A program made the position numbers and the translations under genes. The notes beneath the pieces are model-generated. The model had not been told where the DNA came from. It saw nothing but the letters and a program-made list of their open reading frames with translations, and did not search any database. 64,000 nt of DNA from Bacteroidales bacterium (GTDB lineage: Bacteria > Bacteroidota > Bacteroidia > Bacteroidales > Bacteroidaceae), in assembly GCA_018064685.1 (NCBI GenBank), contig JAGHUS010000042.1:1-64000 (forward strand), in the 5' to 3' direction. Below, one piece after another: positions 1 through 64,000 of the stretch (its first letter is position 1; the number at the start of each line of letters is the position of its first letter).

Positions 1-75
1 AAAGTATTAAAAGTATTAAAAAGATTAAGTATTATTCACTATTCACTAAAAACAAAGAGGTTATAAGGATTAGTT

Positions 76-120
76 AAAAGTGACCTTTCGCGGACGTGCA
101 AAAGGTCACTTTTCTTTTTT
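76..120. terminator. Bidirectional rho-independent-type hairpin
   Basis: AAAAGTGACCTTT ... AAAGGTCACTTTT stem flanked by A/T tracts, downstream of the leftward gene ending at 147. Confidence 0.7.
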
Positions 121-146
121 TCTTTTCTCTTTTCTCTATTCTCTTT

Positions 147-1238
147 TTACTTCGAGCTAGACGAAAGATAGGTAAGTTTCGATATGACGGGATCGTGATC
201 GGAGTTTTCCAGACTTAGGGTGTAGTAGTCCAGGCTTTGCATTGATTCGGGATGGAAGATGTAGTCAATGCGCAACAGGCCCTTCATGCCATGGTAGGTT
301 GAACCATAGCCGTGTCCGCCCTCTCTGAAACCGTCTGTCATGTTTCCCAACAGTGTGTTGTAGGTATAAGAATAGGGTACGTCGTTGAAGTCACCGCAAA
401 GAATTGTGGGGTGGGGGGATGAGTGACATTCGTTTGATATGATTGCTGCCTGTCCGCCACGTATGACACTGTTCATGACGTAACTATCTAATAGCGAACC
501 TCGCACGTTTTGATTTGTGGCAATGTCAACGGGTGTTGAGTTCCCGTCTATTTCTCCGTTCTTGGTGGCTTGGTGCAGGGCACTGTTTATACCGGTTGTC
601 TCCATGTGTACGTTGAACACTCTAACGGTATGTGACTCGTCTATCTGTATATCGGCCCATATGGCTCCATTGTTGCTGTACTCGAATGGTATCTCCTTGC
701 TGCCTTTGATGGGACGTCTGCTCAGGATGGCCATATCCTTGCCCACTGCACTATAGGGATAGGCGTCTTTGTAACGTTCTATCACACTGCGCTGATCGCC
801 ACTAGCTGTGTTGTCAAACTCCTGCATGCATAATACGTCTACACCCTCCTTCTGCATGGCCGACAGCATATCCATCGACACAATACCTGTGGCATCGCGA
901 TTGAAACATCTTACGTTGTATGAGCCAACGGTGAGGACTGGCGTGATATTGTCTGGCTTTCCGCCAAACTGAAAGATAGTGCCCAGATAACGAACAGAGA
1001 ACACCAACGGCAGGATGGGGATGAGGGCAAACCATGAGCGTCGTATGCTCCAATAGATCAAGGTGAGGAATGTCATGGCGATGATGACCGGGAGGGCCAG
1101 TGTAGACAATGCACGTAGCGTGTGACCCTCGGGTTTGACGTCACCTCCATACAGACCTACGAATGTAAAGATGAAGAGTATGACTGTAATGGTTAGTATT
1201 ACAGCATTAAAATATTGCTTCACTGCTTTTTTTCCCAT
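147..1238 (-). CDS. Endonuclease/exonuclease/phosphatase family membrane protein
   Basis: N-terminal TM segments, then GSYNVR, MQEFDN, CGDFNDVP, RIDYIF and SDHDPV motifs of the EEP fold. Confidence 0.85.
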   Translation of the reverse strand: MGKKAVKQYFNAVILTITVILFIFTFVGLYGGDVKPEGHTLRALSTLALPVIIAMTFLTLIYWSIRRSWFALIPILPLVFSVRYLGTIFQFGGKPDNITPVLTVGSYNVRCFNRDATGIVSMDMLSAMQKEGVDVLCMQEFDNTASGDQRSVIERYKDAYPYSAVGKDMAILSRRPIKGSKEIPFEYSNNGAIWADIQIDESHTVRVFNVHMETTGINSALHQATKNGEIDGNSTPVDIATNQNVRGSLLDSYVMNSVIRGGQAAIISNECHSSPHPTILCGDFNDVPYSYTYNTLLGNMTDGFREGGHGYGSTYHGMKGLLRIDYIFHPESMQSLDYYTLSLENSDHDPVISKLTYLSSSSK

Positions 1239-1368
1239 ATGTATGCTATTATTTTATTGTTTTGTTTATCTGGAGTTATAAGCGTTAAATGTATCGTTTT
1301 AATTCTGTTAACTCTTTTCCCTCACAATCAACATGTTAAATGTATCGTCTTAACTCCTTAAATATCTC

Positions 1369-2553
1369 TTAAGCTCTTTTTGCCTTCTCCCATGCTCCGG
1401 TGCCTTTCTTCTTCTTTATCAGATATTTGATGCCACCAAATACATTCAGATTCATGAACAGGAAATAGCAGGGGATATAGGTGAGTGTGTGCTTCTTCCC
1501 TTTCTGCTCGTTCTCGTATCCTATGAGGGCAAGCAGGTAGAATATGCATTGCAATGCCCATATCGTGATGTATATGGGGCCACCGTATTCGAGCAGCAAG
1601 ACAAGGCTGAGCGGTATGAGCGAGATGAGACAAAAAGGTGTTATGCTCCAGCGCAGGAAGCGGTGTGAGAGAAGCTGGAAGGAGATGATGCCGTAGCGGA
1701 ATGGGTTGAGCAGCGCTTTCAGCTGCCAGATGCTTTGCAATCCACCGGCTGCAATTCTCACTTTACGTTTCTTCTCTTCCTGAAGACCGGCTGAACCCGT
1801 CTCACAGGCATAAGCCTCCTTGCAGTACATTATCTTATAGCCTCGTTGCACTATGCGCATTGACATGATGAAGTCGTCGAGCAGCATGTTGAGGTCCATA
1901 GGTTCGAACAGTGCGGTGCGTACAGCAAAGAGTTCGCCCGCTGCACCCATCGTGCTACAAAGCTCGCTGTCCCATTTCTTGAGTGTCGATTCATACTTCC
2001 AATATGCCCCTTCGCCTCCTGCTGCCACACCGTCTTCGCTTCTCACCTCAATGCGTTTCTCGCCTGCTACACATCCCACCTTTTCGTCCTGGAAGCAAGT
2101 GACAATCTCCTTGATGGCATCGGGGTTGAGGTGTGTATTGGCATCGGTGAAGACCACAAGGTCGGTCTTGATAAAAGGAATGGCGCGGTTCAATGCTGCT
2201 GTTTTGCCCATTCGTTCGGGGCGGAACAGAACTTCCACCTCAGGATATTCAGCCAGCTTATCGTTGGTCGAGTCGTTACTTCCGTCGGTGACAAAGACAA
2301 TCTTCAGCTTTCCCTTCTCGTAGTTAAGGGCGCGGTTGTTTTGCATCTTGTCGGCAATGACATCTTCCTCGTTATAGGCACAAATCAGCAAGGTCACCTC
2401 TGGCCATTCGCCGTCTTTGGGTGGTTGCTGCTTCTTGTTTTTCTTGAACAGACGTTTTATGCTTAGGATGATGAATAAAACAAGCCCGTAGCCTACGTAT
2501 GTGTAAACAACAATGCCCAGGCATATCCAGAAGATTATTTCGATTGCTGTCAT
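1369..2553 (-). CDS. Glycosyltransferase family 2, membrane-associated
   Basis: TLLICAYNEEDVI, DGSNDST, FTDANTHL, C-terminal TM helices. Confidence 0.88.
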   Translation of the reverse strand: MTAIEIIFWICLGIVVYTYVGYGLVLFIILSIKRLFKKNKKQQPPKDGEWPEVTLLICAYNEEDVIADKMQNNRALNYEKGKLKIVFVTDGSNDSTNDKLAEYPEVEVLFRPERMGKTAALNRAIPFIKTDLVVFTDANTHLNPDAIKEIVTCFQDEKVGCVAGEKRIEVRSEDGVAAGGEGAYWKYESTLKKWDSELCSTMGAAGELFAVRTALFEPMDLNMLLDDFIMSMRIVQRGYKIMYCKEAYACETGSAGLQEEKKRKVRIAAGGLQSIWQLKALLNPFRYGIISFQLLSHRFLRWSITPFCLISLIPLSLVLLLEYGGPIYITIWALQCIFYLLALIGYENEQKGKKHTLTYIPCYFLFMNLNVFGGIKYLIKKKKGTGAWEKAKRA

Positions 2554-2579
2554 AAGTGCTTTTTTCTGTATGATTATTG

Positions 2580-2628
2580 CAAAATTACGATTTTAATTTG
2601 GTTTGTGCAACTATTTTCACTATATTTG
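2580..2628. promoter_or_regulatory. Divergent Bacteroidetes-type promoters
   Basis: TAATTTTG on the minus strand (2580-2587) and TATATTTG on the plus strand (2621-2628), between divergent genes. Confidence 0.5.
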
Positions 2629-2665
2629 TGTCGTAATTCAAAGAATTGTAATTAAAGAAACGAAC

Positions 2666-3244
2666 GTGTCGGTAAAACAAAAACTTAAGTCGGGTAGGTT
2701 GAAGAGTTTTTTGCTTTGGCTTATGATTCATCCTGTCGAGACCAGACCGCGCCTTTGGCTCAGATTATTACGCCCATTCTATACTCATTGCGCGTGGAGC
2801 AGTGTCATCCATTTCAGTTCAAGAATGGATGTTGTACCGTTCAATAAGTTCCAACTGGGAAAGCGCAGTGTGGTGGAGAGTTTCTCGTGCGTAAACAACT
2901 GTGTGGGTGATGTGCTTATAGGTGACAATAGTCGTGTTGGACTGCATAATACGGTCATTGGTCCGGTTAGGATTGGCAGTCATGTCAATCTTGCACAGGG
3001 CGTTGTGGTTACGGGCTTAAATCATGGTTTCTCGGATTCCGAAAAACGCATTGACGAGCATCGTGTTGTCACCAAAGAGGTTGTGATAGACGATGATGTG
3101 TGGATTGGTGCTAATTGTGTTATTACACCTGGCGTTCACATCGGCAAGCACTGCGTCATCGGGGCAGGCAGTGTGGTGACACACGACATTCCTCCTCATT
3201 CACTGGCTTTGGGCGCTCCTGCTAAGGTCGTGAAAAATATTTAG
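2666..3244 (+). CDS. Hexapeptide-repeat (left-handed beta-helix) acyltransferase; listed ORF starts at 2603 but a GTG start at 2666 fits the promoter better
   Basis: IGSHVNLAQGVVVTGLNHG, DDVWIGANCVITPGVHIGKHCVIGAGSVVTHDIP. Confidence 0.8.
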   Translation: MSVKQKLKSGRLKSFLLWLMIHPVETRPRLWLRLLRPFYTHCAWSSVIHFSSRMDVVPFNKFQLGKRSVVESFSCVNNCVGDVLIGDNSRVGLHNTVIGPVRIGSHVNLAQGVVVTGLNHGFSDSEKRIDEHRVVTKEVVIDDDVWIGANCVITPGVHIGKHCVIGAGSVVTHDIPPHSLALGAPAKVVKNI

Positions 3245-3260
3245 CAGAATTTGAAAAATC

Positions 3261-3369
3261 CTCTAGCATCTTTTTGGAAATCCTCTAGCATGTTTTTGGA
3301 AAAACTCTAGCATGATTTTGGAAAAACTCTAGCATGATTTTAAAAAGCCTCTAGCATGTTTGAATCATT
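3261..3369. repeat. 22-bp tandem array, 5 copies
   Basis: CTCTAGCAT anchors at 3261, 3283, 3305, 3327 and 3349 (spacing exactly 22 bp); unit about CTCTAGCATGATTTTGGAAAAA. Confidence 0.9.
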
Positions 3370-4516
3370 CGCCATGCTGGGTGTGGATGAAATTTTTGGA
3401 TGCTCCCTTCAGGTGCAGTAGGTTCATTACCATCTTGAACACAAGCAAAGGAATCTGCATTATTGCATAAAGGAGCTTCTTGCTGTAGAACTTGCCTGGT
3501 ATGCTCAGCAACATCGATGCGTAGAGCATGGACAGGACGATGCACCACTTGATGCCATACGTCCAACAACAAATACTTACCAGTATTGTCATAAAGGTGA
3601 CCAAGCACAGCAACATGCTGCGAGGTATGAGTGTTTGTTGTATGAATTTATCAATCAGGTTAAAGCGTTTGTTGCGAAGTGCTGTTGGTATCAGTTTGCC
3701 TAGCGAGATGAGCGAGTGAAGCTGGGCTGCTATCCATCGTTTACGTTGGTTCCCAAAGTTCTGCCCTGACTGTACCTTTTCGTCCAAAACTGGTAGTTGG
3801 TCAAGGAAGGCAATGTGGTGGCCTTCAAGCAGAAGAGCCTCCTCTAGTTCTTTGTCTTCGCCGGTTGTGGAGAGTTGCATTACATGGTCGCAGAACCAAA
3901 CATATGAGAAGCACATACCCGAGCCTATGAGTGCCGATGACATGCCTATCTGGTTATGTGCCTTGCGGAAGATGGTGTTGTTTATCTCCTCGCTGATGGC
4001 ATCCAAGAGCGCCACTGGTGTGTTCTGGTTCTTGGCCTGTCGATGTGCCTGCAACGCTATGGTGTCGGCATGGCAATAGGTGTTCAGCTGACTGAGGAAG
4101 TCGGGGTTGACATGATTGTCGGCATCCAGAATAACGATGAAATCATATTCCTCGTGTATGGAGTTGATGGCCAGCTGCAATGCTTTTGCCTTGGAACTGG
4201 GCGAATAGTTGGCTATAAGTGTAGTGATAGGGTATTGCTGAAGCTGAGTGTTGGTCTCGGGCTTCATGTGGTCGGACACAACAATCGTCTGGAACAGATT
4301 CTTTGGATAGTCCTGCTTGAGAAAGGACTGCACACTGTCGAGTATGACCTTGTCCTCGGCATAGGCGGGGAAGACAACAACAAATCGGTGTTTCTTCTCG
4401 TCTTGCTTCCTGTGCTTCGTTTCGGGCAGAAGGGATGCAATAGCAAATATGAATATGTATAGCACCGAGAAGGCGACTGGAATAAAAAGCAATATCTCTA
4501 TTATGTGTAGAATCAT
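3365..4516 (-). CDS. Glycosyltransferase family 2 (membrane)
   Basis: FPAYAEDKVI, ILDADNHV, GEDKELE, NQRKRW, C-terminal TMs. Confidence 0.85.
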   Translation of the reverse strand: MILHIIEILLFIPVAFSVLYIFIFAIASLLPETKHRKQDEKKHRFVVVFPAYAEDKVILDSVQSFLKQDYPKNLFQTIVVSDHMKPETNTQLQQYPITTLIANYSPSSKAKALQLAINSIHEEYDFIVILDADNHVNPDFLSQLNTYCHADTIALQAHRQAKNQNTPVALLDAISEEINNTIFRKAHNQIGMSSALIGSGMCFSYVWFCDHVMQLSTTGEDKELEEALLLEGHHIAFLDQLPVLDEKVQSGQNFGNQRKRWIAAQLHSLISLGKLIPTALRNKRFNLIDKFIQQTLIPRSMLLCLVTFMTILVSICCWTYGIKWCIVLSMLYASMLLSIPGKFYSKKLLYAIMQIPLLVFKMVMNLLHLKGASKNFIHTQHGE

Positions 4517-4629
4517 ATCTGCGTGTTTAAATTAATACTATAATGCATGCTTCATCCAACGTATTAATAAATTATCAGTATTAGGTATTTTCACTATTCA
4601 CTATTCACTAAAACAATGAGTTTACAGGG

Positions 4630-5808
4630 TTAGATGCTTGGGGCCTTACTCTTCTTCTTGAAAATCTTCTTTGCTATGCCGTTGTTCAACACCAGGTTGT
4701 ATGCACTCTGGAAGATCAGCACGGGGAGCAGTAGCATGGATTTCGTCCAGTTGCTGTCGACGATATAGTCGGGGGTGGCAAGGGCAAATGCAAAGGTGAC
4801 AATAAGGAATAGTGCCCACCATTTAAGTACCATTGTGAAGTAGATGAATGGTAAGAGTATACTCATAATGATGATTATTCCCATCATAATCATGCGCGGC
4901 ACCATTATCCATTGGAAGATCTTGTCGCTAAGACTCATGTTCCAATTCAGAATGGCTGGGAGTAGCTTCTTCAGGTTGGAGAAGAAGGTGGGTATTTGGT
5001 TCTTCACCCATCTTTTTCTTTTTCTTACAATCTCGGCACTCTTGCTGACGGGACGTGAGTAGAGGCAGATCTCGTCAATATAGTCGACAAAGATTTTTTC
5101 TTTCAAAAGCATTGCTTCCAGGCTTTTTACCTCGTCCTCGGAATCAATATTCTGGCTATTTCGCTTGTACCAGTCATAGTCAATGACTAGTCCTGAGGGT
5201 GAAAGGGCGGAGGGAAGACCCACTGCGACGTGACCTTTGCGGAAGATGCTGTTGTTAATCTCACCCATCGTGCTGGAGATGACGGACGCACTTGTTGGGT
5301 TTTGGATGGTACGGCAATGGAGTTGGAAGAAGCGGATGCCCGATTGTAGCACCTTGTTCACTTCGTAAAGGAAGTCGGCACTTACCGTCTCGTTCGGATC
5401 GATGAAGATAATCTGGTCGTATATCTTCATGTTCTGGAAGTTCTGTATCACGTACTGGTGCGCTCTGTTTCTGTTGAAGTTGTCATCTTGCATGCGTATG
5501 AGATGAACGGGATACTGGGCAAGCTTGATGGATTGCAAAGGTGTGAGTTTGTTTCCAACCACAACAATATCATAATCCTTCGTCTCGTAGTCTACCTTCA
5601 GCAGCGATTTTATCGTTTCGTCGATGTTGAGGTCGTAGGTCGTGCAGGTAGTGACAATCAGGAATCTTCCTTTCTTTCGGATTATACCCGTATCAATGCG
5701 CTGGTATCTGTTGGAAGAGAAGGAATAGAATAGTATGTATGTCACCGTTAGGGTAACAATCGCGAATAGCAATATGTCTAATATGTTAAGAATAATCCAC
5801 ATACTCAA
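4630..5808 (-). CDS. Glycosyltransferase family 2-like, diverged paralogue of the 3365-4516 product
   Basis: Same architecture (EINNSIFRKGH, RKRKRW) but DPN in place of DAD at the DXD position. Confidence 0.75.
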   Translation of the reverse strand: MSMWIILNILDILLFAIVTLTVTYILFYSFSSNRYQRIDTGIIRKKGRFLIVTTCTTYDLNIDETIKSLLKVDYETKDYDIVVVGNKLTPLQSIKLAQYPVHLIRMQDDNFNRNRAHQYVIQNFQNMKIYDQIIFIDPNETVSADFLYEVNKVLQSGIRFFQLHCRTIQNPTSASVISSTMGEINNSIFRKGHVAVGLPSALSPSGLVIDYDWYKRNSQNIDSEDEVKSLEAMLLKEKIFVDYIDEICLYSRPVSKSAEIVRKRKRWVKNQIPTFFSNLKKLLPAILNWNMSLSDKIFQWIMVPRMIMMGIIIIMSILLPFIYFTMVLKWWALFLIVTFAFALATPDYIVDSNWTKSMLLLPVLIFQSAYNLVLNNGIAKKIFKKKSKAPSI

Positions 5809-5854
5809 ATTGTTGGGTTGAAGGAATTATGATAGGGGTTGACCTAAGTCTTTG

Positions 5855-6769
5855 TCATTGAATGTGCGACGAGGTTTGATGGCGAAAATAGAAGTCTTTT
5901 ATACCTCTTAATACACTCTTGCATTGTTTTGTCTTACCTTTGACCAGGTATTTAGGAACATGTATGTTCAGTGCCACAAAGGTAAGGTAACAATAGCATA
6001 GCAAACGGCTGAAGCCTTCGCGGTTGCGCTTGGCGAAAAGCAGTCGGTTGCGGGTGAGATAGTACACCTTCATCGGACTGTCCGCTCCTACACTCTTGCT
6101 TTCTTTGTGGAAGATGGTTTGCGCTGGTTCGTACCATATCTCATATCCCGCCTTGATGATGTGTTCGCTCCAGTCCATTTCTTCGTAATAAAGAAAATAC
6201 CCGTCCCACATCATGCCCGCTTTTTCTATCACTTCGCGTTTTATCATCATGGCAGCACCATGGGCGAATGGGGTGGCATGAGCCTCGTTGTACTGTCCGG
6301 CTTCTTCTTCACCACATCCTATTCCGTAATTTCGTAGTGTGATCTTGCTCAGTGGCGTGAAGCCGGCAAACTGTATCTGACGGATTCCCCAAGTGAAACG
6401 GAGCTTGGGACATACCATGCCGATATTCTTCTTGCTTTCTATCCTCGATATCAAACAGTCCAGATTGTCCTCTTCAAGCAAGGTGTCGTTGTTGATAAAG
6501 AAAAGGTATCTGCCTTGTGCCTGAGGTATCGCCACATTGTTGCCTCCGGCAAAACCAAGATTCTTCTTGCTTGCTATTACAACGATGTCGGGATATCTGG
6601 ATGATAATGCCGTTGCTTCGTCTTCGCGTGATTGATTGTCGACTATCAATATCTCAAAAGATACTTTATGAACTACTCTCTTAATAGAGTCGATTAGTTC
6701 ACAAGTATCTTTGAATCCATTGTAGTTGATGGATATAAATGATATGTCATATTTATATTCCATTCCCAA
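5855..6769 (-). CDS. Glycosyltransferase family 2 (rhamnosyltransferase-like)
   Basis: ISINYNGFKDTCELI, VDNQSRED, NLGFAGGNNVAI, FINNDTLL, GYFLYYEEMDW. Confidence 0.88.
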   Translation of the reverse strand: MGMEYKYDISFISINYNGFKDTCELIDSIKRVVHKVSFEILIVDNQSREDEATALSSRYPDIVVIASKKNLGFAGGNNVAIPQAQGRYLFFINNDTLLEEDNLDCLISRIESKKNIGMVCPKLRFTWGIRQIQFAGFTPLSKITLRNYGIGCGEEEAGQYNEAHATPFAHGAAMMIKREVIEKAGMMWDGYFLYYEEMDWSEHIIKAGYEIWYEPAQTIFHKESKSVGADSPMKVYYLTRNRLLFAKRNREGFSRLLCYCYLTFVALNIHVPKYLVKGKTKQCKSVLRGIKDFYFRHQTSSHIQ

Positions 6770-6872
6770 ATCTTATATTGCATCATGCGATGCAGTATTA
6801 TGTTATTTCAACATCACGGTTTTACATGCTTCATCCTTGCTGCACGGTATTATGTTGCTGGCACCTCGTCTT

Positions 6873-8240
6873 TTACTTGACTTCTGTTGCCTCTGCCTCA
6901 ATAAGTTCCTTGTCTTTACGTTTTCTTTCTTCTGTTATTCTTCGGTCGATGTCCGGTCCGAGATAGACTAGCATAAGTTGACCGAAGAACAGGAAACAGT
7001 TGGGGAATTGTAACTGAATCTGGTTGGCATATCCTGCCACACACATTGCCGCGGCTCCACTGGCTAATCCTGCAAGGAGGCCTCTCAACTCGGGATCTTT
7101 TACGCGGAAGAAAACTATGTATCCGGCGTAGATGATGATTCCGAAGAATGAAAACAGGAAGATGTACTTGCCTAGATGTCCATAGTGTATGTTGACATAA
7201 ACCCAAGTAGAGTCGGGGGCAACAACCGAGAGGTAATAGTTACGGTTGCTTTGTGGTACATCGCCTCCACGTATTCCTGCACCTAAGCCTAGTGGCAGAT
7301 CGTTGATGTAGCTGTTCATGGCCTGCTGGTTCATTTCACGTACAGTCATTGATGCATCGTCCTTGCTGAAGGCACTTCGCATACGGCGTATCATGTTATT
7401 GCCCTGGCCTATGTTGGTAAATGCCATGATGAAGAAGAACACACCGCCGAACAGTATTGTTGTAACCAGTGCGGCTACTCTCTTTGATAGAACAGCATAG
7501 ACAACAGCACCCACTCCAAGGACGAAGATACCGGTTCGCGTACCAGAGGCCATCATTCCGTAGAGGGCACAGCAAGTCACAATGGCAAAGAACAGCTTCT
7601 CCTTCTTTATCTTGCAACTTAGTGTGACGGCTCCAAAGACTGCTGTCGTTGCTGCCATGTTACATCCGTAGTTGGCTGCGTCACTGAAGAGTGAGAAGTA
7701 ACGTATGATACCATTTACAAAGTGCGTCTTGCTACCACCCGCTGCCAGGAATGCGTTCTCGGCATAATCGAAGCCGATGTATTGCTGCATCAAGGTCTTG
7801 AGTGTACATATTATGACGCATACTCCCCAAATCTTGTATACAGTCTTTATCTGCTCCTTACGTACGAATATGGCAGCACATATCAGCATACCGTAGATAA
7901 CCTGTATGGCCATAGTTCTTATCTCGGCAAACCATCTTGAACTGATCGTGCCGAAATCGATCTCGGACGACATGTTGCCTACTTCCAGAAGGGAATATAC
8001 AACCCATGGGATGTAAAACCAAAGCATTGCACATGAGACACGGCTCACATTTCCCTTGTTGTTCTTGTCGCTTAAACTCTTTATGATGCAAATGAAGTAT
8101 AGGATTTCAACTGCTAGAGAGATGGGAATTGGTAAGCTGATGTACTTTACCAATCCCATCATAAAGAAGTTTATGACGAACAGAAGGTACCATGTCGAGT
8201 TAAGCCGACCTTCCTGTGGTATGATTCTGGATAGCGTCAT
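6873..8240 (-). CDS. O-antigen polymerase/ligase-like membrane protein
   Basis: About 10-12 predicted TM helices; position within the EPS cluster; 4-bp overlap with the next gene. Confidence 0.65.
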   Translation of the reverse strand: MTLSRIIPQEGRLNSTWYLLFVINFFMMGLVKYISLPIPISLAVEILYFICIIKSLSDKNNKGNVSRVSCAMLWFYIPWVVYSLLEVGNMSSEIDFGTISSRWFAEIRTMAIQVIYGMLICAAIFVRKEQIKTVYKIWGVCVIICTLKTLMQQYIGFDYAENAFLAAGGSKTHFVNGIIRYFSLFSDAANYGCNMAATTAVFGAVTLSCKIKKEKLFFAIVTCCALYGMMASGTRTGIFVLGVGAVVYAVLSKRVAALVTTILFGGVFFFIMAFTNIGQGNNMIRRMRSAFSKDDASMTVREMNQQAMNSYINDLPLGLGAGIRGGDVPQSNRNYYLSVVAPDSTWVYVNIHYGHLGKYIFLFSFFGIIIYAGYIVFFRVKDPELRGLLAGLASGAAAMCVAGYANQIQLQFPNCFLFFGQLMLVYLGPDIDRRITEERKRKDKELIEAEATEVK

Positions 8241-10393
8241 TTACGATTGTTGTTCTCGGTTGCTGTCAAACCTAATTGTGACATGCGGTATACAAAGTTC
8301 TTGAATGCTGTGTAGGGAGGCAGCTGACCTACATATTCCTCGACTGCATCTCGTCCTGCCTCAGTCAGGTAGAAGAAGAGGGTGTCCTTGTTCTCCAAAA
8401 CTGAGGTGAGGTGGTTCAGAGCCTTCTGGTCAATGTCCTTCCATGTTCTGTTGGCACGAGTTACCAGCAGGTTAATGGTTCCCTCGTTGAGCAGCTCGGT
8501 GGGAACTTCGTGCTCGTCCAGTGCGGGATATTCTACCAACAGCACTTCGTTGTTCTGAAGGTCGGGACAGAGGTCCTCAATGCTCTTTGCCATGATGTAC
8601 TTCTTGTCATCGGTAAGGAAGTCCTCATCATAGGTGAGACGGCGAACCTGCAGTCCAAGAGATGTCCAGAGGTCGTCCAGCTCATTGGCAATGTAGCTCT
8701 TACCGTTGCCCTCGCTGGTGCTGAGGAAATTGATTACGTTCTTGTGCTCGGTGTCCAGATAGGGTAGGATAGCCTTGCTGAGCTGGCGCAATGCCATGTC
8801 ATTTATTACCTTATTATATTTACGGTAGCGCAGAGTGCTCTCCTTGGGATAGCATCCAATGACTGGTGTGTCCGTAAGTTTCTCCGTTCGCATTCTGTCT
8901 CGCAGTGTTCTATCCAGCAATTCGATGATGTAGAAGAATAATGCCACGATAGCGAATGTGACAAGGAATGCCATGACGAGAATCATCAGACGATTGCTTG
9001 GCGCACTGTTCAAAGGGAACATAGGAGGATTGAGGACGCGCAGTGTAGCGGTTGTAAGCTGCAGATTGCGCTGACGAAGACGTGCTGCATTCAGTGCCTT
9101 CAGCATCTCCATGTAGTTGGCCTCAATAAATCCGATGTGTCTTTCCTTACGTCCTAAGGTAGCACCAATGGGGGCGAAATACATGAATTCATTCTGCAGT
9201 TTTGTGCGCATAACGTCCATTGCCTGCATCTCGGCCATAGTACCTTCTTGGCGAAGAACCTGGTCAAGCCACTGGTCGAGCAGAAGATTACGCTTGATAC
9301 CATTTGTAGTGTTCGATTCACCAGCAATCTCATAGGTTACGGTTCTGGTGTGCTCCTCGGCATCAGCAAGCTCACGTCTTGCCTCAGCAATCACTTCCTG
9401 AGCATTCTGGTCGTTTGTCTCTGCCATCAGTTCAAGGTTGGAGATTCTTGACTTTAGGCGTGAAATCTTGCTAAGGCTTTCTAGGAACTCCTCATTGCTC
9501 TTCAGCAGGTTGATACGGCTGCCCAACTGGTGTTCCAGATAGTCAATAATAGCTCGCTGCGACATTCTGGCCAGCAGCTGGTCGTTCTCCATCTTCTTGT
9601 GGTTTGCATCGGTAATAGCTACCTGCTTTGTCTGCTCACCATAGTTGATGATTCGTTTTGACACGTTGTATGCAATGAGGTCGTCCTCAGCACCGCACAG
9701 AATTCTGTAGAGACGATTTACTTCATTCTCGAAGAACTTGATTACGTTATTCGTTTCACCAAATCGTATCTCCTGATACTGGTTGATGAACTCTTCGTTG
9801 AGGATCTCCAGCGTGTTGTAGGCGATACCCGCATCATTACATGAATAGCCAATCTGAATCATGTCAGAGTTGCCCAACTGCACAACCTTCAATCTGCTTG
9901 AAATGTCGGGGATGCCAAAATAGACATGGTGTGACAACAACTGGTATACAAAGTTGTCGGACTTGGGAGCTGCATAGGCAGTAAGATTTTCCACTGTCTT
10001 GCTCTCGCTTCGCTTGTCAACCAAAGCAAGCACTTCATTCGGAGTGGAGTTCTTCAAGTCGCGGTAATGCTCGGCAAAGATGTAGTTGTTATCATGCTCA
10101 GTGTCACCATACATCAAGCATCTTGCCAACAAACGAATAGAAACTCGCTTGATGGTCTTTTCCGTGCTGATGATCAGCAGTAGGTTGGCCATGTTGACAT
10201 TACTGTTCGAGCCTACTGAACCTTCAATGCTGTAACCTGAGATGATACCCGTATAGATAGTTGTCTCGACGTTATAGAGTTTGTCCTCTTTTCTAGTCAA
10301 GAACCAAGCAACTACTACTGCAATTAAAGGTAAAATTACAAGGTACCAACGAATGCGATAAAAGAATCGCAGAATGTATCTTAAAAATTCCAT
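8237..10393 (-). CDS. Wzz/GumC-like polysaccharide co-polymerase with degenerate BY-kinase-like C-terminal domain
   Basis: N-terminal TM, long coiled coil, second TM before LLDRTLRD, then STSEGNGKS P-loop-like motif. Confidence 0.82.
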   Translation of the reverse strand: MEFLRYILRFFYRIRWYLVILPLIAVVVAWFLTRKEDKLYNVETTIYTGIISGYSIEGSVGSNSNVNMANLLLIISTEKTIKRVSIRLLARCLMYGDTEHDNNYIFAEHYRDLKNSTPNEVLALVDKRSESKTVENLTAYAAPKSDNFVYQLLSHHVYFGIPDISSRLKVVQLGNSDMIQIGYSCNDAGIAYNTLEILNEEFINQYQEIRFGETNNVIKFFENEVNRLYRILCGAEDDLIAYNVSKRIINYGEQTKQVAITDANHKKMENDQLLARMSQRAIIDYLEHQLGSRINLLKSNEEFLESLSKISRLKSRISNLELMAETNDQNAQEVIAEARRELADAEEHTRTVTYEIAGESNTTNGIKRNLLLDQWLDQVLRQEGTMAEMQAMDVMRTKLQNEFMYFAPIGATLGRKERHIGFIEANYMEMLKALNAARLRQRNLQLTTATLRVLNPPMFPLNSAPSNRLMILVMAFLVTFAIVALFFYIIELLDRTLRDRMRTEKLTDTPVIGCYPKESTLRYRKYNKVINDMALRQLSKAILPYLDTEHKNVINFLSTSEGNGKSYIANELDDLWTSLGLQVRRLTYDEDFLTDDKKYIMAKSIEDLCPDLQNNEVLLVEYPALDEHEVPTELLNEGTINLLVTRANRTWKDIDQKALNHLTSVLENKDTLFFYLTEAGRDAVEEYVGQLPPYTAFKNFVYRMSQLGLTATENNNRK

Positions 10394-10403
10394 AGTGATT
10401 GAA

Positions 10404-11222
10404 TTATTTCTTATCGGTGTAAGTAATCTCTACAATTGCATTTGTAATAATAGGTGTATGCGTGATGATCTCCAGAACCAGGATGTCAGTCGTGATGGTT
10501 GACTGAAGGTCTTGGTATGCTTGAGTCACATTGCTCTCCCATCTCTTGGTCTCTGCCAGGTCTCTTACTGTGGCATCACCCATCTTGAATTCTTCCTTTG
10601 TCAGCAAGCCGGCACCCTTATAGGCAGCAGCATTCTCACTGGCGGTCTTTAGCGAAATAAGGTTGTTTGTAATGCGCACATATAAAGTAGCGATGGTTTG
10701 CTTCAGTTGTTCGTAGGCAATGTCTTTGGCCAGCTGTGCTTTTTCGGTCTGCAGTCTTTGACGCTTCACTCTGCCTTTCAGGTCCAGTACATTGTCCAAA
10801 GGCACATTTGCCCTGGCACCGATGTTCCAGTAGTGCTGCTTTGATCCTACATACTGATAATAAATAGGTGTAGCTACATTCTCAGATGATCCGTAGTTGT
10901 CCATTACGCCATACGAATATGATGCATATCCAGCCAACCATTCCGACCATGATTTCTTCTCCTTCTTGAGCAGTTCTCTCTGGAATGCCTCTTCTCGTGC
11001 CAATTGTTCGATTGAGGGATTGGATTTAGCATTTTCGAACAAAAGGCCCAAGGGTGGCAGTTTGAAAGACGAATAGTCAATATTCTCACCTCCGTTTTCG
11101 GTGTCCGTGTCAAAATAGCCGGCAATAATGCCTTTGTTTTTGTCTGTCTCCTGTGCATGCACGTTGTGTGTAGCAAGTACACCAAGCAGCATTAATGATA
11201 GAAACTTAAGTTTACCCTTCAT
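10404..11222 (-). CDS. Short TolC/outer-membrane efflux-like protein (about one repeat)
   Basis: Signal peptide; LPPLGLLFENAKSNPSIEQL and coiled-coil KRQRLQTEKAQLAKDIAYEQLKQTIATLYVRI resemble the TolC repeat, but only 272 aa. Confidence 0.65.
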   Translation of the reverse strand: MKGKLKFLSLMLLGVLATHNVHAQETDKNKGIIAGYFDTDTENGGENIDYSSFKLPPLGLLFENAKSNPSIEQLAREEAFQRELLKKEKKSWSEWLAGYASYSYGVMDNYGSSENVATPIYYQYVGSKQHYWNIGARANVPLDNVLDLKGRVKRQRLQTEKAQLAKDIAYEQLKQTIATLYVRITNNLISLKTASENAAAYKGAGLLTKEEFKMGDATVRDLAETKRWESNVTQAYQDLQSTITTDILVLEIITHTPIITNAIVEITYTDKK

Positions 11223-11257
11223 TTTGTTTATTTGTTTTGCGTTATTTTTTCAGTTTA

Positions 11258-12412
11258 TTATACGTTTTCTTTTTGGATGAATGCTGTCAAGGTTTTAAGC
11301 AGAATCTTGAAATCAAGCTTCATTGAATATGTCTGTCCATACTTGATGTCCAGTTGTTTACGCTCTTCCGCCGACAGCTTTCCGGCATCACCACGTTTCT
11401 CTACCTGCCACAAACCTGTCAGTCCGGCAGGAGCAATGAATCGGTCAATGCTGTCGTCGTGTGTCAGCTTCTCTGCCTCGTAAAGGGGCAATGGACGGTT
11501 TCCGACAACCGACATGTCACCTTTTAATATATTAATAAGCTGAGGCAATTCATCAATGCTGTATTTGCGGATGAATCGTCCCACCTTTGTGATTCGGGGG
11601 TCGTTTTCCAGTTTGACAAAGGCATTCTCCGTTTCGGTCTGCTTTTGTTTGAGGAAGTCACTTTCAGATATGATGGAATTGTCGTCAACCAAGAATTCTC
11701 CATTCATGTCAAGCGTCATCATGTTTTCGACAGAAAGCTCCTTGTTTTCTGTTTCCTCATTTGCCTCATTAGCATACTGGTTCAGCTGGTTGAATTCTTT
11801 CAGTCTCTTGTCAGCACCAATATACATGCTTCTAAACTTGAGGAAGTTGAATATCTTGTAGTTAGCTCCCACACGTTTGCTGGAATACCACACCTTGCCC
11901 GGGCTTTCAATGTAAATGGCAATGGCCGTGATGATAAATACGGGCGAAAGAATGATTAAAGCAAACAAAGAGAAGAAGATGTCGAACATACGTTTCCACA
12001 AAGGAATTCGGAATGTCAGCAACTTTTTCTTCATCACAACATCGTTGATGAGTTGCGACTCATGATTCTCGACAAACTGGATCTTCTTGTGTAGCTCTTC
12101 GATTGTAGGACAAGCCGACAACGTATCGTCTATACCTGCGTTATGATAACTCGTAATTTCTTCTTTTGAAAGAGTGTCGATCAAAAGAATCAAGTAGGCT
12201 TTTGGTGTCTTGTGGTGCAGGTATGAGATGGCTGTAAGATCTTCGTTTTGAGTCTTTTGTTCAAACAGGACGATAAAATTCACTTTAGGCTCTGCGGTGC
12301 ACATCTGCTCAACTTCCAGGTAATTCATTGCTTGTCTGACAATCTGGCCAGGCAAGTATTGAAGTCGCTTCAGTGTTTCTTCGTTTTTACCAAAGTATAT
12401 AATTTTAGTCAT
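11258..12412 (-). CDS. Bacterial sugar transferase (phosphoglycosyl transferase, WcaJ/PglC-like) with N-terminal receiver-like region
   Basis: KRMFDIFFSLFALIILSPVF, SSKRVGANYKIFNFLKFRSM, IRKYSIDELPQLINILKGDMSVVGNRPLPLYEAE, GLTGLWQV. Confidence 0.88.
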   Translation of the reverse strand: MTKIIYFGKNEETLKRLQYLPGQIVRQAMNYLEVEQMCTAEPKVNFIVLFEQKTQNEDLTAISYLHHKTPKAYLILLIDTLSKEEITSYHNAGIDDTLSACPTIEELHKKIQFVENHESQLINDVVMKKKLLTFRIPLWKRMFDIFFSLFALIILSPVFIITAIAIYIESPGKVWYSSKRVGANYKIFNFLKFRSMYIGADKRLKEFNQLNQYANEANEETENKELSVENMMTLDMNGEFLVDDNSIISESDFLKQKQTETENAFVKLENDPRITKVGRFIRKYSIDELPQLINILKGDMSVVGNRPLPLYEAEKLTHDDSIDRFIAPAGLTGLWQVEKRGDAGKLSAEERKQLDIKYGQTYSMKLDFKILLKTLTAFIQKENV

Positions 12413-12450
12413 CCTTCTTGAAAGCTTTAAATGCGAATTGACAAGAAATA

Positions 12451-12813
12451 TCAGATAATTTTCTTAATTCTGATTTTAAGTTCCATTGGGTTGAATGGCT
12501 TCACGATATAGTCGGAAGCACCAATTTCAAGAAGCTTGATGCGTTCTGTTGTGCTATCCTCAGAACTCAGCATTATGACGGGAATGTGCTTGAACAAGTC
12601 ATTCTGCTTTATCCATTCTAGGAATTCGTCGCCTCTCATACCCGGCATTCTGATGTCGGTGATGATGAGGTCGGGAGTGTTGCCTTCCTGCAGCCATTTC
12701 ACACCCTGCAAGCCATCAGGAAGCCATGTGCACTGGAAATCGGTTGTGAGATATATGCTTAAAACTTTAGCAATTGTTTCCTTATCATCAAGAATTAAAA
12801 TTTTTTTCTTCAT
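12451..12813 (-). CDS. Stand-alone response-regulator receiver protein
   Basis: ILILDDKETI, LIITDIRMPGM, IPVIMLSSED, GASDYIVKPFNP. Confidence 0.9.
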   Translation of the reverse strand: MKKKILILDDKETIAKVLSIYLTTDFQCTWLPDGLQGVKWLQEGNTPDLIITDIRMPGMRGDEFLEWIKQNDLFKHIPVIMLSSEDSTTERIKLLEIGASDYIVKPFNPMELKIRIKKII

Positions 12814-12930
12814 ATTAAATTTGGTTTATTATTTATGCAAAGTTAAGTAATATTTTCATAATTCAAAGGTTTTGTTCTTTTTTTGTGGCAGAAATTCTTC
12901 TAAAATTGCATTTTTTTACTCTATTATTCG

Positions 12931-12958
12931 TTTTTTTTCAGATTTTAAACTAATTTTG
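12931..12958 (+). promoter_or_regulatory. Bacteroidetes-type promoter for manC
   Basis: T-rich -33 region and TAATTTTG (12951-12958) upstream of ATG at 12992. Confidence 0.45.
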
Positions 12959-12991
12959 TGTCGAATATACAATTTAAGGTGAAAAGCTATT

Positions 12992-14056
12992 ATGGATATT
13001 AAAAACAATCATTTGGTAATTATGGCAGGTGGTATTGGCAGTCGATTCTGGCCCATGAGCACACCTCAGTTTCCCAAGCAATTTGTTGATGTTACAGGTT
13101 GCGGTCGTTCATTGTTGCAACTTACTTATGATCGTTTCAAGGATGTTTGCCCGGCAGAAAATGTATGGGTTGTGACTTCGGCTTCCTACGCCGATTTGGT
13201 TAGCGAGCAATTACCAGATATCCCTGTTTCGAATATACTTCTAGAGCCTTGTCGCAGAAATACGGCTCCCTGCATTGCCTATGTCAGTTGGCGTATCAAG
13301 AAAATCAACCCAAAAGCAAATGTCGTTGTTTCGCCTAGCGATCATATTGTGTCGGATGTCAAGGAGTTTCGCCGTGTCGTAAATTCTGCTTTGAATTTTG
13401 TTTCCGAATCCGATTCAATCGTTACTCTTGGCATGCACCCTACGCGTCCCGAGACGGGTTACGGATATATTCAGGCCAATCTTTCACTGCCCAGTCCTAG
13501 AAATGCAGAATTGTATAGTGTAGAAAGATTCCGTGAAAAGCCTGATTTGCAGACTGCCAAGGAGTATGTGTCGCAGAATAATTTCTTTTGGAATTCGGGA
13601 CTCTTTGTATGGAACATCTCAACCATCATCAATGCCATTCGGGTATACGAGCCCAATATAGCGTCTGTCTTCGAAGGAATCTTTGATGTTCTTGGTACGG
13701 AGTTGGAACAAGAGAAGATAAATGAGGTATTCCCAACCTGTCCTAATATTTCCGTTGACTATGCCATTCTTGAAAGAGCTGAAGAAATCTTCGTGTTCCC
13801 TGCAAGTTTCGGTTGGAGCGATTTAGGCACATGGGGCAGTTTGCGTGAAAACTCGCAGAGAGATAATAATGGTAATGCCTTGATTGGTAATAATATTCAG
13901 ATGTACGAGTCGACAAACTGCATGGTTCATACCGTTGGCGAACGTCGTGTTGTCATCCAGGGACTTGACGATTGTATTGTGGCAGAAAAGGATGGCGTTT
14001 TGTTGATTTGCAAAATGTCGGAAGAACAGAGAATTAAGGAATTTTCTGCAGAATAA
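12992..14056 (+). CDS. manC: Mannose-1-phosphate guanylyltransferase
   Basis: IMAGGIGSRFWPMSTPQFPKQF, EPCRRNTAPCIAY, SPSDHIV, RFREKP, FPASFGWSDLGTWGSL. Confidence 0.92.
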   Translation: MDIKNNHLVIMAGGIGSRFWPMSTPQFPKQFVDVTGCGRSLLQLTYDRFKDVCPAENVWVVTSASYADLVSEQLPDIPVSNILLEPCRRNTAPCIAYVSWRIKKINPKANVVVSPSDHIVSDVKEFRRVVNSALNFVSESDSIVTLGMHPTRPETGYGYIQANLSLPSPRNAELYSVERFREKPDLQTAKEYVSQNNFFWNSGLFVWNISTIINAIRVYEPNIASVFEGIFDVLGTELEQEKINEVFPTCPNISVDYAILERAEEIFVFPASFGWSDLGTWGSLRENSQRDNNGNALIGNNIQMYESTNCMVHTVGERRVVIQGLDDCIVAEKDGVLLICKMSEEQRIKEFSAE

Positions 14057-14116
14057 TTAGCGTCTTGCCTAAAAGAATTCTTGTTTCTATTAGTAATTAA
14101 ACAAACAAAATAAGAA

Positions 14117-14160
14117 CAACCCGGGACTCCGTTTTCATTGAGGTTCCGGGTTGATTTTTA
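14117..14160 (+). terminator. Rho-independent terminator after manC
   Basis: CAACCCGGGAC ... GTTCCGGGTTG stem followed by ATTTTTA. Confidence 0.75.
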
Positions 14161-14368
14161 AGAAATTCTCTTCGTGTTCTTCGTGCCTTAGTGTGAATCA
14201 GGGGGGCAGACCCCATGATCCATGGTTGTCGTGAGAGAAAAATAAAACATCAACAAAGAAAAACATTTCAAAAAACCGGTTTTTTAATATGTTTTTATTG
14301 GTTGATATTTCTGAATCAAGTGGGCTGACCCCATGATCCACTCACACGAAGGCACGAAGTTCACGAAG
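14157..14368. repeat. Nested inverted-repeat element (MITE-like)
   Basis: Outer arms CTTCGTGTTCTTCGTGCCTTAGTGTGA / TCACACGAAGGCACGAAGTTCACGAAG; inner CAGACCCCATGATCCA / CTGACCCCATGATCCA; core AAAAAACCGGTTTTTT. Confidence 0.75.
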
Positions 14369-14428
14369 TATTTTTTATTTAACTCCTAATACTGAAGTAT
14401 ACTATGCAGAAGTAGCATTACTAATATT

Positions 14429-14800
14429 TCAATTGGGAGTCATATTACTGATGGCCTCCGTTATCTGGTCGTCATATTCCTTAGCCTTTATCACAGCACG
14501 ATCTTTTTCGCCTTTACTTAGCGTTTTCTGCCATTCCGACATCTCTTCGTGAATCTGATTCATCTTGTCAAGATTGTTTTCCTTTATGGCTTCAATCATT
14601 CTCTTGCAGAATTCTTCTGTCTTTCTTTCGATGTCCAGATTCTGTGGGCAGTTATCATTTTTCTCTGCCTCAACAACATTCTTTGTCTCAACAAGGTTTG
14701 TATCCGAATCATCTTGCCTTGCTTCCGTTTTTGTGTTACAGCTGCAAATGGTTAAACCTGCCAAAGTCATTGCAGCAAATGCCAATATCTTTGCTTTCAT
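14429..14800 (-). CDS. Small putative lipoprotein
   Basis: Lipobox-like LTICSC after a hydrophobic N-terminus. Confidence 0.6.
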   Translation of the reverse strand: MKAKILAFAAMTLAGLTICSCNTKTEARQDDSDTNLVETKNVVEAEKNDNCPQNLDIERKTEEFCKRMIEAIKENNLDKMNQIHEEMSEWQKTLSKGEKDRAVIKAKEYDDQITEAISNMTPN

Positions 14801-14895
14801 ATATGATGTTTAATTTTTAGATTTTCAATAACCTATTATCTTTACGACTTTCTTGTCGGCTTGTATATTTGTAATATATCTATAACCTTTCACCC

Positions 14896-14970
14896 ATAAC
14901 CTATAACCTATAACCTATAACCTATAACCTTTTACCTATAACCATTCACCCATAACCTATAACCTTTCAA
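14896..14970. repeat. 7-bp tandem repeat (ATAACCT)n with imperfect flanks
   Basis: Five perfect ATAACCT units at 14896-14930; degenerate copies run to about 14970. Confidence 0.85.
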
Positions 14971-17900
14971 AATATGCTCCTTTCTCTCTCAGGTAATTTA
15001 TCAGTTTCAAGTACACGCTGCAATGCGACAGTAAGGGTGCATTGCCAAACATCAGCAATCGTCTCTTTGCCCTTGTCATTGCCACGTTCAGTTTACGGTC
15101 TATTTCAGTACCGTTTTCCATGAAGTTGGTACTTGTCAGGAAATCAAGCTGATAGTCATAGTGTACGGTAAAACCGTATAGGATATAATCGCGTTGGCTG
15201 CCCTGGTATCTCTCCACCGTATCGATGCATATTGATTGCAGAAGCAATAGCGCATCGGTGCTAAGCCCTTGTCTGTCAGCCTCGTCGCATATCGCTTTGC
15301 GTATTGTGGCTATCTGGTTGCGGTAGGGCACAATAATACCTATCGTTTTATCCGCAGAAAAATGCACCGCCTCATCCTTGTATATTTCCAGCACCACGTT
15401 GGCTATAAGCTCAGCCTCTTCTTTGTTTACTTTGTCCGAGGGAGTTTGTAGCGACGATGGTGTATTGATAAATGCAATGGCCTTGGTGCGTAATATGTCG
15501 AGGATTTCATTTCCCGTGTTCGACCTCGCTGGCAACACTTCATCTTGATGGGGAAGTATCGGCGAACCCACAATGTCCAGCATACCGCCATAAAAGGCTG
15601 TGTTCGGGAATTCTGCAATGTCCTTGTGCATTCTGCCCTGTTTTCTCAGCATGTATACAAAACGCGGATCGTACGTGTTGTCTTCTTTTTTGAAATGGTT
15701 CAGCAGTCGTTCGAACAACGAAAGCCTGCAGTTGTAAAGTCCTACCTCGTGCAGAATCGGTTCGCTTACCGACGATTCCTCCACGCTTTGCTGGACAACA
15801 GCAGGAAGTTGTTTGTGGTCGCCGATAAGTATGAATTTATTTATGGCAGGCACGCCGCCTGACAGGGCAGAAAGAAGTCCGATGAGATGGGGCTCGAGTA
15901 TTTGTGAAGCCTCGTCGACAATAGCCAGCGTGAAGCGTTTTACATTGAAAAGCAATGAATTCGACGTCATGGCAACTGTTGTTCCGCAGAAGACACGCAC
16001 CTCGGACAGCTTTTCTCTTACCGCCATGGAATGCGATAACCCCTGCAGACGGCGGTCGGCCAGATATTCATGATAGGCTTTGTCGCATGACAAGGCAGAG
16101 CCAATACGCATGAAGTCGATGTGGCTTTCTGTCAGCTTGCTGCATATCTCGTCCACGGCCCTGTTTGTGTACGAAAGCAGTAGAATCTGGCTTTGCGGGT
16201 CCTTAAGTTCCTCTTGCAGGATGTTGAGCATACCAAACGATGTCTTGCCAGTGCCGGGAGGTCCGATGACCAGAAACATGTCGTCAGCCCTCTTGGCATT
16301 CAGTACCAGGTCGTTCATCTCGCCATAGTCGCCCACCAAGGCCACGTCGTTGTTTGTGGTAGGCTCTTGCTGGAAAAGCAGAATGTCACGTCTTCTTTTC
16401 TCGGTTGACAGAAACGAGTGCATTGACCGGTGCAGTGAGTTGGAAGATGCACTGGTCGAATCATGTTCGATGGCCCATCTGGTATCCGCCGTCACATTGA
16501 AGACCGTCTTGTTGGCCTGCCTGTTGCGAAGCTGCAGTGTGATTGTGTCGGGTGTGATGTCGACAAGCGATCCGCGATGCACCATCTGTGCACAAGCATC
16601 AGGTCTTCCGTCCTTGTTGTAGGGATAAAGAAAGACAATATCGCCACGCCGGAAGTTCGACATGTCGACAGATATCTTCTCGTCGAAGACAAGCGTGATG
16701 GCGCGAATAGCACCCTTTGTCTCCGAGAAATTCAGAATCCTGAGATTGTCGTAAATATTGCCCGCAGCCTTTTTAGCCTCGAGTGTGTCGATCCACACCG
16801 ACGAGAACCCCGCATCTTCCTGCTGCCTGTTGCCCAGGCTCGAAAACACCTGTTCGGCGGCAATGAACTGCTGGAAACGGTAATAATAAGCACGCTCCAA
16901 AGGCGTTGCCTGCTGCACAGGCGTCAGGATACGATTGAATTCACCCTCCTTATAGGTCGTCCAGAAACGATCGTTTACCCCTTCTGCCCTCAAGGTGGAA
17001 GGCTTGATGACGTCGAGGTAGCGAAAGGCACCGTTGGCATATTGCAGTTCGTTCCACGTCAGCAGGTTACGCATCCTGATGGCACGTATCAGCAGACTGC
17101 TTGAGTTGTGGATGGGCACCAGTCCCTTGCCGTATTTGCTGTACAGCAGGAAGGTGTCCTTCAGTTCGTGGGTATATTTCTGGAATTCGTATTGAAACAA
17201 AGCACGATACAACAACAGCTGTATGACGTGTTTCAAGACCGGTGTGGGACAATCCTTGTCAAACCCCGGCGTATCGCTCCGCACAAAGGCACCCTTACCG
17301 CTTTTCTGCTCTACGATGATGGTCTCGTCATTGCCTTCATACAGAAAGTCCAGACGTCCCTGAATGCCCAGAATCTCGCTGAAGAAAGACGGCTCCAGCA
17401 CAATCTTGCTTCTGTCGTACGAGTCGATAAGTTTGGGCAGCTCATTGTTTATAAGTTCCTCGATATTACGCTTTTGTTTCTCTCCGTCCTCCTTCAGTCT
17501 GTCCTCTTTGCCTATCTCGCTCATGCCTTTGCAGCACGATATGGACAGCGCATTGTCGTGGAAGAAAGCATCGAAGCTTTCCGTGTAGGACGTCGTGTTT
17601 TGGTGGACAATATCGTCAAGCAGCTTTCCTGCCAGATTACCCAGATGAGTGGCTATCGAGGGTTCGTCGGCTTTGATCTTGTTGATGAGCCCCACGAAAG
17701 GCGATTCCTTCAGGTTCTCGTCGAAGCAAGCCGCAATGGTGGTGATATTTATCAGGTAATCAGGTTCGTAGATGATGAGTTCGGGCATGCATATCCCATC
17801 CTTCCATCTCGTCCTGACAAGGTTCAGCGTCGAGCCCGTCGTCACTATCTTTGCCAGATAATCCCAACTGCCCTTGCCTTCGCGTGTCAGGTATCGGTTA

Positions 17901-18079
17901 GCCTCGCCAAAACAAACATGAATGGTCTGCCCGTTGTCCGAATCGTGCACGAAGATGCTGTCGTTCTCGATCCTCTCCACCGTCACTCGCAAAACATTCT
18001 TGTCATATCGTCCCCAGTTGTTCTTCTCGCTGATTGTGGAGGCAAGGCTGTTGTGGGTTGTTGATTCTTGTTCTGACAT
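14957..18079 (-). CDS. Dna2-like protein: PD-(D/E)XK-type nuclease fused to superfamily 1 helicase
   Basis: QGRLDFLYEG...IIVEQKSGKG; GPPGTGKTS; AIVDEASQI; GDHKQLPAVVQ; ERYQGSQRDYI; NVAMTRAKRRL. Confidence 0.82.
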   Translation of the reverse strand: MSEQESTTHNSLASTISEKNNWGRYDKNVLRVTVERIENDSIFVHDSDNGQTIHVCFGEANRYLTREGKGSWDYLAKIVTTGSTLNLVRTRWKDGICMPELIIYEPDYLINITTIAACFDENLKESPFVGLINKIKADEPSIATHLGNLAGKLLDDIVHQNTTSYTESFDAFFHDNALSISCCKGMSEIGKEDRLKEDGEKQKRNIEELINNELPKLIDSYDRSKIVLEPSFFSEILGIQGRLDFLYEGNDETIIVEQKSGKGAFVRSDTPGFDKDCPTPVLKHVIQLLLYRALFQYEFQKYTHELKDTFLLYSKYGKGLVPIHNSSSLLIRAIRMRNLLTWNELQYANGAFRYLDVIKPSTLRAEGVNDRFWTTYKEGEFNRILTPVQQATPLERAYYYRFQQFIAAEQVFSSLGNRQQEDAGFSSVWIDTLEAKKAAGNIYDNLRILNFSETKGAIRAITLVFDEKISVDMSNFRRGDIVFLYPYNKDGRPDACAQMVHRGSLVDITPDTITLQLRNRQANKTVFNVTADTRWAIEHDSTSASSNSLHRSMHSFLSTEKRRRDILLFQQEPTTNNDVALVGDYGEMNDLVLNAKRADDMFLVIGPPGTGKTSFGMLNILQEELKDPQSQILLLSYTNRAVDEICSKLTESHIDFMRIGSALSCDKAYHEYLADRRLQGLSHSMAVREKLSEVRVFCGTTVAMTSNSLLFNVKRFTLAIVDEASQILEPHLIGLLSALSGGVPAINKFILIGDHKQLPAVVQQSVEESSVSEPILHEVGLYNCRLSLFERLLNHFKKEDNTYDPRFVYMLRKQGRMHKDIAEFPNTAFYGGMLDIVGSPILPHQDEVLPARSNTGNEILDILRTKAIAFINTPSSLQTPSDKVNKEEAELIANVVLEIYKDEAVHFSADKTIGIIVPYRNQIATIRKAICDEADRQGLSTDALLLLQSICIDTVERYQGSQRDYILYGFTVHYDYQLDFLTSTNFMENGTEIDRKLNVAMTRAKRRLLMFGNAPLLSHCSVYLKLINYLREKGAYFERL

Positions 18080-18124
18080 GTGTGAATTTATCTGTCTGAG
18101 ATGTGTTATGTTGAAAGATTTCCG

Positions 18125-19435
18125 TTATGCGTTTTTCGGCGACGTGCCCGCCCTGAACCATATTATGGTCTGTACCACGCCTCGGGTTCCCAGATAGCAG
18201 GCAAATGCCAGCCACAATGCGCTGTTGTGCATGCTGTCGAAGCAACAGAAATAGATGGCGAAGAAGACGACCGTGGAGATGAACATGCTTATCAGCATAC
18301 CGCGCGACCAGCACAGCCCTATGAACACGCCGTCCCAGATGAAGGCCATGACGCTGGCTAGCGGCACAACCCATATCCAAGGCATGTAGTGATAGGCCGT
18401 GGCATGAATCACCTCTTGGTCGGTCAGCGCATGCAGAATCTTTTCTCCACCTATTATATATATAAAGGTGAAGAACGCAGCCAGGACGATGGCCCATTCG
18501 AACAGGTGCAGCACGGTGCGTCGCAGCATGGTGTGGTCTTTAGCGCCGTGATACTCGCCGCTCAGGGCTTCTGCCGCGTTTGCCAGTCCGTCGATGAAGA
18601 ACGAGAATATCATGAAAAACTGCATCAGCAATGCATTGCTGGCCAGGATGGTGTCGTTTTGCATGGAACCTGCCGAGGTGAAGAATGTCATGACGCTGAC
18701 AAGGCACAGTGTGCGCAGAAAGATGTCGGTGTTCATGGTCAGGAACTTTAGGAGTCCGTTCTTGTGCAGCACATATTCCAGCCGTGGCATGTGCAGCTTC
18801 TCCTTTCGCCACAATCGAGTGGCCGACAGTAGGGCGATGACAAGTCCGCTGTACATACCGATAAGGGTTCCGAGCGCCACGCCCTGCAGTCCCATGTCGA
18901 GTACGAGGACAAAGATAAGGCTGAATGCGATGTTGATGATGTTCTGCACAATGGCAACAATCATGGGTATGCGTGTGTTCTGCATGCCGATAAACCACCC
19001 CGTCAGCGCATAGTTGCAAAGTATGGCCGGCGCGCCCCAGATGCAGATAGAGTAATAGGTGAGGTAATAGGGCTGCACGGCTGCCGATGGCTGCATGATG
19101 AGGGAGATGAGACTGAAAAGCGGCCCCTGCAATGCACATAACAGGGCAGAGATCAATGCACCCGCCAGCAGGGCGCGTAGCAGTGACACGGCACATTCGT
19201 CGTTACGCCTGGCACCATGAGCCTGACTGGTAAGTCCCGTCGTGCCCATTCGCAGAAAGGCAAATATCCAGTACAGCATGTTGAAGCCCGCCGTACCGAT
19301 GGCAATGGCGCCGATAGGCTCCTCTTTGCCCAGATGGCCCACTATGGCCAGGTCCACCAAGCCCAGAAGCGGCACAGTGATGTTGCTCACCACTGATGGG
19401 AGCATAAGGCGCAGTATGGAACGGTTGATGGACAA
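18125..19435 (-). CDS. MATE family efflux transporter
   Basis: LMLPSVVSNITVPLLGLVDLAIVGHLG, TGLTSQAHGARR, IWGAPAILCNYALTGWFIGMQNTRIPM. Confidence 0.9.
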   Translation of the reverse strand: MSINRSILRLMLPSVVSNITVPLLGLVDLAIVGHLGKEEPIGAIAIGTAGFNMLYWIFAFLRMGTTGLTSQAHGARRNDECAVSLLRALLAGALISALLCALQGPLFSLISLIMQPSAAVQPYYLTYYSICIWGAPAILCNYALTGWFIGMQNTRIPMIVAIVQNIINIAFSLIFVLVLDMGLQGVALGTLIGMYSGLVIALLSATRLWRKEKLHMPRLEYVLHKNGLLKFLTMNTDIFLRTLCLVSVMTFFTSAGSMQNDTILASNALLMQFFMIFSFFIDGLANAAEALSGEYHGAKDHTMLRRTVLHLFEWAIVLAAFFTFIYIIGGEKILHALTDQEVIHATAYHYMPWIWVVPLASVMAFIWDGVFIGLCWSRGMLISMFISTVVFFAIYFCCFDSMHNSALWLAFACYLGTRGVVQTIIWFRAGTSPKNA

Positions 19436-19565
19436 TGTGTTTGAAATGATAGGTTATTATATATTTGACGGATAAAGCACGGCTTGGTTTAATACGGCTC
19501 TCGTTTGTGTGGAATTCTATTAAATGATGAAAGCCACTCTACTGAGTGGCTTTAATCTTCTTGTG

Positions 19566-19638
19566 TCGGGGCGACCCGACTCGAACGGGCGACCGCCTGG
19601 TCCCAAACCAGGAACGCTACCAACTGCGCTACACCCCG
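19566..19638 (-). tRNA. tRNA-Pro (anticodon TGG)
   Basis: CGGGGTG/CGCCCCG acceptor stem; CCTGG-TTTGGGA-CCAGG anticodon arm; GTTCGAGTC T-loop. Confidence 0.95.
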
Positions 19639-19745
19639 AAGCTTATTTCATTCGGTCACTTACGCGCCTTTTTGTAAAGCGAGTGCAAAGGTACTGCTTT
19701 TTTTTCAAAACACCAAAGTTTTTCCGCTTAAAATTTCTCTTCCCC

Positions 19746-20255
19746 CTAATTTCGCTTTATCACTTGCCAGAAAATATAGAAAATGAGGAGTGTGAGGAGT
19801 AGGTGACAGACGTAGAAGAATCCGAAACTGAAGAGTATCTGATAGGCAATAAGCATCAGCAGTATGATGTACAGACGCTTCTTCTCGGTTGTGAAATTAT
19901 TCCACCACCGCTTCACGGCATCCACCTTTCTGTTCCACCACGAGTTGTGGTTGTCCATATACTCGAAGGAGTCGTTTTGCTGCGCAGTGCCATACACCAC
20001 GATGCGTCGCTTCACCACCGTCTCCGTGTTTCCTTCCCATGCCTTCAGTGCTATCCAGTGTTGTCCCTCACTGTTCTTCATCCTGAATCGCTTCGTGCCC
20101 GTCTGTGGCACCGAAAGTATGCTTTCGCGGTTGTGGGTGTGTATGACGATGCGAGGGCTGGTGGCAGTGCCGGCATCCCAGCTTACCTCGACGACATTAC
20201 CCGCCTTTATGAGTCTCTTATCTACGGTCAGTTTCATATTTATTTTGGAGTTCAA
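19746..20255 (-). CDS. Conserved hypothetical membrane protein
   Basis: Ig-like N-terminus (KAGNVVEVSWDAGTA), two C-terminal TM segments. Confidence 0.6.
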   Translation of the reverse strand: MNSKINMKLTVDKRLIKAGNVVEVSWDAGTATSPRIVIHTHNRESILSVPQTGTKRFRMKNSEGQHWIALKAWEGNTETVVKRRIVVYGTAQQNDSFEYMDNHNSWWNRKVDAVKRWWNNFTTEKKRLYIILLMLIAYQILFSFGFFYVCHLLLTLLIFYIFWQVIKRN

Positions 20256-20279
20256 GGGAGTTTTGAGGAGTTCAGGGAG

Positions 20280-21326
20280 TTATCGCTCCTTCTTCGCTAA
20301 TTGGTATGAGTTGTAGATGTTGTGCCACACACTGTAGAAGCCGCCGGCAATGCTGGTGACGGGCGTCATGAAGGTGTAGCCCATCCAGATGGCAAATACC
20401 GTATTCTTCTGTCCGAGGCTCTGCGCCACCGTCACCGGTTCGCCGTAATGCCTGCCCATCCACCGCCCGAAGCCGAACTGTATGATGCAGGCTATGAGCG
20501 AACTGCCCGCTATGCCAAGCTGGAATATCCACGGACAGTCGGTGTGTACAATGCTTCGTGCCGTCACGGCTATGGCCAGAGCCAATGCCACGGCCCAGAG
20601 GTAGAATGCTAGGTCCTTGACGCTGCACAATGCCTTGGCCAGTCGGGGCAGGAAGCGCCTTATCGCCATCGATGCCAGGAAGGGGCAGAAGAGTAGGGGG
20701 AAGACCTTGCCGAGTATCGTGGTGGCATTCCTCACGAACGACATCTCGCCGTCGGGGTGCATCCATGGCACTATGGCCGGAACCACCACCGCCACAACCA
20801 GGTTTATGAGTATCGTATAGGTGGTCAGCGAGGCCTGGTTTCCGCCCAGCTTGGCCGTCACCACCGCCGCTGCAGTGGCAGTGGGGCATATCAGGCACAG
20901 CATGCCACCCTCCACTACGATGTTCCAGTGGCTGTCGGGCAACATCTTCACCAGCAGTGCGCACAGCGCGAACAGACTTGTCTGCAGCAGTATGCCGTAC
21001 AGATGCCAGCGCTGGAACTTCAGGTCGCGAGGCGAAATCTTCAGAAACGTAAGCAGAAGCATGCTGAAGATGAGCACTGGCTGCACGATGCCGATGGCCG
21101 AGGACACAAAGGCATGTGTGTGGTCGAACAGGCTTATCGAAGTGTACAGAAAATACGACAGCACACCTGCAAGCATCGAAAGGGGCAACGTCCATTTGCG
21201 CGCGAATTTTAATAAGGTAGTTGATGCCGATTCTGTCATTTCTCCGTCCATTTGCGTCAGCAATAAGGGTGTGCCGGCAAGCCGACAACCCATTCCTGCT
21301 AGCTTACTGACTGCAAAATTAATCAA
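20280..21326 (-). CDS. Bile acid:sodium symporter-like (BASS superfamily) transporter
   Basis: CPTATAAAVVTAKLGGN; multiple TMs; SLGQKNTVFAIW. Confidence 0.6.
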   Translation of the reverse strand: MINFAVSKLAGMGCRLAGTPLLLTQMDGEMTESASTTLLKFARKWTLPLSMLAGVLSYFLYTSISLFDHTHAFVSSAIGIVQPVLIFSMLLLTFLKISPRDLKFQRWHLYGILLQTSLFALCALLVKMLPDSHWNIVVEGGMLCLICPTATAAAVVTAKLGGNQASLTTYTILINLVVAVVVPAIVPWMHPDGEMSFVRNATTILGKVFPLLFCPFLASMAIRRFLPRLAKALCSVKDLAFYLWAVALALAIAVTARSIVHTDCPWIFQLGIAGSSLIACIIQFGFGRWMGRHYGEPVTVAQSLGQKNTVFAIWMGYTFMTPVTSIAGGFYSVWHNIYNSYQLAKKER

Positions 21327-21361
21327 TTTTCGTCATATTTTTATCATTCATTGCATATTTA

Positions 21362-21393
21362 TTTTTTTCTTCTAACTAATTTTAGTACTTTTG
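21362..21393 (+). promoter_or_regulatory. Bacteroidetes-type promoter
   Basis: T-rich -33 region and TACTTTTG (21386-21393) upstream of 21449. Confidence 0.5.
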
Positions 21394-21448
21394 CAATGCA
21401 ATTATCTATTCAGACTTTTACAACAACCCAATTATAACAAGCAAAGCA

Positions 21449-21994
21449 ATGAACCTGTACATTAGATATTTTGACTCGGAAGTTGTTGTCACCGACATCA
21501 ACAAAGCCATCGATTTCCTGTCGTCAATTCCCGAGATCGACGTCGACGAGTTTCTTGTCAACGACCTCACACAGTATTACAAAGGCAATATGCCTTACCC
21601 CAAGCGCTACAAGGTGCGCGGACGCAATTACTTCATCGTGATAAAGACCACGGCGCAGTCGCTCGAGGAGTTCAAGCTGAACGCCGGTGGCGCACGAGCC
21701 GTCAAGGAGGATGCCAGTCTGCGCAAGGAGGCCGAGATGATGGACCTGCAGCGCTTCCGTCCGGGATGGTATGCCGCCGGCATGCTCTTCCGTCGCGTAG
21801 TGCAGATGCCCATGGATGGCAAGTGCCAGTATTTCGACACCGATTTCCGTGTACGCCTCAAGGCCACTAGCATACAGGACTGCTACGACCGTGTCTGCGA
21901 CCATCTTCGCAATCGTTACGACGTGGACATGCGCAGCCAGCTGCCCTCAATCAAAGGAAAGAATTTCAGTTGTCAATATCTAGGAATGGAATGA
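21449..21994 (+). CDS. Conserved hypothetical protein
   Basis: Promoter upstream; ATGA stop/start overlap with the downstream gene. Confidence 0.65.
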   Translation: MNLYIRYFDSEVVVTDINKAIDFLSSIPEIDVDEFLVNDLTQYYKGNMPYPKRYKVRGRNYFIVIKTTAQSLEEFKLNAGGARAVKEDASLRKEAEMMDLQRFRPGWYAAGMLFRRVVQMPMDGKCQYFDTDFRVRLKATSIQDCYDRVCDHLRNRYDVDMRSQLPSIKGKNFSCQYLGME

Positions 21995-22689
21995 AACACC
22001 GCGCCCTTCTTATCCTGCTTCTCTCGCTCTTCGCCACGACGCTCTCGGCAGCCCGTCGCGACAGTCTCCGTGTCACCATCTTCGGCGACAGTTACTCCAC
22101 CTTCGAGGGCTACCTCACGCCCGACACCAACGAGGTCTGGTATTTTGCCCCTCCACGTCAGCAGCCTGGCAATGACGTCAGTCGGGTAGAGCAGACATGG
22201 TGGTGGCAGGTCAAGGAGAATATGGGTTGGAAGGTAGACCGTGTCAATGCCTACAGCGGCAGCACCGTGTGTTTCACCGGCTACAACAGGGCTGACTATA
22301 CTGCCCGTTCCTTCGTCACCCGTCTGCCCAATCTGGGCGAGCCCGATGTGATACTGGTCTGTGCTGCCACCAACGACAGTTGGGCCGGAGCCCCCATTGG
22401 CGAATACAAATACGGTGATTGGACAGCCCGCGACCTCTACTCGTTCCGTCCCGCCATGGCCAAGCTGTGCTATGGTCTCAACACCCAGTACCCCAACGCC
22501 AAGGTGCTCTTCATCCTCAATTCCGAACTGAAGGAAAGCATCAACGAGAGTGTCCGCACCATCTGCCGCCACTACGGCATCCACCTGTTGGAGCTGAAGG
22601 ATGTCGACAAGCAGAAAGGCCATCCCTCGGTGGCTGGCATGAAGGCTATCGCACAGCAGGTCACCGAATACGTCAAGAAGAACTTCTAA
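21991..22689 (+). CDS. SGNH/GDSL hydrolase family protein (secreted)
   Basis: Signal peptide; VTIFGDSYSTFEG; CAATNDSWAG; HPSVAGMKAIAQQV. Confidence 0.8.
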   Translation: MKHRALLILLLSLFATTLSAARRDSLRVTIFGDSYSTFEGYLTPDTNEVWYFAPPRQQPGNDVSRVEQTWWWQVKENMGWKVDRVNAYSGSTVCFTGYNRADYTARSFVTRLPNLGEPDVILVCAATNDSWAGAPIGEYKYGDWTARDLYSFRPAMAKLCYGLNTQYPNAKVLFILNSELKESINESVRTICRHYGIHLLELKDVDKQKGHPSVAGMKAIAQQVTEYVKKNF

Positions 22690-22757
22690 GTTTAGAGTTT
22701 AGAGTTTAGAGTAGTTGAAAGAGTATTTAAGTTTAGAGTTTAGGGGGTAGAGTGCAT

Positions 22758-22834
22758 CACACGAAGGCACGAAGTTCACGAAGTTTTCTCTCTCTCTTAA
22801 GAAATTATCTTCGTTTCCTTCGTGCCTTCGTGTG
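22758..22834. repeat. Inverted repeat of the CACACGAAGGCACGAAG family
   Basis: Arms 22758-22783 and 22809-22834 match 23/26; left arm is identical to 14343-14368. Confidence 0.8.
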
Positions 22835-22863
22835 GTTAATATTCTCAGGAAGAAATAAGAAAG

Positions 22864-22904
22864 AAGCTGGGCAGCCTGTGTTGTGGCTGTCCAGCTTCGT
22901 TTTG
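22864..22904. terminator. Terminator-like hairpin
   Basis: AAGCTGGGCAGCC ... GGCTGTCCAGCTT stem followed by CGTTTTG. Confidence 0.6.
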
Positions 22905-22923
22905 TCGTACCGCTAGGGCTCAT

Positions 22924-23060
22924 TAAGGGTATGCACCCCTTACATCTTGCCCCCTAGCGGAACTGGAGCTTTACATCTTGCCTGCTAGCGGAATTGCAAC
23001 CTTGGCATCTTGCCTCTAGCGGAACTGGAGCCCTACATTTTGCCCCTAGCGGAACTGAAG
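22924..23060. repeat. About 31-bp tandem repeat, 4 copies
   Basis: TAGCGGAA anchors at 22955, 22986, 23017 and 23047; unit about CTACATCTTGCCCCTAGCGGAACTGGAGC. Confidence 0.85.
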
Positions 23061-23096
23061 CTCCCTCCCTCTAGGGAGGGCGGGGGGAGAGTCCGA

Positions 23097-23606
23097 TTAC
23101 TCGTGCACCTCGACGTTGTCGTCGCCATCGTCGCCGCTCTCCTTGCGCTTGTCGGCTTCGATCTTCATGGTCTCGGCCTGCTTCTTGAGGGGAGGCACCT
23201 CGGTGAACTCGCATTCGCTGAGCATCTCCTTGAAGGCCTTGCCGGGGGTGAAGCGCAGTTCGACGGCGTCGATGTCGGCAGCCGAGAATACAGGCTTGAT
23301 CTTGGTCTTGGGGTCGGCAACGCTCTCAGCCACACCATTGCTGACGAGCTTGACGTTGAAGGTGCCCAGGATGCCGAGGTCGACGATGTTGCCGTCGCAG
23401 ATAAGCTCGGTAGTGCAGTCTACGACATCCTCCAGCACAGCCTTGATGGTACCGCGGCTGAAGGGGCTGCCATGGTTGGCCATGTGCTTGGCCAGTCCGT
23501 TGATGTCGACGCGTCCTCGGCTCTGCGAGGTGGCATAAGTCTTCTCGGGTTCGGTGGGGTCCTGGAGGTTCTTACGTGTCACTTTTACATACTGAATCAT
23601 TCCCAT
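23097..23606 (-). CDS. Bacteroidetes HU-like DNA-binding protein with acidic C-terminal tail
   Basis: MIQYVKVTRKNLQDPTEPEKTYA; SRGTIKAVLEDVV; VDLGILGTFNVKL; FTPGKAFKEML; tail DDGDDNVEVHE. Confidence 0.8.
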   Translation of the reverse strand: MGMIQYVKVTRKNLQDPTEPEKTYATSQSRGRVDINGLAKHMANHGSPFSRGTIKAVLEDVVDCTTELICDGNIVDLGILGTFNVKLVSNGVAESVADPKTKIKPVFSAADIDAVELRFTPGKAFKEMLSECEFTEVPPLKKQAETMKIEADKRKESGDDGDDNVEVHE

Positions 23607-23747
23607 AGTGTTAGAATGGCCTGTGTTCGGATTTTTGTTGGTTTTTCAATCCTCGCAATCAGGACTTTTCATGTTAAACTTTGTGTTTGTGTATCAATAG
23701 ATTGAGCATCCGGAACGCTAGCCTTTTCCTTATCTCTTTCTACTTTG

Positions 23748-23778
23748 CAAAGGTACGAAAAATTCTTCATACTACAAA
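23748..23778 (-). promoter_or_regulatory. Bacteroidetes-type promoter for HU-like gene
   Basis: On the minus strand TTTG-N19-TACCTTTG. Confidence 0.65.
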
Positions 23779-23839
23779 ACATTTTGGCAGTTTTTTTCGC
23801 CTGGTAAACAAAAATCTTTTCGGCCTTTGCAAACTGATT

Positions 23840-23880
23840 CATTAGCGGGATTTTCGGAAAAACATTAGCGTGATTTCCGG
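23840..23880. repeat. Two tandem copies of ATTAGCG(T/G)GATTTTCGGAAAAA (23-bp period)
   Basis: ATTAGC at 23841 and 23864; related to the 3261 array unit. Confidence 0.6.
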
Positions 23881-23989
23881 CAAGGCGCTGCGTTATTCGG
23901 GAAAGGGTGCGGGCCTTTGGGCGGGCGGCCTATCTGGGACTGGTACACCCTGGTTGGAGGCAGACGTGTGTGGTGATGTGTGTCCCCTG

Positions 23990-24019
23990 CGCAACACCGC
24001 AACATCGCAACAGCCAAAA
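23990..24019. repeat. GCAACAnC iteron block, left arm
   Basis: CGCAACACCGCAACATCGCAACAGCCAAAA. Confidence 0.85.
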
Positions 24020-24119
24020 GTAAGGACTTCCCCTTTGATTTTACGTTCCAACCGATTTACCTTTCACACGTCGAGATGGCTCAATCCGGTACCTCCACGC
24101 GAAACAATGATTTTTTCCA

Positions 24120-24290
24120 TCAACAACAACTATAAATTGGTTTTTTAATTATTATAAATAATGATATATATTACTTTAAATAAGTATAATTTTACTATAA
24201 ATACGTATATATATTATTATAAATTAGTATATTAAATATTATATATATATTATTATATAAGTATATAAGTAATAATTGATGATAGACTTT
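24120..24290. other. Extreme AT-rich tract between inverted iteron blocks
   Basis: About 170 bp composed almost only of A/T (repeated TATATATTATTATA / ATAAGTATA words). Confidence 0.85.
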
Positions 24291-24318
24291 TTCCCCGAAC
24301 CCTAGTTGTTGGCTCATA

Positions 24319-24348
24319 TTTGGCTGTTGCGGTGTTGCGGTGTTGCGG
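24319..24348. repeat. GCAACAnC iteron block, right (inverted) arm
   Basis: TTTGGCTGTTGCGGTGTTGCGGTGTTGCGG; reverse complement of the left arm with one mismatch over about 28 bp. Confidence 0.85.
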
Positions 24349-24424
24349 ATTTTGGGTTTATGACAATTTTCCTGCTTTTCGTGCAAAATGAAGCTAAAGT
24401 TAATGCATTTCGAAAAATTCGTTG

Positions 24425-24432
24425 TATCTTTG
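24425..24432 (+). promoter_or_regulatory. Bacteroidetes -7 element TATCTTTG
   Basis: 25 bp upstream of ATG at 24458. Confidence 0.5.
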
Positions 24433-24457
24433 CGGTTAAGTTCAACAAAACAAGAAT

Positions 24458-25474
24458 ATGGCAATAAGCATTATTTCGGAAAACTTGAAAAGTGAGGTTT
24501 TCGCAAAACATCTGAACGAAAGCCTTTTTGAATTTATGTACAAACAACTGGACGGAATTAACCCAAATAAGTTAGGTTACACAATGGTAGAATTATGGCG
24601 TGATGCCAAGGACATAGCCATGAAGGTTATTACGTCGAAGAGAGACTTGACGATGTTCGATTTTGCTATTTCTATTTTCAACAACCAGTTGAGTGAGTCA
24701 TTAGGAAAGGATCCCGATAGCCCATTATGGGATAACGAAATGTTTTTGGATGGGACATATCAAACCAATGGCGAGATCAAATCGAAAATCAAAAAATGCA
24801 TACGTGCTATCATCCTTTGCCATTATTATTTCGTTCAGCCGGATAAATTGCAGACAACGAAAATACCCTTCAATGGCTTGGACAAAGTTAAAGAGGCATT
24901 GGAAAATGGTGAAATCGTCCACGATTATGATTACGCCTGTGGATGTGGCCTGGACGATGACGCATCGCACGCGTCAGATGGCCCCATTCCGCTTGACAAG
25001 GCTGTCGACATCATTGAACGTGCGCAGAACAGATTCCCCGGCGGCATTATTGCCTTCTCGCAAGTGGATAAGGTGTACGACCAGTTAATTGAGGAGGCTA
25101 AAGACAATGAGAACGAGGCAACCGACGAGAACCTGAACGCCGACAACGTGGCAACCGAAGAGGAGATTAAGCCGGAAAACGAGGCTAGGGTAGAGGAAGT
25201 GAATGATGAAGGCGATGAGTACACAAAGCTGCCTAGAAAGGTGGTGCTGGCGGTTTTATTCAGAATGTTGGAAGGGATGGGTGTTGACTTCGAGAAACGA
25301 GGCGTAAAGAAATTGGCGGGTGAACTTGTCGAGGCACTGACCGAGGAGCGAATCCCATCGCGCAAGGCGGCTGAATATTTCGGGTTGGACGACTATAATC
25401 CGGCTTATCATGCCGATGAGGTAGCGAAGATGAACCGCCTATTGGCTGGTATTGGATTGAACATTCATTTGTGA
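24458..25474 (+). CDS. Hypothetical protein, 338 aa, with acidic central linker
   Basis: Full-length ORF with promoter; no recognised family; linker EEAKDNENEATDENLNADNVATEEEIKPENEARVEEVNDEGDE. Confidence 0.75.
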   Translation: MAISIISENLKSEVFAKHLNESLFEFMYKQLDGINPNKLGYTMVELWRDAKDIAMKVITSKRDLTMFDFAISIFNNQLSESLGKDPDSPLWDNEMFLDGTYQTNGEIKSKIKKCIRAIILCHYYFVQPDKLQTTKIPFNGLDKVKEALENGEIVHDYDYACGCGLDDDASHASDGPIPLDKAVDIIERAQNRFPGGIIAFSQVDKVYDQLIEEAKDNENEATDENLNADNVATEEEIKPENEARVEEVNDEGDEYTKLPRKVVLAVLFRMLEGMGVDFEKRGVKKLAGELVEALTEERIPSRKAAEYFGLDDYNPAYHADEVAKMNRLLAGIGLNIHL

Positions 25475-25597
25475 TTTCTCAACCCTCGCCCGCCAAAGGT
25501 GGGGTGTAGGGTGGGGTGTAAGGTGGGGAATAAAAATCCCTACCCTCGAGGGGTGGGGAATTTGCTTGTTACTTTTTATTAACGTACACATTTTTAG

Positions 25598-25605
25598 TAC
25601 CTTTG
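25598..25605 (+). promoter_or_regulatory. Bacteroidetes -7 element TACCTTTG for the primase-like gene
   Basis: TTTTTATT -33-like element at about 25573 and TACCTTTG; leaves a leader of about 160 nt. Confidence 0.5.
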
Positions 25606-25767
25606 CAGCGTGGAAACGACGAGTTTTCGCGCTTTTTTAATCATTGTACATTCCCACGTGGAAAGTTCGAACAATGTACACATTATTAATAATGCGCGAG
25701 ACACAGAGTTGAAGCGACCAAGGCATGAAAATGCCACCTGTTTTTTTCTAATTTTAAATCAACAATT

Positions 25768-28200
25768 ATGAAAATGGAATTTATTTCTGCTCATACTGTT
25801 TGCCTCGACAACACGCTGCCCAACCGCTTCGACATGGCCGACACGTGTTTCGCCGGCACCCACCTTGCCTCTCGCGAGGCTTTTGAGATGATTCTCGACG
25901 CCCCCCAAACGGCCGAGATTGTAACACGTGTGGCAAGCATATTCGAGGGCTTCGGTGTTGACACCCCCTCCGACGAATATCACCGCATGAAGAACGAGGC
26001 TTCGACCTACAAGAAGCGTCTGCCCGTGTTGTTGCCCCATGCACATTTCACCCACGGCAAGCGCAAGAACGAGGACGCCGAGCTGTCGCCCTGGGTAAGC
26101 ATGGACATCGACGGACTTTCGGGCGTGTTCATGAAGAATCTTGTCGAACTCATCATCAAGCGGTCCGAGGAATTGCGCATCCCGCTTGCCTTCTTCTCGC
26201 CCTCGCTCAATGGCGTCAAGCTGCTGGCACAACGTCCGTCAAACCTCACGCTGGAACAGGCTCAGATGTGGCTTGCCCACGAACTGGGTCTTGACACGTA
26301 CGACCACACGCACGATGCCGCCCGGTGCGTCTTCATCACACGTCGGCACGACCTCATCCTGTACAACCCCGAAATGCTGTGGGCCGACGAGGTGTCCGAG
26401 ATAAGGCTGGAAGGCGACCTTGACGCACTGGGCGTCCTGCCCAATCCCGCGCGCACCGTTGCCGCCGTGGCTCAACCGCAGCCAACGTCTGCCCCCGACG
26501 CACCCGCCAAGCCCGCACCCGGCGCAACGGACGAGGCTGCCGACGTGATGTCTGCCATCCGCTCTACCCATTACGACGCGGCGATCGAGTTCAACGAAGG
26601 CATCCGCTACAGCCAAATCTTCGACCATTACGTCAAGGTGTTCTGGGGTGGCGAGAAGCCCAAGGAGGCAGCCGGATGTCGACACGAGACGTTGCTGAAC
26701 TGGGCGCGCGAGGTGGCTTCGCTGTGCGACTGGAATGCCGTGTTCATCAAGCGTGTTACACCCCTTCTGGGCAAGGACGAGGAGGAGATAAACAAGATCG
26801 TTCGCGACGCGCTGAACTTCAAGCAGCGTATAAGCAAGCCCGGTGTGGCTTATCGTATGAAACAGGCTCTGAAAGCGGCCCGGACGGATGCCATGCTGGC
26901 GAAACAAGGCGGCACGATGGACATGCCTCCTACCATGCCCGAGAAGTTGCCACCCCTGCTGGCACACGTCAGCAAAAACGTCATCAACCGTTACAAGCCC
27001 GCCGTGTGCGAGGCGGCATTTTCGGCCCTCGAAACGTATCTGCACGGTGTTCAGTTCACCTTCGTCAACGGCCAGGATTACGAGGCCACCTTCTCGACCA
27101 TTGTCATCGGCGAGATGAGTGTGGGCAAAGGCTGCATAAAAAAGCCTGTCGAAATCATTCTGCAACGTATTGCCGACCGCGACGAGCCGAACCGCACGAA
27201 GGAGGACGAGTGGAAGAAGAAAAACCCCGTGAACAAGTCGAAGAAGACGCCTCGACCCACCGACATCGTGGTGCAACTGCTGGCCAGCAACTGCACCGAG
27301 GCCATCCTGAACCAGCGTTTCATCGATGCCGACAGGAACGGCGGGTACTTCCTGCACATACAGGTCGACGAGATTGATGCCCTGCTGAATCTGACCGCGA
27401 AACACAAGCCCGAGGACGTGCATCTTCTGCTGCGCGAGGCATACGATTGTGCTGCCGACGGACAGGAGCGTTTCGGCGCGGAAAGCGTGAGCGGTAAGGC
27501 TCACCGGCGTCTGGTCATACTGGCTTCGTGTACGCCCTCGCGCCACAGGGAATTCTTCAAAAAGGCGTGTATCGACGGAACGGTGACCCGACTGAACGAA
27601 GTGTACGTGCCCGAGGGGGGTGACAACGAGTCGCGCCCCGTGTTCAAGAAGTACGACGACAAGTTCACGCTGAAACTCAACCCCTACCTGGACAGGCTCG
27701 AGGCGGCCAAGGGCATCATCAAGCTCAAGAAGGCTTTGGACTTGGCCCGCGAACTGGACGAGGAGGCTGCCATAACCAAGTCGCTGACCAACAGCAAGGC
27801 CTATGGCATCCTGTCGCGACGTGCCGTGCAGAACGCCTTCATCAAGGGCATGATGCTGTACGTGGCACATGGCAAGTGGAACAAGGAGATTGAGGATTAC
27901 GTGCGATGGTCGTTCAAGAACGACATGTGGACGAAGATGCGATTCCTGGGCGAGATGGTGGAGGAGAACATCGAGAAGGACCGCGAAAGCCACAGTACCG
28001 TCCTGAAGGATATGCTGCAGAAACTGCCCGACCCCTTCACGCGCGAGGATTACAACAACATGCGTGTGCTTGAGGGGAGAAAGGACGACGGGGGTTCGCA
28101 GCTTAGGAATTGGATTTCGCGCGAACTTGTCGAAAGGGATGAGCTGAACGCTGATGTTTATTTCAAGACCGACAAGTACAAGCGTAGGCAGCAGGATTGA
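25768..28200 (+). CDS. BT4734-like/VirE N-terminal (primase-like) plus DUF3987 (P-loop) protein
   Basis: SMDIDGL (DxD), FFSPSLNGVKLL, HDAARCVFI; VIGEMSVGKG Walker A-like; LHIQVDEIDAL Walker B-like. Confidence 0.82.
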   Translation: MKMEFISAHTVCLDNTLPNRFDMADTCFAGTHLASREAFEMILDAPQTAEIVTRVASIFEGFGVDTPSDEYHRMKNEASTYKKRLPVLLPHAHFTHGKRKNEDAELSPWVSMDIDGLSGVFMKNLVELIIKRSEELRIPLAFFSPSLNGVKLLAQRPSNLTLEQAQMWLAHELGLDTYDHTHDAARCVFITRRHDLILYNPEMLWADEVSEIRLEGDLDALGVLPNPARTVAAVAQPQPTSAPDAPAKPAPGATDEAADVMSAIRSTHYDAAIEFNEGIRYSQIFDHYVKVFWGGEKPKEAAGCRHETLLNWAREVASLCDWNAVFIKRVTPLLGKDEEEINKIVRDALNFKQRISKPGVAYRMKQALKAARTDAMLAKQGGTMDMPPTMPEKLPPLLAHVSKNVINRYKPAVCEAAFSALETYLHGVQFTFVNGQDYEATFSTIVIGEMSVGKGCIKKPVEIILQRIADRDEPNRTKEDEWKKKNPVNKSKKTPRPTDIVVQLLASNCTEAILNQRFIDADRNGGYFLHIQVDEIDALLNLTAKHKPEDVHLLLREAYDCAADGQERFGAESVSGKAHRRLVILASCTPSRHREFFKKACIDGTVTRLNEVYVPEGGDNESRPVFKKYDDKFTLKLNPYLDRLEAAKGIIKLKKALDLARELDEEAAITKSLTNSKAYGILSRRAVQNAFIKGMMLYVAHGKWNKEIEDYVRWSFKNDMWTKMRFLGEMVEENIEKDRESHSTVLKDMLQKLPDPFTREDYNNMRVLEGRKDDGGSQLRNWISRELVERDELNADVYFKTDKYKRRQQD

Positions 28201-28244
28201 ACGATCGTCCTCCCCCCCCGGCATGAGGTGAGACGCACGGCGCC

Positions 28245-28275
28245 CGCAACAGCGCAACAGCGCAACAGCCAAAAA
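28245..28275. repeat. GCAACAGC x3 iteron block
   Basis: CCGCAACAGCGCAACAGCGCAACAGCCAAAAA just after the stop at 28200. Confidence 0.8.
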
Positions 28276-28457
28276 CATGAACATACCAATGGGTGGAGAG
28301 AGAGCGAAAGTTCCCTTTCCACCTTAATTATATTTATGGCTTCGGAAATAGTGTGAGAAAGGATTGTCAATCCATAAAATCCCCCTAAAAAACAATTCTC
28401 ACGTTTATCAAAATCAAATTTCTCGCCTTTCGATGCTTGCCGTTCGAAAATAATCAC

Positions 28458-28465
28458 TATCTTTG
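28458..28465 (+). promoter_or_regulatory. Bacteroidetes -7 element TATCTTTG
   Basis: Upstream of ATG at 28500. Confidence 0.5.
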
Positions 28466-28499
28466 CAGCAGATAATTTAATCAAAACTTATTGTCTATC

Positions 28500-29642
28500 A
28501 TGAAAAAACTGATTTTTGCATCTTTATTGGCTCTGTGCGGCTCGAGCGTGGCGGTACAGGCACAGCAGACTGAGCTTCCCAACCCGCTGACGTTTGTCAA
28601 GAACGGCAAGACGGTGAAGAAACTGAAGCAGTGGGAGGAACGCCGACAGGAGATAAGCGAACTGATTCAGAAATATGAGATTGGCACCATCCCCGAGGTG
28701 AAGCGCGAACAGGTGAAGGCACACATGAACGGCGACACGCTGGTGGTGGACGTCACCGTGGGCAAGGAGACGCTGACGCTGTCGTCCGTCATCCGTTACC
28801 CCAAGGTGGGACAGGCGCCTTATGCGCTGATGATTGGCAGCAGCCATAACTCGCTTCCCTATGACATCTTCAAGGAACGCCCCATCGCCATGATGGACTA
28901 CCAGGAGCGTCAGGTGAACGGTTATTCGCAGTTCCGTGGCGACACCGACCGCTCGCACTATGGCTTCGTCCGCCTCTATCCCGACCTTATCGACAACGGT
29001 GCGTACAGCGAATGGGCGTGGGGCTTCCAGCGCCTCATCGACGGACTGGAGATTCTGGGGCCCGAGGTGACGAAGATCGACACGAAGCACATCGGCGTTA
29101 CGGGCTGTTCGTATGCCGGCAAGATGGCGCTCTTCTGCGGTGCCTTCGAGCCTCGTGTGTGTCTGACCATCGCCCAGGAACCCGGTGGCGGCGGTGCGGC
29201 GGCATGGCGCGTGTCGCATACGCTCGACGAGGTGGAAGACCTTGACCGTACGGACTATCATTGGTTCAAGGAGAGCCTGAAGGAGCAGTTCCACGGCGAC
29301 AGCGTGTACAATCTGCCTCACGACCATAACGAACTGGTGGCGTTGGTGGCTCCGCGTGCCTTCCTCATGCTGGGCAATCCCGACTACAAGTGGCTTGCCG
29401 ACGAATCGGCATACGTGTCGTTGAACTCTGCCCGCAAGGTGTGGGATAAGTTCGGCCTGTCCGACCATTTCGGCTATAGCATCGTGGCTGGTCACGGGCA
29501 TTGTCAGTTGCCCAAGGAGCAGTATCCCGAGGTGGAAGCCTTCATCGACCGTTTCCTGCTGGGCAAGGACGTCAAGACCGACGGCATCAGCATCGCGCCG
29601 ATGTTCGAGGGAAAGGTCGACTTGAATAAGTGGGTGAAATAA
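28500..29642 (+). CDS. Secreted alpha/beta-hydrolase, glucuronoyl esterase (CE15)-like
   Basis: Signal peptide; VTGCSYAGKMALFCGAFEPRVCLTIAQEPGGGGAAAWRVS; GHGHCQ; ORF extends to a TTG at 28491 but ATG at 28500 is more likely. Confidence 0.78.
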   Translation: MKKLIFASLLALCGSSVAVQAQQTELPNPLTFVKNGKTVKKLKQWEERRQEISELIQKYEIGTIPEVKREQVKAHMNGDTLVVDVTVGKETLTLSSVIRYPKVGQAPYALMIGSSHNSLPYDIFKERPIAMMDYQERQVNGYSQFRGDTDRSHYGFVRLYPDLIDNGAYSEWAWGFQRLIDGLEILGPEVTKIDTKHIGVTGCSYAGKMALFCGAFEPRVCLTIAQEPGGGGAAAWRVSHTLDEVEDLDRTDYHWFKESLKEQFHGDSVYNLPHDHNELVALVAPRAFLMLGNPDYKWLADESAYVSLNSARKVWDKFGLSDHFGYSIVAGHGHCQLPKEQYPEVEAFIDRFLLGKDVKTDGISIAPMFEGKVDLNKWVK

Positions 29643-29689
29643 ATTACCTGAACACCTTGATTTATAATACTTTTTAGCTTTGATAAAAT

Positions 29690-29738
29690 ATTGGGGGCAA
29701 CCCGGGCCGATACAATACAGCCTAGGTCTGCCCCCAAT
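29690..29738. terminator. Bidirectional terminator between convergent genes
   Basis: Perfect ATTGGGGGCA / TGCCCCCAAT 10-bp stem. Confidence 0.6.
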
Positions 29739-29762
29739 TCATTATTCATTACCGCTTATCAG

Positions 29763-30158
29763 TTACGGGTTCTTCCCCTCCGGTGAGTTGGAGGGGTCCT
29801 TGCCGTAATACGCATCCCATTCCTCCTGCACCTTCTTCCAGTCTACGGCTTCGCCCGCCTCGATGGCAGCAGCCTCGGCCTCGGCAGCGTCGCGAGCTTT
29901 GTCGCGTGCACGCTTCGCCTTCATGGCCTCGATGGTGGCATCGTCAAGGATGTGTATGCGTCCGCGTTCCACACACTGCTGCAGTTCGTCTATGCCGAAT
30001 GCCTTGCCCGGCTCGTTGAAGTCCGATATGTTGAACTCGTAATCCACGCGAAGCGTGTGGCGGATGAGCTTCTGCTGAAAACGTGTGCCAGAAGCCTTGC
30101 GGCGAAGGAGTTTGCCTATCTGTTCAATCTCTTTTTGCGAGAATTTATTTCTACCCAT
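29763..30158 (-). CDS. Conserved hypothetical protein
   Basis: MGRNKFSQKEIEQIGKLLRRKASGTRFQQKLIRHTLRVDYEFNISDF; Ala/Glu-rich C-terminus. Confidence 0.6.
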   Translation of the reverse strand: MGRNKFSQKEIEQIGKLLRRKASGTRFQQKLIRHTLRVDYEFNISDFNEPGKAFGIDELQQCVERGRIHILDDATIEAMKAKRARDKARDAAEAEAAAIEAGEAVDWKKVQEEWDAYYGKDPSNSPEGKNP

Positions 30159-30230
30159 TCTATGCTGTTTGTTTTTGACGGCGCAAAAGTATAGATATTA
30201 TGCGACAATAACAAAAGAACACACATATTT

Positions 30231-30262
30231 TTTGCATTTCCTCATTTTTTTGATTAAATTTG
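30231..30262 (+). promoter_or_regulatory. Bacteroidetes-type promoter
   Basis: TTTG-N20-TAAATTTG upstream of ATG at 30280. Confidence 0.6.
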
Positions 30263-30279
30263 CACCAAATTAAGAAAAT

Positions 30280-31074
30280 ATGAAAACAGCAGTTATAACA
30301 GGAGCCTCGTCGGGCATCGGCCGAGCCACGGCCGCACGACTGGTGGCAAAAGGTTACAGGGTATTCGACCTCTCGCGCTCGGAGAATGCGCAGCAGGGCG
30401 TGGAACATATTGCGTGCGACGTGACGAAGACCGACACCATCAGCGCAGCTTTCTCACAGATCAAGGACAAGGCAGGCAGGATGGACCTGCTCATCTTATG
30501 TGCCGGCATGGGCATTGCCGGAGCCATCGAGTTCACCACCGAGAGTGAGATGCAACGTCAGTACGACGTCAACGTGTTCGGTCCCATACGATGCATCCAG
30601 GCTGCACTGCCCATCATGCGCCAGCAACCTAAAGAGGGTAGGGAACGTGGCCGCATCGTCTTCGTCAGCTCTATGGCTGCCGTCTTCGGCATCCCCTTCC
30701 AAAGCATGTATTCGGCCAGCAAGGCAGCCATCAACGCCTATGCCTTCTCCCTCCGCAACGAGGTGAAGCATTACGACATCAAGGTCACGGCCCTTATGCC
30801 GGGCGATGTACACACCAACTTCCAGCGCACCACCGACCTCTCGGGTTCCGACGTCTATCCCCACATGAAGGGAGCCATCGAGCAGATGATACACGACGAG
30901 CACAACGGCATGACGAGCGACCAGGTGGCACGTCGTGTAGTCAAGGCCGCCACATGTCGCAGTCCCAAGGTCTTCTATCGCAGCGACCTCCTCTCCTCGC
31001 TCGAATGCCTTGCCCAGCGCATCTTCAGCAATTCCTTTGCCAACTGGATTGTCGGGAAGATGTATCATGCGTAG
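30280..31074 (+). CDS. SDR family oxidoreductase
   Basis: VITGASSGIGRATA, LCAGMG, SSMAAVFGIPFQSMYSASKAA. Confidence 0.92.
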   Translation: MKTAVITGASSGIGRATAARLVAKGYRVFDLSRSENAQQGVEHIACDVTKTDTISAAFSQIKDKAGRMDLLILCAGMGIAGAIEFTTESEMQRQYDVNVFGPIRCIQAALPIMRQQPKEGRERGRIVFVSSMAAVFGIPFQSMYSASKAAINAYAFSLRNEVKHYDIKVTALMPGDVHTNFQRTTDLSGSDVYPHMKGAIEQMIHDEHNGMTSDQVARRVVKAATCRSPKVFYRSDLLSSLECLAQRIFSNSFANWIVGKMYHA

Positions 31075-31096
31075 TCCACACCCCGCCTCTCCCTCC

Positions 31097-31183
31097 AATA
31101 TTTCCCAAAGATTTATGATATTTGATTCGGATTAAAATTTCCCCCCAACATTTCATAAAGATTTAAGATATTTGGTTCGGATT
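31097..31183. repeat. Two direct repeats (50-bp period) with AAAGATTTA(A/T)GATATTTG(G/A)TTCGGATT
   Basis: Copies at 31107-31133 and 31157-31183; partial third copy at 34516-34535. Confidence 0.8.
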
Positions 31184-31202
31184 TATTCCCCTTCTCACAA
31201 TC

Positions 31203-32099
31203 ATGATTTTCGACATAAAGCGTTTTGCCATTAACGACGGGCCCGGCATCCGTGTCACCTTCTTCCTCAAGGGTTGTCCCTTGCGTTGTGTGTGGTGTCA
31301 CAATCCCGAAGGCATCTCCCCACGCCCCCAGCTGCTCTTCAACCAGAAGAAATGCATCGGCTGCGATACCTGCTTGGACGTATGCCAGCAGAATCTCGAT
31401 CCGCGTCGCGACCGCAATACGTCCGTCGATGCCTGTCTGCTGTGTGGCAACTGTGCCATGTCGTGTCCCACCAGCGCGTTGGAATTAGCCGGTCGCGAAT
31501 GGACGATTCAGGACATCATGAAGGTGGTGGAGAAGGAGCGCAGCGTCATTGACACATCGGGCGGCGGCGTCACCATCTGCGGCGGCGAACCCCTGATGCA
31601 TCCAGCCGAGACCCTCGCTATCCTTCGGGAACTAGGCCAGCACGGTTTGCACCGTTGTGTCGACACCACGCTCTACGCCTCCGAAAAGGTTGTGCATGAG
31701 GTGGGCAACGAGTGCGAACTCTTCCTTGTCGACCTTAAGCACATGGACAGCGACATGCACCTGCGTTACACGGGCGTCCGCAACGAGCAGATACTCAACA
31801 ACATCAAGCTTGTCAGCCAACAGGCTCATCCCTTCTGGATAAGAATTCCCCTCATCGTGGGTGTCAATGCCGATGTTGCCAATCTCACCGCCTCGGCCCG
31901 CTTCCTTGCCTCGCTCCCTCACAAGCCCGAGGTAGTCAACCTGCTCGTCTATCACGATGCCGCCATCGGCAAGCACGACCGCATCGGTTCCCGCTTCAAC
32001 CCCGACAACATCGACATGCGCCCACCCACCGACGACGAGCAGCTTGCCGCCCTGCAGATTTTCCTGAACGAAGGCCTTGAGGCGAAGATCGGAGGCTGA
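31203..32099 (+). CDS. Glycyl-radical enzyme activating protein (radical SAM, two ferredoxin-type clusters)
   Basis: FLKGCPLRCVWCHNPE (CxxxCxxC), CIGCDTCLDVC, CLLCGNCAMSCPTSAL, SGGGVTICGGEPLM. Confidence 0.9.
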   Translation: MIFDIKRFAINDGPGIRVTFFLKGCPLRCVWCHNPEGISPRPQLLFNQKKCIGCDTCLDVCQQNLDPRRDRNTSVDACLLCGNCAMSCPTSALELAGREWTIQDIMKVVEKERSVIDTSGGGVTICGGEPLMHPAETLAILRELGQHGLHRCVDTTLYASEKVVHEVGNECELFLVDLKHMDSDMHLRYTGVRNEQILNNIKLVSQQAHPFWIRIPLIVGVNADVANLTASARFLASLPHKPEVVNLLVYHDAAIGKHDRIGSRFNPDNIDMRPPTDDEQLAALQIFLNEGLEAKIGG

Positions 32100-32118
32100 A
32101 TCAATCTTCATACGATTT

Positions 32119-32220
32119 TATCGAATTCACGCCTCCATGATTCCTCGACTTATCTAATTCACTTTTCCTCGATTCCTCGTATTATCTAATTCACGTTTCT
32201 TCGATTCCTCTAATTATCGA
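32119..32220. repeat. 32-bp tandem repeat, about 3.2 copies
   Basis: TATC(T/G)AATTCAC at 32119, 32151 and 32183, and TATCGA at 32215; spacing exactly 32 bp. Confidence 0.85.
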
Positions 32221-32248
32221 ATAATATTCATCTAAATAACTAACAACA

Positions 32249-34426
32249 ATGAAAAAACAATTTTTAGCAAGTATGGCTTTGGCTTTGGCCTTCGGAACCT
32301 TTCCCGCGTATGCCAAGGACATCAAAGTCGACACCAAGAACAGCACGCTGCTGCTGAAGGCCGACGAGGGTCAGCCCCTGCACGTCAGCTATTATGGCAG
32401 CCATGTCAATGGCGACATCAACCAGGTCTATGCAGCCTATTCCATCTGGGAGGAGGCTTATCCCACCTTCGGCGGCGAGACCATGAAGCGTACCGCACTG
32501 AGTGTGAAGCATTTCGACGGCAACATGAGCACCGAGATGGTCGTTACGGGCAGCACCGAAAAGGCCGATGCCGACGGCACCCTCTACACCATCAACCTCA
32601 AGGACAACGTCTACAACTTCAACGTCGATGTTTGCTATCGCACACACACCACCAGCGACGTCATCGAGACGTGGACCGTCATCCATAACAACGAGAAGAA
32701 GCCCATCGAACTGCAGCAGTTTTCCAGCGGTTTCCTGCCCATCCGTCAGGGCAACGTGTGGATTCAGCACGCTCATGGCTCATGGGGCTCGGAGGGCGAA
32801 CTGACACGCGAGCCTCTTGCCCCCGGCATCAAGATGATTCAGAACACACAGGGCATCCACAATGCTGCCTTCGATCGTCCTGAGATTATGTTCTCGCTCG
32901 ATGGTGCACCACAGGAGAATACCGGTCGTGCCATCGGCGCCGTATTGTGCTGGAACGGCAACTACAAACTGTTTGTCGAGACGCAGGAGAAGAAGATTCA
33001 CCGTTTCACCGCAGGCATCGACGACGATCATTCCGACTACACCCTCAAACCGGGCGAAACGTTCACCACACCCGTTCTGGCTTATGCCTACAGCAACGAG
33101 GGACTGGGTGGCGTGAGCCGTGCCTTCCACCGCTGGGCTATGAACGGCGCTGTGGCTCATGGCAAGGACGACCGCAAGATTCTCCTCAACTCGTGGGAGG
33201 GTGTCTACATGGACGTCGAGCAAGCCAAGATGGAGGAGATGATGGACGGCCTGAAGGAACTGGGCGGCGAGCTCTTCGTGATGGACGACGGATGGTTCGG
33301 TACCAAGCATCGTCGCACCGTCGACAAGTATGCGCTTGGCGATTGGAAAACCGACACCGTAAAGCTGCCCAAGGGCGTTCCTGCCCTCGTATCGGCTGCC
33401 ACACAGCGTGGACTGAAATTCGGCATCTGGATTGAACCCGAAATGACCAATACACTTTCCGAACTATACGAGCAGCATCCCGACTGGATCGTGTGCCATC
33501 CCACACGCACACCTCGCACAGGCCGTGGTGGCACTCAGCTTGTTCTCGACCTTTCCAACCCCAAGGTGCAGGATTTCGTCTTCAACGTTGTTGACAACCT
33601 GATGAAGGAGAACCCCGACCTGTATTATTTCAAGTGGGATGCCAACATGGACATCAACACCTTCGGCAGCCATTATCTCGACGGCACCAAGCAGAGCCAC
33701 CTGTATGTCGACTATCAGCTGGGCCTCATCAAGGTGCTCGACCGCATTCGTGCCAAGTACCCTCAGCTCGTCATGCAGGATTGTGCCAGTGGTGGTGGCC
33801 GTGTCAACTATGGTTTGATGAAATACTTCGACGAGTTTTGGGTTAGCGACAACACCGATGCCCAGCAGCGTCTGTTCATCCAGTGGGGCACGAGTCAGTT
33901 CTTCCCCGCCATGACCATGGCACAGCACGTCAGCGCATCGCCCAATCATCAGACGGGTCGCATCATCCCCCTCAAGTTCCGCTTCGATGTAGCCATGACG
34001 GGTCGTCTCGGTATGGAGATGCAGCCCAAGCACCTCAACCAGCGCGAACTGGCATTTGCCAAGAAGGCATTTCAGACGTACAAGGACATCCGTCCCATCA
34101 TCCAGCATGGCGACCTCTATCGTCTTGTCAATCCCTACGACAAGCAGGGTTTCAGCAGTCTGATGTACGTCAACGAACAAAAGTCCGAAGCCGTATTCTT
34201 CGCCTATAAGTTCGAGCATTACGTCAACAAAGCCATCCCCCGTTTCTACTTCGCTGGTCTCGATCCCAACGCCACCTATCAGCTCAACGAGATAAACTGC
34301 TGGGACAACGCCAACGGACATTGGGAGGGCCACACCTTCACCGGCAGCTTCCTCATGAACGAAGGCATCGAGCTCGACCTGGGTGGTGAATATGCCAGCC
34401 GTGTCATCAAGCTCTCGCGTAAATAA
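32249..34426 (+). CDS. Alpha-galactosidase, GH36
   Basis: ELFVMDDGWFG, GIWIEPEMTN, YYFKWDANMD, FWVSDNTDAQQR. Confidence 0.92.
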   Translation: MKKQFLASMALALAFGTFPAYAKDIKVDTKNSTLLLKADEGQPLHVSYYGSHVNGDINQVYAAYSIWEEAYPTFGGETMKRTALSVKHFDGNMSTEMVVTGSTEKADADGTLYTINLKDNVYNFNVDVCYRTHTTSDVIETWTVIHNNEKKPIELQQFSSGFLPIRQGNVWIQHAHGSWGSEGELTREPLAPGIKMIQNTQGIHNAAFDRPEIMFSLDGAPQENTGRAIGAVLCWNGNYKLFVETQEKKIHRFTAGIDDDHSDYTLKPGETFTTPVLAYAYSNEGLGGVSRAFHRWAMNGAVAHGKDDRKILLNSWEGVYMDVEQAKMEEMMDGLKELGGELFVMDDGWFGTKHRRTVDKYALGDWKTDTVKLPKGVPALVSAATQRGLKFGIWIEPEMTNTLSELYEQHPDWIVCHPTRTPRTGRGGTQLVLDLSNPKVQDFVFNVVDNLMKENPDLYYFKWDANMDINTFGSHYLDGTKQSHLYVDYQLGLIKVLDRIRAKYPQLVMQDCASGGGRVNYGLMKYFDEFWVSDNTDAQQRLFIQWGTSQFFPAMTMAQHVSASPNHQTGRIIPLKFRFDVAMTGRLGMEMQPKHLNQRELAFAKKAFQTYKDIRPIIQHGDLYRLVNPYDKQGFSSLMYVNEQKSEAVFFAYKFEHYVNKAIPRFYFAGLDPNATYQLNEINCWDNANGHWEGHTFTGSFLMNEGIELDLGGEYASRVIKLSRK

Positions 34427-34625
34427 ACAATAAAACTATCGAAAATATAGTACTACTGAAATAAAATAGAATTAATGATATAATATCTCCCATTTCCCTC
34501 ATTTCATCAATATTTGATATATTTGGTTCGGATTCTTTATATTATTAATTCTATTTTATTTCGTATATCTTTATCCTATCCCACCACATTCATCATATCC
34601 CTAAAATACCAATAACTTTTTTATT

Positions 34626-36401
34626 ATGAAAAGAACAATATTAACCATTACCTTATCTGCCATGGCCCTTATGTCCTTTGCTCAGACATCGCCCAACGGC
34701 AAGATCAAGGCCGAGACACAAGACCACCATTCGCTTGTGGTTAGCTACAAGAGCAATGCCGGATGGCAGACCATCTATCGTGCCGAGATTCCCGGCTTGC
34801 AAGAGGGCAGCCAACAGCCCATCAGCGTAAAATACGATATGATTAGCGGCAAGCGTCTGCACATCGACAAGAAAGGCAAGGAGTCGGTATACGCCATGCA
34901 AAATGGTGGTGTACTGAAGGTGCGCATCTTCAACGATGGTGTGGCCTTCCAGAAGGTAAGCCGCGAAAGCACCGGTTACAACGGCGAGTGTGAAACGCCC
35001 ATCGATCTCTCATCGTCCACCAACAGCTGGATTATGAAATGGAGCGACGGCGCCGAGGGTTTCTACACCCTGAATCAAAACATGAAGGCTGGCGACCGAT
35101 GGAGCGTTCCCGCCCTGTTCGAGTTCCCCAACAATGTCTTTGCCCTCCTTCACGAGTCCGACATCCATCATGATCAGGCTGCCAGTTCGCTGTACAGCAC
35201 CGACAAGCGTGGCGTCTTCCGCATCGTCACCGACAACAACAAGCAGTTTGCCAAAGCCTCATCGTGGAAGGTTCTGATGCTCGGTTCGCTCAGCGATGTT
35301 GTCGAGTCGACCCTCGTCACCGATGTCAGCACCCCCAGCAAGATTACCGATACCAGTTGGATTAAGCCCGGTGTGGTGTCTTGGGTTTACTGGGCATACA
35401 ATCACGGTTCGAACGACTATAACATAATTAAGAAATACGTCGACATGGCCGTCACCCTGAAACTGCCCTACGTCCTCATCGATGCCGAATGGGACGAGAT
35501 GAAGGATGGCAAGACCATCGAAGATGCCGTAAAATATGCTTTGAGCAATAACATCGATCCCATCATCTGGTACAACTCGTCGGTGGGTTGGGTGAATGGT
35601 GCGCCGGGGCCCAAGTTCCGTCTTAACAAGCCCGAAGATCGTGAAAAGGAATTCGCGTGGTGCGAGAAGATTGGCGTAAAGGGTTTGAAGATTGACTTCT
35701 TCAGTGGCGAGAACAACGACAACATGGCCTATTGTGTCGACCTGTTGGAATGTGCCGCCAAGCATCATCTCACGCTCAACTTCCACGGTGCAACCATCCC
35801 TCGTGGCTGGATGCGTACCTATCCCAATCTGCTCAGCACCGAGGGTGTGTATGGTGCCGAATGGTACAACAACGTGCCCACCTTCACCAAGCGTGCAGCG
35901 GCTCACAACGCCACATTGCCTTTCACCCGCAACGTAGTCGGCTCGATGGACTATACGCCTTGTGCCTTCAGCGATTCGCAACATCCCCACATCACTAGCC
36001 ACGCCCACGAACTTGCCCTTACCGCCCTTTTCGAAAGCGCATTGCAGCATTTGGCCGACCGCCCCGAAAGCTTCTATGCCCAGCCACAAGCCGTCAAGGA
36101 TTATCTTGGTCACCTTCCCACCGTTTGGGACGAGACCCTTCTCCTGTCGGGTTATCCCGGCAAGAATGTTGTCATGGCACGACGCAGCGGCAAGACATGG
36201 TACATTGCCGGCATCAACGGCACTGACGAACCTTGCACACTTACCTTCAGCACCAAGCGTATGAAGAAGATGGGCAAGCACGTCACAACCTTCCAGGATT
36301 CAGGCGACAAGCAGAATCCATGGAACATCACCATTGGCAACAAGGTCGAGACATCACAGCAGTGTGTGGCACGCGGTGGCTTCGTGATGGTGATAGAATA
36401 A
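34626..36401 (+). CDS. GH97 family glycoside hydrolase, likely retaining alpha-galactosidase subtype
   Basis: YVLIDAEWDEM, IIWYNSS, GVKGLKIDFFSGEN, NFHGATIPRGWMRTYPN. Confidence 0.85.
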   Translation: MKRTILTITLSAMALMSFAQTSPNGKIKAETQDHHSLVVSYKSNAGWQTIYRAEIPGLQEGSQQPISVKYDMISGKRLHIDKKGKESVYAMQNGGVLKVRIFNDGVAFQKVSRESTGYNGECETPIDLSSSTNSWIMKWSDGAEGFYTLNQNMKAGDRWSVPALFEFPNNVFALLHESDIHHDQAASSLYSTDKRGVFRIVTDNNKQFAKASSWKVLMLGSLSDVVESTLVTDVSTPSKITDTSWIKPGVVSWVYWAYNHGSNDYNIIKKYVDMAVTLKLPYVLIDAEWDEMKDGKTIEDAVKYALSNNIDPIIWYNSSVGWVNGAPGPKFRLNKPEDREKEFAWCEKIGVKGLKIDFFSGENNDNMAYCVDLLECAAKHHLTLNFHGATIPRGWMRTYPNLLSTEGVYGAEWYNNVPTFTKRAAAHNATLPFTRNVVGSMDYTPCAFSDSQHPHITSHAHELALTALFESALQHLADRPESFYAQPQAVKDYLGHLPTVWDETLLLSGYPGKNVVMARRSGKTWYIAGINGTDEPCTLTFSTKRMKKMGKHVTTFQDSGDKQNPWNITIGNKVETSQQCVARGGFVMVIE

Positions 36402-36412
36402 ATCCAATCATG

Positions 36413-36446
36413 CCGCAACACTGCAACAGCGCAGCAGCAAAAAACA
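36413..36446. repeat. Degenerate GCAACAnC iteron block
   Basis: CCGCAACACTGCAACAGCGCAGCAGCAAAAAA just after the stop at 36401. Confidence 0.7.
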
Positions 36447-36459
36447 TGCATGTACACGT

Positions 36460-36569
36460 CATGAACCATTCACGCGCACTTCCTGAACCATGCACGCGCA
36501 TTTCATGAACCATACACGTGCACTTCATGAACCATGCACGCGCATTTCATGAACCATGCACGCGCCATT
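36460..36569. repeat. 22-bp tandem array, 5 copies
   Basis: CATGAACC starts at 36460, 36482, 36504, 36526 and 36548; unit CATGAACCATGCACGCGCATTT. Confidence 0.9.
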
Positions 36570-36623
36570 GGTGTCTAAGCCACAACGACTTTGTAATAAT
36601 TTTATTTAAAAACATTCATAATT

Positions 36624-36929
36624 ATGGTTAAGCACATTATTCTCTGGACTTTGAATCCGGAACTTACCGAGACACAAAAAGCCGAGGTAAAACTAGGTAT
36701 CAAGACAGGCCTGGAAGGCCTTAAGGGCAAGGTGCCTGGTCTGCTCGACGTGGTAGTAAACATTGACGGACGTCTTGCATCCAGCAACTGCGACGTGATG
36801 CTTGATTCAACCCTCGAAAACGAGGCTGCACTGAAGGCTTATGCCACACATCCCGCCCATGTCGAAGTGGCCGATACCAAAGTTCGTCCATACACCGTAC
36901 AGCGTACATGCCTAGATTTCGAGGTTTAA
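36624..36929 (+). CDS. Dabb family (stress-responsive A/B barrel) protein
   Basis: MVKHIILWTL..., LDVVVNIDGRLASSNCDVMLDSTLENEAALKAYATHPAHVEV. Confidence 0.85.
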   Translation: MVKHIILWTLNPELTETQKAEVKLGIKTGLEGLKGKVPGLLDVVVNIDGRLASSNCDVMLDSTLENEAALKAYATHPAHVEVADTKVRPYTVQRTCLDFEV

Positions 36930-37066
36930 TCTATAAAACCATCGTTCCAATCCTCCAGTCTTGCAGCAGCAAATAATCTTGGATTGAATAGATCAAAACC
37001 ATCTTCTCTGTAATGCTGTAATACTGTATCGATTTGAACATTAACGCTCTTGTACGTACACAAAAA

Positions 37067-37101
37067 ATGGGGAAGCATAGATTCACGTCTTGCTTCCCCA
37101 T
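37067..37101. terminator. Bidirectional terminator
   Basis: Perfect ATGGGGAAGCA / TGCTTCCCCAT stem between convergent genes. Confidence 0.75.
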
Positions 37102-37140
37102 ATATTGTACTGGTACTTATTATGCCAGGTCGTCTATAGC

Positions 37141-39141
37141 TTATTCCTCGATCAGTCCACGGCCACGCAGGAACGCCTTGTTGTTGGGCTCACGACCCGC
37201 AAACTCCTTGAACAGTGTCATGGGCTCTTCGCTGCCACCACGCTCTAGGAATGTTGTCTTGAACTTCTTAGCCAGCTCCAGGTCAAACACCTTCTCGTTC
37301 TGTTCGAACACCGAGAACGCATCCTTGTCAAGCACCTCGGCCCACAGGTATCCGTAGTAACCTGCACAATAGCCACCCGAGAAGATGTGGTTGAAGTATG
37401 TGCTGCGATAGCGGAACCCAATCTCAGGGATGAGTCCAATCTCGTCTATCACCTTCTTCTCGAATTCGTCTACTGTGATTCCGTCTACTGTCTGCAGTTC
37501 ATGCCATTTCATGTCGAGTATCGATGCCGCACACAGTTCGGTGGTCATAAAACCCTGGTTGAACTTCAAGCTGTTGTTTATCTTCTCGACCAGTTCGGTG
37601 GGAATGACCTCACCCTTGTCGTTGGTGGCATACTGTGCCAGCAGTTCGGGTTGGAAAGCCCAATTCTCGTTGAACTGCGAGAACACCTCCACAAAGTCGT
37701 GTGCCACACTGGTGCCACTGACTGGAATGTAATGACATTGCGACAGCAGTCCGTGCAGTGCATGGCCGAACTCGTGGAAGACGGTCTGTACCTCGTCGAT
37801 GTTCAGGTACTCCTCGAGGTTGCCTACATTGCAGATGATGGGACGTACCATCTTACCTTCCTTATCCACATACTGCTCGCGCACATTGTTCATCCACGCA
37901 CCACCGCGCTTGCTGTTTCGGGGCAGATAGTCGGTAGTGAAGATGCCCACCAGTTCGCCTTTCTCGTCGGTCACCTTGTAGGTCTTCACCTCATTCTTAT
38001 TATACGAGGGCACGTCCTTAATCTCCTCCATGTTGATGCCATAGAGTGTCTTGGCTGCGATGAAGATGCCGTTCACAACCTTTTCCAACTTGAAGTAAGG
38101 CTTGATGAGTGCCTCGTCCAAATCGTATTTTTGCTTGCGCACCTTCTCGGCATAATACCACCAGTCCCATGGCTCAATCTTCGAACCGGCAGGCAGCTTG
38201 CCCGCTGCAATCTCTTCGTCCATGATCTGCTGCATGTCAGCCACCTCAACCTTGGCCTTCTCGACAGCCGCCTTCATGATGTCGCTGAGGAAGGCATCCA
38301 CGGTGGCAGGATCGTGTGCCATCTTATCGTCGAGCTGGTAGGCAGCCGGACTGTCATAACCCAGCAGCTTGGCTTGCTCGATGCGTAGCTTCACGATGTC
38401 CAGCAACAGCTGGCTGTTGTCGTTCTCGTTGCCGTTATGTCCGCGCATTGTGTACATCTTCAGCATCTCCTCACGCTTGGCTCGATCCTCGGTGCTGGTC
38501 ATGGCGTTGGGGTAGTCGCTTACGCTGATGCCGAACTTATCCTTGAAGGCATTGCTCTCGGCCAGCAGATTATTGCCGAACTTGAGAGTCTTGGCTGCCA
38601 GGTCCGAATTGATTTTCTTCAGCTGTTCCTGCTTGTCGGCAGGCAGTCCCACACCGTTACGCTTGAACCCCTCGTAGTATTTCTTCAGGCACATCTGCTG
38701 CTCGCGTGTCAGCTGGCTCTGGTCGGCATTATATATCTTTTCAATCCTTTCGTAGAGTGCCTTGTTGAAGTTGATGTTGTCGGAATGCTCGGTCATCATG
38801 GGCATGGCCAGTTCCATGACCGAATCCAACTCCTCGGTCTTATCGGTCTCGCTGATGTTGTATAATACGCCCGACACCTTGCGCAACGTGCCACCCGATA
38901 GGCTTAGTGCCTGAATGGTGTTCTCGAAGGTTGGTTCTTCATTGTTTGCCACGATGGCTTCAATCTCCTTGTTTTGTTCGTCGATACCAACTTCGATGGC
39001 CGGAATGAAATGTTCGGCCTTAATCTCGTCGTAGGGAGGAATGCCATAGGGTGTATCCCATTCTACTAGAAAAGGATTCTGCTGCGAGGTACATGCTGTT
39101 AATGCTGTAGCAGCCATAAGTGTTAGAATTGTTTTCTTCAT
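37141..39141 (-). CDS. M3 family metallopeptidase (peptidyl-dipeptidase Dcp-like)
   Basis: VFHEFGHALHGLLS (HEFGH), lipobox TACTS, FEIG..SGGYCAGYYGYLWAEVL. Confidence 0.9.
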   Translation of the reverse strand: MKKTILTLMAATALTACTSQQNPFLVEWDTPYGIPPYDEIKAEHFIPAIEVGIDEQNKEIEAIVANNEEPTFENTIQALSLSGGTLRKVSGVLYNISETDKTEELDSVMELAMPMMTEHSDNINFNKALYERIEKIYNADQSQLTREQQMCLKKYYEGFKRNGVGLPADKQEQLKKINSDLAAKTLKFGNNLLAESNAFKDKFGISVSDYPNAMTSTEDRAKREEMLKMYTMRGHNGNENDNSQLLLDIVKLRIEQAKLLGYDSPAAYQLDDKMAHDPATVDAFLSDIMKAAVEKAKVEVADMQQIMDEEIAAGKLPAGSKIEPWDWWYYAEKVRKQKYDLDEALIKPYFKLEKVVNGIFIAAKTLYGINMEEIKDVPSYNKNEVKTYKVTDEKGELVGIFTTDYLPRNSKRGGAWMNNVREQYVDKEGKMVRPIICNVGNLEEYLNIDEVQTVFHEFGHALHGLLSQCHYIPVSGTSVAHDFVEVFSQFNENWAFQPELLAQYATNDKGEVIPTELVEKINNSLKFNQGFMTTELCAASILDMKWHELQTVDGITVDEFEKKVIDEIGLIPEIGFRYRSTYFNHIFSGGYCAGYYGYLWAEVLDKDAFSVFEQNEKVFDLELAKKFKTTFLERGGSEEPMTLFKEFAGREPNNKAFLRGRGLIEE

Positions 39142-39151
39142 ATAAATTACG

Positions 39152-41491
39152 TTACAGATTATACTTTACCTTACCCTTGATGTCGGCCGACGATGCACCA
39201 ACATAGATGGTGAACGAACCGGGCTCGGCTGTCCACTTATGCTGCATTTCATCAAAGAACTTCAAATCGTCGTCCTGTATGGTATAGCTGACGGTCTTTT
39301 TCTCGCCGGGATTCAATGCCACCTTCTGGAAGAATTTCAACTCCTTGACGGGACGTATGACGCTAGCCTTGTCATCGCCTACATAGAACTGCACTACTTC
39401 CTGGCCAGCCACCTTACCGGTATTGCTTACCTCGATGCTTACCGTGCGTCCCGCAATGCTAGGTTTGCCGTAGGCAAATGTGGTATAGCTCAGTCCATAG
39501 CCGAAGGGGAATTGTGTTCTTGTCTTGAAGTAATCAAACCAACGATATCCAAGTAGGATGTCCTCGCCATAGATTTCGCTCTCGTCTCCCTGACGTCCTT
39601 TCGCTCTTTCTTGTGTGAAGTTAATGCCCTTCCAACCGTTTATGGCTGCATTTATGGTGGGCTCCGATGATAGAGGCTTACCCTCTACGCCGGCAAGTTC
39701 GGCAGGCAAATCTTTGGGGTGTACGCCGGGATAGCCGACAGTACCCATCTTATGTGCAGGGTAGTCGCTGAGCTGCAAACCGATGGTGTAGGGTAACTTG
39801 CCCGAGGGACAAACATCGCCTGAGAGGACGTCGGCCAGTGCGTGACCTGCCTCGCTGCCTAGATACCATGACTGAACCAGTGTGCTGGCCTTTCCGAGCC
39901 AGGGCATCGAATAGGCATTGCCCGAAACCATTACCAGTACAGTGTTTTTGTTGGCAGAAAGCAAGGCATCGACCAATTCGTTTTGATGGAAGGGGAGGTC
40001 ATAGGTCTGACGGTCGCCACCCTCACAATCCTGCAGGTGGTTCTTGTTCAGTCCACCTATATATATTACTACATCGGCATTCTTTGCCATCTCGACTGCC
40101 TCGGTGCGAAGCGAGTCGTAGAGTGCATCGGGCAGATTTCTGGTATTGCCATACATGCTTGGACCAGAAGCATATCCCTTGGCATACAATACGTTAGCTT
40201 TCTTGCCGTAACGCTCCTGAATGCCACGCAATGGACTAACCTCGTCGAAGGGCTTCAGCTCGCTGGAACCACCGCCGGCACAAAGACTACGTGTGGCATT
40301 TTCGCCAATGATAAGGATGTTAGGCTTGCCGTTTGTGGTTTTGTTCTGCGATGCCAGTGCCGTAAGTTTCTCGTCGGTGAGAGGCAGGAGTGTCTGACCC
40401 TTAACGGCATTGTTCTTCAATAATACGATGCCTTCACCAGCAATTTTTCTGGCAGCCTGCTGATGTTCGGGCGAGTTCATCGATCCATGTCCCGCGTTCT
40501 CGGCCATCTCGGTACGGAAGATCAAACGAAGCATACGACGCGCCTTGTCGTTGATAACTTCTTCGGGCACCTCACCACGCTTGCACATGTCCAGGTATCG
40601 CTTGCCCAAATAATAGGCATCATAACCCTGACCGAACTCGCTGGTCAAGCCATTCGTACCAGTTCCCATCTCGAGGTCGAGGCCATAGAACGCAGCCTCT
40701 TTGGTATCGTGACAAGCACCCCAGTCCGAGATGACTGCACCGTCAAATCCCCATTCACCCTTCAGTATCTCGTTGATGAGACGCTTGTTGTGGGTGGTAT
40801 GCTGGTTGAGGTATTGGTTATAGCTGCCCATGATGCTCCATGCACCACCTTGCTGCACCGCAGCCTGGAAGGGACGCAGATAAAGTTCGTAAAGGGCACG
40901 GTCGGAGATGCGAACGTCAACATGTCCGCGATAATCCTCTTGCTCGTTCAGTGCGAAATGTTTCACACAGCAAGCCACATTATTGCTTTGCAATCCCTGA
41001 ATGTAAGGCGCTACAAGTGTAGACGCAAGGAATGGATCCTCGCCCATATACTCGAAGTTACGTCCGTTGAGTGGGGTTCGGTATAGGTTGACACCAGGTC
41101 CTAACAGCACAGACTTGCGACGATAACGAGCCTCTTCGCCCACCATCTTGCCATAGAGCATGGACATCTCTGGTTGCCAGGTGGCAGCCAGACAAGTCAG
41201 TGCGGGAAAAGCCGTAACTGCATCGTTGGTCCAATTGGCGTGATTCCAGTCGTTCCAATTTATCTCCATTCTAACTCCGTGAGGACCATCACTGGTGTGT
41301 AGTTCGGGCACGCCAAGACGTTGTACGCCGGGGCTGGTAAACTTAGACTGTGCATAGCTGAGACGAACCTTCTCTTCCAATGTCATCTTCTTGAGGGTTG
41401 CCTCTACCTTTGCTTCGAGTTGCGCATCGGTCTGTGCAAATACTCCCAATCCAAATGCGGCAAAGATTACTGATACAAAGATTTTTTTCAT
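39152..41491 (-). CDS. Glycoside hydrolase family 3 (beta-glucosidase-like)
   Basis: GDGPHGVR-like TSDGPHGVR, CVKHFALNEQE, GAVISDWGA, C-terminal fibronectin III-like domain. Confidence 0.9.
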   Translation of the reverse strand: MKKIFVSVIFAAFGLGVFAQTDAQLEAKVEATLKKMTLEEKVRLSYAQSKFTSPGVQRLGVPELHTSDGPHGVRMEINWNDWNHANWTNDAVTAFPALTCLAATWQPEMSMLYGKMVGEEARYRRKSVLLGPGVNLYRTPLNGRNFEYMGEDPFLASTLVAPYIQGLQSNNVACCVKHFALNEQEDYRGHVDVRISDRALYELYLRPFQAAVQQGGAWSIMGSYNQYLNQHTTHNKRLINEILKGEWGFDGAVISDWGACHDTKEAAFYGLDLEMGTGTNGLTSEFGQGYDAYYLGKRYLDMCKRGEVPEEVINDKARRMLRLIFRTEMAENAGHGSMNSPEHQQAARKIAGEGIVLLKNNAVKGQTLLPLTDEKLTALASQNKTTNGKPNILIIGENATRSLCAGGGSSELKPFDEVSPLRGIQERYGKKANVLYAKGYASGPSMYGNTRNLPDALYDSLRTEAVEMAKNADVVIYIGGLNKNHLQDCEGGDRQTYDLPFHQNELVDALLSANKNTVLVMVSGNAYSMPWLGKASTLVQSWYLGSEAGHALADVLSGDVCPSGKLPYTIGLQLSDYPAHKMGTVGYPGVHPKDLPAELAGVEGKPLSSEPTINAAINGWKGINFTQERAKGRQGDESEIYGEDILLGYRWFDYFKTRTQFPFGYGLSYTTFAYGKPSIAGRTVSIEVSNTGKVAGQEVVQFYVGDDKASVIRPVKELKFFQKVALNPGEKKTVSYTIQDDDLKFFDEMQHKWTAEPGSFTIYVGASSADIKGKVKYNL

Positions 41492-41502
41492 ATTATGTTA
41501 GT

Positions 41503-42468
41503 TTAAAGGGAATTACTTACGACATTCTGCGGATGTCCGGCAATAAAGGCGCGAACGTTTTCTTCGAGAATGGCCAGCAGACGAAGTCGAGCCTCGCGTG
41601 TGGCCCATGCTATGTGGGGTGTGAGGTAGATATTCGGTGCGTGCAGGAGTGGATTGTCGACAGTGGCTGGTTCGGTGCTTAACACATCGGCACCAAAGGC
41701 AGCTAATTGTCCTGATTTCAATGCATCTGCCACAGCCTGCTCGTCGACAACCGGTCCACGACTCGTATTGATGACGATGGCGCCATGCTTCATCTTTGAT
41801 AGGCTAGTGATGTTGATGAGATGCTGTGTTGATGGCGTAAGCGGACAATGCAGGGTAAAGACATCGCATGAATGCCAGAATTCATCTTCGTCCACCTTCT
41901 TAATACCTTGTAGCAAAGCCTCTTGCGTCTTGCTTGTCAGGGCTACCACCTCCATGCCAATGGCCAAAGCTATCTGAGCCACTCGGCTGCCAATGCCGCC
42001 CACACCAACAATGCCAAGACGTTTCTGGTCGAGTTCCACCAGCGGTGTGTCCCAGTAGCAGAAATCGGGATTCTTCGTCCACTTGCCTTCCTGCGTAATC
42101 TGCTGTGTGTAGTGTTCCACCCTGTTGGTGATGGACATGAGCAGGGCAAACACCGTCTGTGCCACCGAGGCTGTGCTGTATGCGGGAATGTTTGTCACTA
42201 CAATGCCTTGTCGGCTTGCGGCTTCTACATCAATGATGTTATAGCCTGTGGCCATCACACCGATAAACTTCAAGTGGGGCAATTGCTGCAAGGTAGCAGC
42301 CGAGAATGGCACCTTATTGGTCAATACCACCTCTGCATCACCACATCGCTCTATGATCTTATCTGCTGGCGTACGTTCATACACCGTCATCTCGCCCATG
42401 CCGCCAATGACATCCCATGACAGGTCGCCTGGGTTAAGAGCATAGCCGTCTAAAACTACTATTTTCAT
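41503..42468 (-). CDS. D-2-hydroxyacid dehydrogenase (hydroxypyruvate/glycerate type)
   Basis: [58 protein letters not shown]. Confidence 0.88.
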
Positions 42469-44132
42469 GACAATCCTTCTATTTCACCATTCACAATGTC
42501 GATGCGTTCGGCCTGCGGACTCTTCGGCAGCCCCGGCATACGCATAATGTCACCCGCAATCAGTACCAACATCTCGGCACCGGTATTGATGACGATGTCG
42601 CGCACATTTATATTGAAGCCTGTCGGTACGCCGTAGGCTTTCTGGTCGGCCGAAAACGAGTATTGTGTCTTGGCAATGCAGATGGGGTAGTGTGAGATGC
42701 CTAACTCATTGATACGTGTAATCATACGCTTTGCAGCAGGAGCGAAGGTAACGCTCTTGGCGCCGTATATCTTTTTGCAAACAACTTCTGCCTTCTCCTC
42801 AACACTGACATTGTCGGGGTAGGTAAGTTGCAGCGGTTTGCTGGGATTCTTCTCGATGGTGTCGATTACCAACTGAGCTAATGGTTCGGCACCCTTGCCC
42901 CCCTCGAGGAATGCATTGTTGATGGCAAAGCCTACACCCAATTCCTCACAATGCTTGCGGCAAAGTTCAATCTCCTCGTCGGTATCGGTGGCAAAGCGGT
43001 TGAAACATACTACTACGGTTTGACCGAACCCCTGTAGATTCAGGATATGGCGATCAAGGTTTGAGAGACCAAGTGCCAATCCATCTATGTTCGGCTCCTT
43101 GATGGCCTCAACAGGTACGCCGCCATGCATCTTCAATCCTTGAGTGGTAGCCACCAGAACTGTCAGTGCGGGTTGCAATCCGCTCTTGCGACACTTGATG
43201 TCGTAGAACTTTTCTGCACCTAGATCAGCACCAAAGCCGGCCTCGGTGATGACATAATCGCCATAGGTCAAAGCCAGTCGGGTGGCTAGGATGGAGTTGC
43301 ATCCGTGTGCGATGTTGGCAAACGGACCGCCATGTACAAATGCGGGTGTGTTCTCGGTGGTTTGCACAAGATTGGGATGCAGGGCATCTTGCAAAAGCAC
43401 ACAGATGGCACCCGCCACGCCCATATCCTTCACGGTGAAGGGTTTGCCGTCGATCGTGGTTCCCAGCAGGATATTCTCGATACGGCGGCGAAGGTCGTCA
43501 GCATCCTGAGCCAAACAGAGGATGGCCATGATCTCGCTGGCGGGAGTAATGTCAAAACCGCTCTCCATCGTCACACCATTGGTCTTGGCGCCTAGTCCTG
43601 TCACTACGTAACGAAGATTACGATCGTTGACGTCCAGCACACGCTTCCATAGCACCTCCTTCATAGCGAATCCCTCATCCTTATGCTGGTAGATGTAGTT
43701 GTCGAGCAATGCTGCAATCATGTTATGTGCCGATGTAATGGCATGAAAATCACCGGTGAAATGGAGGTTAATCTTGTCCATCGGAAGAACCTGTGCATAG
43801 CCGCCTCCAGCAGCACCGCCTTTCATGCCGAAACAAGGACCAAGTGACGGTTCGCGAAGTGCCACCACAGCGTTTTTCTTCAAGCTTTGCAATCCCAGGG
43901 CCAAGCCGATGCTGACGGTGGTCTTGCCAATACCCGCCTTGGTGGGCGTGATGGCAGTGACAAGAATCAGCTTATGCTGCTTGATTTTCTCATCGTCGAT
44001 GAGCGTTTCTGGCACTTTGGCTATATACTTGCCATAATGCTGCAGGTCATCCTCCTTAATTCCAAGTGTCTCAGCTACTTGAGTAATTGGTTTCAAAGTT
44101 GCTTCTCTAGCAATTTCAATGTCTGTTTTCAT
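42465..44132 (-). CDS. fhs: Formate-tetrahydrofolate ligase
   Basis: [60 protein letters not shown]. Confidence 0.96.
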
Positions 44133-44162
44133 GGATAACTATCTGTATTAAATTAATTCGTG

Positions 44163-44193
44163 CAAATGTAATAATAATTTGTTGATTGACAAA
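44163..44193 (-). promoter_or_regulatory. Bacteroidetes-type promoter for fhs
   Basis: Minus strand TTTG-N19-TACATTTG. Confidence 0.75.
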
Positions 44194-44211
44194 ACTTAAT
44201 TGAATAAATCA

Positions 44212-44260
44212 CAAAAAAATAAGTGAAGAGCGTAAGAAATACTCCCTTCACCTTATTAAT
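44212..44260 (-). terminator. Rho-independent terminator of the trp operon
   Basis: Minus strand AATAAGGTGAAG ... CTTCACTTATT stem followed by TTTTTTT. Confidence 0.7.
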
Positions 44261-44340
44261 TTCGCTTATGTTTCGACTGCGATAGTTCTTATTTTATCCG
44301 TAATGCAGTAATGCTCTAATCTAAGAATTGATTTTGTACT

Positions 44341-45123
44341 TTATTTCTGCAAAGCGTCGAACAACATTGTTAGAGCTTTGTCAGCATCCTGCGTCTCCTC
44401 GAGCAGGGTTACAAACTTACTGCCGATGATGGCCCCGGCTGCATTAGCTTGAGCACTCTCCAGCGTCTGCTTGTTGCTGATGCCGAAACCTATCATGCGA
44501 GGATTGTGCAGCTGCATCTGGTTCACTTTGTTAAAGTATGCCTGCTTAGCCTCGTTGAACTCCTTCTGTGCACCAGTGATGGCAGCACTTGACACCATAT
44601 AAATGAATCCGTCGGTATGCTCGTCGATGAAACGGATACGCTCGTCGCTCGTCTCGGGGGTGATGAGCATGATGACACGAATGTCATATTTGTCGGCAAT
44701 GGGCTTGACTTGTTCCATATAGTCATGGAAGGGCAGGTCGGGAATGATGACGCCATCGATGCCTATCTGGCTGCAGCGCTCGAAGAAGGCTTTGAAGCCA
44801 AAGTGCAGGATAGGGTTGAGGTAGCCCATGAATACAAGGGGTATGCTGACAGCGTTTTCACCCTTGCGAATATCTTCCAACTGCGTGAATAGACGGCGCA
44901 GCGACATGCCATTTCGCAGCGCTTTGGTGGCTGCATCCTGAATGACGGGGCCGTCGGCCATTGGGTCGGAGAAGGGGATGCCTACCTCTATCATGTCGAT
45001 GCCACGACTTTCGATGGTGCGAATTACATCGGCTGTGCCATCCACGTTGGGTGTTCCAGCACAAAAGTAGAGTGACAGGATGTTCTTGTTCTTCTCGCTG
45101 AAAAGTTTGTTTATACGATTCAT
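44341..45123 (-). CDS. trpA: Tryptophan synthase alpha chain
   Basis: MIEVGIPFSDPMADGPVIQ, GVIIPDLPFHDY, GFGISN. Confidence 0.96.
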   Translation of the reverse strand: MNRINKLFSEKNKNILSLYFCAGTPNVDGTADVIRTIESRGIDMIEVGIPFSDPMADGPVIQDAATKALRNGMSLRRLFTQLEDIRKGENAVSIPLVFMGYLNPILHFGFKAFFERCSQIGIDGVIIPDLPFHDYMEQVKPIADKYDIRVIMLITPETSDERIRFIDEHTDGFIYMVSSAAITGAQKEFNEAKQAYFNKVNQMQLHNPRMIGFGISNKQTLESAQANAAGAIIGSKFVTLLEETQDADKALTMLFDALQK

Positions 45124-45179
45124 ATCTTGAAGTGATTATTGTTTTCTGTATGTTGGAAATAAGTCAATTATATATTGTT

Positions 45180-45788
45180 TTAATGTTGCCATTGCAGAAG
45201 AAAACGACCGATTTTATCGACACTTTTCAGAGCTGGAGCATCCTCGAAACGACTGTTGATGTCGATTCCGATGCACATGGGGTGATGAAATTCGTTCAGG
45301 GATTCGGCATCGTCTGGTCCAATGCCACCCGAAAGGAGGAAAGGCGTCTTACCCGTGTATTGTTTCAATACGCTCCAATCAAACTGCATGCCACTACCCC
45401 CCACACACTTGCACTTCGTGTCAAACAAAATATGACCAACAACGCCTTCGTATACAGTTGCCTTCTGCACATCCTCGGCACAACTTATGCTGATAGCCTT
45501 GATGATGGGGAGTGACAACCGATCGCGCACCAATTGGCAAAAATCGACAGGTTCATCGCCGTGTAGTTGTATACGAGTCAGTTGCAACTGCTTTGTTTTC
45601 TGCTCGATAAAGTCTATGTCGGCATTCACGAATACGCCCACACGTTCGCAAGAAGGCAAAATGGAAGGGGCCTTTTGTACGTAACGACTGCTCTTTGGCC
45701 AGCAGATGAATCCCATCCAGTCAGTGCCAAGTGCTTCAACAGCGCGTATGTTTTCGGGCTCGCGCATACCGCATACTTTCAGTAGCAT
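45180..45788 (-). CDS. trpF: Phosphoribosylanthranilate isomerase
   Basis: LKVCGMREPENIRAV, MGFICWPKSSRYV, GVFVN, LLSGGIGPDD; start trimmed from the ORF end at 45821 to MLLKVCGM. Confidence 0.93.
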   Translation of the reverse strand: MLLKVCGMREPENIRAVEALGTDWMGFICWPKSSRYVQKAPSILPSCERVGVFVNADIDFIEQKTKQLQLTRIQLHGDEPVDFCQLVRDRLSLPIIKAISISCAEDVQKATVYEGVVGHILFDTKCKCVGGSGMQFDWSVLKQYTGKTPFLLSGGIGPDDAESLNEFHHPMCIGIDINSRFEDAPALKSVDKIGRFLLQWQH

Positions 45789-45839
45789 GATGATTTGCCA
45801 AGACGAATATTGATCTATCACTCGTACCGTGGTGTATTG

Positions 45840-46631
45840 TTATATCTCTGCAATGAACTCCTTCAGCGCAGCACCGGGATTGGCGGCACGCATAAAATGT
45901 TCACCCATGAGGAATCCACGGAATCCAGCTTTACGCAACAGACTAACGGTATTGGGATTGCTAATACCGCTTTCGCTCACCTTGACGCAATCCTTGGGCA
46001 GACGGTCAATCATAGCGAAAGAGTGCTGCACATCGGTGTGAAAGCATCCGAGATCACGATTGTTTATGCCAATCAAGTCGGCATCAAAGTCGCAGTAATC
46101 TAGTTCCTTCTCGTTGTGTAGTTCGAGTAATACTTCAAGTTTTAATTCATGTGCTAGATGAATAAGGCTGCGGGTCTCATCCTTCGTCAGGCAAGCAGCA
46201 ATAAGTAACACGGCATCAGCCTGGATGCGGCGAGCCTGGAATAGCTGGTATTCGTCAACGATGAACTCCTTGCGCAGAATGGGTATGTCGACAGTAGGAC
46301 GAGCCACCTCGATGAACTTCATATTACCACCAAAGTACTTCTCGTCGGTAAGGATGCTGAGTGCCGATGCACCATTCTGTGCGTATGATGCGGGTATCAC
46401 GTCGGCACGTCCTTCCTCCTTTATCCATCCCTTGGAGGGCGACTTGCGCTTGAATTCGGCAATAATGCCAGAGTTTGACGAGGCCAGTGCTTTGCTCATG
46501 CTGCGTTCTACGATGCCGTCAGTCATCTTGCGCTCTACGATAGCGTATAGCTCATTTGCTGGCAGATCATACTTCTGTTGTTCCACCTCGATTTTCTTCC
46601 AAGCACATATCTCTTGTAGTACGTCTTTCAT
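45840..46631 (-). CDS. trpC: Indole-3-glycerol phosphate synthase
   Basis: IIAEFKRKSPSKGWI, FIVDEYQ, LIGINNRDL, SESGI. Confidence 0.96.
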   Translation of the reverse strand: MKDVLQEICAWKKIEVEQQKYDLPANELYAIVERKMTDGIVERSMSKALASSNSGIIAEFKRKSPSKGWIKEEGRADVIPASYAQNGASALSILTDEKYFGGNMKFIEVARPTVDIPILRKEFIVDEYQLFQARRIQADAVLLIAACLTKDETRSLIHLAHELKLEVLLELHNEKELDYCDFDADLIGINNRDLGCFHTDVQHSFAMIDRLPKDCVKVSESGISNPNTVSLLRKAGFRGFLMGEHFMRAANPGAALKEFIAEI

Positions 46632-46690
46632 TCTATTTTCTTCGATGTAACCGATAATTTTTAAGCGTATGGCATGAATGCCGTAGTACC

Positions 46691-47686
46691 TTACGAATTG
46701 ATTTCTACGAATTTCTTGAAAGTAGCCAATGCCTTTCCGCTCTCAAGTGCCTCGCGGGCAATGAGTATGCTGTCTTCCACACTCTTGTTCTTGTCGATGA
46801 CGCTTATTCCGCAAGCAGCATTGGCAAGGATGACATTCTTCTGCGCCTCGGTAGCCTTGCCTTCAAGTACGCTGTCGAAGATCTTCATGGCCTCTTCGGC
46901 TGTATTGCCGCCATAGATGTCAGAAGGCTCTACATAGTTGAAACCCATGTCCTTGGGTGTGAAAACTTTCTCAAAGTGGTTTGTTACCAACTTGAAACCA
47001 CTGGTGAGCGAAATCTCGTCGTATCCATCATAACTTGTTACCACTCCAAATTCATCGCCAATGCGCTGATGGATAGCAGAATAGAGGCGAAGCTGACTCT
47101 GATTGGCTGTGCCGTGAAGCGAACATTTGGGATGACAAGGATTGACCAGAGGTCCCAGTAGATTGAAACATGTAGGCACCTGCATGGCTCTACGAGTAGG
47201 ACCTACAAACTTCATTCCGTAGGCAAATAGTGGAGCATGAAGATAGCAGATGCCAGCCTCATCAAGTGAACGACGAAGGACGTCGGTGTTGTCGGTAAAC
47301 TTCACTCCGTGTCCCTGCAGCACGTTGCTGGCGCCACTCACGCTTGTACTGCCACCATTGCCATGCTTGGTGACCTTATAACCAGCTGCTGCAATGACGA
47401 ATGCAGAACAGGTAGAGATGTTGAAAGTGTTCTTTCCATCGCCTCCAGTGCCAACGATGTCTAGCGTCTTTATCCCGTTGAAATCGACGTATTTACCCGT
47501 CTCGAGCAGACCATCGCGAAAACCCAGCAGTTCGTCGACCGTAACACCACGCGACTGAATTGCCATCAGTAAGGCAGCTATCTGACACTCGTTGTATTTC
47601 TCCTGGGTGATGCCCAACATGATATCATGCGTCTCCTCGCGCGTGAGCATCTGTCCCTCAATGAGTTTAGTGAGATATTGTTTCAT
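46691..47686 (-). CDS. trpD: Anthranilate phosphoribosyltransferase
   Basis: DIVGTGGDGKNTFNIST, VTKHGNGGSTSVSGASNVL, LLGPLVNP. Confidence 0.96.
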   Translation of the reverse strand: MKQYLTKLIEGQMLTREETHDIMLGITQEKYNECQIAALLMAIQSRGVTVDELLGFRDGLLETGKYVDFNGIKTLDIVGTGGDGKNTFNISTCSAFVIAAAGYKVTKHGNGGSTSVSGASNVLQGHGVKFTDNTDVLRRSLDEAGICYLHAPLFAYGMKFVGPTRRAMQVPTCFNLLGPLVNPCHPKCSLHGTANQSQLRLYSAIHQRIGDEFGVVTSYDGYDEISLTSGFKLVTNHFEKVFTPKDMGFNYVEPSDIYGGNTAEEAMKIFDSVLEGKATEAQKNVILANAACGISVIDKNKSVEDSILIAREALESGKALATFKKFVEINS

Positions 47687-47761
47687 AATCTTTATGCTTA
47701 TCCAAAGTATAAAATAAATAACTGTATAGTAGTTATTTTGACTGTAATACTGTATTGCGCT

Positions 47762-48325
47762 TTAGTGCTTTAGCCAGTTGCCTATGATGGTCTTACCATC
47801 CTTGGTCAGTACACTTTCGGGATGATACTGTATGCCCCTTATGTCGTATTCCTTGTGACGCAGACTCATGATGAACCCTTCGTCTGAAACGCTTGTCACC
47901 TCCAGACACTCTGGAAACTGCCCTGTATCGACCACCCATGAGTGATAACGGCCAATGACAATGTCTTTGGGCAGTGAGTCGAAGATGTAATCGTCGGCTG
48001 TGATATGGCAGGGTGTAGCCACACCATGCACCACCTCGCCAATGTTGGTAAGCTGACCACCGAAACTCTCGCCAATGGCCTGATGTCCGAGGCAGACGCC
48101 AAGGATGGGTTTCTTTCCAGCATATGCCTTGATGACATCGAGTAGAAGTCCAGCCTCGCTGGGGATGCCAGGACCGGGTGAGAGGATGATTTTGTCGAAC
48201 TCCTCGAGTTGCTGCATCTGGAACTGGTCGTTTCGGTAAACCGTTACCTCAGCCCCCATTTCTTTGACCAGATGGCTCAGGTTATAGGTAAACGAGTCGT
48301 AGTTATCTATAATGACTATTTTCAT
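47762..48325 (-). CDS. trpG: Anthranilate synthase glutamine amidotransferase component
   Basis: IIDNYDSFTYNL, LSPGPGIPSEAG, LGVCLGHQAI, GIQYHPESVLT. Confidence 0.96.
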   Translation of the reverse strand: MKIVIIDNYDSFTYNLSHLVKEMGAEVTVYRNDQFQMQQLEEFDKIILSPGPGIPSEAGLLLDVIKAYAGKKPILGVCLGHQAIGESFGGQLTNIGEVVHGVATPCHITADDYIFDSLPKDIVIGRYHSWVVDTGQFPECLEVTSVSDEGFIMSLRHKEYDIRGIQYHPESVLTKDGKTIIGNWLKH

Positions 48326-49740
48326 AACTTTTCAGCAATAGAGATGGCTTTGCGAAGCGCACCTAATTTGTTATTAACCTCTTGCAGTTCATATTCCACA
48401 TTACTCTTGGCCACAATGCCACCACCGGCCTGGAACCAGAGTTCGTTGTTGCGGCTGACAAAGGTTCGAATGGTGATGGCCTGATTCAGCTCGCCATTGA
48501 AGCCAATGAAGCCGATGCATCCACCGTATGCACCACGGCAATGCGGTTCGTACTGGGAGATGAGCTGCATGGCACGCACCTTGGGAGCACCCGAGAGTGT
48601 TCCGGCAGGGAATGTGTCGATGAAAGCCTGTACGGGATCAGCGCCCTCGTCCAACTCGCCGCTGACACGACTAACGAGATGGATGACATGGCTGTAGAAC
48701 TGCATGTCCTTGTAAAAATCGACATGCACCCCGTGGCAGTTGCGCGAGAGGTCGTTGCGAGCCAGATCGACCAGCATGACATGCTCGGCATTCTCCTTCG
48801 GGTCATTGCGCAGGTACTCGGCGTTCTGCTTGTCTATCATGGCATTGCCCGTGCGCTTTGTTGTGCCGGCAATAGGATCAATATAGGCAGTGTAAGTACC
48901 ATTATCATTGTGTGTTATGCGACAATGTGTCTCGGGCGAAGAACCGAAGATGCGAAAACCACCGAAATCGAAGTAGAAGAGGTAGGGTGAGGGGTTGATG
49001 CTGCGCAGGGCACGATAAAGTTTGAAGTCATCGCCCTCATAGCGCTGCTTGAAGCGACGTGCAAGCACAATCTGGAACACATCACCGCGAAGGCAATGAA
49101 CTATACCTTTGCGAATATTTTCCCTGTGTTCATCGTCTGAAAGCGTGCTCCAATAGTCGCCAACCGGATGGAAATCATACGTTTGGTAAGAACGGGAGTT
49201 AAGGTCGCGCTCCAGTTGGTCGAGATCGTCCTCTTCGCCCTCCTGCAGTAGCTCGATGATGATTACCTCGTTGCGGAAATGGTCAAACACAACCACATCC
49301 TTGTAGAGAATGTACAGCATGTCGGGCGCATCGTTTTCGCTCTGCGTCTCGTCCTTGACGTTGATGTTCTCAAAATAGCGAACAGCATTGAAGGTAGTAT
49401 ATCCAAACAGTCCGACGCTTTCCTTGTCCTCACCCTCTATCTCGAAGTTGTGCAGGAAATCGTTGATGGTCTGTGAACACTGTTTGTTCGATTCAATTTT
49501 CAGTTCCGTTTCTCTACCGTCGGGATAGTGTGCTATGCCCACACCGTGCTCGATGCTGACACTGCCTATCGGATGCAGTCCGATGAAACTCTTGGCGTTC
49601 TCCCCGCCATGATAGTCCGAGCTCTCCATCAAGGCACTCTGTGGGTATGCATCGCGCACCTTGAGGTAAGCACTAACGGGCGTCATCAGGTCTCCCAAAA
49701 TCTTCTTGGAGACCGTATGATATTTATATTTTGTTTGCAT
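48322..49740 (-). CDS. trpE: Anthranilate synthase component I
   Basis: DVFQIVLARRF, GSSPETHCRI, DPIAGTTKRTGN, MLVDLARNDLSR, GTLSGAPKVRAMQLI. Confidence 0.95.
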   Translation of the reverse strand: MQTKYKYHTVSKKILGDLMTPVSAYLKVRDAYPQSALMESSDYHGGENAKSFIGLHPIGSVSIEHGVGIAHYPDGRETELKIESNKQCSQTINDFLHNFEIEGEDKESVGLFGYTTFNAVRYFENINVKDETQSENDAPDMLYILYKDVVVFDHFRNEVIIIELLQEGEEDDLDQLERDLNSRSYQTYDFHPVGDYWSTLSDDEHRENIRKGIVHCLRGDVFQIVLARRFKQRYEGDDFKLYRALRSINPSPYLFYFDFGGFRIFGSSPETHCRITHNDNGTYTAYIDPIAGTTKRTGNAMIDKQNAEYLRNDPKENAEHVMLVDLARNDLSRNCHGVHVDFYKDMQFYSHVIHLVSRVSGELDEGADPVQAFIDTFPAGTLSGAPKVRAMQLISQYEPHCRGAYGGCIGFIGFNGELNQAITIRTFVSRNNELWFQAGGGIVAKSNVEYELQEVNNKLGALRKAISIAEKL

Positions 49741-49800
49741 AATAAATCTTTCAGCCAGAAAAAGTTTGATGCTAAAGAGGTTTAGTAACCTTCATGCTAT

Positions 49801-50985
49801 TTACTTCTGGAAGTGCTTGAGGTATGTCTCCATATCCTTGTCGCCACGTCCGCTCACTGTAAGCACTACAACGTCGTCGGCCTTGAACTTCATCTTGGGC
49901 AGAAGAGCCAGGGCGTGACTACTCTCGAGCGCAGGAATGATACCCTCCATGCGTGTCAGTTCGAATGCAGCCTTGAGGGCCTCGTCGTCGTTTACTGGCA
50001 GTACGGTGGCACGGCCAGTTTCGTAGAGATTGCAGTGTATGGGGCCTGTTCCGGGATAGTCTAGTCCGGCGCTGATGCTGTAGGGCTCGATGATCTGCCC
50101 GTCCTCATCCTGCATGACCTTGATGCGCGATCCGTGCAAGATGCCCGGTGTGCCGATGTTGAGCGATGCAGCCGTCTCTGCTGTATCGATGCCATAGCCG
50201 CCAGCCTCGCCCAGCACGATCTTCACGCGCTCGTCGTCGATATAGTGGTAGATGGTTCCGGCAGCATTGCTACCGCCACCGATGCACGCCATCAGATAAT
50301 CAGGATATTCGCGTCCCTCCTGCTCCATGAGCTGTTCCTTTATCTCCTTCGAGATGACACTCTGAAGGCGAGCAACCATATCGGGGTAGGGATGCGGTCC
50401 TACGGTACTGCCTATAATATAAAATGTATCTGCAGGATGGCAACACCAGTCGCGTATAGCCTCGTTGGTGGCATCCTTCAGTGTCTTGTTTCCACTTTGC
50501 ACCGGAAATACCTCAGCACCAAGCATCTTCATTCTCTCCACGTTGGGGCGTTGACGAGCCACATCCGTAGCGCCCATATACACGCGGCAAGGCATGTCCA
50601 TCAGCGCACATACCGTGGCTGTAGCTACACCATGCTGTCCGGCACCAGTCTCGGCAATAATGCGCGTCTTGCCCATCTTCTTGGCAAGCAGAATCTGCCC
50701 GATGGCATTGTTGATCTTGTGAGCGCCAGTGTGGTTAAGGTCTTCACGCTTCAGGTAGAGCTTACAGCCATACTTCTCGCTCATTCGCTTTGCATAATAC
50801 AAAGCAGAAGGGCGACCGACATAGTCTTTCAATAACTGATTGTACTCTTGCTGGAACTCTTCACTTTCGATAATCGTGAGATACTGATTCTTCAAATCCT
50901 CAACGGTCTTATAGAGAATCTCGGGCACGTATGCACCGCCAAACTCTCCATAATATCCGTTTTCATCTACATTATATGATTTCAT
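49801..50985 (-). CDS. trpB: Tryptophan synthase beta chain
   Basis: [60 protein letters not shown]. Confidence 0.97.
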
Positions 50986-51091
50986 AATAAAACAATTTTC
51001 AATACCTTAATACTTATACTCTCAAGTTTTGGTTGCAGTCTTCACAAGCTCGCTGTATGGTGCAGAATGGATAGGTCTGCGGCCTTATTTG

Positions 51092-51619
51092 CTACCTCAC
51101 TATGGTGTAGGGGTAAACCTTGACATCGCCCATATCGTTCACCGGCGCACTTTTCAGATTGACTATAACGTATTCGCCTGGAGACTGTGGAGCATGGAAG
51201 CGAACCCTGTACTTGTTATCGTCGAGGATGACAATCTCCATAATGTCCAAATCGATGCGGTTGAAGTCACACTCATAGAGGTTATGCTGGGCAAAGCGTC
51301 GGTACTCCTTCTTCTCCTTGAGCTTGATAATGGCAAAATCAGTCAGTTTATATCCACCGGTGTGAATGATGAATGTAGGCTGCTGATCGTCGGCAAATTG
51401 GCGTGAGTGCTTTCCCCAAAGGTAACGGGTAAGTTTCCCGTTGGTTTGAATGTCGACAATCTTCCAACCTGGTTTAAGCTCCGTCTGCGTGGTCACTTCG
51501 GATATGGCGCAAGCCGAATCGCCAATGAGTATGGACACACTGGTTTGTGCCGAAACAAAGTGCGGAAGAATCCATAGCACACCTAGGCAAATTGACAAAA
51601 ATATAGAATTTCTTTTCAT
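51092..51619 (-). CDS. Hypothetical secreted protein
   Basis: Signal peptide (ICLGVLWILPHFVSA); no recognised domain. Confidence 0.6.
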   Translation of the reverse strand: MKRNSIFLSICLGVLWILPHFVSAQTSVSILIGDSACAISEVTTQTELKPGWKIVDIQTNGKLTRYLWGKHSRQFADDQQPTFIIHTGGYKLTDFAIIKLKEKKEYRRFAQHNLYECDFNRIDLDIMEIVILDDNKYRVRFHAPQSPGEYVIVNLKSAPVNDMGDVKVYPYTIVR

Positions 51620-51691
51620 TTTGGCACCAAAGTTACGTATTTTTGACGAATAAGCAAACTTTTAGCCACAAAATAATAATGAATTGATTGT

Positions 51692-51717
51692 GTTTGCTAA
51701 AATATTTAGTAAATTTG
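51692..51717 (+). promoter_or_regulatory. Bacteroidetes-type promoter
   Basis: TTTG and TAAATTTG (51710-51717) upstream of ATG at 51744. Confidence 0.55.
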
Positions 51718-51743
51718 CAACCAAAACAGATACATAAAGCGAA

Positions 51744-53150
51744 ATGATGACAATTGCCATTGGTGTATTGATGCTTTTGGGCTACTGCCTTATTGCTACC
51801 GAGCATCTGACAAATATCAACAAAGCAGCTACGGCCATGTTTGTGGGTGTGGTGGGCTGGATATTGTTCATGATGACGGGTACTGAATACATATCAACCT
51901 TGCACGCTGAGGAGTGGAATGAGTTTTTGGGTGGTGCCACGCCCGACTGGGCTCATCAGCAGACTTTTGTGGCGCAGCACGTCTTCACGAATCATGCCGT
52001 GTATATATGTTCGCTGGTGATGTACATGCTTTCCACCATAGCCATTGTGGATGTACTGAACTCGAACGAGTGCTTCTCGTTCCTGAAGAGCTGGATAAAG
52101 AATCGCAACAGCCGCTATGTGTTGTGGCTGTCGGTGCTGCTCACCTTCCTCATTTCATGCAATCTGGACAACCTTACCACCACCATTCTCATGTTGTTGG
52201 TGCTGAAGAAGGTTGTGGCCAACGACAAGCAGCGAATATTCATCGGGGCGGCCGTGCTGGTTGCTGCTAATTGTGGCGGATGCTGTACTGTGATAGGCGA
52301 TATCACCTCGCTGATGGTGTGGTACAAGGGTGCTGTTACACCTGCCAACTTCTCCGGTGCCATGATCATCCCATCGATACTTGCTACATGTGTCGTCACC
52401 TACCTTGTGCAACGCAAACTGCCTGCTACGCTCGATCTCGTTCGCAGCACCGTCATGTTCCGCGGCGATGATCATGTGCTGACCTCATGGCAACGCATTT
52501 CGCTCACCGTGCTCGGTATGGGTGGATTGTGGTTCATTCCCACCTTCCATCGCATCACCATGCTGCCTCCGTTCCTTGGTTCGTTGTGCGTGTTGTGCCT
52601 GCTTTGGGTTCTGAACGAGATATACAACCGCAAACGCATCCGTACTGAGCAGCCTTCGATATTGCGCGGCAGCGACCACCGCTTGCTCTATCAGTCTATG
52701 CAAGTCATCATGTTTGTTATCGGCATGTGCCTGGCCGTGAGCGTCCTCATCGAGTGCGGAGCCATGCACTATCTGCACAACCTTATCGAGAAGATTTTCC
52801 CCAATATATATATAATAGGTGCAGCGATGGGATTCGTCAGTGCAGCACTTGACAACGTGGCATTGGTGCTTACGGGCATCAACATCTACGACATCATCCC
52901 AGCCGAATCTGTGAACAGCGACTATACGAGTTTCTTCACGCAAAACGGACCATACTGGCACCTCATTGTGTTCTGTGGAGCAGTGGGCGGCTGTCTTCTC
53001 CCCATTGGCAATACGGCTGGCTACGCCTTCCTGAAACTGGAGAATGAGGCTTCGGGCACATGGTACCTAAAGAATATTGCGTTGAAGGTGCTGTGCGGTT
53101 GGGCCGTTGGACTTGCTGCCTATTATGTCATAGACTATTTCATACGATAA
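51744..53150 (+). CDS. NhaD-like sodium:proton antiporter
   Basis: ISCNLDNLTTTILMLLVLKK, NCGGCCTVIGDITSLMVW, SAALDNVALVLTG, GGCLLPIGNTAGYAF. Confidence 0.9.
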   Translation: MMTIAIGVLMLLGYCLIATEHLTNINKAATAMFVGVVGWILFMMTGTEYISTLHAEEWNEFLGGATPDWAHQQTFVAQHVFTNHAVYICSLVMYMLSTIAIVDVLNSNECFSFLKSWIKNRNSRYVLWLSVLLTFLISCNLDNLTTTILMLLVLKKVVANDKQRIFIGAAVLVAANCGGCCTVIGDITSLMVWYKGAVTPANFSGAMIIPSILATCVVTYLVQRKLPATLDLVRSTVMFRGDDHVLTSWQRISLTVLGMGGLWFIPTFHRITMLPPFLGSLCVLCLLWVLNEIYNRKRIRTEQPSILRGSDHRLLYQSMQVIMFVIGMCLAVSVLIECGAMHYLHNLIEKIFPNIYIIGAAMGFVSAALDNVALVLTGINIYDIIPAESVNSDYTSFFTQNGPYWHLIVFCGAVGGCLLPIGNTAGYAFLKLENEASGTWYLKNIALKVLCGWAVGLAAYYVIDYFIR

Positions 53151-53380
53151 ATATCAGCTGTAATGCTGTAATGTTGTAATGGATGTAAAATAATCGGGGC
53201 TACAGACATTGAATGTGTGGACAGCCCCCTTAGGGCAAAACGCCAGAAGAAGAGAAATACACGATAATATCGGGAGTTTTCGCACTTGCTGATTCAAGAC
53301 GAAGGCCTTGGGGATGTGATACATGCCTGATTGCCTGCCCGATATCGTGACAAGAAGACAATACACACAACAACCAACAA

Positions 53381-54700
53381 ATGAATACGAAGGAAATACT
53401 TCTTCATCTCGGCATCGACGAACTGAACTATATGCAAGAGGAGAGTCTGTCGGTAAACCGCAAGAAGCAAAACATCATACTGATCAGTCCTACGGGAAGC
53501 GGTAAGACGCTGGCCTATCTTCTGCCACTTGTCGAACGCATCGACGTGAGCAAACAAGAGGTGCAAGCCGTGGTGATCGTTCCCTCGCGAGAGCTGGCCA
53601 AGCAGACACAGAGCGTGTTGCAACGCATGGCTTGCGGAGTAAGGAGCGAAGCCGTCTACGGCGGCAGGGCTGCTATGGACGAGCATCGTGTGCTCAAGGC
53701 ACATCAGCCACATATCATCATTGGTACTCCCGGTCGTTTGCTCGATCATCTCACCAAGCAGAACTTCGAGGCCATGACGGTAGGTAATCTCATCATCGAC
53801 GAGTTTGACAAGTGCCTGGAACTAGGCTTCCAGGACGAGATACAGAACGTAGTGAAGAGTCTGCCCAATGTTAGCCACCGCATGCTGCTCTCAGCCACCG
53901 ACTGTCCTGAGATTCCCCGCTTCATACAGCTTGGAAATGACACCGAACGCATTGATTGTTCGGATGATGAAGGCCAGATTTCCGACCGCATAGTACTATA
54001 TGCCGTAAAGTCTCCCGCCAAGGACAAGCTTGACACGTTGGGCTTGCTCCTCACGCAGTTGAGACAGCAGTCAAGCATCATCTTTGTTGGCTTCCGCGAG
54101 AGTGTGGATCGCATTACGCAGTACCTCAAGCGGCAGCATTTCCATGTGTCTGATTTTCATGGGGGCATGGATCAGGATCTGCGCGAGCGTGCTTTGTTTC
54201 GCTTCAGTTCGGGAGCCTGCAACATACTGGTAAGTACGGATTTGGCTTCGCGCGGACTCGACATTCCCGAAGTGGACAATATCATACACTATCACCTGCC
54301 CATCGACGAAGCCTCGTTTGTACACCGCAACGGACGTACGGCACGTTGGAACGCTTCTGGCAATGCCTATATGATAGTAGGTCCTGAGGAACATATCCCC
54401 GATTTTGTTGAGGCCGAAGTACAAGACTGTGCGATAGAAAGTAAGGAAGTGAGCCCAATGGCACCCAAGTGGGAGTCGCTGTACATTGGACGAGGCAGGA
54501 AGGAGAAACTCTCGAAGGGCGACATAGCAGGCTTCATGATTAAGATTGGCGGACTGGGGCGCGACGAGGTGGGTCGCATCGAAGTGCGAGACCATTGCTC
54601 GTATGTGTCGGTGCTGCGCTCGCGCGTCAGGGAACTGATGATTCGCATCAAGGGGCAGCGCATCAAGGGTATGAAGACAATAATAGAAACGACCAGATAG
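53381..54700 (+). CDS. DEAD/DEAH box RNA helicase
   Basis: SPTGSGKTLAYLLPL, VPSRELAKQ, GTPGRLLDHL, IIDEFDKCLE, STDLASRGLDIPEVDNIIHYHLP, HRNGRTAR. Confidence 0.93.
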   Translation: MNTKEILLHLGIDELNYMQEESLSVNRKKQNIILISPTGSGKTLAYLLPLVERIDVSKQEVQAVVIVPSRELAKQTQSVLQRMACGVRSEAVYGGRAAMDEHRVLKAHQPHIIIGTPGRLLDHLTKQNFEAMTVGNLIIDEFDKCLELGFQDEIQNVVKSLPNVSHRMLLSATDCPEIPRFIQLGNDTERIDCSDDEGQISDRIVLYAVKSPAKDKLDTLGLLLTQLRQQSSIIFVGFRESVDRITQYLKRQHFHVSDFHGGMDQDLRERALFRFSSGACNILVSTDLASRGLDIPEVDNIIHYHLPIDEASFVHRNGRTARWNASGNAYMIVGPEEHIPDFVEAEVQDCAIESKEVSPMAPKWESLYIGRGRKEKLSKGDIAGFMIKIGGLGRDEVGRIEVRDHCSYVSVLRSRVRELMIRIKGQRIKGMKTIIETTR

Positions 54701-54828
54701 GCTTTATAACTAGAATAGTTATTGCACTTTTAAGGCAGATATTTAATTCTGTGAGCTGATATTAAACATTTATAAGTAGTTAGAACCATTTTCTCGCTGA
54801 TTTTCTTGTTCATATCAAATAAAGTTTC

Positions 54829-54836
54829 TAATTTTG
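54829..54836 (+). promoter_or_regulatory. Bacteroidetes -7 element TAATTTTG upstream of serC
   Basis: Sequence match; ATG at 54945. Confidence 0.4.
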
Positions 54837-54944
54837 CGTACATTTTAACCAACAAGGTGGCGTTTTCAAGATAATGCGTATTAATGCATTTTATAGATTA
54901 GGTAAAAAGAAAAGTAAAATAGTAAACTAAAAAACTATTCAGTA

Positions 54945-56015
54945 ATGAAAAAGTACAATTTTAATGCCGGTCCTTCCAAGCTCCCCAAGGAGGTTATGGA
55001 GGCCGTTAGTGCAGCATGCATTGATTTCGAAGGTAGTGGCCTCTCGCTCATGGAGATGAGTCACCGTGCAAAAAACTACCAGCCCGTTGTAGACGAGGCA
55101 GTAGCTTTGTTCAAGGAGTTGCTCAACATCCCCGAGGGCTACAGCGTATTGTTCCTGGGTGGTGGTGCGAGCCTCGAATTCTGCATGGTTCCCTACAACT
55201 TCCTCGAGAAGAAGGCAGCCTACCTCAACACTGGTGTATGGGCCAAGAAAGCAATGGCTGAGGCCAAGAACTTCGGCGAGACCATCGAAGTGGCAAGCAG
55301 TGCTGACAAGACTTACAACTACATTCCCCAGGGTTGGACTATCCCCGCTGATGCCGACTACTTCCACATTACTACAAACAATACCATCTATGGTACTGAA
55401 ATCAAGAAGGATATCGACTCACCCGTGCCCCTGATTGCCGATATGAGTTCGGACATCTTCTCTCGTCCTATCGACGTAAGCAAGTACACCATGATCTATG
55501 GCGGTGCTCAGAAGAACCTTTCTATGGCTGGTGTCACCTTTGTCATCGTTAAGGACGAGGCTTTGGGCAAGGTTACACGCACCATCCCCACAATGCTCGA
55601 TTACCGCACGCACATCAAGGGTGGCTCAATGTTCAATACACCTCCCACAGTGCCCATCTACTGCGCTTTGCAGACTTTGAAGTGGATCAAGGCCAATGGT
55701 GGTGTGGCAGAGATGGAGCGTCGTGCTATCGAGAAGGCTGATGCACTGTATGGCGAGATCGACCGCAACAAGCTTTTCCGTGCCACAGTCGAGAACAAGG
55801 AGGATCGCAGCCGTATGAACATTTGCTTTGTTATGAACGATGAGTACAAGGAGCTCGAGGCTGAGTTCATGGCCTTCGCTACCGAGCGTGGCATGGTAGG
55901 CATCAAGGGTCACCGTAGTGTGGGTGGCTTCCGCGCATCTACCTATAACGCCGTAAGCATCGACGATGTTAACGCTCTCATTGGCTGCATGCAGGAGTTC
56001 GAGAAGCTTCACTAA
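54945..56015 (+). CDS. serC: Phosphoserine aminotransferase
   Basis: [63 protein letters not shown]. Confidence 0.96.
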
Positions 56016-56043
56016 TCTAGAAACTGAGAAAAAGAAATCACAT

Positions 56044-56090
56044 TGCCCTCCTTCATCCTTGACTTAAGGGTTGAGGAGGGTTTTAAAATT
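56044..56090 (+). terminator. Terminator/attenuator-like hairpin between serC and serA
   Basis: CCCTCCTTCATCCTT ... AAGGGTTGAGGAGGG stem followed by TTTTAAAATT. Confidence 0.5.
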
Positions 56091-56153
56091 AACAAGATCC
56101 CAAGCCCCTGTACAGGATCATCGCCATGGCGAGGGTAGAGAGGGGTAAAAGAA

Positions 56154-57077
56154 ATGGCAAAAGTATTGATTGCAACAGAGAAGCCCTTCAGCAAGGTTGC
56201 TGTAGACGGCATTCGCGAAGTGACAGATAAGGCAGGCTATGAGTTGGTACTGCTCGAGAAATATACTGAGAAGAGCCAGTTGCTCGAGGCTGTGGCAGAT
56301 GTTGACGCACTCATCATCCGTTCGGACAAAGTTGACGCAGAGGTGCTCGACGCAGCCAAGAACCTGAAGATTGTGGTTCGTGCAGGTGCTGGATACGACA
56401 ACATCGACCTGGCAGCTGCCACCGCTCACAACGTAGTGGCTATGAACACTCCCGGTCAGAACGCTAACAGCGTAGCCGAGCTCGTATTCGGTCTGCTCGT
56501 CTTCGGCGTACGTAACTTCTTCAACGGCACCAGCGGTACCGAGCTGATGGGTAAGAAGTTGGGTATCTTGGCCTTCGGCAACGTAGGTCGCAACGTGGCT
56601 CGTGTTGCCAAGGGCTTCGGCATGGACGTATACGCCTACGACGCTTTCTGCCCCGCAGAGGCTATCGAGGCTGCTGGTGTTCACGCAGTGGCTAACCAGG
56701 ATGCACTCTTCGAGCAGTGTGACATCGTATCACTGCACATCCCCGCTACTCCCGAAACCAAGCAAAGCATCAACGCGGCCCTCGTCGGTAAGATGAAGAA
56801 GGGTGGTATCGTTGTCAACACCGCTCGCAAGGAGGTTATCAACGAGCCCGAGCTCCTCGCTCTCATGCAGGAGCGCACCGATCTTAAGTATCTGGCCGAC
56901 ATCAAACCCGATATGGATGCCGAGTTTGCAGCACAGTGCGCTGGTCGCTACTTCGCCACTCCCAAGAAGATGGGTGCACAGACAGCCGAGGCTAACGTTA
57001 ACGCTGGCATCGCAGCCGCCAATCAGATCGTTGGCTTCATCGAGAACGGTATCACCAAGTTCCAGGTGAATAAGTAA
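56154..57077 (+). CDS. serA: D-3-phosphoglycerate dehydrogenase (short form, no ACT domain)
   Basis: VVRAGAGYDNIDLAAA, GKKLGILAFGNVGRNVARVAKG, VNTARKEVINE, 307 aa. Confidence 0.9.
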   Translation: MAKVLIATEKPFSKVAVDGIREVTDKAGYELVLLEKYTEKSQLLEAVADVDALIIRSDKVDAEVLDAAKNLKIVVRAGAGYDNIDLAAATAHNVVAMNTPGQNANSVAELVFGLLVFGVRNFFNGTSGTELMGKKLGILAFGNVGRNVARVAKGFGMDVYAYDAFCPAEAIEAAGVHAVANQDALFEQCDIVSLHIPATPETKQSINAALVGKMKKGGIVVNTARKEVINEPELLALMQERTDLKYLADIKPDMDAEFAAQCAGRYFATPKKMGAQTAEANVNAGIAAANQIVGFIENGITKFQVNK

Positions 57078-57098
57078 CATTATAGCTGTGTTTATACT

Positions 57099-58367
57099 AT
57101 GGCAATAATCAAACCTTTTAGGGGCATTCGTCCTCCCAAAGAGCTTGTAGAGCAGGTGGAGAGCCGCCCATACGATGTGCTTGACAGTGAAGAGGCACGC
57201 GCCGAGGCTGGCGACAATGAGAAGAGCCTCTACCACATCATCAAGCCTGAGATAAACTTCGAACCCGGAACAAGCGAATACGATCCCAAGGTGTATCAGG
57301 AGGCTGCTCGTCAGTTCCAGATGTTTCAGGACAACGGATGGCTTGTTCAGGACACCAAGGAGCAGTACTACATCTATGCACAGACTTCGCACCTACCTGC
57401 CAATGGCGGTAAGGAGAAGACACAGTACGGACTTGTTATCGGAGCCTATCAGGGCGACTACCAGACAGGCGTCATCAAGAAGCACGAGTTGACACGCCGT
57501 GACAAGGAGGAAGACCGTATGAAGCATGTACGCGTGAACAATGCCAACATCGAGCCCGTCTTCTTTGCCTATCCCGACAACGCTGTCCTCGACAAACTCA
57601 TCATGAAGTATGCTGCACAGCAGCCCGAGTATGACTTCATAGCTCCCATCGACGGTTTCCGCCATCAGCTGTGGATTGTCGACAACGACTCAGACATACA
57701 GCTCATCACCGATGAGTTTGCCAAGATGCCCGCACTCTATATTGCCGACGGACATCACCGCAGCGCAGCAGCTGCACTCGTAGGCTCTGAGAAGGCCAGC
57801 CAGAACCCCAACCACAAGGGCGACGAAGAGTATAACTTTTTCATGGCTGTGGCATTCCAGGCCAGCCAGCTCACCGTCCTCGACTACAATCGTGTGGTGA
57901 AAGATTTGAACGGTAACACCTCCGAGCAGTTCCTTGAGAAGCTCTCTAAGAACTTCATCGTAACACTCAAGGGTACAGACGAGTATCGTCCTCAGCATGC
58001 ACATGAGTTCAGCCTCTATCTCGACGGAAATTGGTATGCGCTCAACGCCAAGGAGGGCACCTTTAACCCAAACGATCCCATTGGCGTACTGGACGTAGAC
58101 ATCAGTTCTCGACTCATCCTTCAGGATATCCTCGAACTGGGCGACCTTCGCAGCAGTCAGCGCATCGACTTTGTTGGCGGTTTGCGTGGTCTGGGCGAAC
58201 TGAAGCGTCGTGTTGACAGCGGCGAGATGCGCGCAGCCCTTGCCCTCTACCCCGTCAGCATGCAGCAGATAATGGACATTGCCGACTCGGGCAACATCAT
58301 GCCTCCCAAGGCTACATGGTTCGAGCCCAAGCTTCGCAGTGGACTTATCATTCACAAGCTGGACTAA
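57099..58367 (+). CDS. DUF1015 family protein
   Basis: IKPFRGIRPPKELVEQVESRPYDVLD, YIADGHHRSAAAAL, FVGGLRGLGEL. Confidence 0.9.
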   Translation: MAIIKPFRGIRPPKELVEQVESRPYDVLDSEEARAEAGDNEKSLYHIIKPEINFEPGTSEYDPKVYQEAARQFQMFQDNGWLVQDTKEQYYIYAQTSHLPANGGKEKTQYGLVIGAYQGDYQTGVIKKHELTRRDKEEDRMKHVRVNNANIEPVFFAYPDNAVLDKLIMKYAAQQPEYDFIAPIDGFRHQLWIVDNDSDIQLITDEFAKMPALYIADGHHRSAAAALVGSEKASQNPNHKGDEEYNFFMAVAFQASQLTVLDYNRVVKDLNGNTSEQFLEKLSKNFIVTLKGTDEYRPQHAHEFSLYLDGNWYALNAKEGTFNPNDPIGVLDVDISSRLILQDILELGDLRSSQRIDFVGGLRGLGELKRRVDSGEMRAALALYPVSMQQIMDIADSGNIMPPKATWFEPKLRSGLIIHKLD

Positions 58368-58628
58368 AAAGAAGAAGAAGGACGAAAGAACCCAAGCATC
58401 TCATCTGCCATCGGAATCATCCCTGCGGGGATAGAGGGCAAATTAGAGAGGTACCTTTAAAACGGCTTTAATGCTGTTATGGGAAGTTCCTTCAAATCAG
58501 CTGTAATGCTGTAATGGTATAAAGCATTCTGTCCTCAAGGTTTTCGTATGTATAAGAGTTCTTCCTCTCAGGAAAATGACGAAAACAGATGTGGGGCAGA
58601 TGCAGACCAATCTCTATAATATGTATAT

Positions 58629-59255
58629 ATGACAGATTCTTATCTCAGTATCACTACCCCTACTACAGCCGAGTATTCTGAGAAGCGCAGTAAGTTCCTG
58701 GCCTTTGCCTTCCCCGTCAAGACGACGGAGGAGGTGAAGGCTTTGGTAACTCAGCACGAGAAGGAATACTACGATGCACGACATGTATGCTATGCCTATA
58801 TGCTTGGACATGAACGACTTGTATTCCGTGCCGTAGATAACGGGGAACCGAGTGGAACAGCTGGACGACCTATACTGGGACAAATAAACAGTGCTAACCT
58901 CACCGACATTCTCATTATTGTTGTGCGATATTTCGGTGGAGTGAAACTGGGTACATCTGGATTGACACAAGCCTACAAGATAGCCGCTGTGGCTGCCATC
59001 GAGAAGGCCGAAATACAGGAGTATACGGTTGACGACCGTGTGGACGTGAGCTTCGAATACACACTCATGAACAGCGTGATGCGTGTGGTAAAGGACGTCA
59101 ACCCCAACATCCTGGGTCAGTCTTACGACAACAACTGCATTTTACACCTATCCATCCGACGTTCGCTCGTGCCGCAACTCATCGAGAAACTGCAACTTGT
59201 GAGGGGCGTCGAGGCAAAAGTTCTGGACATCGACAAGAACAATGAAGAAGAATAA
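58629..59255 (+). CDS. YigZ/IMPACT family protein
   Basis: EKRSKFLAFAFPVKT, DNGEPSGTAGRPILGQI, VVRYFGGVKLGTSGLTQAYK. Confidence 0.92.
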   Translation: MTDSYLSITTPTTAEYSEKRSKFLAFAFPVKTTEEVKALVTQHEKEYYDARHVCYAYMLGHERLVFRAVDNGEPSGTAGRPILGQINSANLTDILIIVVRYFGGVKLGTSGLTQAYKIAAVAAIEKAEIQEYTVDDRVDVSFEYTLMNSVMRVVKDVNPNILGQSYDNNCILHLSIRRSLVPQLIEKLQLVRGVEAKVLDIDKNNEEE

Positions 59256-59850
59256 ACTAAGGCTGAAAGTGACGGCTGGAAGCATTGTGCTGGTCATGGC
59301 ACTGACATCGTGCACTAAGACCGATGACAAAGTGGTGGTCATTACCGACACGCCCACATCGCCCGACATGACCGATATCAACATTCACGGTAAGGTGAAC
59401 AGGGCTGCTATGAAGGGCATGAGAGATGCCAATGGGGCAGAGATTGGCGATTCGCTCGACAACGACTCTACCGACTTCTCGCTCGTGGACTGCTATCGTT
59501 GGGACGGCGAGATACATGGCAAGACTCTTGTGGTGAATGAAGCCGACGGCAGCGAGTATGAGATGAACATCCTCATCACGCTACTTCCATCCAGCACTAA
59601 TATTTACGAGGGTGGTCTCGTGCTCTACATCGACGAAGACAACTTCGTCGAGGCTGTGGTGCGTGGTGAGGCTGAAGGAAACCACATCACCATCTACTAT
59701 GTTCAGGATCGTGCTAACACCACCGGCGACCTCTTCACCGACGGCGACAAACTTTGTTTCTACGAGGTGCACAACGGCGAGTATTCTGCCAACTGGTACA
59801 AGGCCATGCATCGCTTTGTCAACGAATCGACCACCATCACTTTTAAATAA
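59242..59850 (+). CDS. Hypothetical lipoprotein
   Basis: Lipobox MALTSC; overlaps the upstream gene by 14 bp. Confidence 0.65.
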   Translation: MKKNKLRLKVTAGSIVLVMALTSCTKTDDKVVVITDTPTSPDMTDINIHGKVNRAAMKGMRDANGAEIGDSLDNDSTDFSLVDCYRWDGEIHGKTLVVNEADGSEYEMNILITLLPSSTNIYEGGLVLYIDEDNFVEAVVRGEAEGNHITIYYVQDRANTTGDLFTDGDKLCFYEVHNGEYSANWYKAMHRFVNESTTITFK

Positions 59851-59896
59851 TGAATCTTGGGTTCAGTCCACTTGATTCACATATTATTTTATACAC

Positions 59897-60925
59897 ATGA
59901 TCATCCTCATCCTTACCTACGTCATCACTACCCTCATACTCTTTGTCGTGCTCACCATTCTTTGGGCACTGACTCGTTTGATACAGCGGCTTTGCGGCAG
60001 CACACAGCGTGCGTGCTATAGGCGATTCGGGTGGACGGGTACTGCCATTGCGCTGCTCTGGGCTGCGCTGCTCATCTACGGCTATGGCTGGGGCCGATGG
60101 TGCTACGAGGTAAGCGAGGTGGAGTATGAAGACGGACGATTGCCTCGCTCGTTCGATGGCTATAGCATAGTGCATATCAGCGACTTCCACCTTGAGGGCT
60201 TTGAGGACAATCCCGCCTATATTGACACCATGGTACAGGCTATAAACCGTCTACAGCCCGACCTCATCTGCTTCACCGGTGACCTCGTGTCGTTCTCGCA
60301 CCATGGGGCTGAGCGTTTCAAGGAAAATCTATCACAAATGAAGGCTCGCGATGGGGTAGTAGCCATACTCGGAAACCACGACTACGCCGTGTATGAACGC
60401 AGTCTTGATTCGCTGCAACGCGAGGTAGACCGACAGCAACTTATCGACTTACAGCGCAATGAGTTAGGATGGAAACTACTGCTCAACGAAAACCTTACGC
60501 TGCACCACGGCACCGACAGCATTGCCATTCTGGGCTGCGAGAACCAGGCTTGCGGCATGCACCAACGCGTGCGCCGAGGCAGTCTGGCCACAACAATGCA
60601 AGGCACCGAGCATATGTTTCAGTTGCTCTTAGCTCACGACCCCTCGCAATGGGATGCTGAAGTGTTGAAATACAGTAAGATACCACTCACTTTGAGCGGA
60701 CATACACATGCCATGCAGTGCCGTCTATGGGGCTGGACACCCTGCCGCTGGTTTATGAATCGTAGCGACGGAACCTATGACGAAGGAACGCAACATCTTT
60801 ATGTGAATATCGGTCTGGGCGAACTGATGCCATTCCGCATCGGAGCCACACCCGAAATAACACATATCACCCTCAGAAGCAACGCAAAGAGCAGTACAAA
60901 TGGGGTGTTTAAAGTCAGAAATTGA
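59897..60925 (+). CDS. Metallophosphoesterase (membrane-anchored)
   Basis: VHISDFHLEG, FTGDLVSF, ILGNHDYAVY, LSGHTHAMQ. Confidence 0.9.
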   Translation: MIILILTYVITTLILFVVLTILWALTRLIQRLCGSTQRACYRRFGWTGTAIALLWAALLIYGYGWGRWCYEVSEVEYEDGRLPRSFDGYSIVHISDFHLEGFEDNPAYIDTMVQAINRLQPDLICFTGDLVSFSHHGAERFKENLSQMKARDGVVAILGNHDYAVYERSLDSLQREVDRQQLIDLQRNELGWKLLLNENLTLHHGTDSIAILGCENQACGMHQRVRRGSLATTMQGTEHMFQLLLAHDPSQWDAEVLKYSKIPLTLSGHTHAMQCRLWGWTPCRWFMNRSDGTYDEGTQHLYVNIGLGELMPFRIGATPEITHITLRSNAKSSTNGVFKVRN

Positions 60926-60953
60926 TTTTTTGTCAAATTTTATCGGTATTCTT

Positions 60954-60984
60954 TTTGTATTATTAGGAATTATTCGTAACTTTG
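60954..60984 (+). promoter_or_regulatory. Canonical Bacteroidetes promoter for HU
   Basis: TTTG-N19-TAACTTTG; ATG at 61029. Confidence 0.8.
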
Positions 60985-61028
60985 CATCGTATTAACAAAA
61001 AAATCAATAATTTAAGATTTAAGAAATT

Positions 61029-61307
61029 ATGACAAAAGCAGAATTGGCAAAAGCCGTTGCAGAAGATTGCGGCTTGAATCAGGCTGATACTCTTGCAGCC
61101 ATCGAGAGCGTAATGAAGATCATCAAAGATACCCTTTCTAAGAAAGAGAACGTTTACCTCCGTGGTTTTGGAACCTTCGACCTCAAGCATCGTGCAGAGA
61201 AGACTGCCCGCAACATCTCGAAGAACACCACTATCATCGTTCCCGCTCACGATCTTCCTCACTTCAAGCCCTGCAAGGAGTTCACCAACGCTTTGCTCGA
61301 GAAGTAA
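61029..61307 (+). CDS. HU family DNA-binding protein
   Basis: MTKAELAKAVAEDCGLNQADTLAAIESVMKII, VYLRGFGTFDLKHRAEKTARN, PAHDLPHFKPCKEF. Confidence 0.95.
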   Translation: MTKAELAKAVAEDCGLNQADTLAAIESVMKIIKDTLSKKENVYLRGFGTFDLKHRAEKTARNISKNTTIIVPAHDLPHFKPCKEFTNALLEK

Positions 61308-61340
61308 TCTGTCTTAGGACAAATGCTCGATAGCGAGCCT

Positions 61341-61382
61341 GAGAGAGCCAATCACATGCACATTGTGACTGGCTCTCTTTCA
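61341..61382 (+). terminator. Rho-independent terminator after HU
   Basis: GAGAGCCAATCACA ... TGTGACTGGCTCTC stem followed by TTTC. Confidence 0.75.
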
Positions 61383-61521
61383 TTCTGATTATACTATACT
61401 TATATTCGCAAAGTGGACCCCTTGAACCCTTTTGGCAAAAAAACGAGTTGTATAATGACACTTGCTGAATGTGATCCAAATCTGGTCGACTTTATCATTT
61501 TTGACGTTAGCATAAAGAAAT

Positions 61522-61637
61522 AAAGACGCTACGGCAGTTAACCGTCCAGCCTTGGTTGGACGGTTTATTCTCGCTGCGGTTTTCAAAAAAACTCCTAGCG
61601 TCTTTCAACCGTCCAACCAAGGCTGGACGGTTGACTG
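61522..61637. repeat. Inverted repeat of quasi-palindromic arms
   Basis: 61532-61565 and 61607-61637+ share AACCGTCCAACCAAGGCTGGACGGTT in inverse orientation (26 bp identical); an alternative AAAGACGCTA/TAGCGTCTTT stem overlaps it. Confidence 0.85.
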
Positions 61638-61676
61638 TTGCATGGTGATTCTGTCATTATGGCTACACCTGTCGTC

Positions 61677-61697
61677 GAAAAACGTAGCATGATTTGT
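61677..61697. repeat. Solo copy of the GAAAAACnnTAGCATGATTT unit
   Basis: GAAAAACGTAGCATGATTTGT matches the 3261 array unit. Confidence 0.5.
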
Positions 61698-61847
61698 GTA
61701 ATTTACGCCAAAATACCCTTTAAACTACAAGGTGTGCACTCATTTTTGCAATACTTTGCGTGACTTATAAAACCAGCAAAAGGCCGCGAAATACGTCATA
61801 TACCATTGACAGTGTGTTCGTTATGTACATTTTTATCAAACATGCAA

Positions 61848-61953
61848 AAAAACTCTCCGTCACCTTCGTCACTCTTCCGTCACCGCTTTCGTCACCGATA
61901 AGCACCTTATAAACAAAGAGTTACAAAAAGGTGACGGAGGTGACGGAGTTTTT
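61848..61953. repeat. Inverted CGTCAC/GTGACG repeat cluster
   Basis: AAAAACTCTCCGTCACCTTCGTCAC ... GTGACGGAGGTGACGGAGTTTTT; six copies of the hexamer in about 105 bp. Confidence 0.8.
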
Positions 61954-62165
61954 ATGAGTAATAAGATAATTATATTATATGGCCCATCACAGCATTGTCA
62001 TCCCGACGTAGTGCAAAACTCATTTCATTCGGAATGACAACGCAGGATGCCAAATTGTATATCGCTCCCTAGTTATAAGATGCCGGCATATGGGTTGTCG
62101 GTGCGTGAAGCATTGTTGAGGGCATACCTCTCCTGGCCAGCTAGCTCCCATATAAAGTCAACGTG

Positions 62166-63992
62166 CTATTTCTCTAGAAGGAACTTCATGAAAGCATTCA
62201 TCATTTGGCGACGGATGTTGGGTTCCTCCAGTTGTTCGATGGGGAAACCTAGCGTGATGGCATTGTAAGAAGCGCCCTTGTAGGCTATAGCTGCGGGTGA
62301 CGAGGTGGTGCCATAGGTGAGGATGGGATTTGCTGTCCCCTCAGCTTGCAAGATGCTGGTGCGGGGTGTGCTGAGGTGGCGTTCGTTGGGCACCATAGTT
62401 AGTGTTCCCTTCGTATTCATTCCTTTTACCGCCAGTATGGAGTCGGCACGTTGTTCGCCACTGGCATCCCAATGCAGTATGCTGCGTGTGAAGTTGCGGT
62501 TCTGACTGGTTGTGGCATTGTCATGCTGCTGTACGTCGATTCCCACATATGCTCCGCTCATCAGCACTGAGGTTCCGCTTTGCGTAGCTGTCTCGATGGT
62601 CTTCATTATTTCGCGAGTGTAAACGGGCTTTGCCTCTTGCGAGTAGCCGTCGCATCGCTGTGCACCTACGATGATATCGAGGATGCGGTATGGGTGACGT
62701 GCTACAAAGGATGGAGTGAGGGTACTGCGCGAGCATGACGAGATATGATAGGCACCACCCTCGGAAATGTCGCGGGCATGAAGGGTGGGGTAGTCGAATG
62801 TGTTGCCTTTCTGCAAGATACCAACCCATTCCTGCGAACTATATCCCAATCCATCGCTTTGCTCTGAGTCGTAGCCGTCCTTGTTGAAGTAACGTTGCGG
62901 ACCACAATATTCGGGTGTGCTATGGTATGGTACACCGGGGTCGGCCTTGACATTTAAGCCACGCTCGGTGGGTGTGTCGAAGGGCTGCGGTCCGGCAAGT
63001 CGAGTAAAGGTGTTAGCTATCAACACCATGGGTGCGGTATTTTCTCTGCTTATCATTCCGCACAACTCCTCGCTGGGCATGCTGGCACCGCCATCGTTCA
63101 GGGCTTCAACCTTGAAGCGGTACAGCTTGCCAGGCTCGGCTGTGACAAATGCCTGACATTCGTGAACGACTTCACCGTTATTCCATCCGCCATCGCCTTT
63201 GGCCGTATATAAAATATAAGAGGTGGGGGTGGCCGAAGGTTCGAGCTTGTCGAGAGTGGGCTGCCACGATAGTCGGAATCGATGATTCTCGGGTTCGGCC
63301 TCAACAGCCAGCGTGTTGACTGGCAGTGGCTGTACGCAATAGGGCGTGTCGCCATGCATCGTGGAGCAGAATTGCAGGATGGACTTGTAGATGGCTCTCG
63401 ACATATAGAACTTGAAGGTAGGGTCGTGAGCCAGTGCTATCTCGGAAAGATTCTGATGCGAGAACATCTCAAAGATAATGCCTGGAATGCGTGGCACTCG
63501 CGACTCGCCGTAGTTCTTGTCCATATTGGTGCGTATCTCCCAATTGCCGAGAAGATCGGAGAGATCCCTCTTGCAGTTTTTCAACATCAGTCCGCTGAGC
63601 AGTCCTGAAGCCTTTCTGCTCACTCCGCTAGGCAGCAGTCCATCTTCAAACTCTGACGTATAGATACCTAGTGAACCAACCATCGACATGTCTTTGCGAT
63701 AGCCAGCATCGCTGTGTAGAGCCAGCGAGAGTTCGATCGGCACGCACAGTCCCGAGTCGCCAGGCAGATAGACTGAGCCTCGTGCCATATAGTTGGTGGC
63801 AGCGGGCCGTGTCACGATGTCGTCGTTGTAGTCGTGCGTGCCCTTATAGGTGGAATATATGTCGTAGGGCAGACCGTACCACAGTGCACTGTAGCGTGCT
63901 GCTTCAAGATAACGTGGCAGTCCGCTTACACTTGGATGTCTGCCCAATGTGTCACATCGAGCCACATTTCCCATACCTCCACCAAAGCGCAC
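62166..63992 (-). CDS. Secreted cell-wall amidase/xanthan lyase-like protein with fibronectin III-like region; 5' end beyond window
   Basis: ALHSDAGY, GIYTSEF, IPGIIFEMFSHQN; FnIII-like segment FRLSWQP...YILYTAKGDGGWNNG; apparent GTG start lies 8 bp from the window edge. Confidence 0.6.
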   Translation of the reverse strand: MRFGGGMGNVARCDTLGRHPSVSGLPRYLEAARYSALWYGLPYDIYSTYKGTHDYNDDIVTRPAATNYMARGSVYLPGDSGLCVPIELSLALHSDAGYRKDMSMVGSLGIYTSEFEDGLLPSGVSRKASGLLSGLMLKNCKRDLSDLLGNWEIRTNMDKNYGESRVPRIPGIIFEMFSHQNLSEIALAHDPTFKFYMSRAIYKSILQFCSTMHGDTPYCVQPLPVNTLAVEAEPENHRFRLSWQPTLDKLEPSATPTSYILYTAKGDGGWNNGEVVHECQAFVTAEPGKLYRFKVEALNDGGASMPSEELCGMISRENTAPMVLIANTFTRLAGPQPFDTPTERGLNVKADPGVPYHSTPEYCGPQRYFNKDGYDSEQSDGLGYSSQEWVGILQKGNTFDYPTLHARDISEGGAYHISSCSRSTLTPSFVARHPYRILDIIVGAQRCDGYSQEAKPVYTREIMKTIETATQSGTSVLMSGAYVGIDVQQHDNATTSQNRNFTRSILHWDASGEQRADSILAVKGMNTKGTLTMVPNERHLSTPRTSILQAEGTANPILTYGTTSSPAAIAYKGASYNAITLGFPIEQLEEPNIRRQMMNAFMKFLLEK

Positions 63993-64000
63993 TGCATCTG

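Follow-up and report, generated by a model that had tools for sequence, protein, structure and literature searches.

In a 64,000-nucleotide stretch of a Bacteroidales draft genome (the window), two blocks of short tandem repeats face each other across an A/T-rich tract, which raises the question of what this arrangement does and which protein reads it. The answer that we favor, with a probability of roughly 60%, is that the inverted blocks and the A/T tract form the origin-like module of a chromosomal cassette, whose predicted initiator is the 810-aa primase-helicase encoded downstream. From sequence comparison, we conclude that the blocks are candidate initiator-binding iterons, arranged in a layout similar to that of SaPI rep/ori.

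The forward (F) iteron array (23990-24018, + strand; CGCAACACCGCAACATCGCAACAGCCAAA) consists of three GCAACANC units plus GCCAAA. Its inverted partner, the R array (24319-24348, - strand), matches it in reverse complement at 28 of 29 positions. The first-pass annotation had described exactly this, two facing 29-bp arms of three 8-bp units each, as well as the A/T-rich tract between them: the 300-bp gap is 74% A/T and includes 150 bp with 92% A/T (24128-24277), a putative unwinding element. This core is the highest A/T 150 bp in the window, where the best non-overlapping stretch elsewhere reaches 81%. Tandem iterons adjoining an A/T-rich element of the unwinding type are what is expected of an iteron origin. 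A third array, exact and in F orientation (28245-28275, + strand), was missed in the first pass; it lies 45 bp 3' of the stop codon of the 810-aa gene. A degenerate fourth array with two mismatches (36413-36450, + strand) is not clearly within the cassette; its region (36415-36570) lies 3' of a GH97 gene, with tandem repeats of the ATGAACCATGCACGCGCATTTC type coming after the array. Searching with (GCAACANC)3 and up to three mismatches, we find six overlapping matches in the window compared to 0.01 expected from shuffled sequences. With up to two mismatches, the 3.8-Mb draft genome has no copies beyond these four, all of them on this contig. The exact (GCAACANC)3 sequence occurs in one other genome of the genus (RGIG7250) and in no other among approximately 400 family genomes.

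On one side of the module, the gene of an HU-HIG family DNA-binding protein (169 aa; 23097-23606, - strand; PF18291, E=4e-19) reads away from it. HU-HIG genes also adjoin modules in L114 and L260, and HU homologs are present in L101 and L271. HU-HIG domains were reportedly predicted by Burroughs et al. in 2017 to act in conflict with mobile elements. On the other side are a 338-aa protein (24458-25474, + strand), which has no match in Pfam, NCBIfam or PADLOC and no relative among the loci compared, and the primase-like gene already recognized from the sequence, which encodes an 810-aa BT4734-like AEP primase with a predicted DUF3987-type helicase (25768-28200, + strand; PF08800, E=1.3e-6). The main neighbors scanned are ordinary sugar/metabolism genes and one superfamily-1 helicase, with a tRNA-Pro at 19565, and none of the main window genes scanned from 13 to 36 kb is an integrase.

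In the 810-aa protein, AEP motif I (hhhDhD) is present as MDID, with both Asp residues invariant in an alignment of 10 homologs, and the alignment also identifies a Walker A (GEMSVGKG) and a Walker B (VDEID) motif. The PF13148 (DUF3987) model is matched by the Hallella homolog; for the window protein, the helicase part is assigned by alignment. AEP motif II (sxH) is not conserved (NGVK in the window, EGLR in Hallella, for a consensus GLH in the aligned set), which makes primer synthesis by this protein doubtful. A structural model of the whole protein from one sequence (pLDDT 35) and another of the C-terminal 95 aa from three sequences (pLDDT 56) are both too poor to use, and the profile of the BT4734-like family has no match in the PDB. 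BT4734-like primase-helicases are found in 69 of the 139 genomes of the genus; almost none of their relatives turn up in phage and viral collections or in plasmid records, 72,556 of which gave no match. The text available of PMC5862659 places the BT4734-like proteins among the AEP families that fall into none of the named clades; the window protein belongs to this family by its PF08800 match, and that part of the paper describes no origin, iteron or helix code for it. A literature search that covered few of the subscription journals found no published function for BT4734-like primase-helicases and no publication tying them to iterons or origins; an earlier description of the link may exist.

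The same layout (F, A/T core, R, genes, primase-helicase, F) appears in ten loci, always in one polarity, from Prevotella-like and other Bacteroidales. Nine of them come from one scan (the window, L016, L336, L337, L340, L350, L204, L207 and L237), and the tenth is found in Prevotella Tb.RUG.396 (L114 and L053, on one contig). The iteron itself differs from locus to locus (GCAACANC, GCTACACC, GCCACACC, GTCGCACC, TTTCACAG, TTAACAG and ATGACAG), and it is uniform within each locus. The nine modules that we aligned all have an A/T-rich core even though their iterons and sequences differ. Cores peak at 0.82-1.0 A/T per 50 bp, compared to 0.78-0.88 for the best of their surroundings; the RGIG7250 core is a weak case, with 0.82 versus 0.80.

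The two ends of a cassette also agree in iteron type. For the Hallella/P. lacticifex modules, in which the iteron is a heptamer CG-XYZ-CA, we name the types after the central triplet (CAA, CTA, CCA, TAA and TCG). In every cassette with both ends read as complete, the type of the 3' array is that of the upstream module, as in the window, RGIG7250, Tb.RUG.396, H. mizrahii (TCG), RUG318 (CTA; CCA) and P. lacticifex (CTA), and also in loci with unrelated iterons, L204 (TTTCACAG), L207 (TTAACAG) and L237 (ATGACAG). In L338, a TAA array lies 3' of the gene, and no other array is detected except a CTA array 10 kb upstream, at the contig start. A tandem array of 7-11-bp units is present at the 3' end (from -60 to +260 of the stop codon) of 73 of the 97 BT4734-like genes, compared to 12% of control windows; since this control rate reflects the many minisatellites in these genomes, some of the 73 arrays are not iterons. 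In relatives with 60% identity, the array often runs across the stop codon. No array is found directly 3' of the gene for the three BT4734-like paralogs in the window's own genome or for several relatives in the order, and for many clade-B loci we detect the 3' array without an upstream module. In L188 (9259-9582), a long 9-bp minisatellite of the ACTCGGATT type adjoins a stretch matching a BT4734-like protein.

The cassettes of relatives carry defense genes between the arrays. These include type II restriction-modification sets (HpaII-like with a methylase and MutH-like with a methylase), a NERD nuclease-like protein, a Schlafen-group helicase and Fic; a BRO/KilAC antirepressor, DUF3127 and a phage-type lysozyme are found there as well. 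In the sister cassettes L336 and L338 of one genome, type II restriction-modification sets (at 10224-12688 and 4400-7784, respectively) are located between the origin-like module and the primase-helicase. Following the primase-helicase and its array in L351-L371, L376, L378 and L382, there is often either a small gene that begins with MELILKRIAKRK..YTIGRL or a similar sequence or a lysozyme/peptidase-like gene, which recalls a lysis module.

Modules also occur on their own. In a wide scan, A/T cores bracketed by facing arrays are also found in Hallella mizrahii, several Prevotella and one Bacteroidales MAG; most matches outside the Bacteroidota have no facing pair, and these were set aside. 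Some standalone modules have no adjoining primase gene, and some sit between housekeeping genes. RGIG7250 has three modules of approximately 159 bp, 92-94% alike, at unrelated sites, and the similarity of its C45 copy to the other two ends at the outer array ends. The H. mizrahii module has 14, 19, 11 and 9 BLAST matches in four Hallella/Prevotella genomes, and the Hallella/P. lacticifex family as a whole has many dispersed copies with a conserved core. Dispersed modules keep the A/T core in both Hallella and RGIG7250. The first reading had named, as the sign of a dispersed repeat only, blocks of this kind flanking many unrelated genes with no A/T tract; this pattern is seen neither in this genome nor in the approximately 400 family genomes scanned. 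The two arms of a copy are usually of the same type. The exceptions are found in P. lacticifex, where the left and right arms of L266, L262, L264 and L261 are of different types, a pattern that an exchange of arms between modules via the shared core would give. For some module types in G504 and G506 (CAA, for example), no primase-helicase of the matching type is detected in the draft genome concerned; they are possibly orphaned, or the assembly may be incomplete. In the Bacteroidetes MAG CPBay_Spr30G08_47, (GCAACANC)n arrays appear on many contigs (L032, L038-L040, L048, L058, L072, L073, L080, L083, L117 and L138), some as close diverging pairs.

The dispersed modules argue for some mobility, and the rival explanation that survives best, unlikely as we judge it to be, is that the arrays are the terminal or subterminal repeats of a mobile element, the standalone F-A/T-R modules being MITE-like and moved by the type-matched primase-helicase. 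The scattered RGIG7250 copies, with the sharp outer limits of the C45 copy, and the repeated BLAST matches of the H. mizrahii module speak for it, as does a module in front of rarA that is present in two species and absent from a third. Against it, modules upstream of S1 and rarA are present or absent with neither a clean empty site nor a target duplication, and at the window, alignment with the closest relatives is limited to the esterase gene, the flanks not being syntenic. The window cassette includes neither transposase nor integrase. Because the arrays run F..R around the module and R..F around the gene block, one model of terminal inverted repeats cannot cover both.

As to the protein that reads the iterons, the 338-aa and the HU-like proteins had been proposed as binders; covariation points instead to the C-terminal helix-turn-helix region of the 810-aa protein (residues 753-800; 28024-28167, + strand), which by covariation and alignment is the likely iteron-binding part. 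The Hallella-group proteins have near-identical helicase cores, and their last approximately 55 residues differ where the iterons differ. The CTA proteins of two species (G506 and G505) both have STARTIICRWKEAGW, the TAA proteins of two species (G506 and G507) both have AAARMIIKRWREAGW, and the CCA and TCG proteins differ in the C-terminal helix. We scanned all variable protein columns for coupling to iteron type, which was read by rule from the terminal unit, with five loci set or confirmed by hand (the window, L016, L337, L341 and L356). Pooling clades A and B by position was rejected: an alignment anchored on a tryptophan places the key residue at W-5 in clade A and at W-1 in clade B, and for that reason the clades were tested apart. 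In clade A, the top of 231 variable columns is residue 407 in L354 numbering (z 6.4); residues 404 and 410 in this helix take second and fourth place, the runner-up (z 4.0) being three residues away. In clade B, the top of 416 variable columns is window residue N781 in the C-terminal helix (z 6.7), over a high background of relatedness in which the second column has z 5.9. The TAA iteron occurs with Met at the helix residue in 12 of 12 cases, and CTA with Thr in 5 of 6. The mutual information is 2.02, compared to 1.05 +/- 0.10 under a clade-stratified shuffling that does not model the full tree. Because related sequences inflate permutation tests, we give more weight to the rank of the helix column, to its recurrence in two clades, and to the comparison of proteins with near-identical backbones.

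In a regulatory alternative, less probable still than a mobile element, the module is an operator: the 810-aa helix-turn-helix or HU-HIG would repress divergent promoters in the A/T tract, and the third array would allow looping. In its favor, the module has the HU-HIG gene on one side and the divergently transcribed 338-aa/810-aa pair on the other. However, the strongest constant among loci is an array behind or across a stop codon, where an operator would be unusual; the putative C-terminal reader belongs to the same polypeptide as a primase-helicase; and modules are also found between housekeeping genes. Already disfavored, and very improbable in our estimate, is a REP-like dispersed repeat without specific function, which the many array-bearing contigs of CPBay_Spr30G08_47 would suit but which is at odds with only four copies in this genome and gives no reason for the type matching over 4-8 kb or for the covariation with a protein.

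The origin-like reading is well supported by comparison: loci share the layout but not the sequence, and changes in the iteron go with changes in the helix of the putative initiator. The first-pass annotation had already read iterons and A/T tract as a possible origin; conserved layout and covarying helix strengthen that part, and its choice of binder and its two-array plan have been replaced. In the mechanism that we propose, the C-terminal helix-turn-helix would bind the GCAACANC units, a step that the covariation strongly suggests. By the layout and by analogy with SaPI and SCCmec, rings would then load on either side of the A/T core and unwind it, and either the AEP domain or a host primase would start synthesis. 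The third array, of which presence and type are observed, may act as a second initiator site marking the far end of the cassette. Amplification could serve the mobility or the copy number of the defense genes in relatives, with copy-number change, excision or transposition as possible outcomes. The two direct F arrays of the window are approximately 4.26 kb apart, and we predict that recombination between them could produce a circle with the module and the 338-aa and 810-aa genes.

A broader proposal is tentative, and we lean somewhat against it in its entirety: these would be integrase-less chromosomal replicons of Bacteroidales in which a primase-helicase recognizes its own iteron type by a simple residue-to-triplet code (TAA-Met, CTA-Thr, TGA-Lys, TTG-Ser) and amplifies or mobilizes defense cargo located between type-matched arrays, and diversification of types would stop cross-reaction between sister cassettes of one genome. 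If the arrays are origins of the BT4734-like primase-helicases, these would be replicons whose specificity code can be read, and one could test whether they copy or move the neighboring restriction-modification and other defense genes. One helix residue that tracks an iteron triplet is in itself an unusually clean natural experiment in protein-DNA recognition.

Among known systems, MITEs and REP elements resemble the modules of a few genomes in being short, dispersed and inverted at the ends; here, in contrast, the arms are tandem iterons, and the type changes between copies while both arms usually remain alike. Iteron plasmid origins similarly combine tandem iterons, an A/T-rich unwinding element and a cognate initiator (putative in our case), but the cases seen here are on chromosomal contigs, with no match in the plasmid records. 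In SaPIbov1, two iteron sets are said, after Ubeda et al. in 2012, to be oppositely oriented around an A/T region. Both SaPI Rep and SCCmec Cch2 use a C-terminal domain to bind iterons that adjoin their genes (PMC7581432). The SaPI (PICI) rep/ori and SCCmec Cch2 systems resemble the window cassette in having a self-loading initiator of the primase/helicase type, a C-terminal DNA-binding domain and short iterons nearby, features that are predicted here. They differ in that the window initiator belongs to another family, BT4734-like AEP plus DUF3987-type; that no integrase is seen near the window cassette; and that here the module is upstream and a second array downstream of the initiator gene. 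In the Bacteroidales cassettes, unlike in SaPI and SCCmec, close relatives differ in iteron type, and the putative reader helix changes with it.
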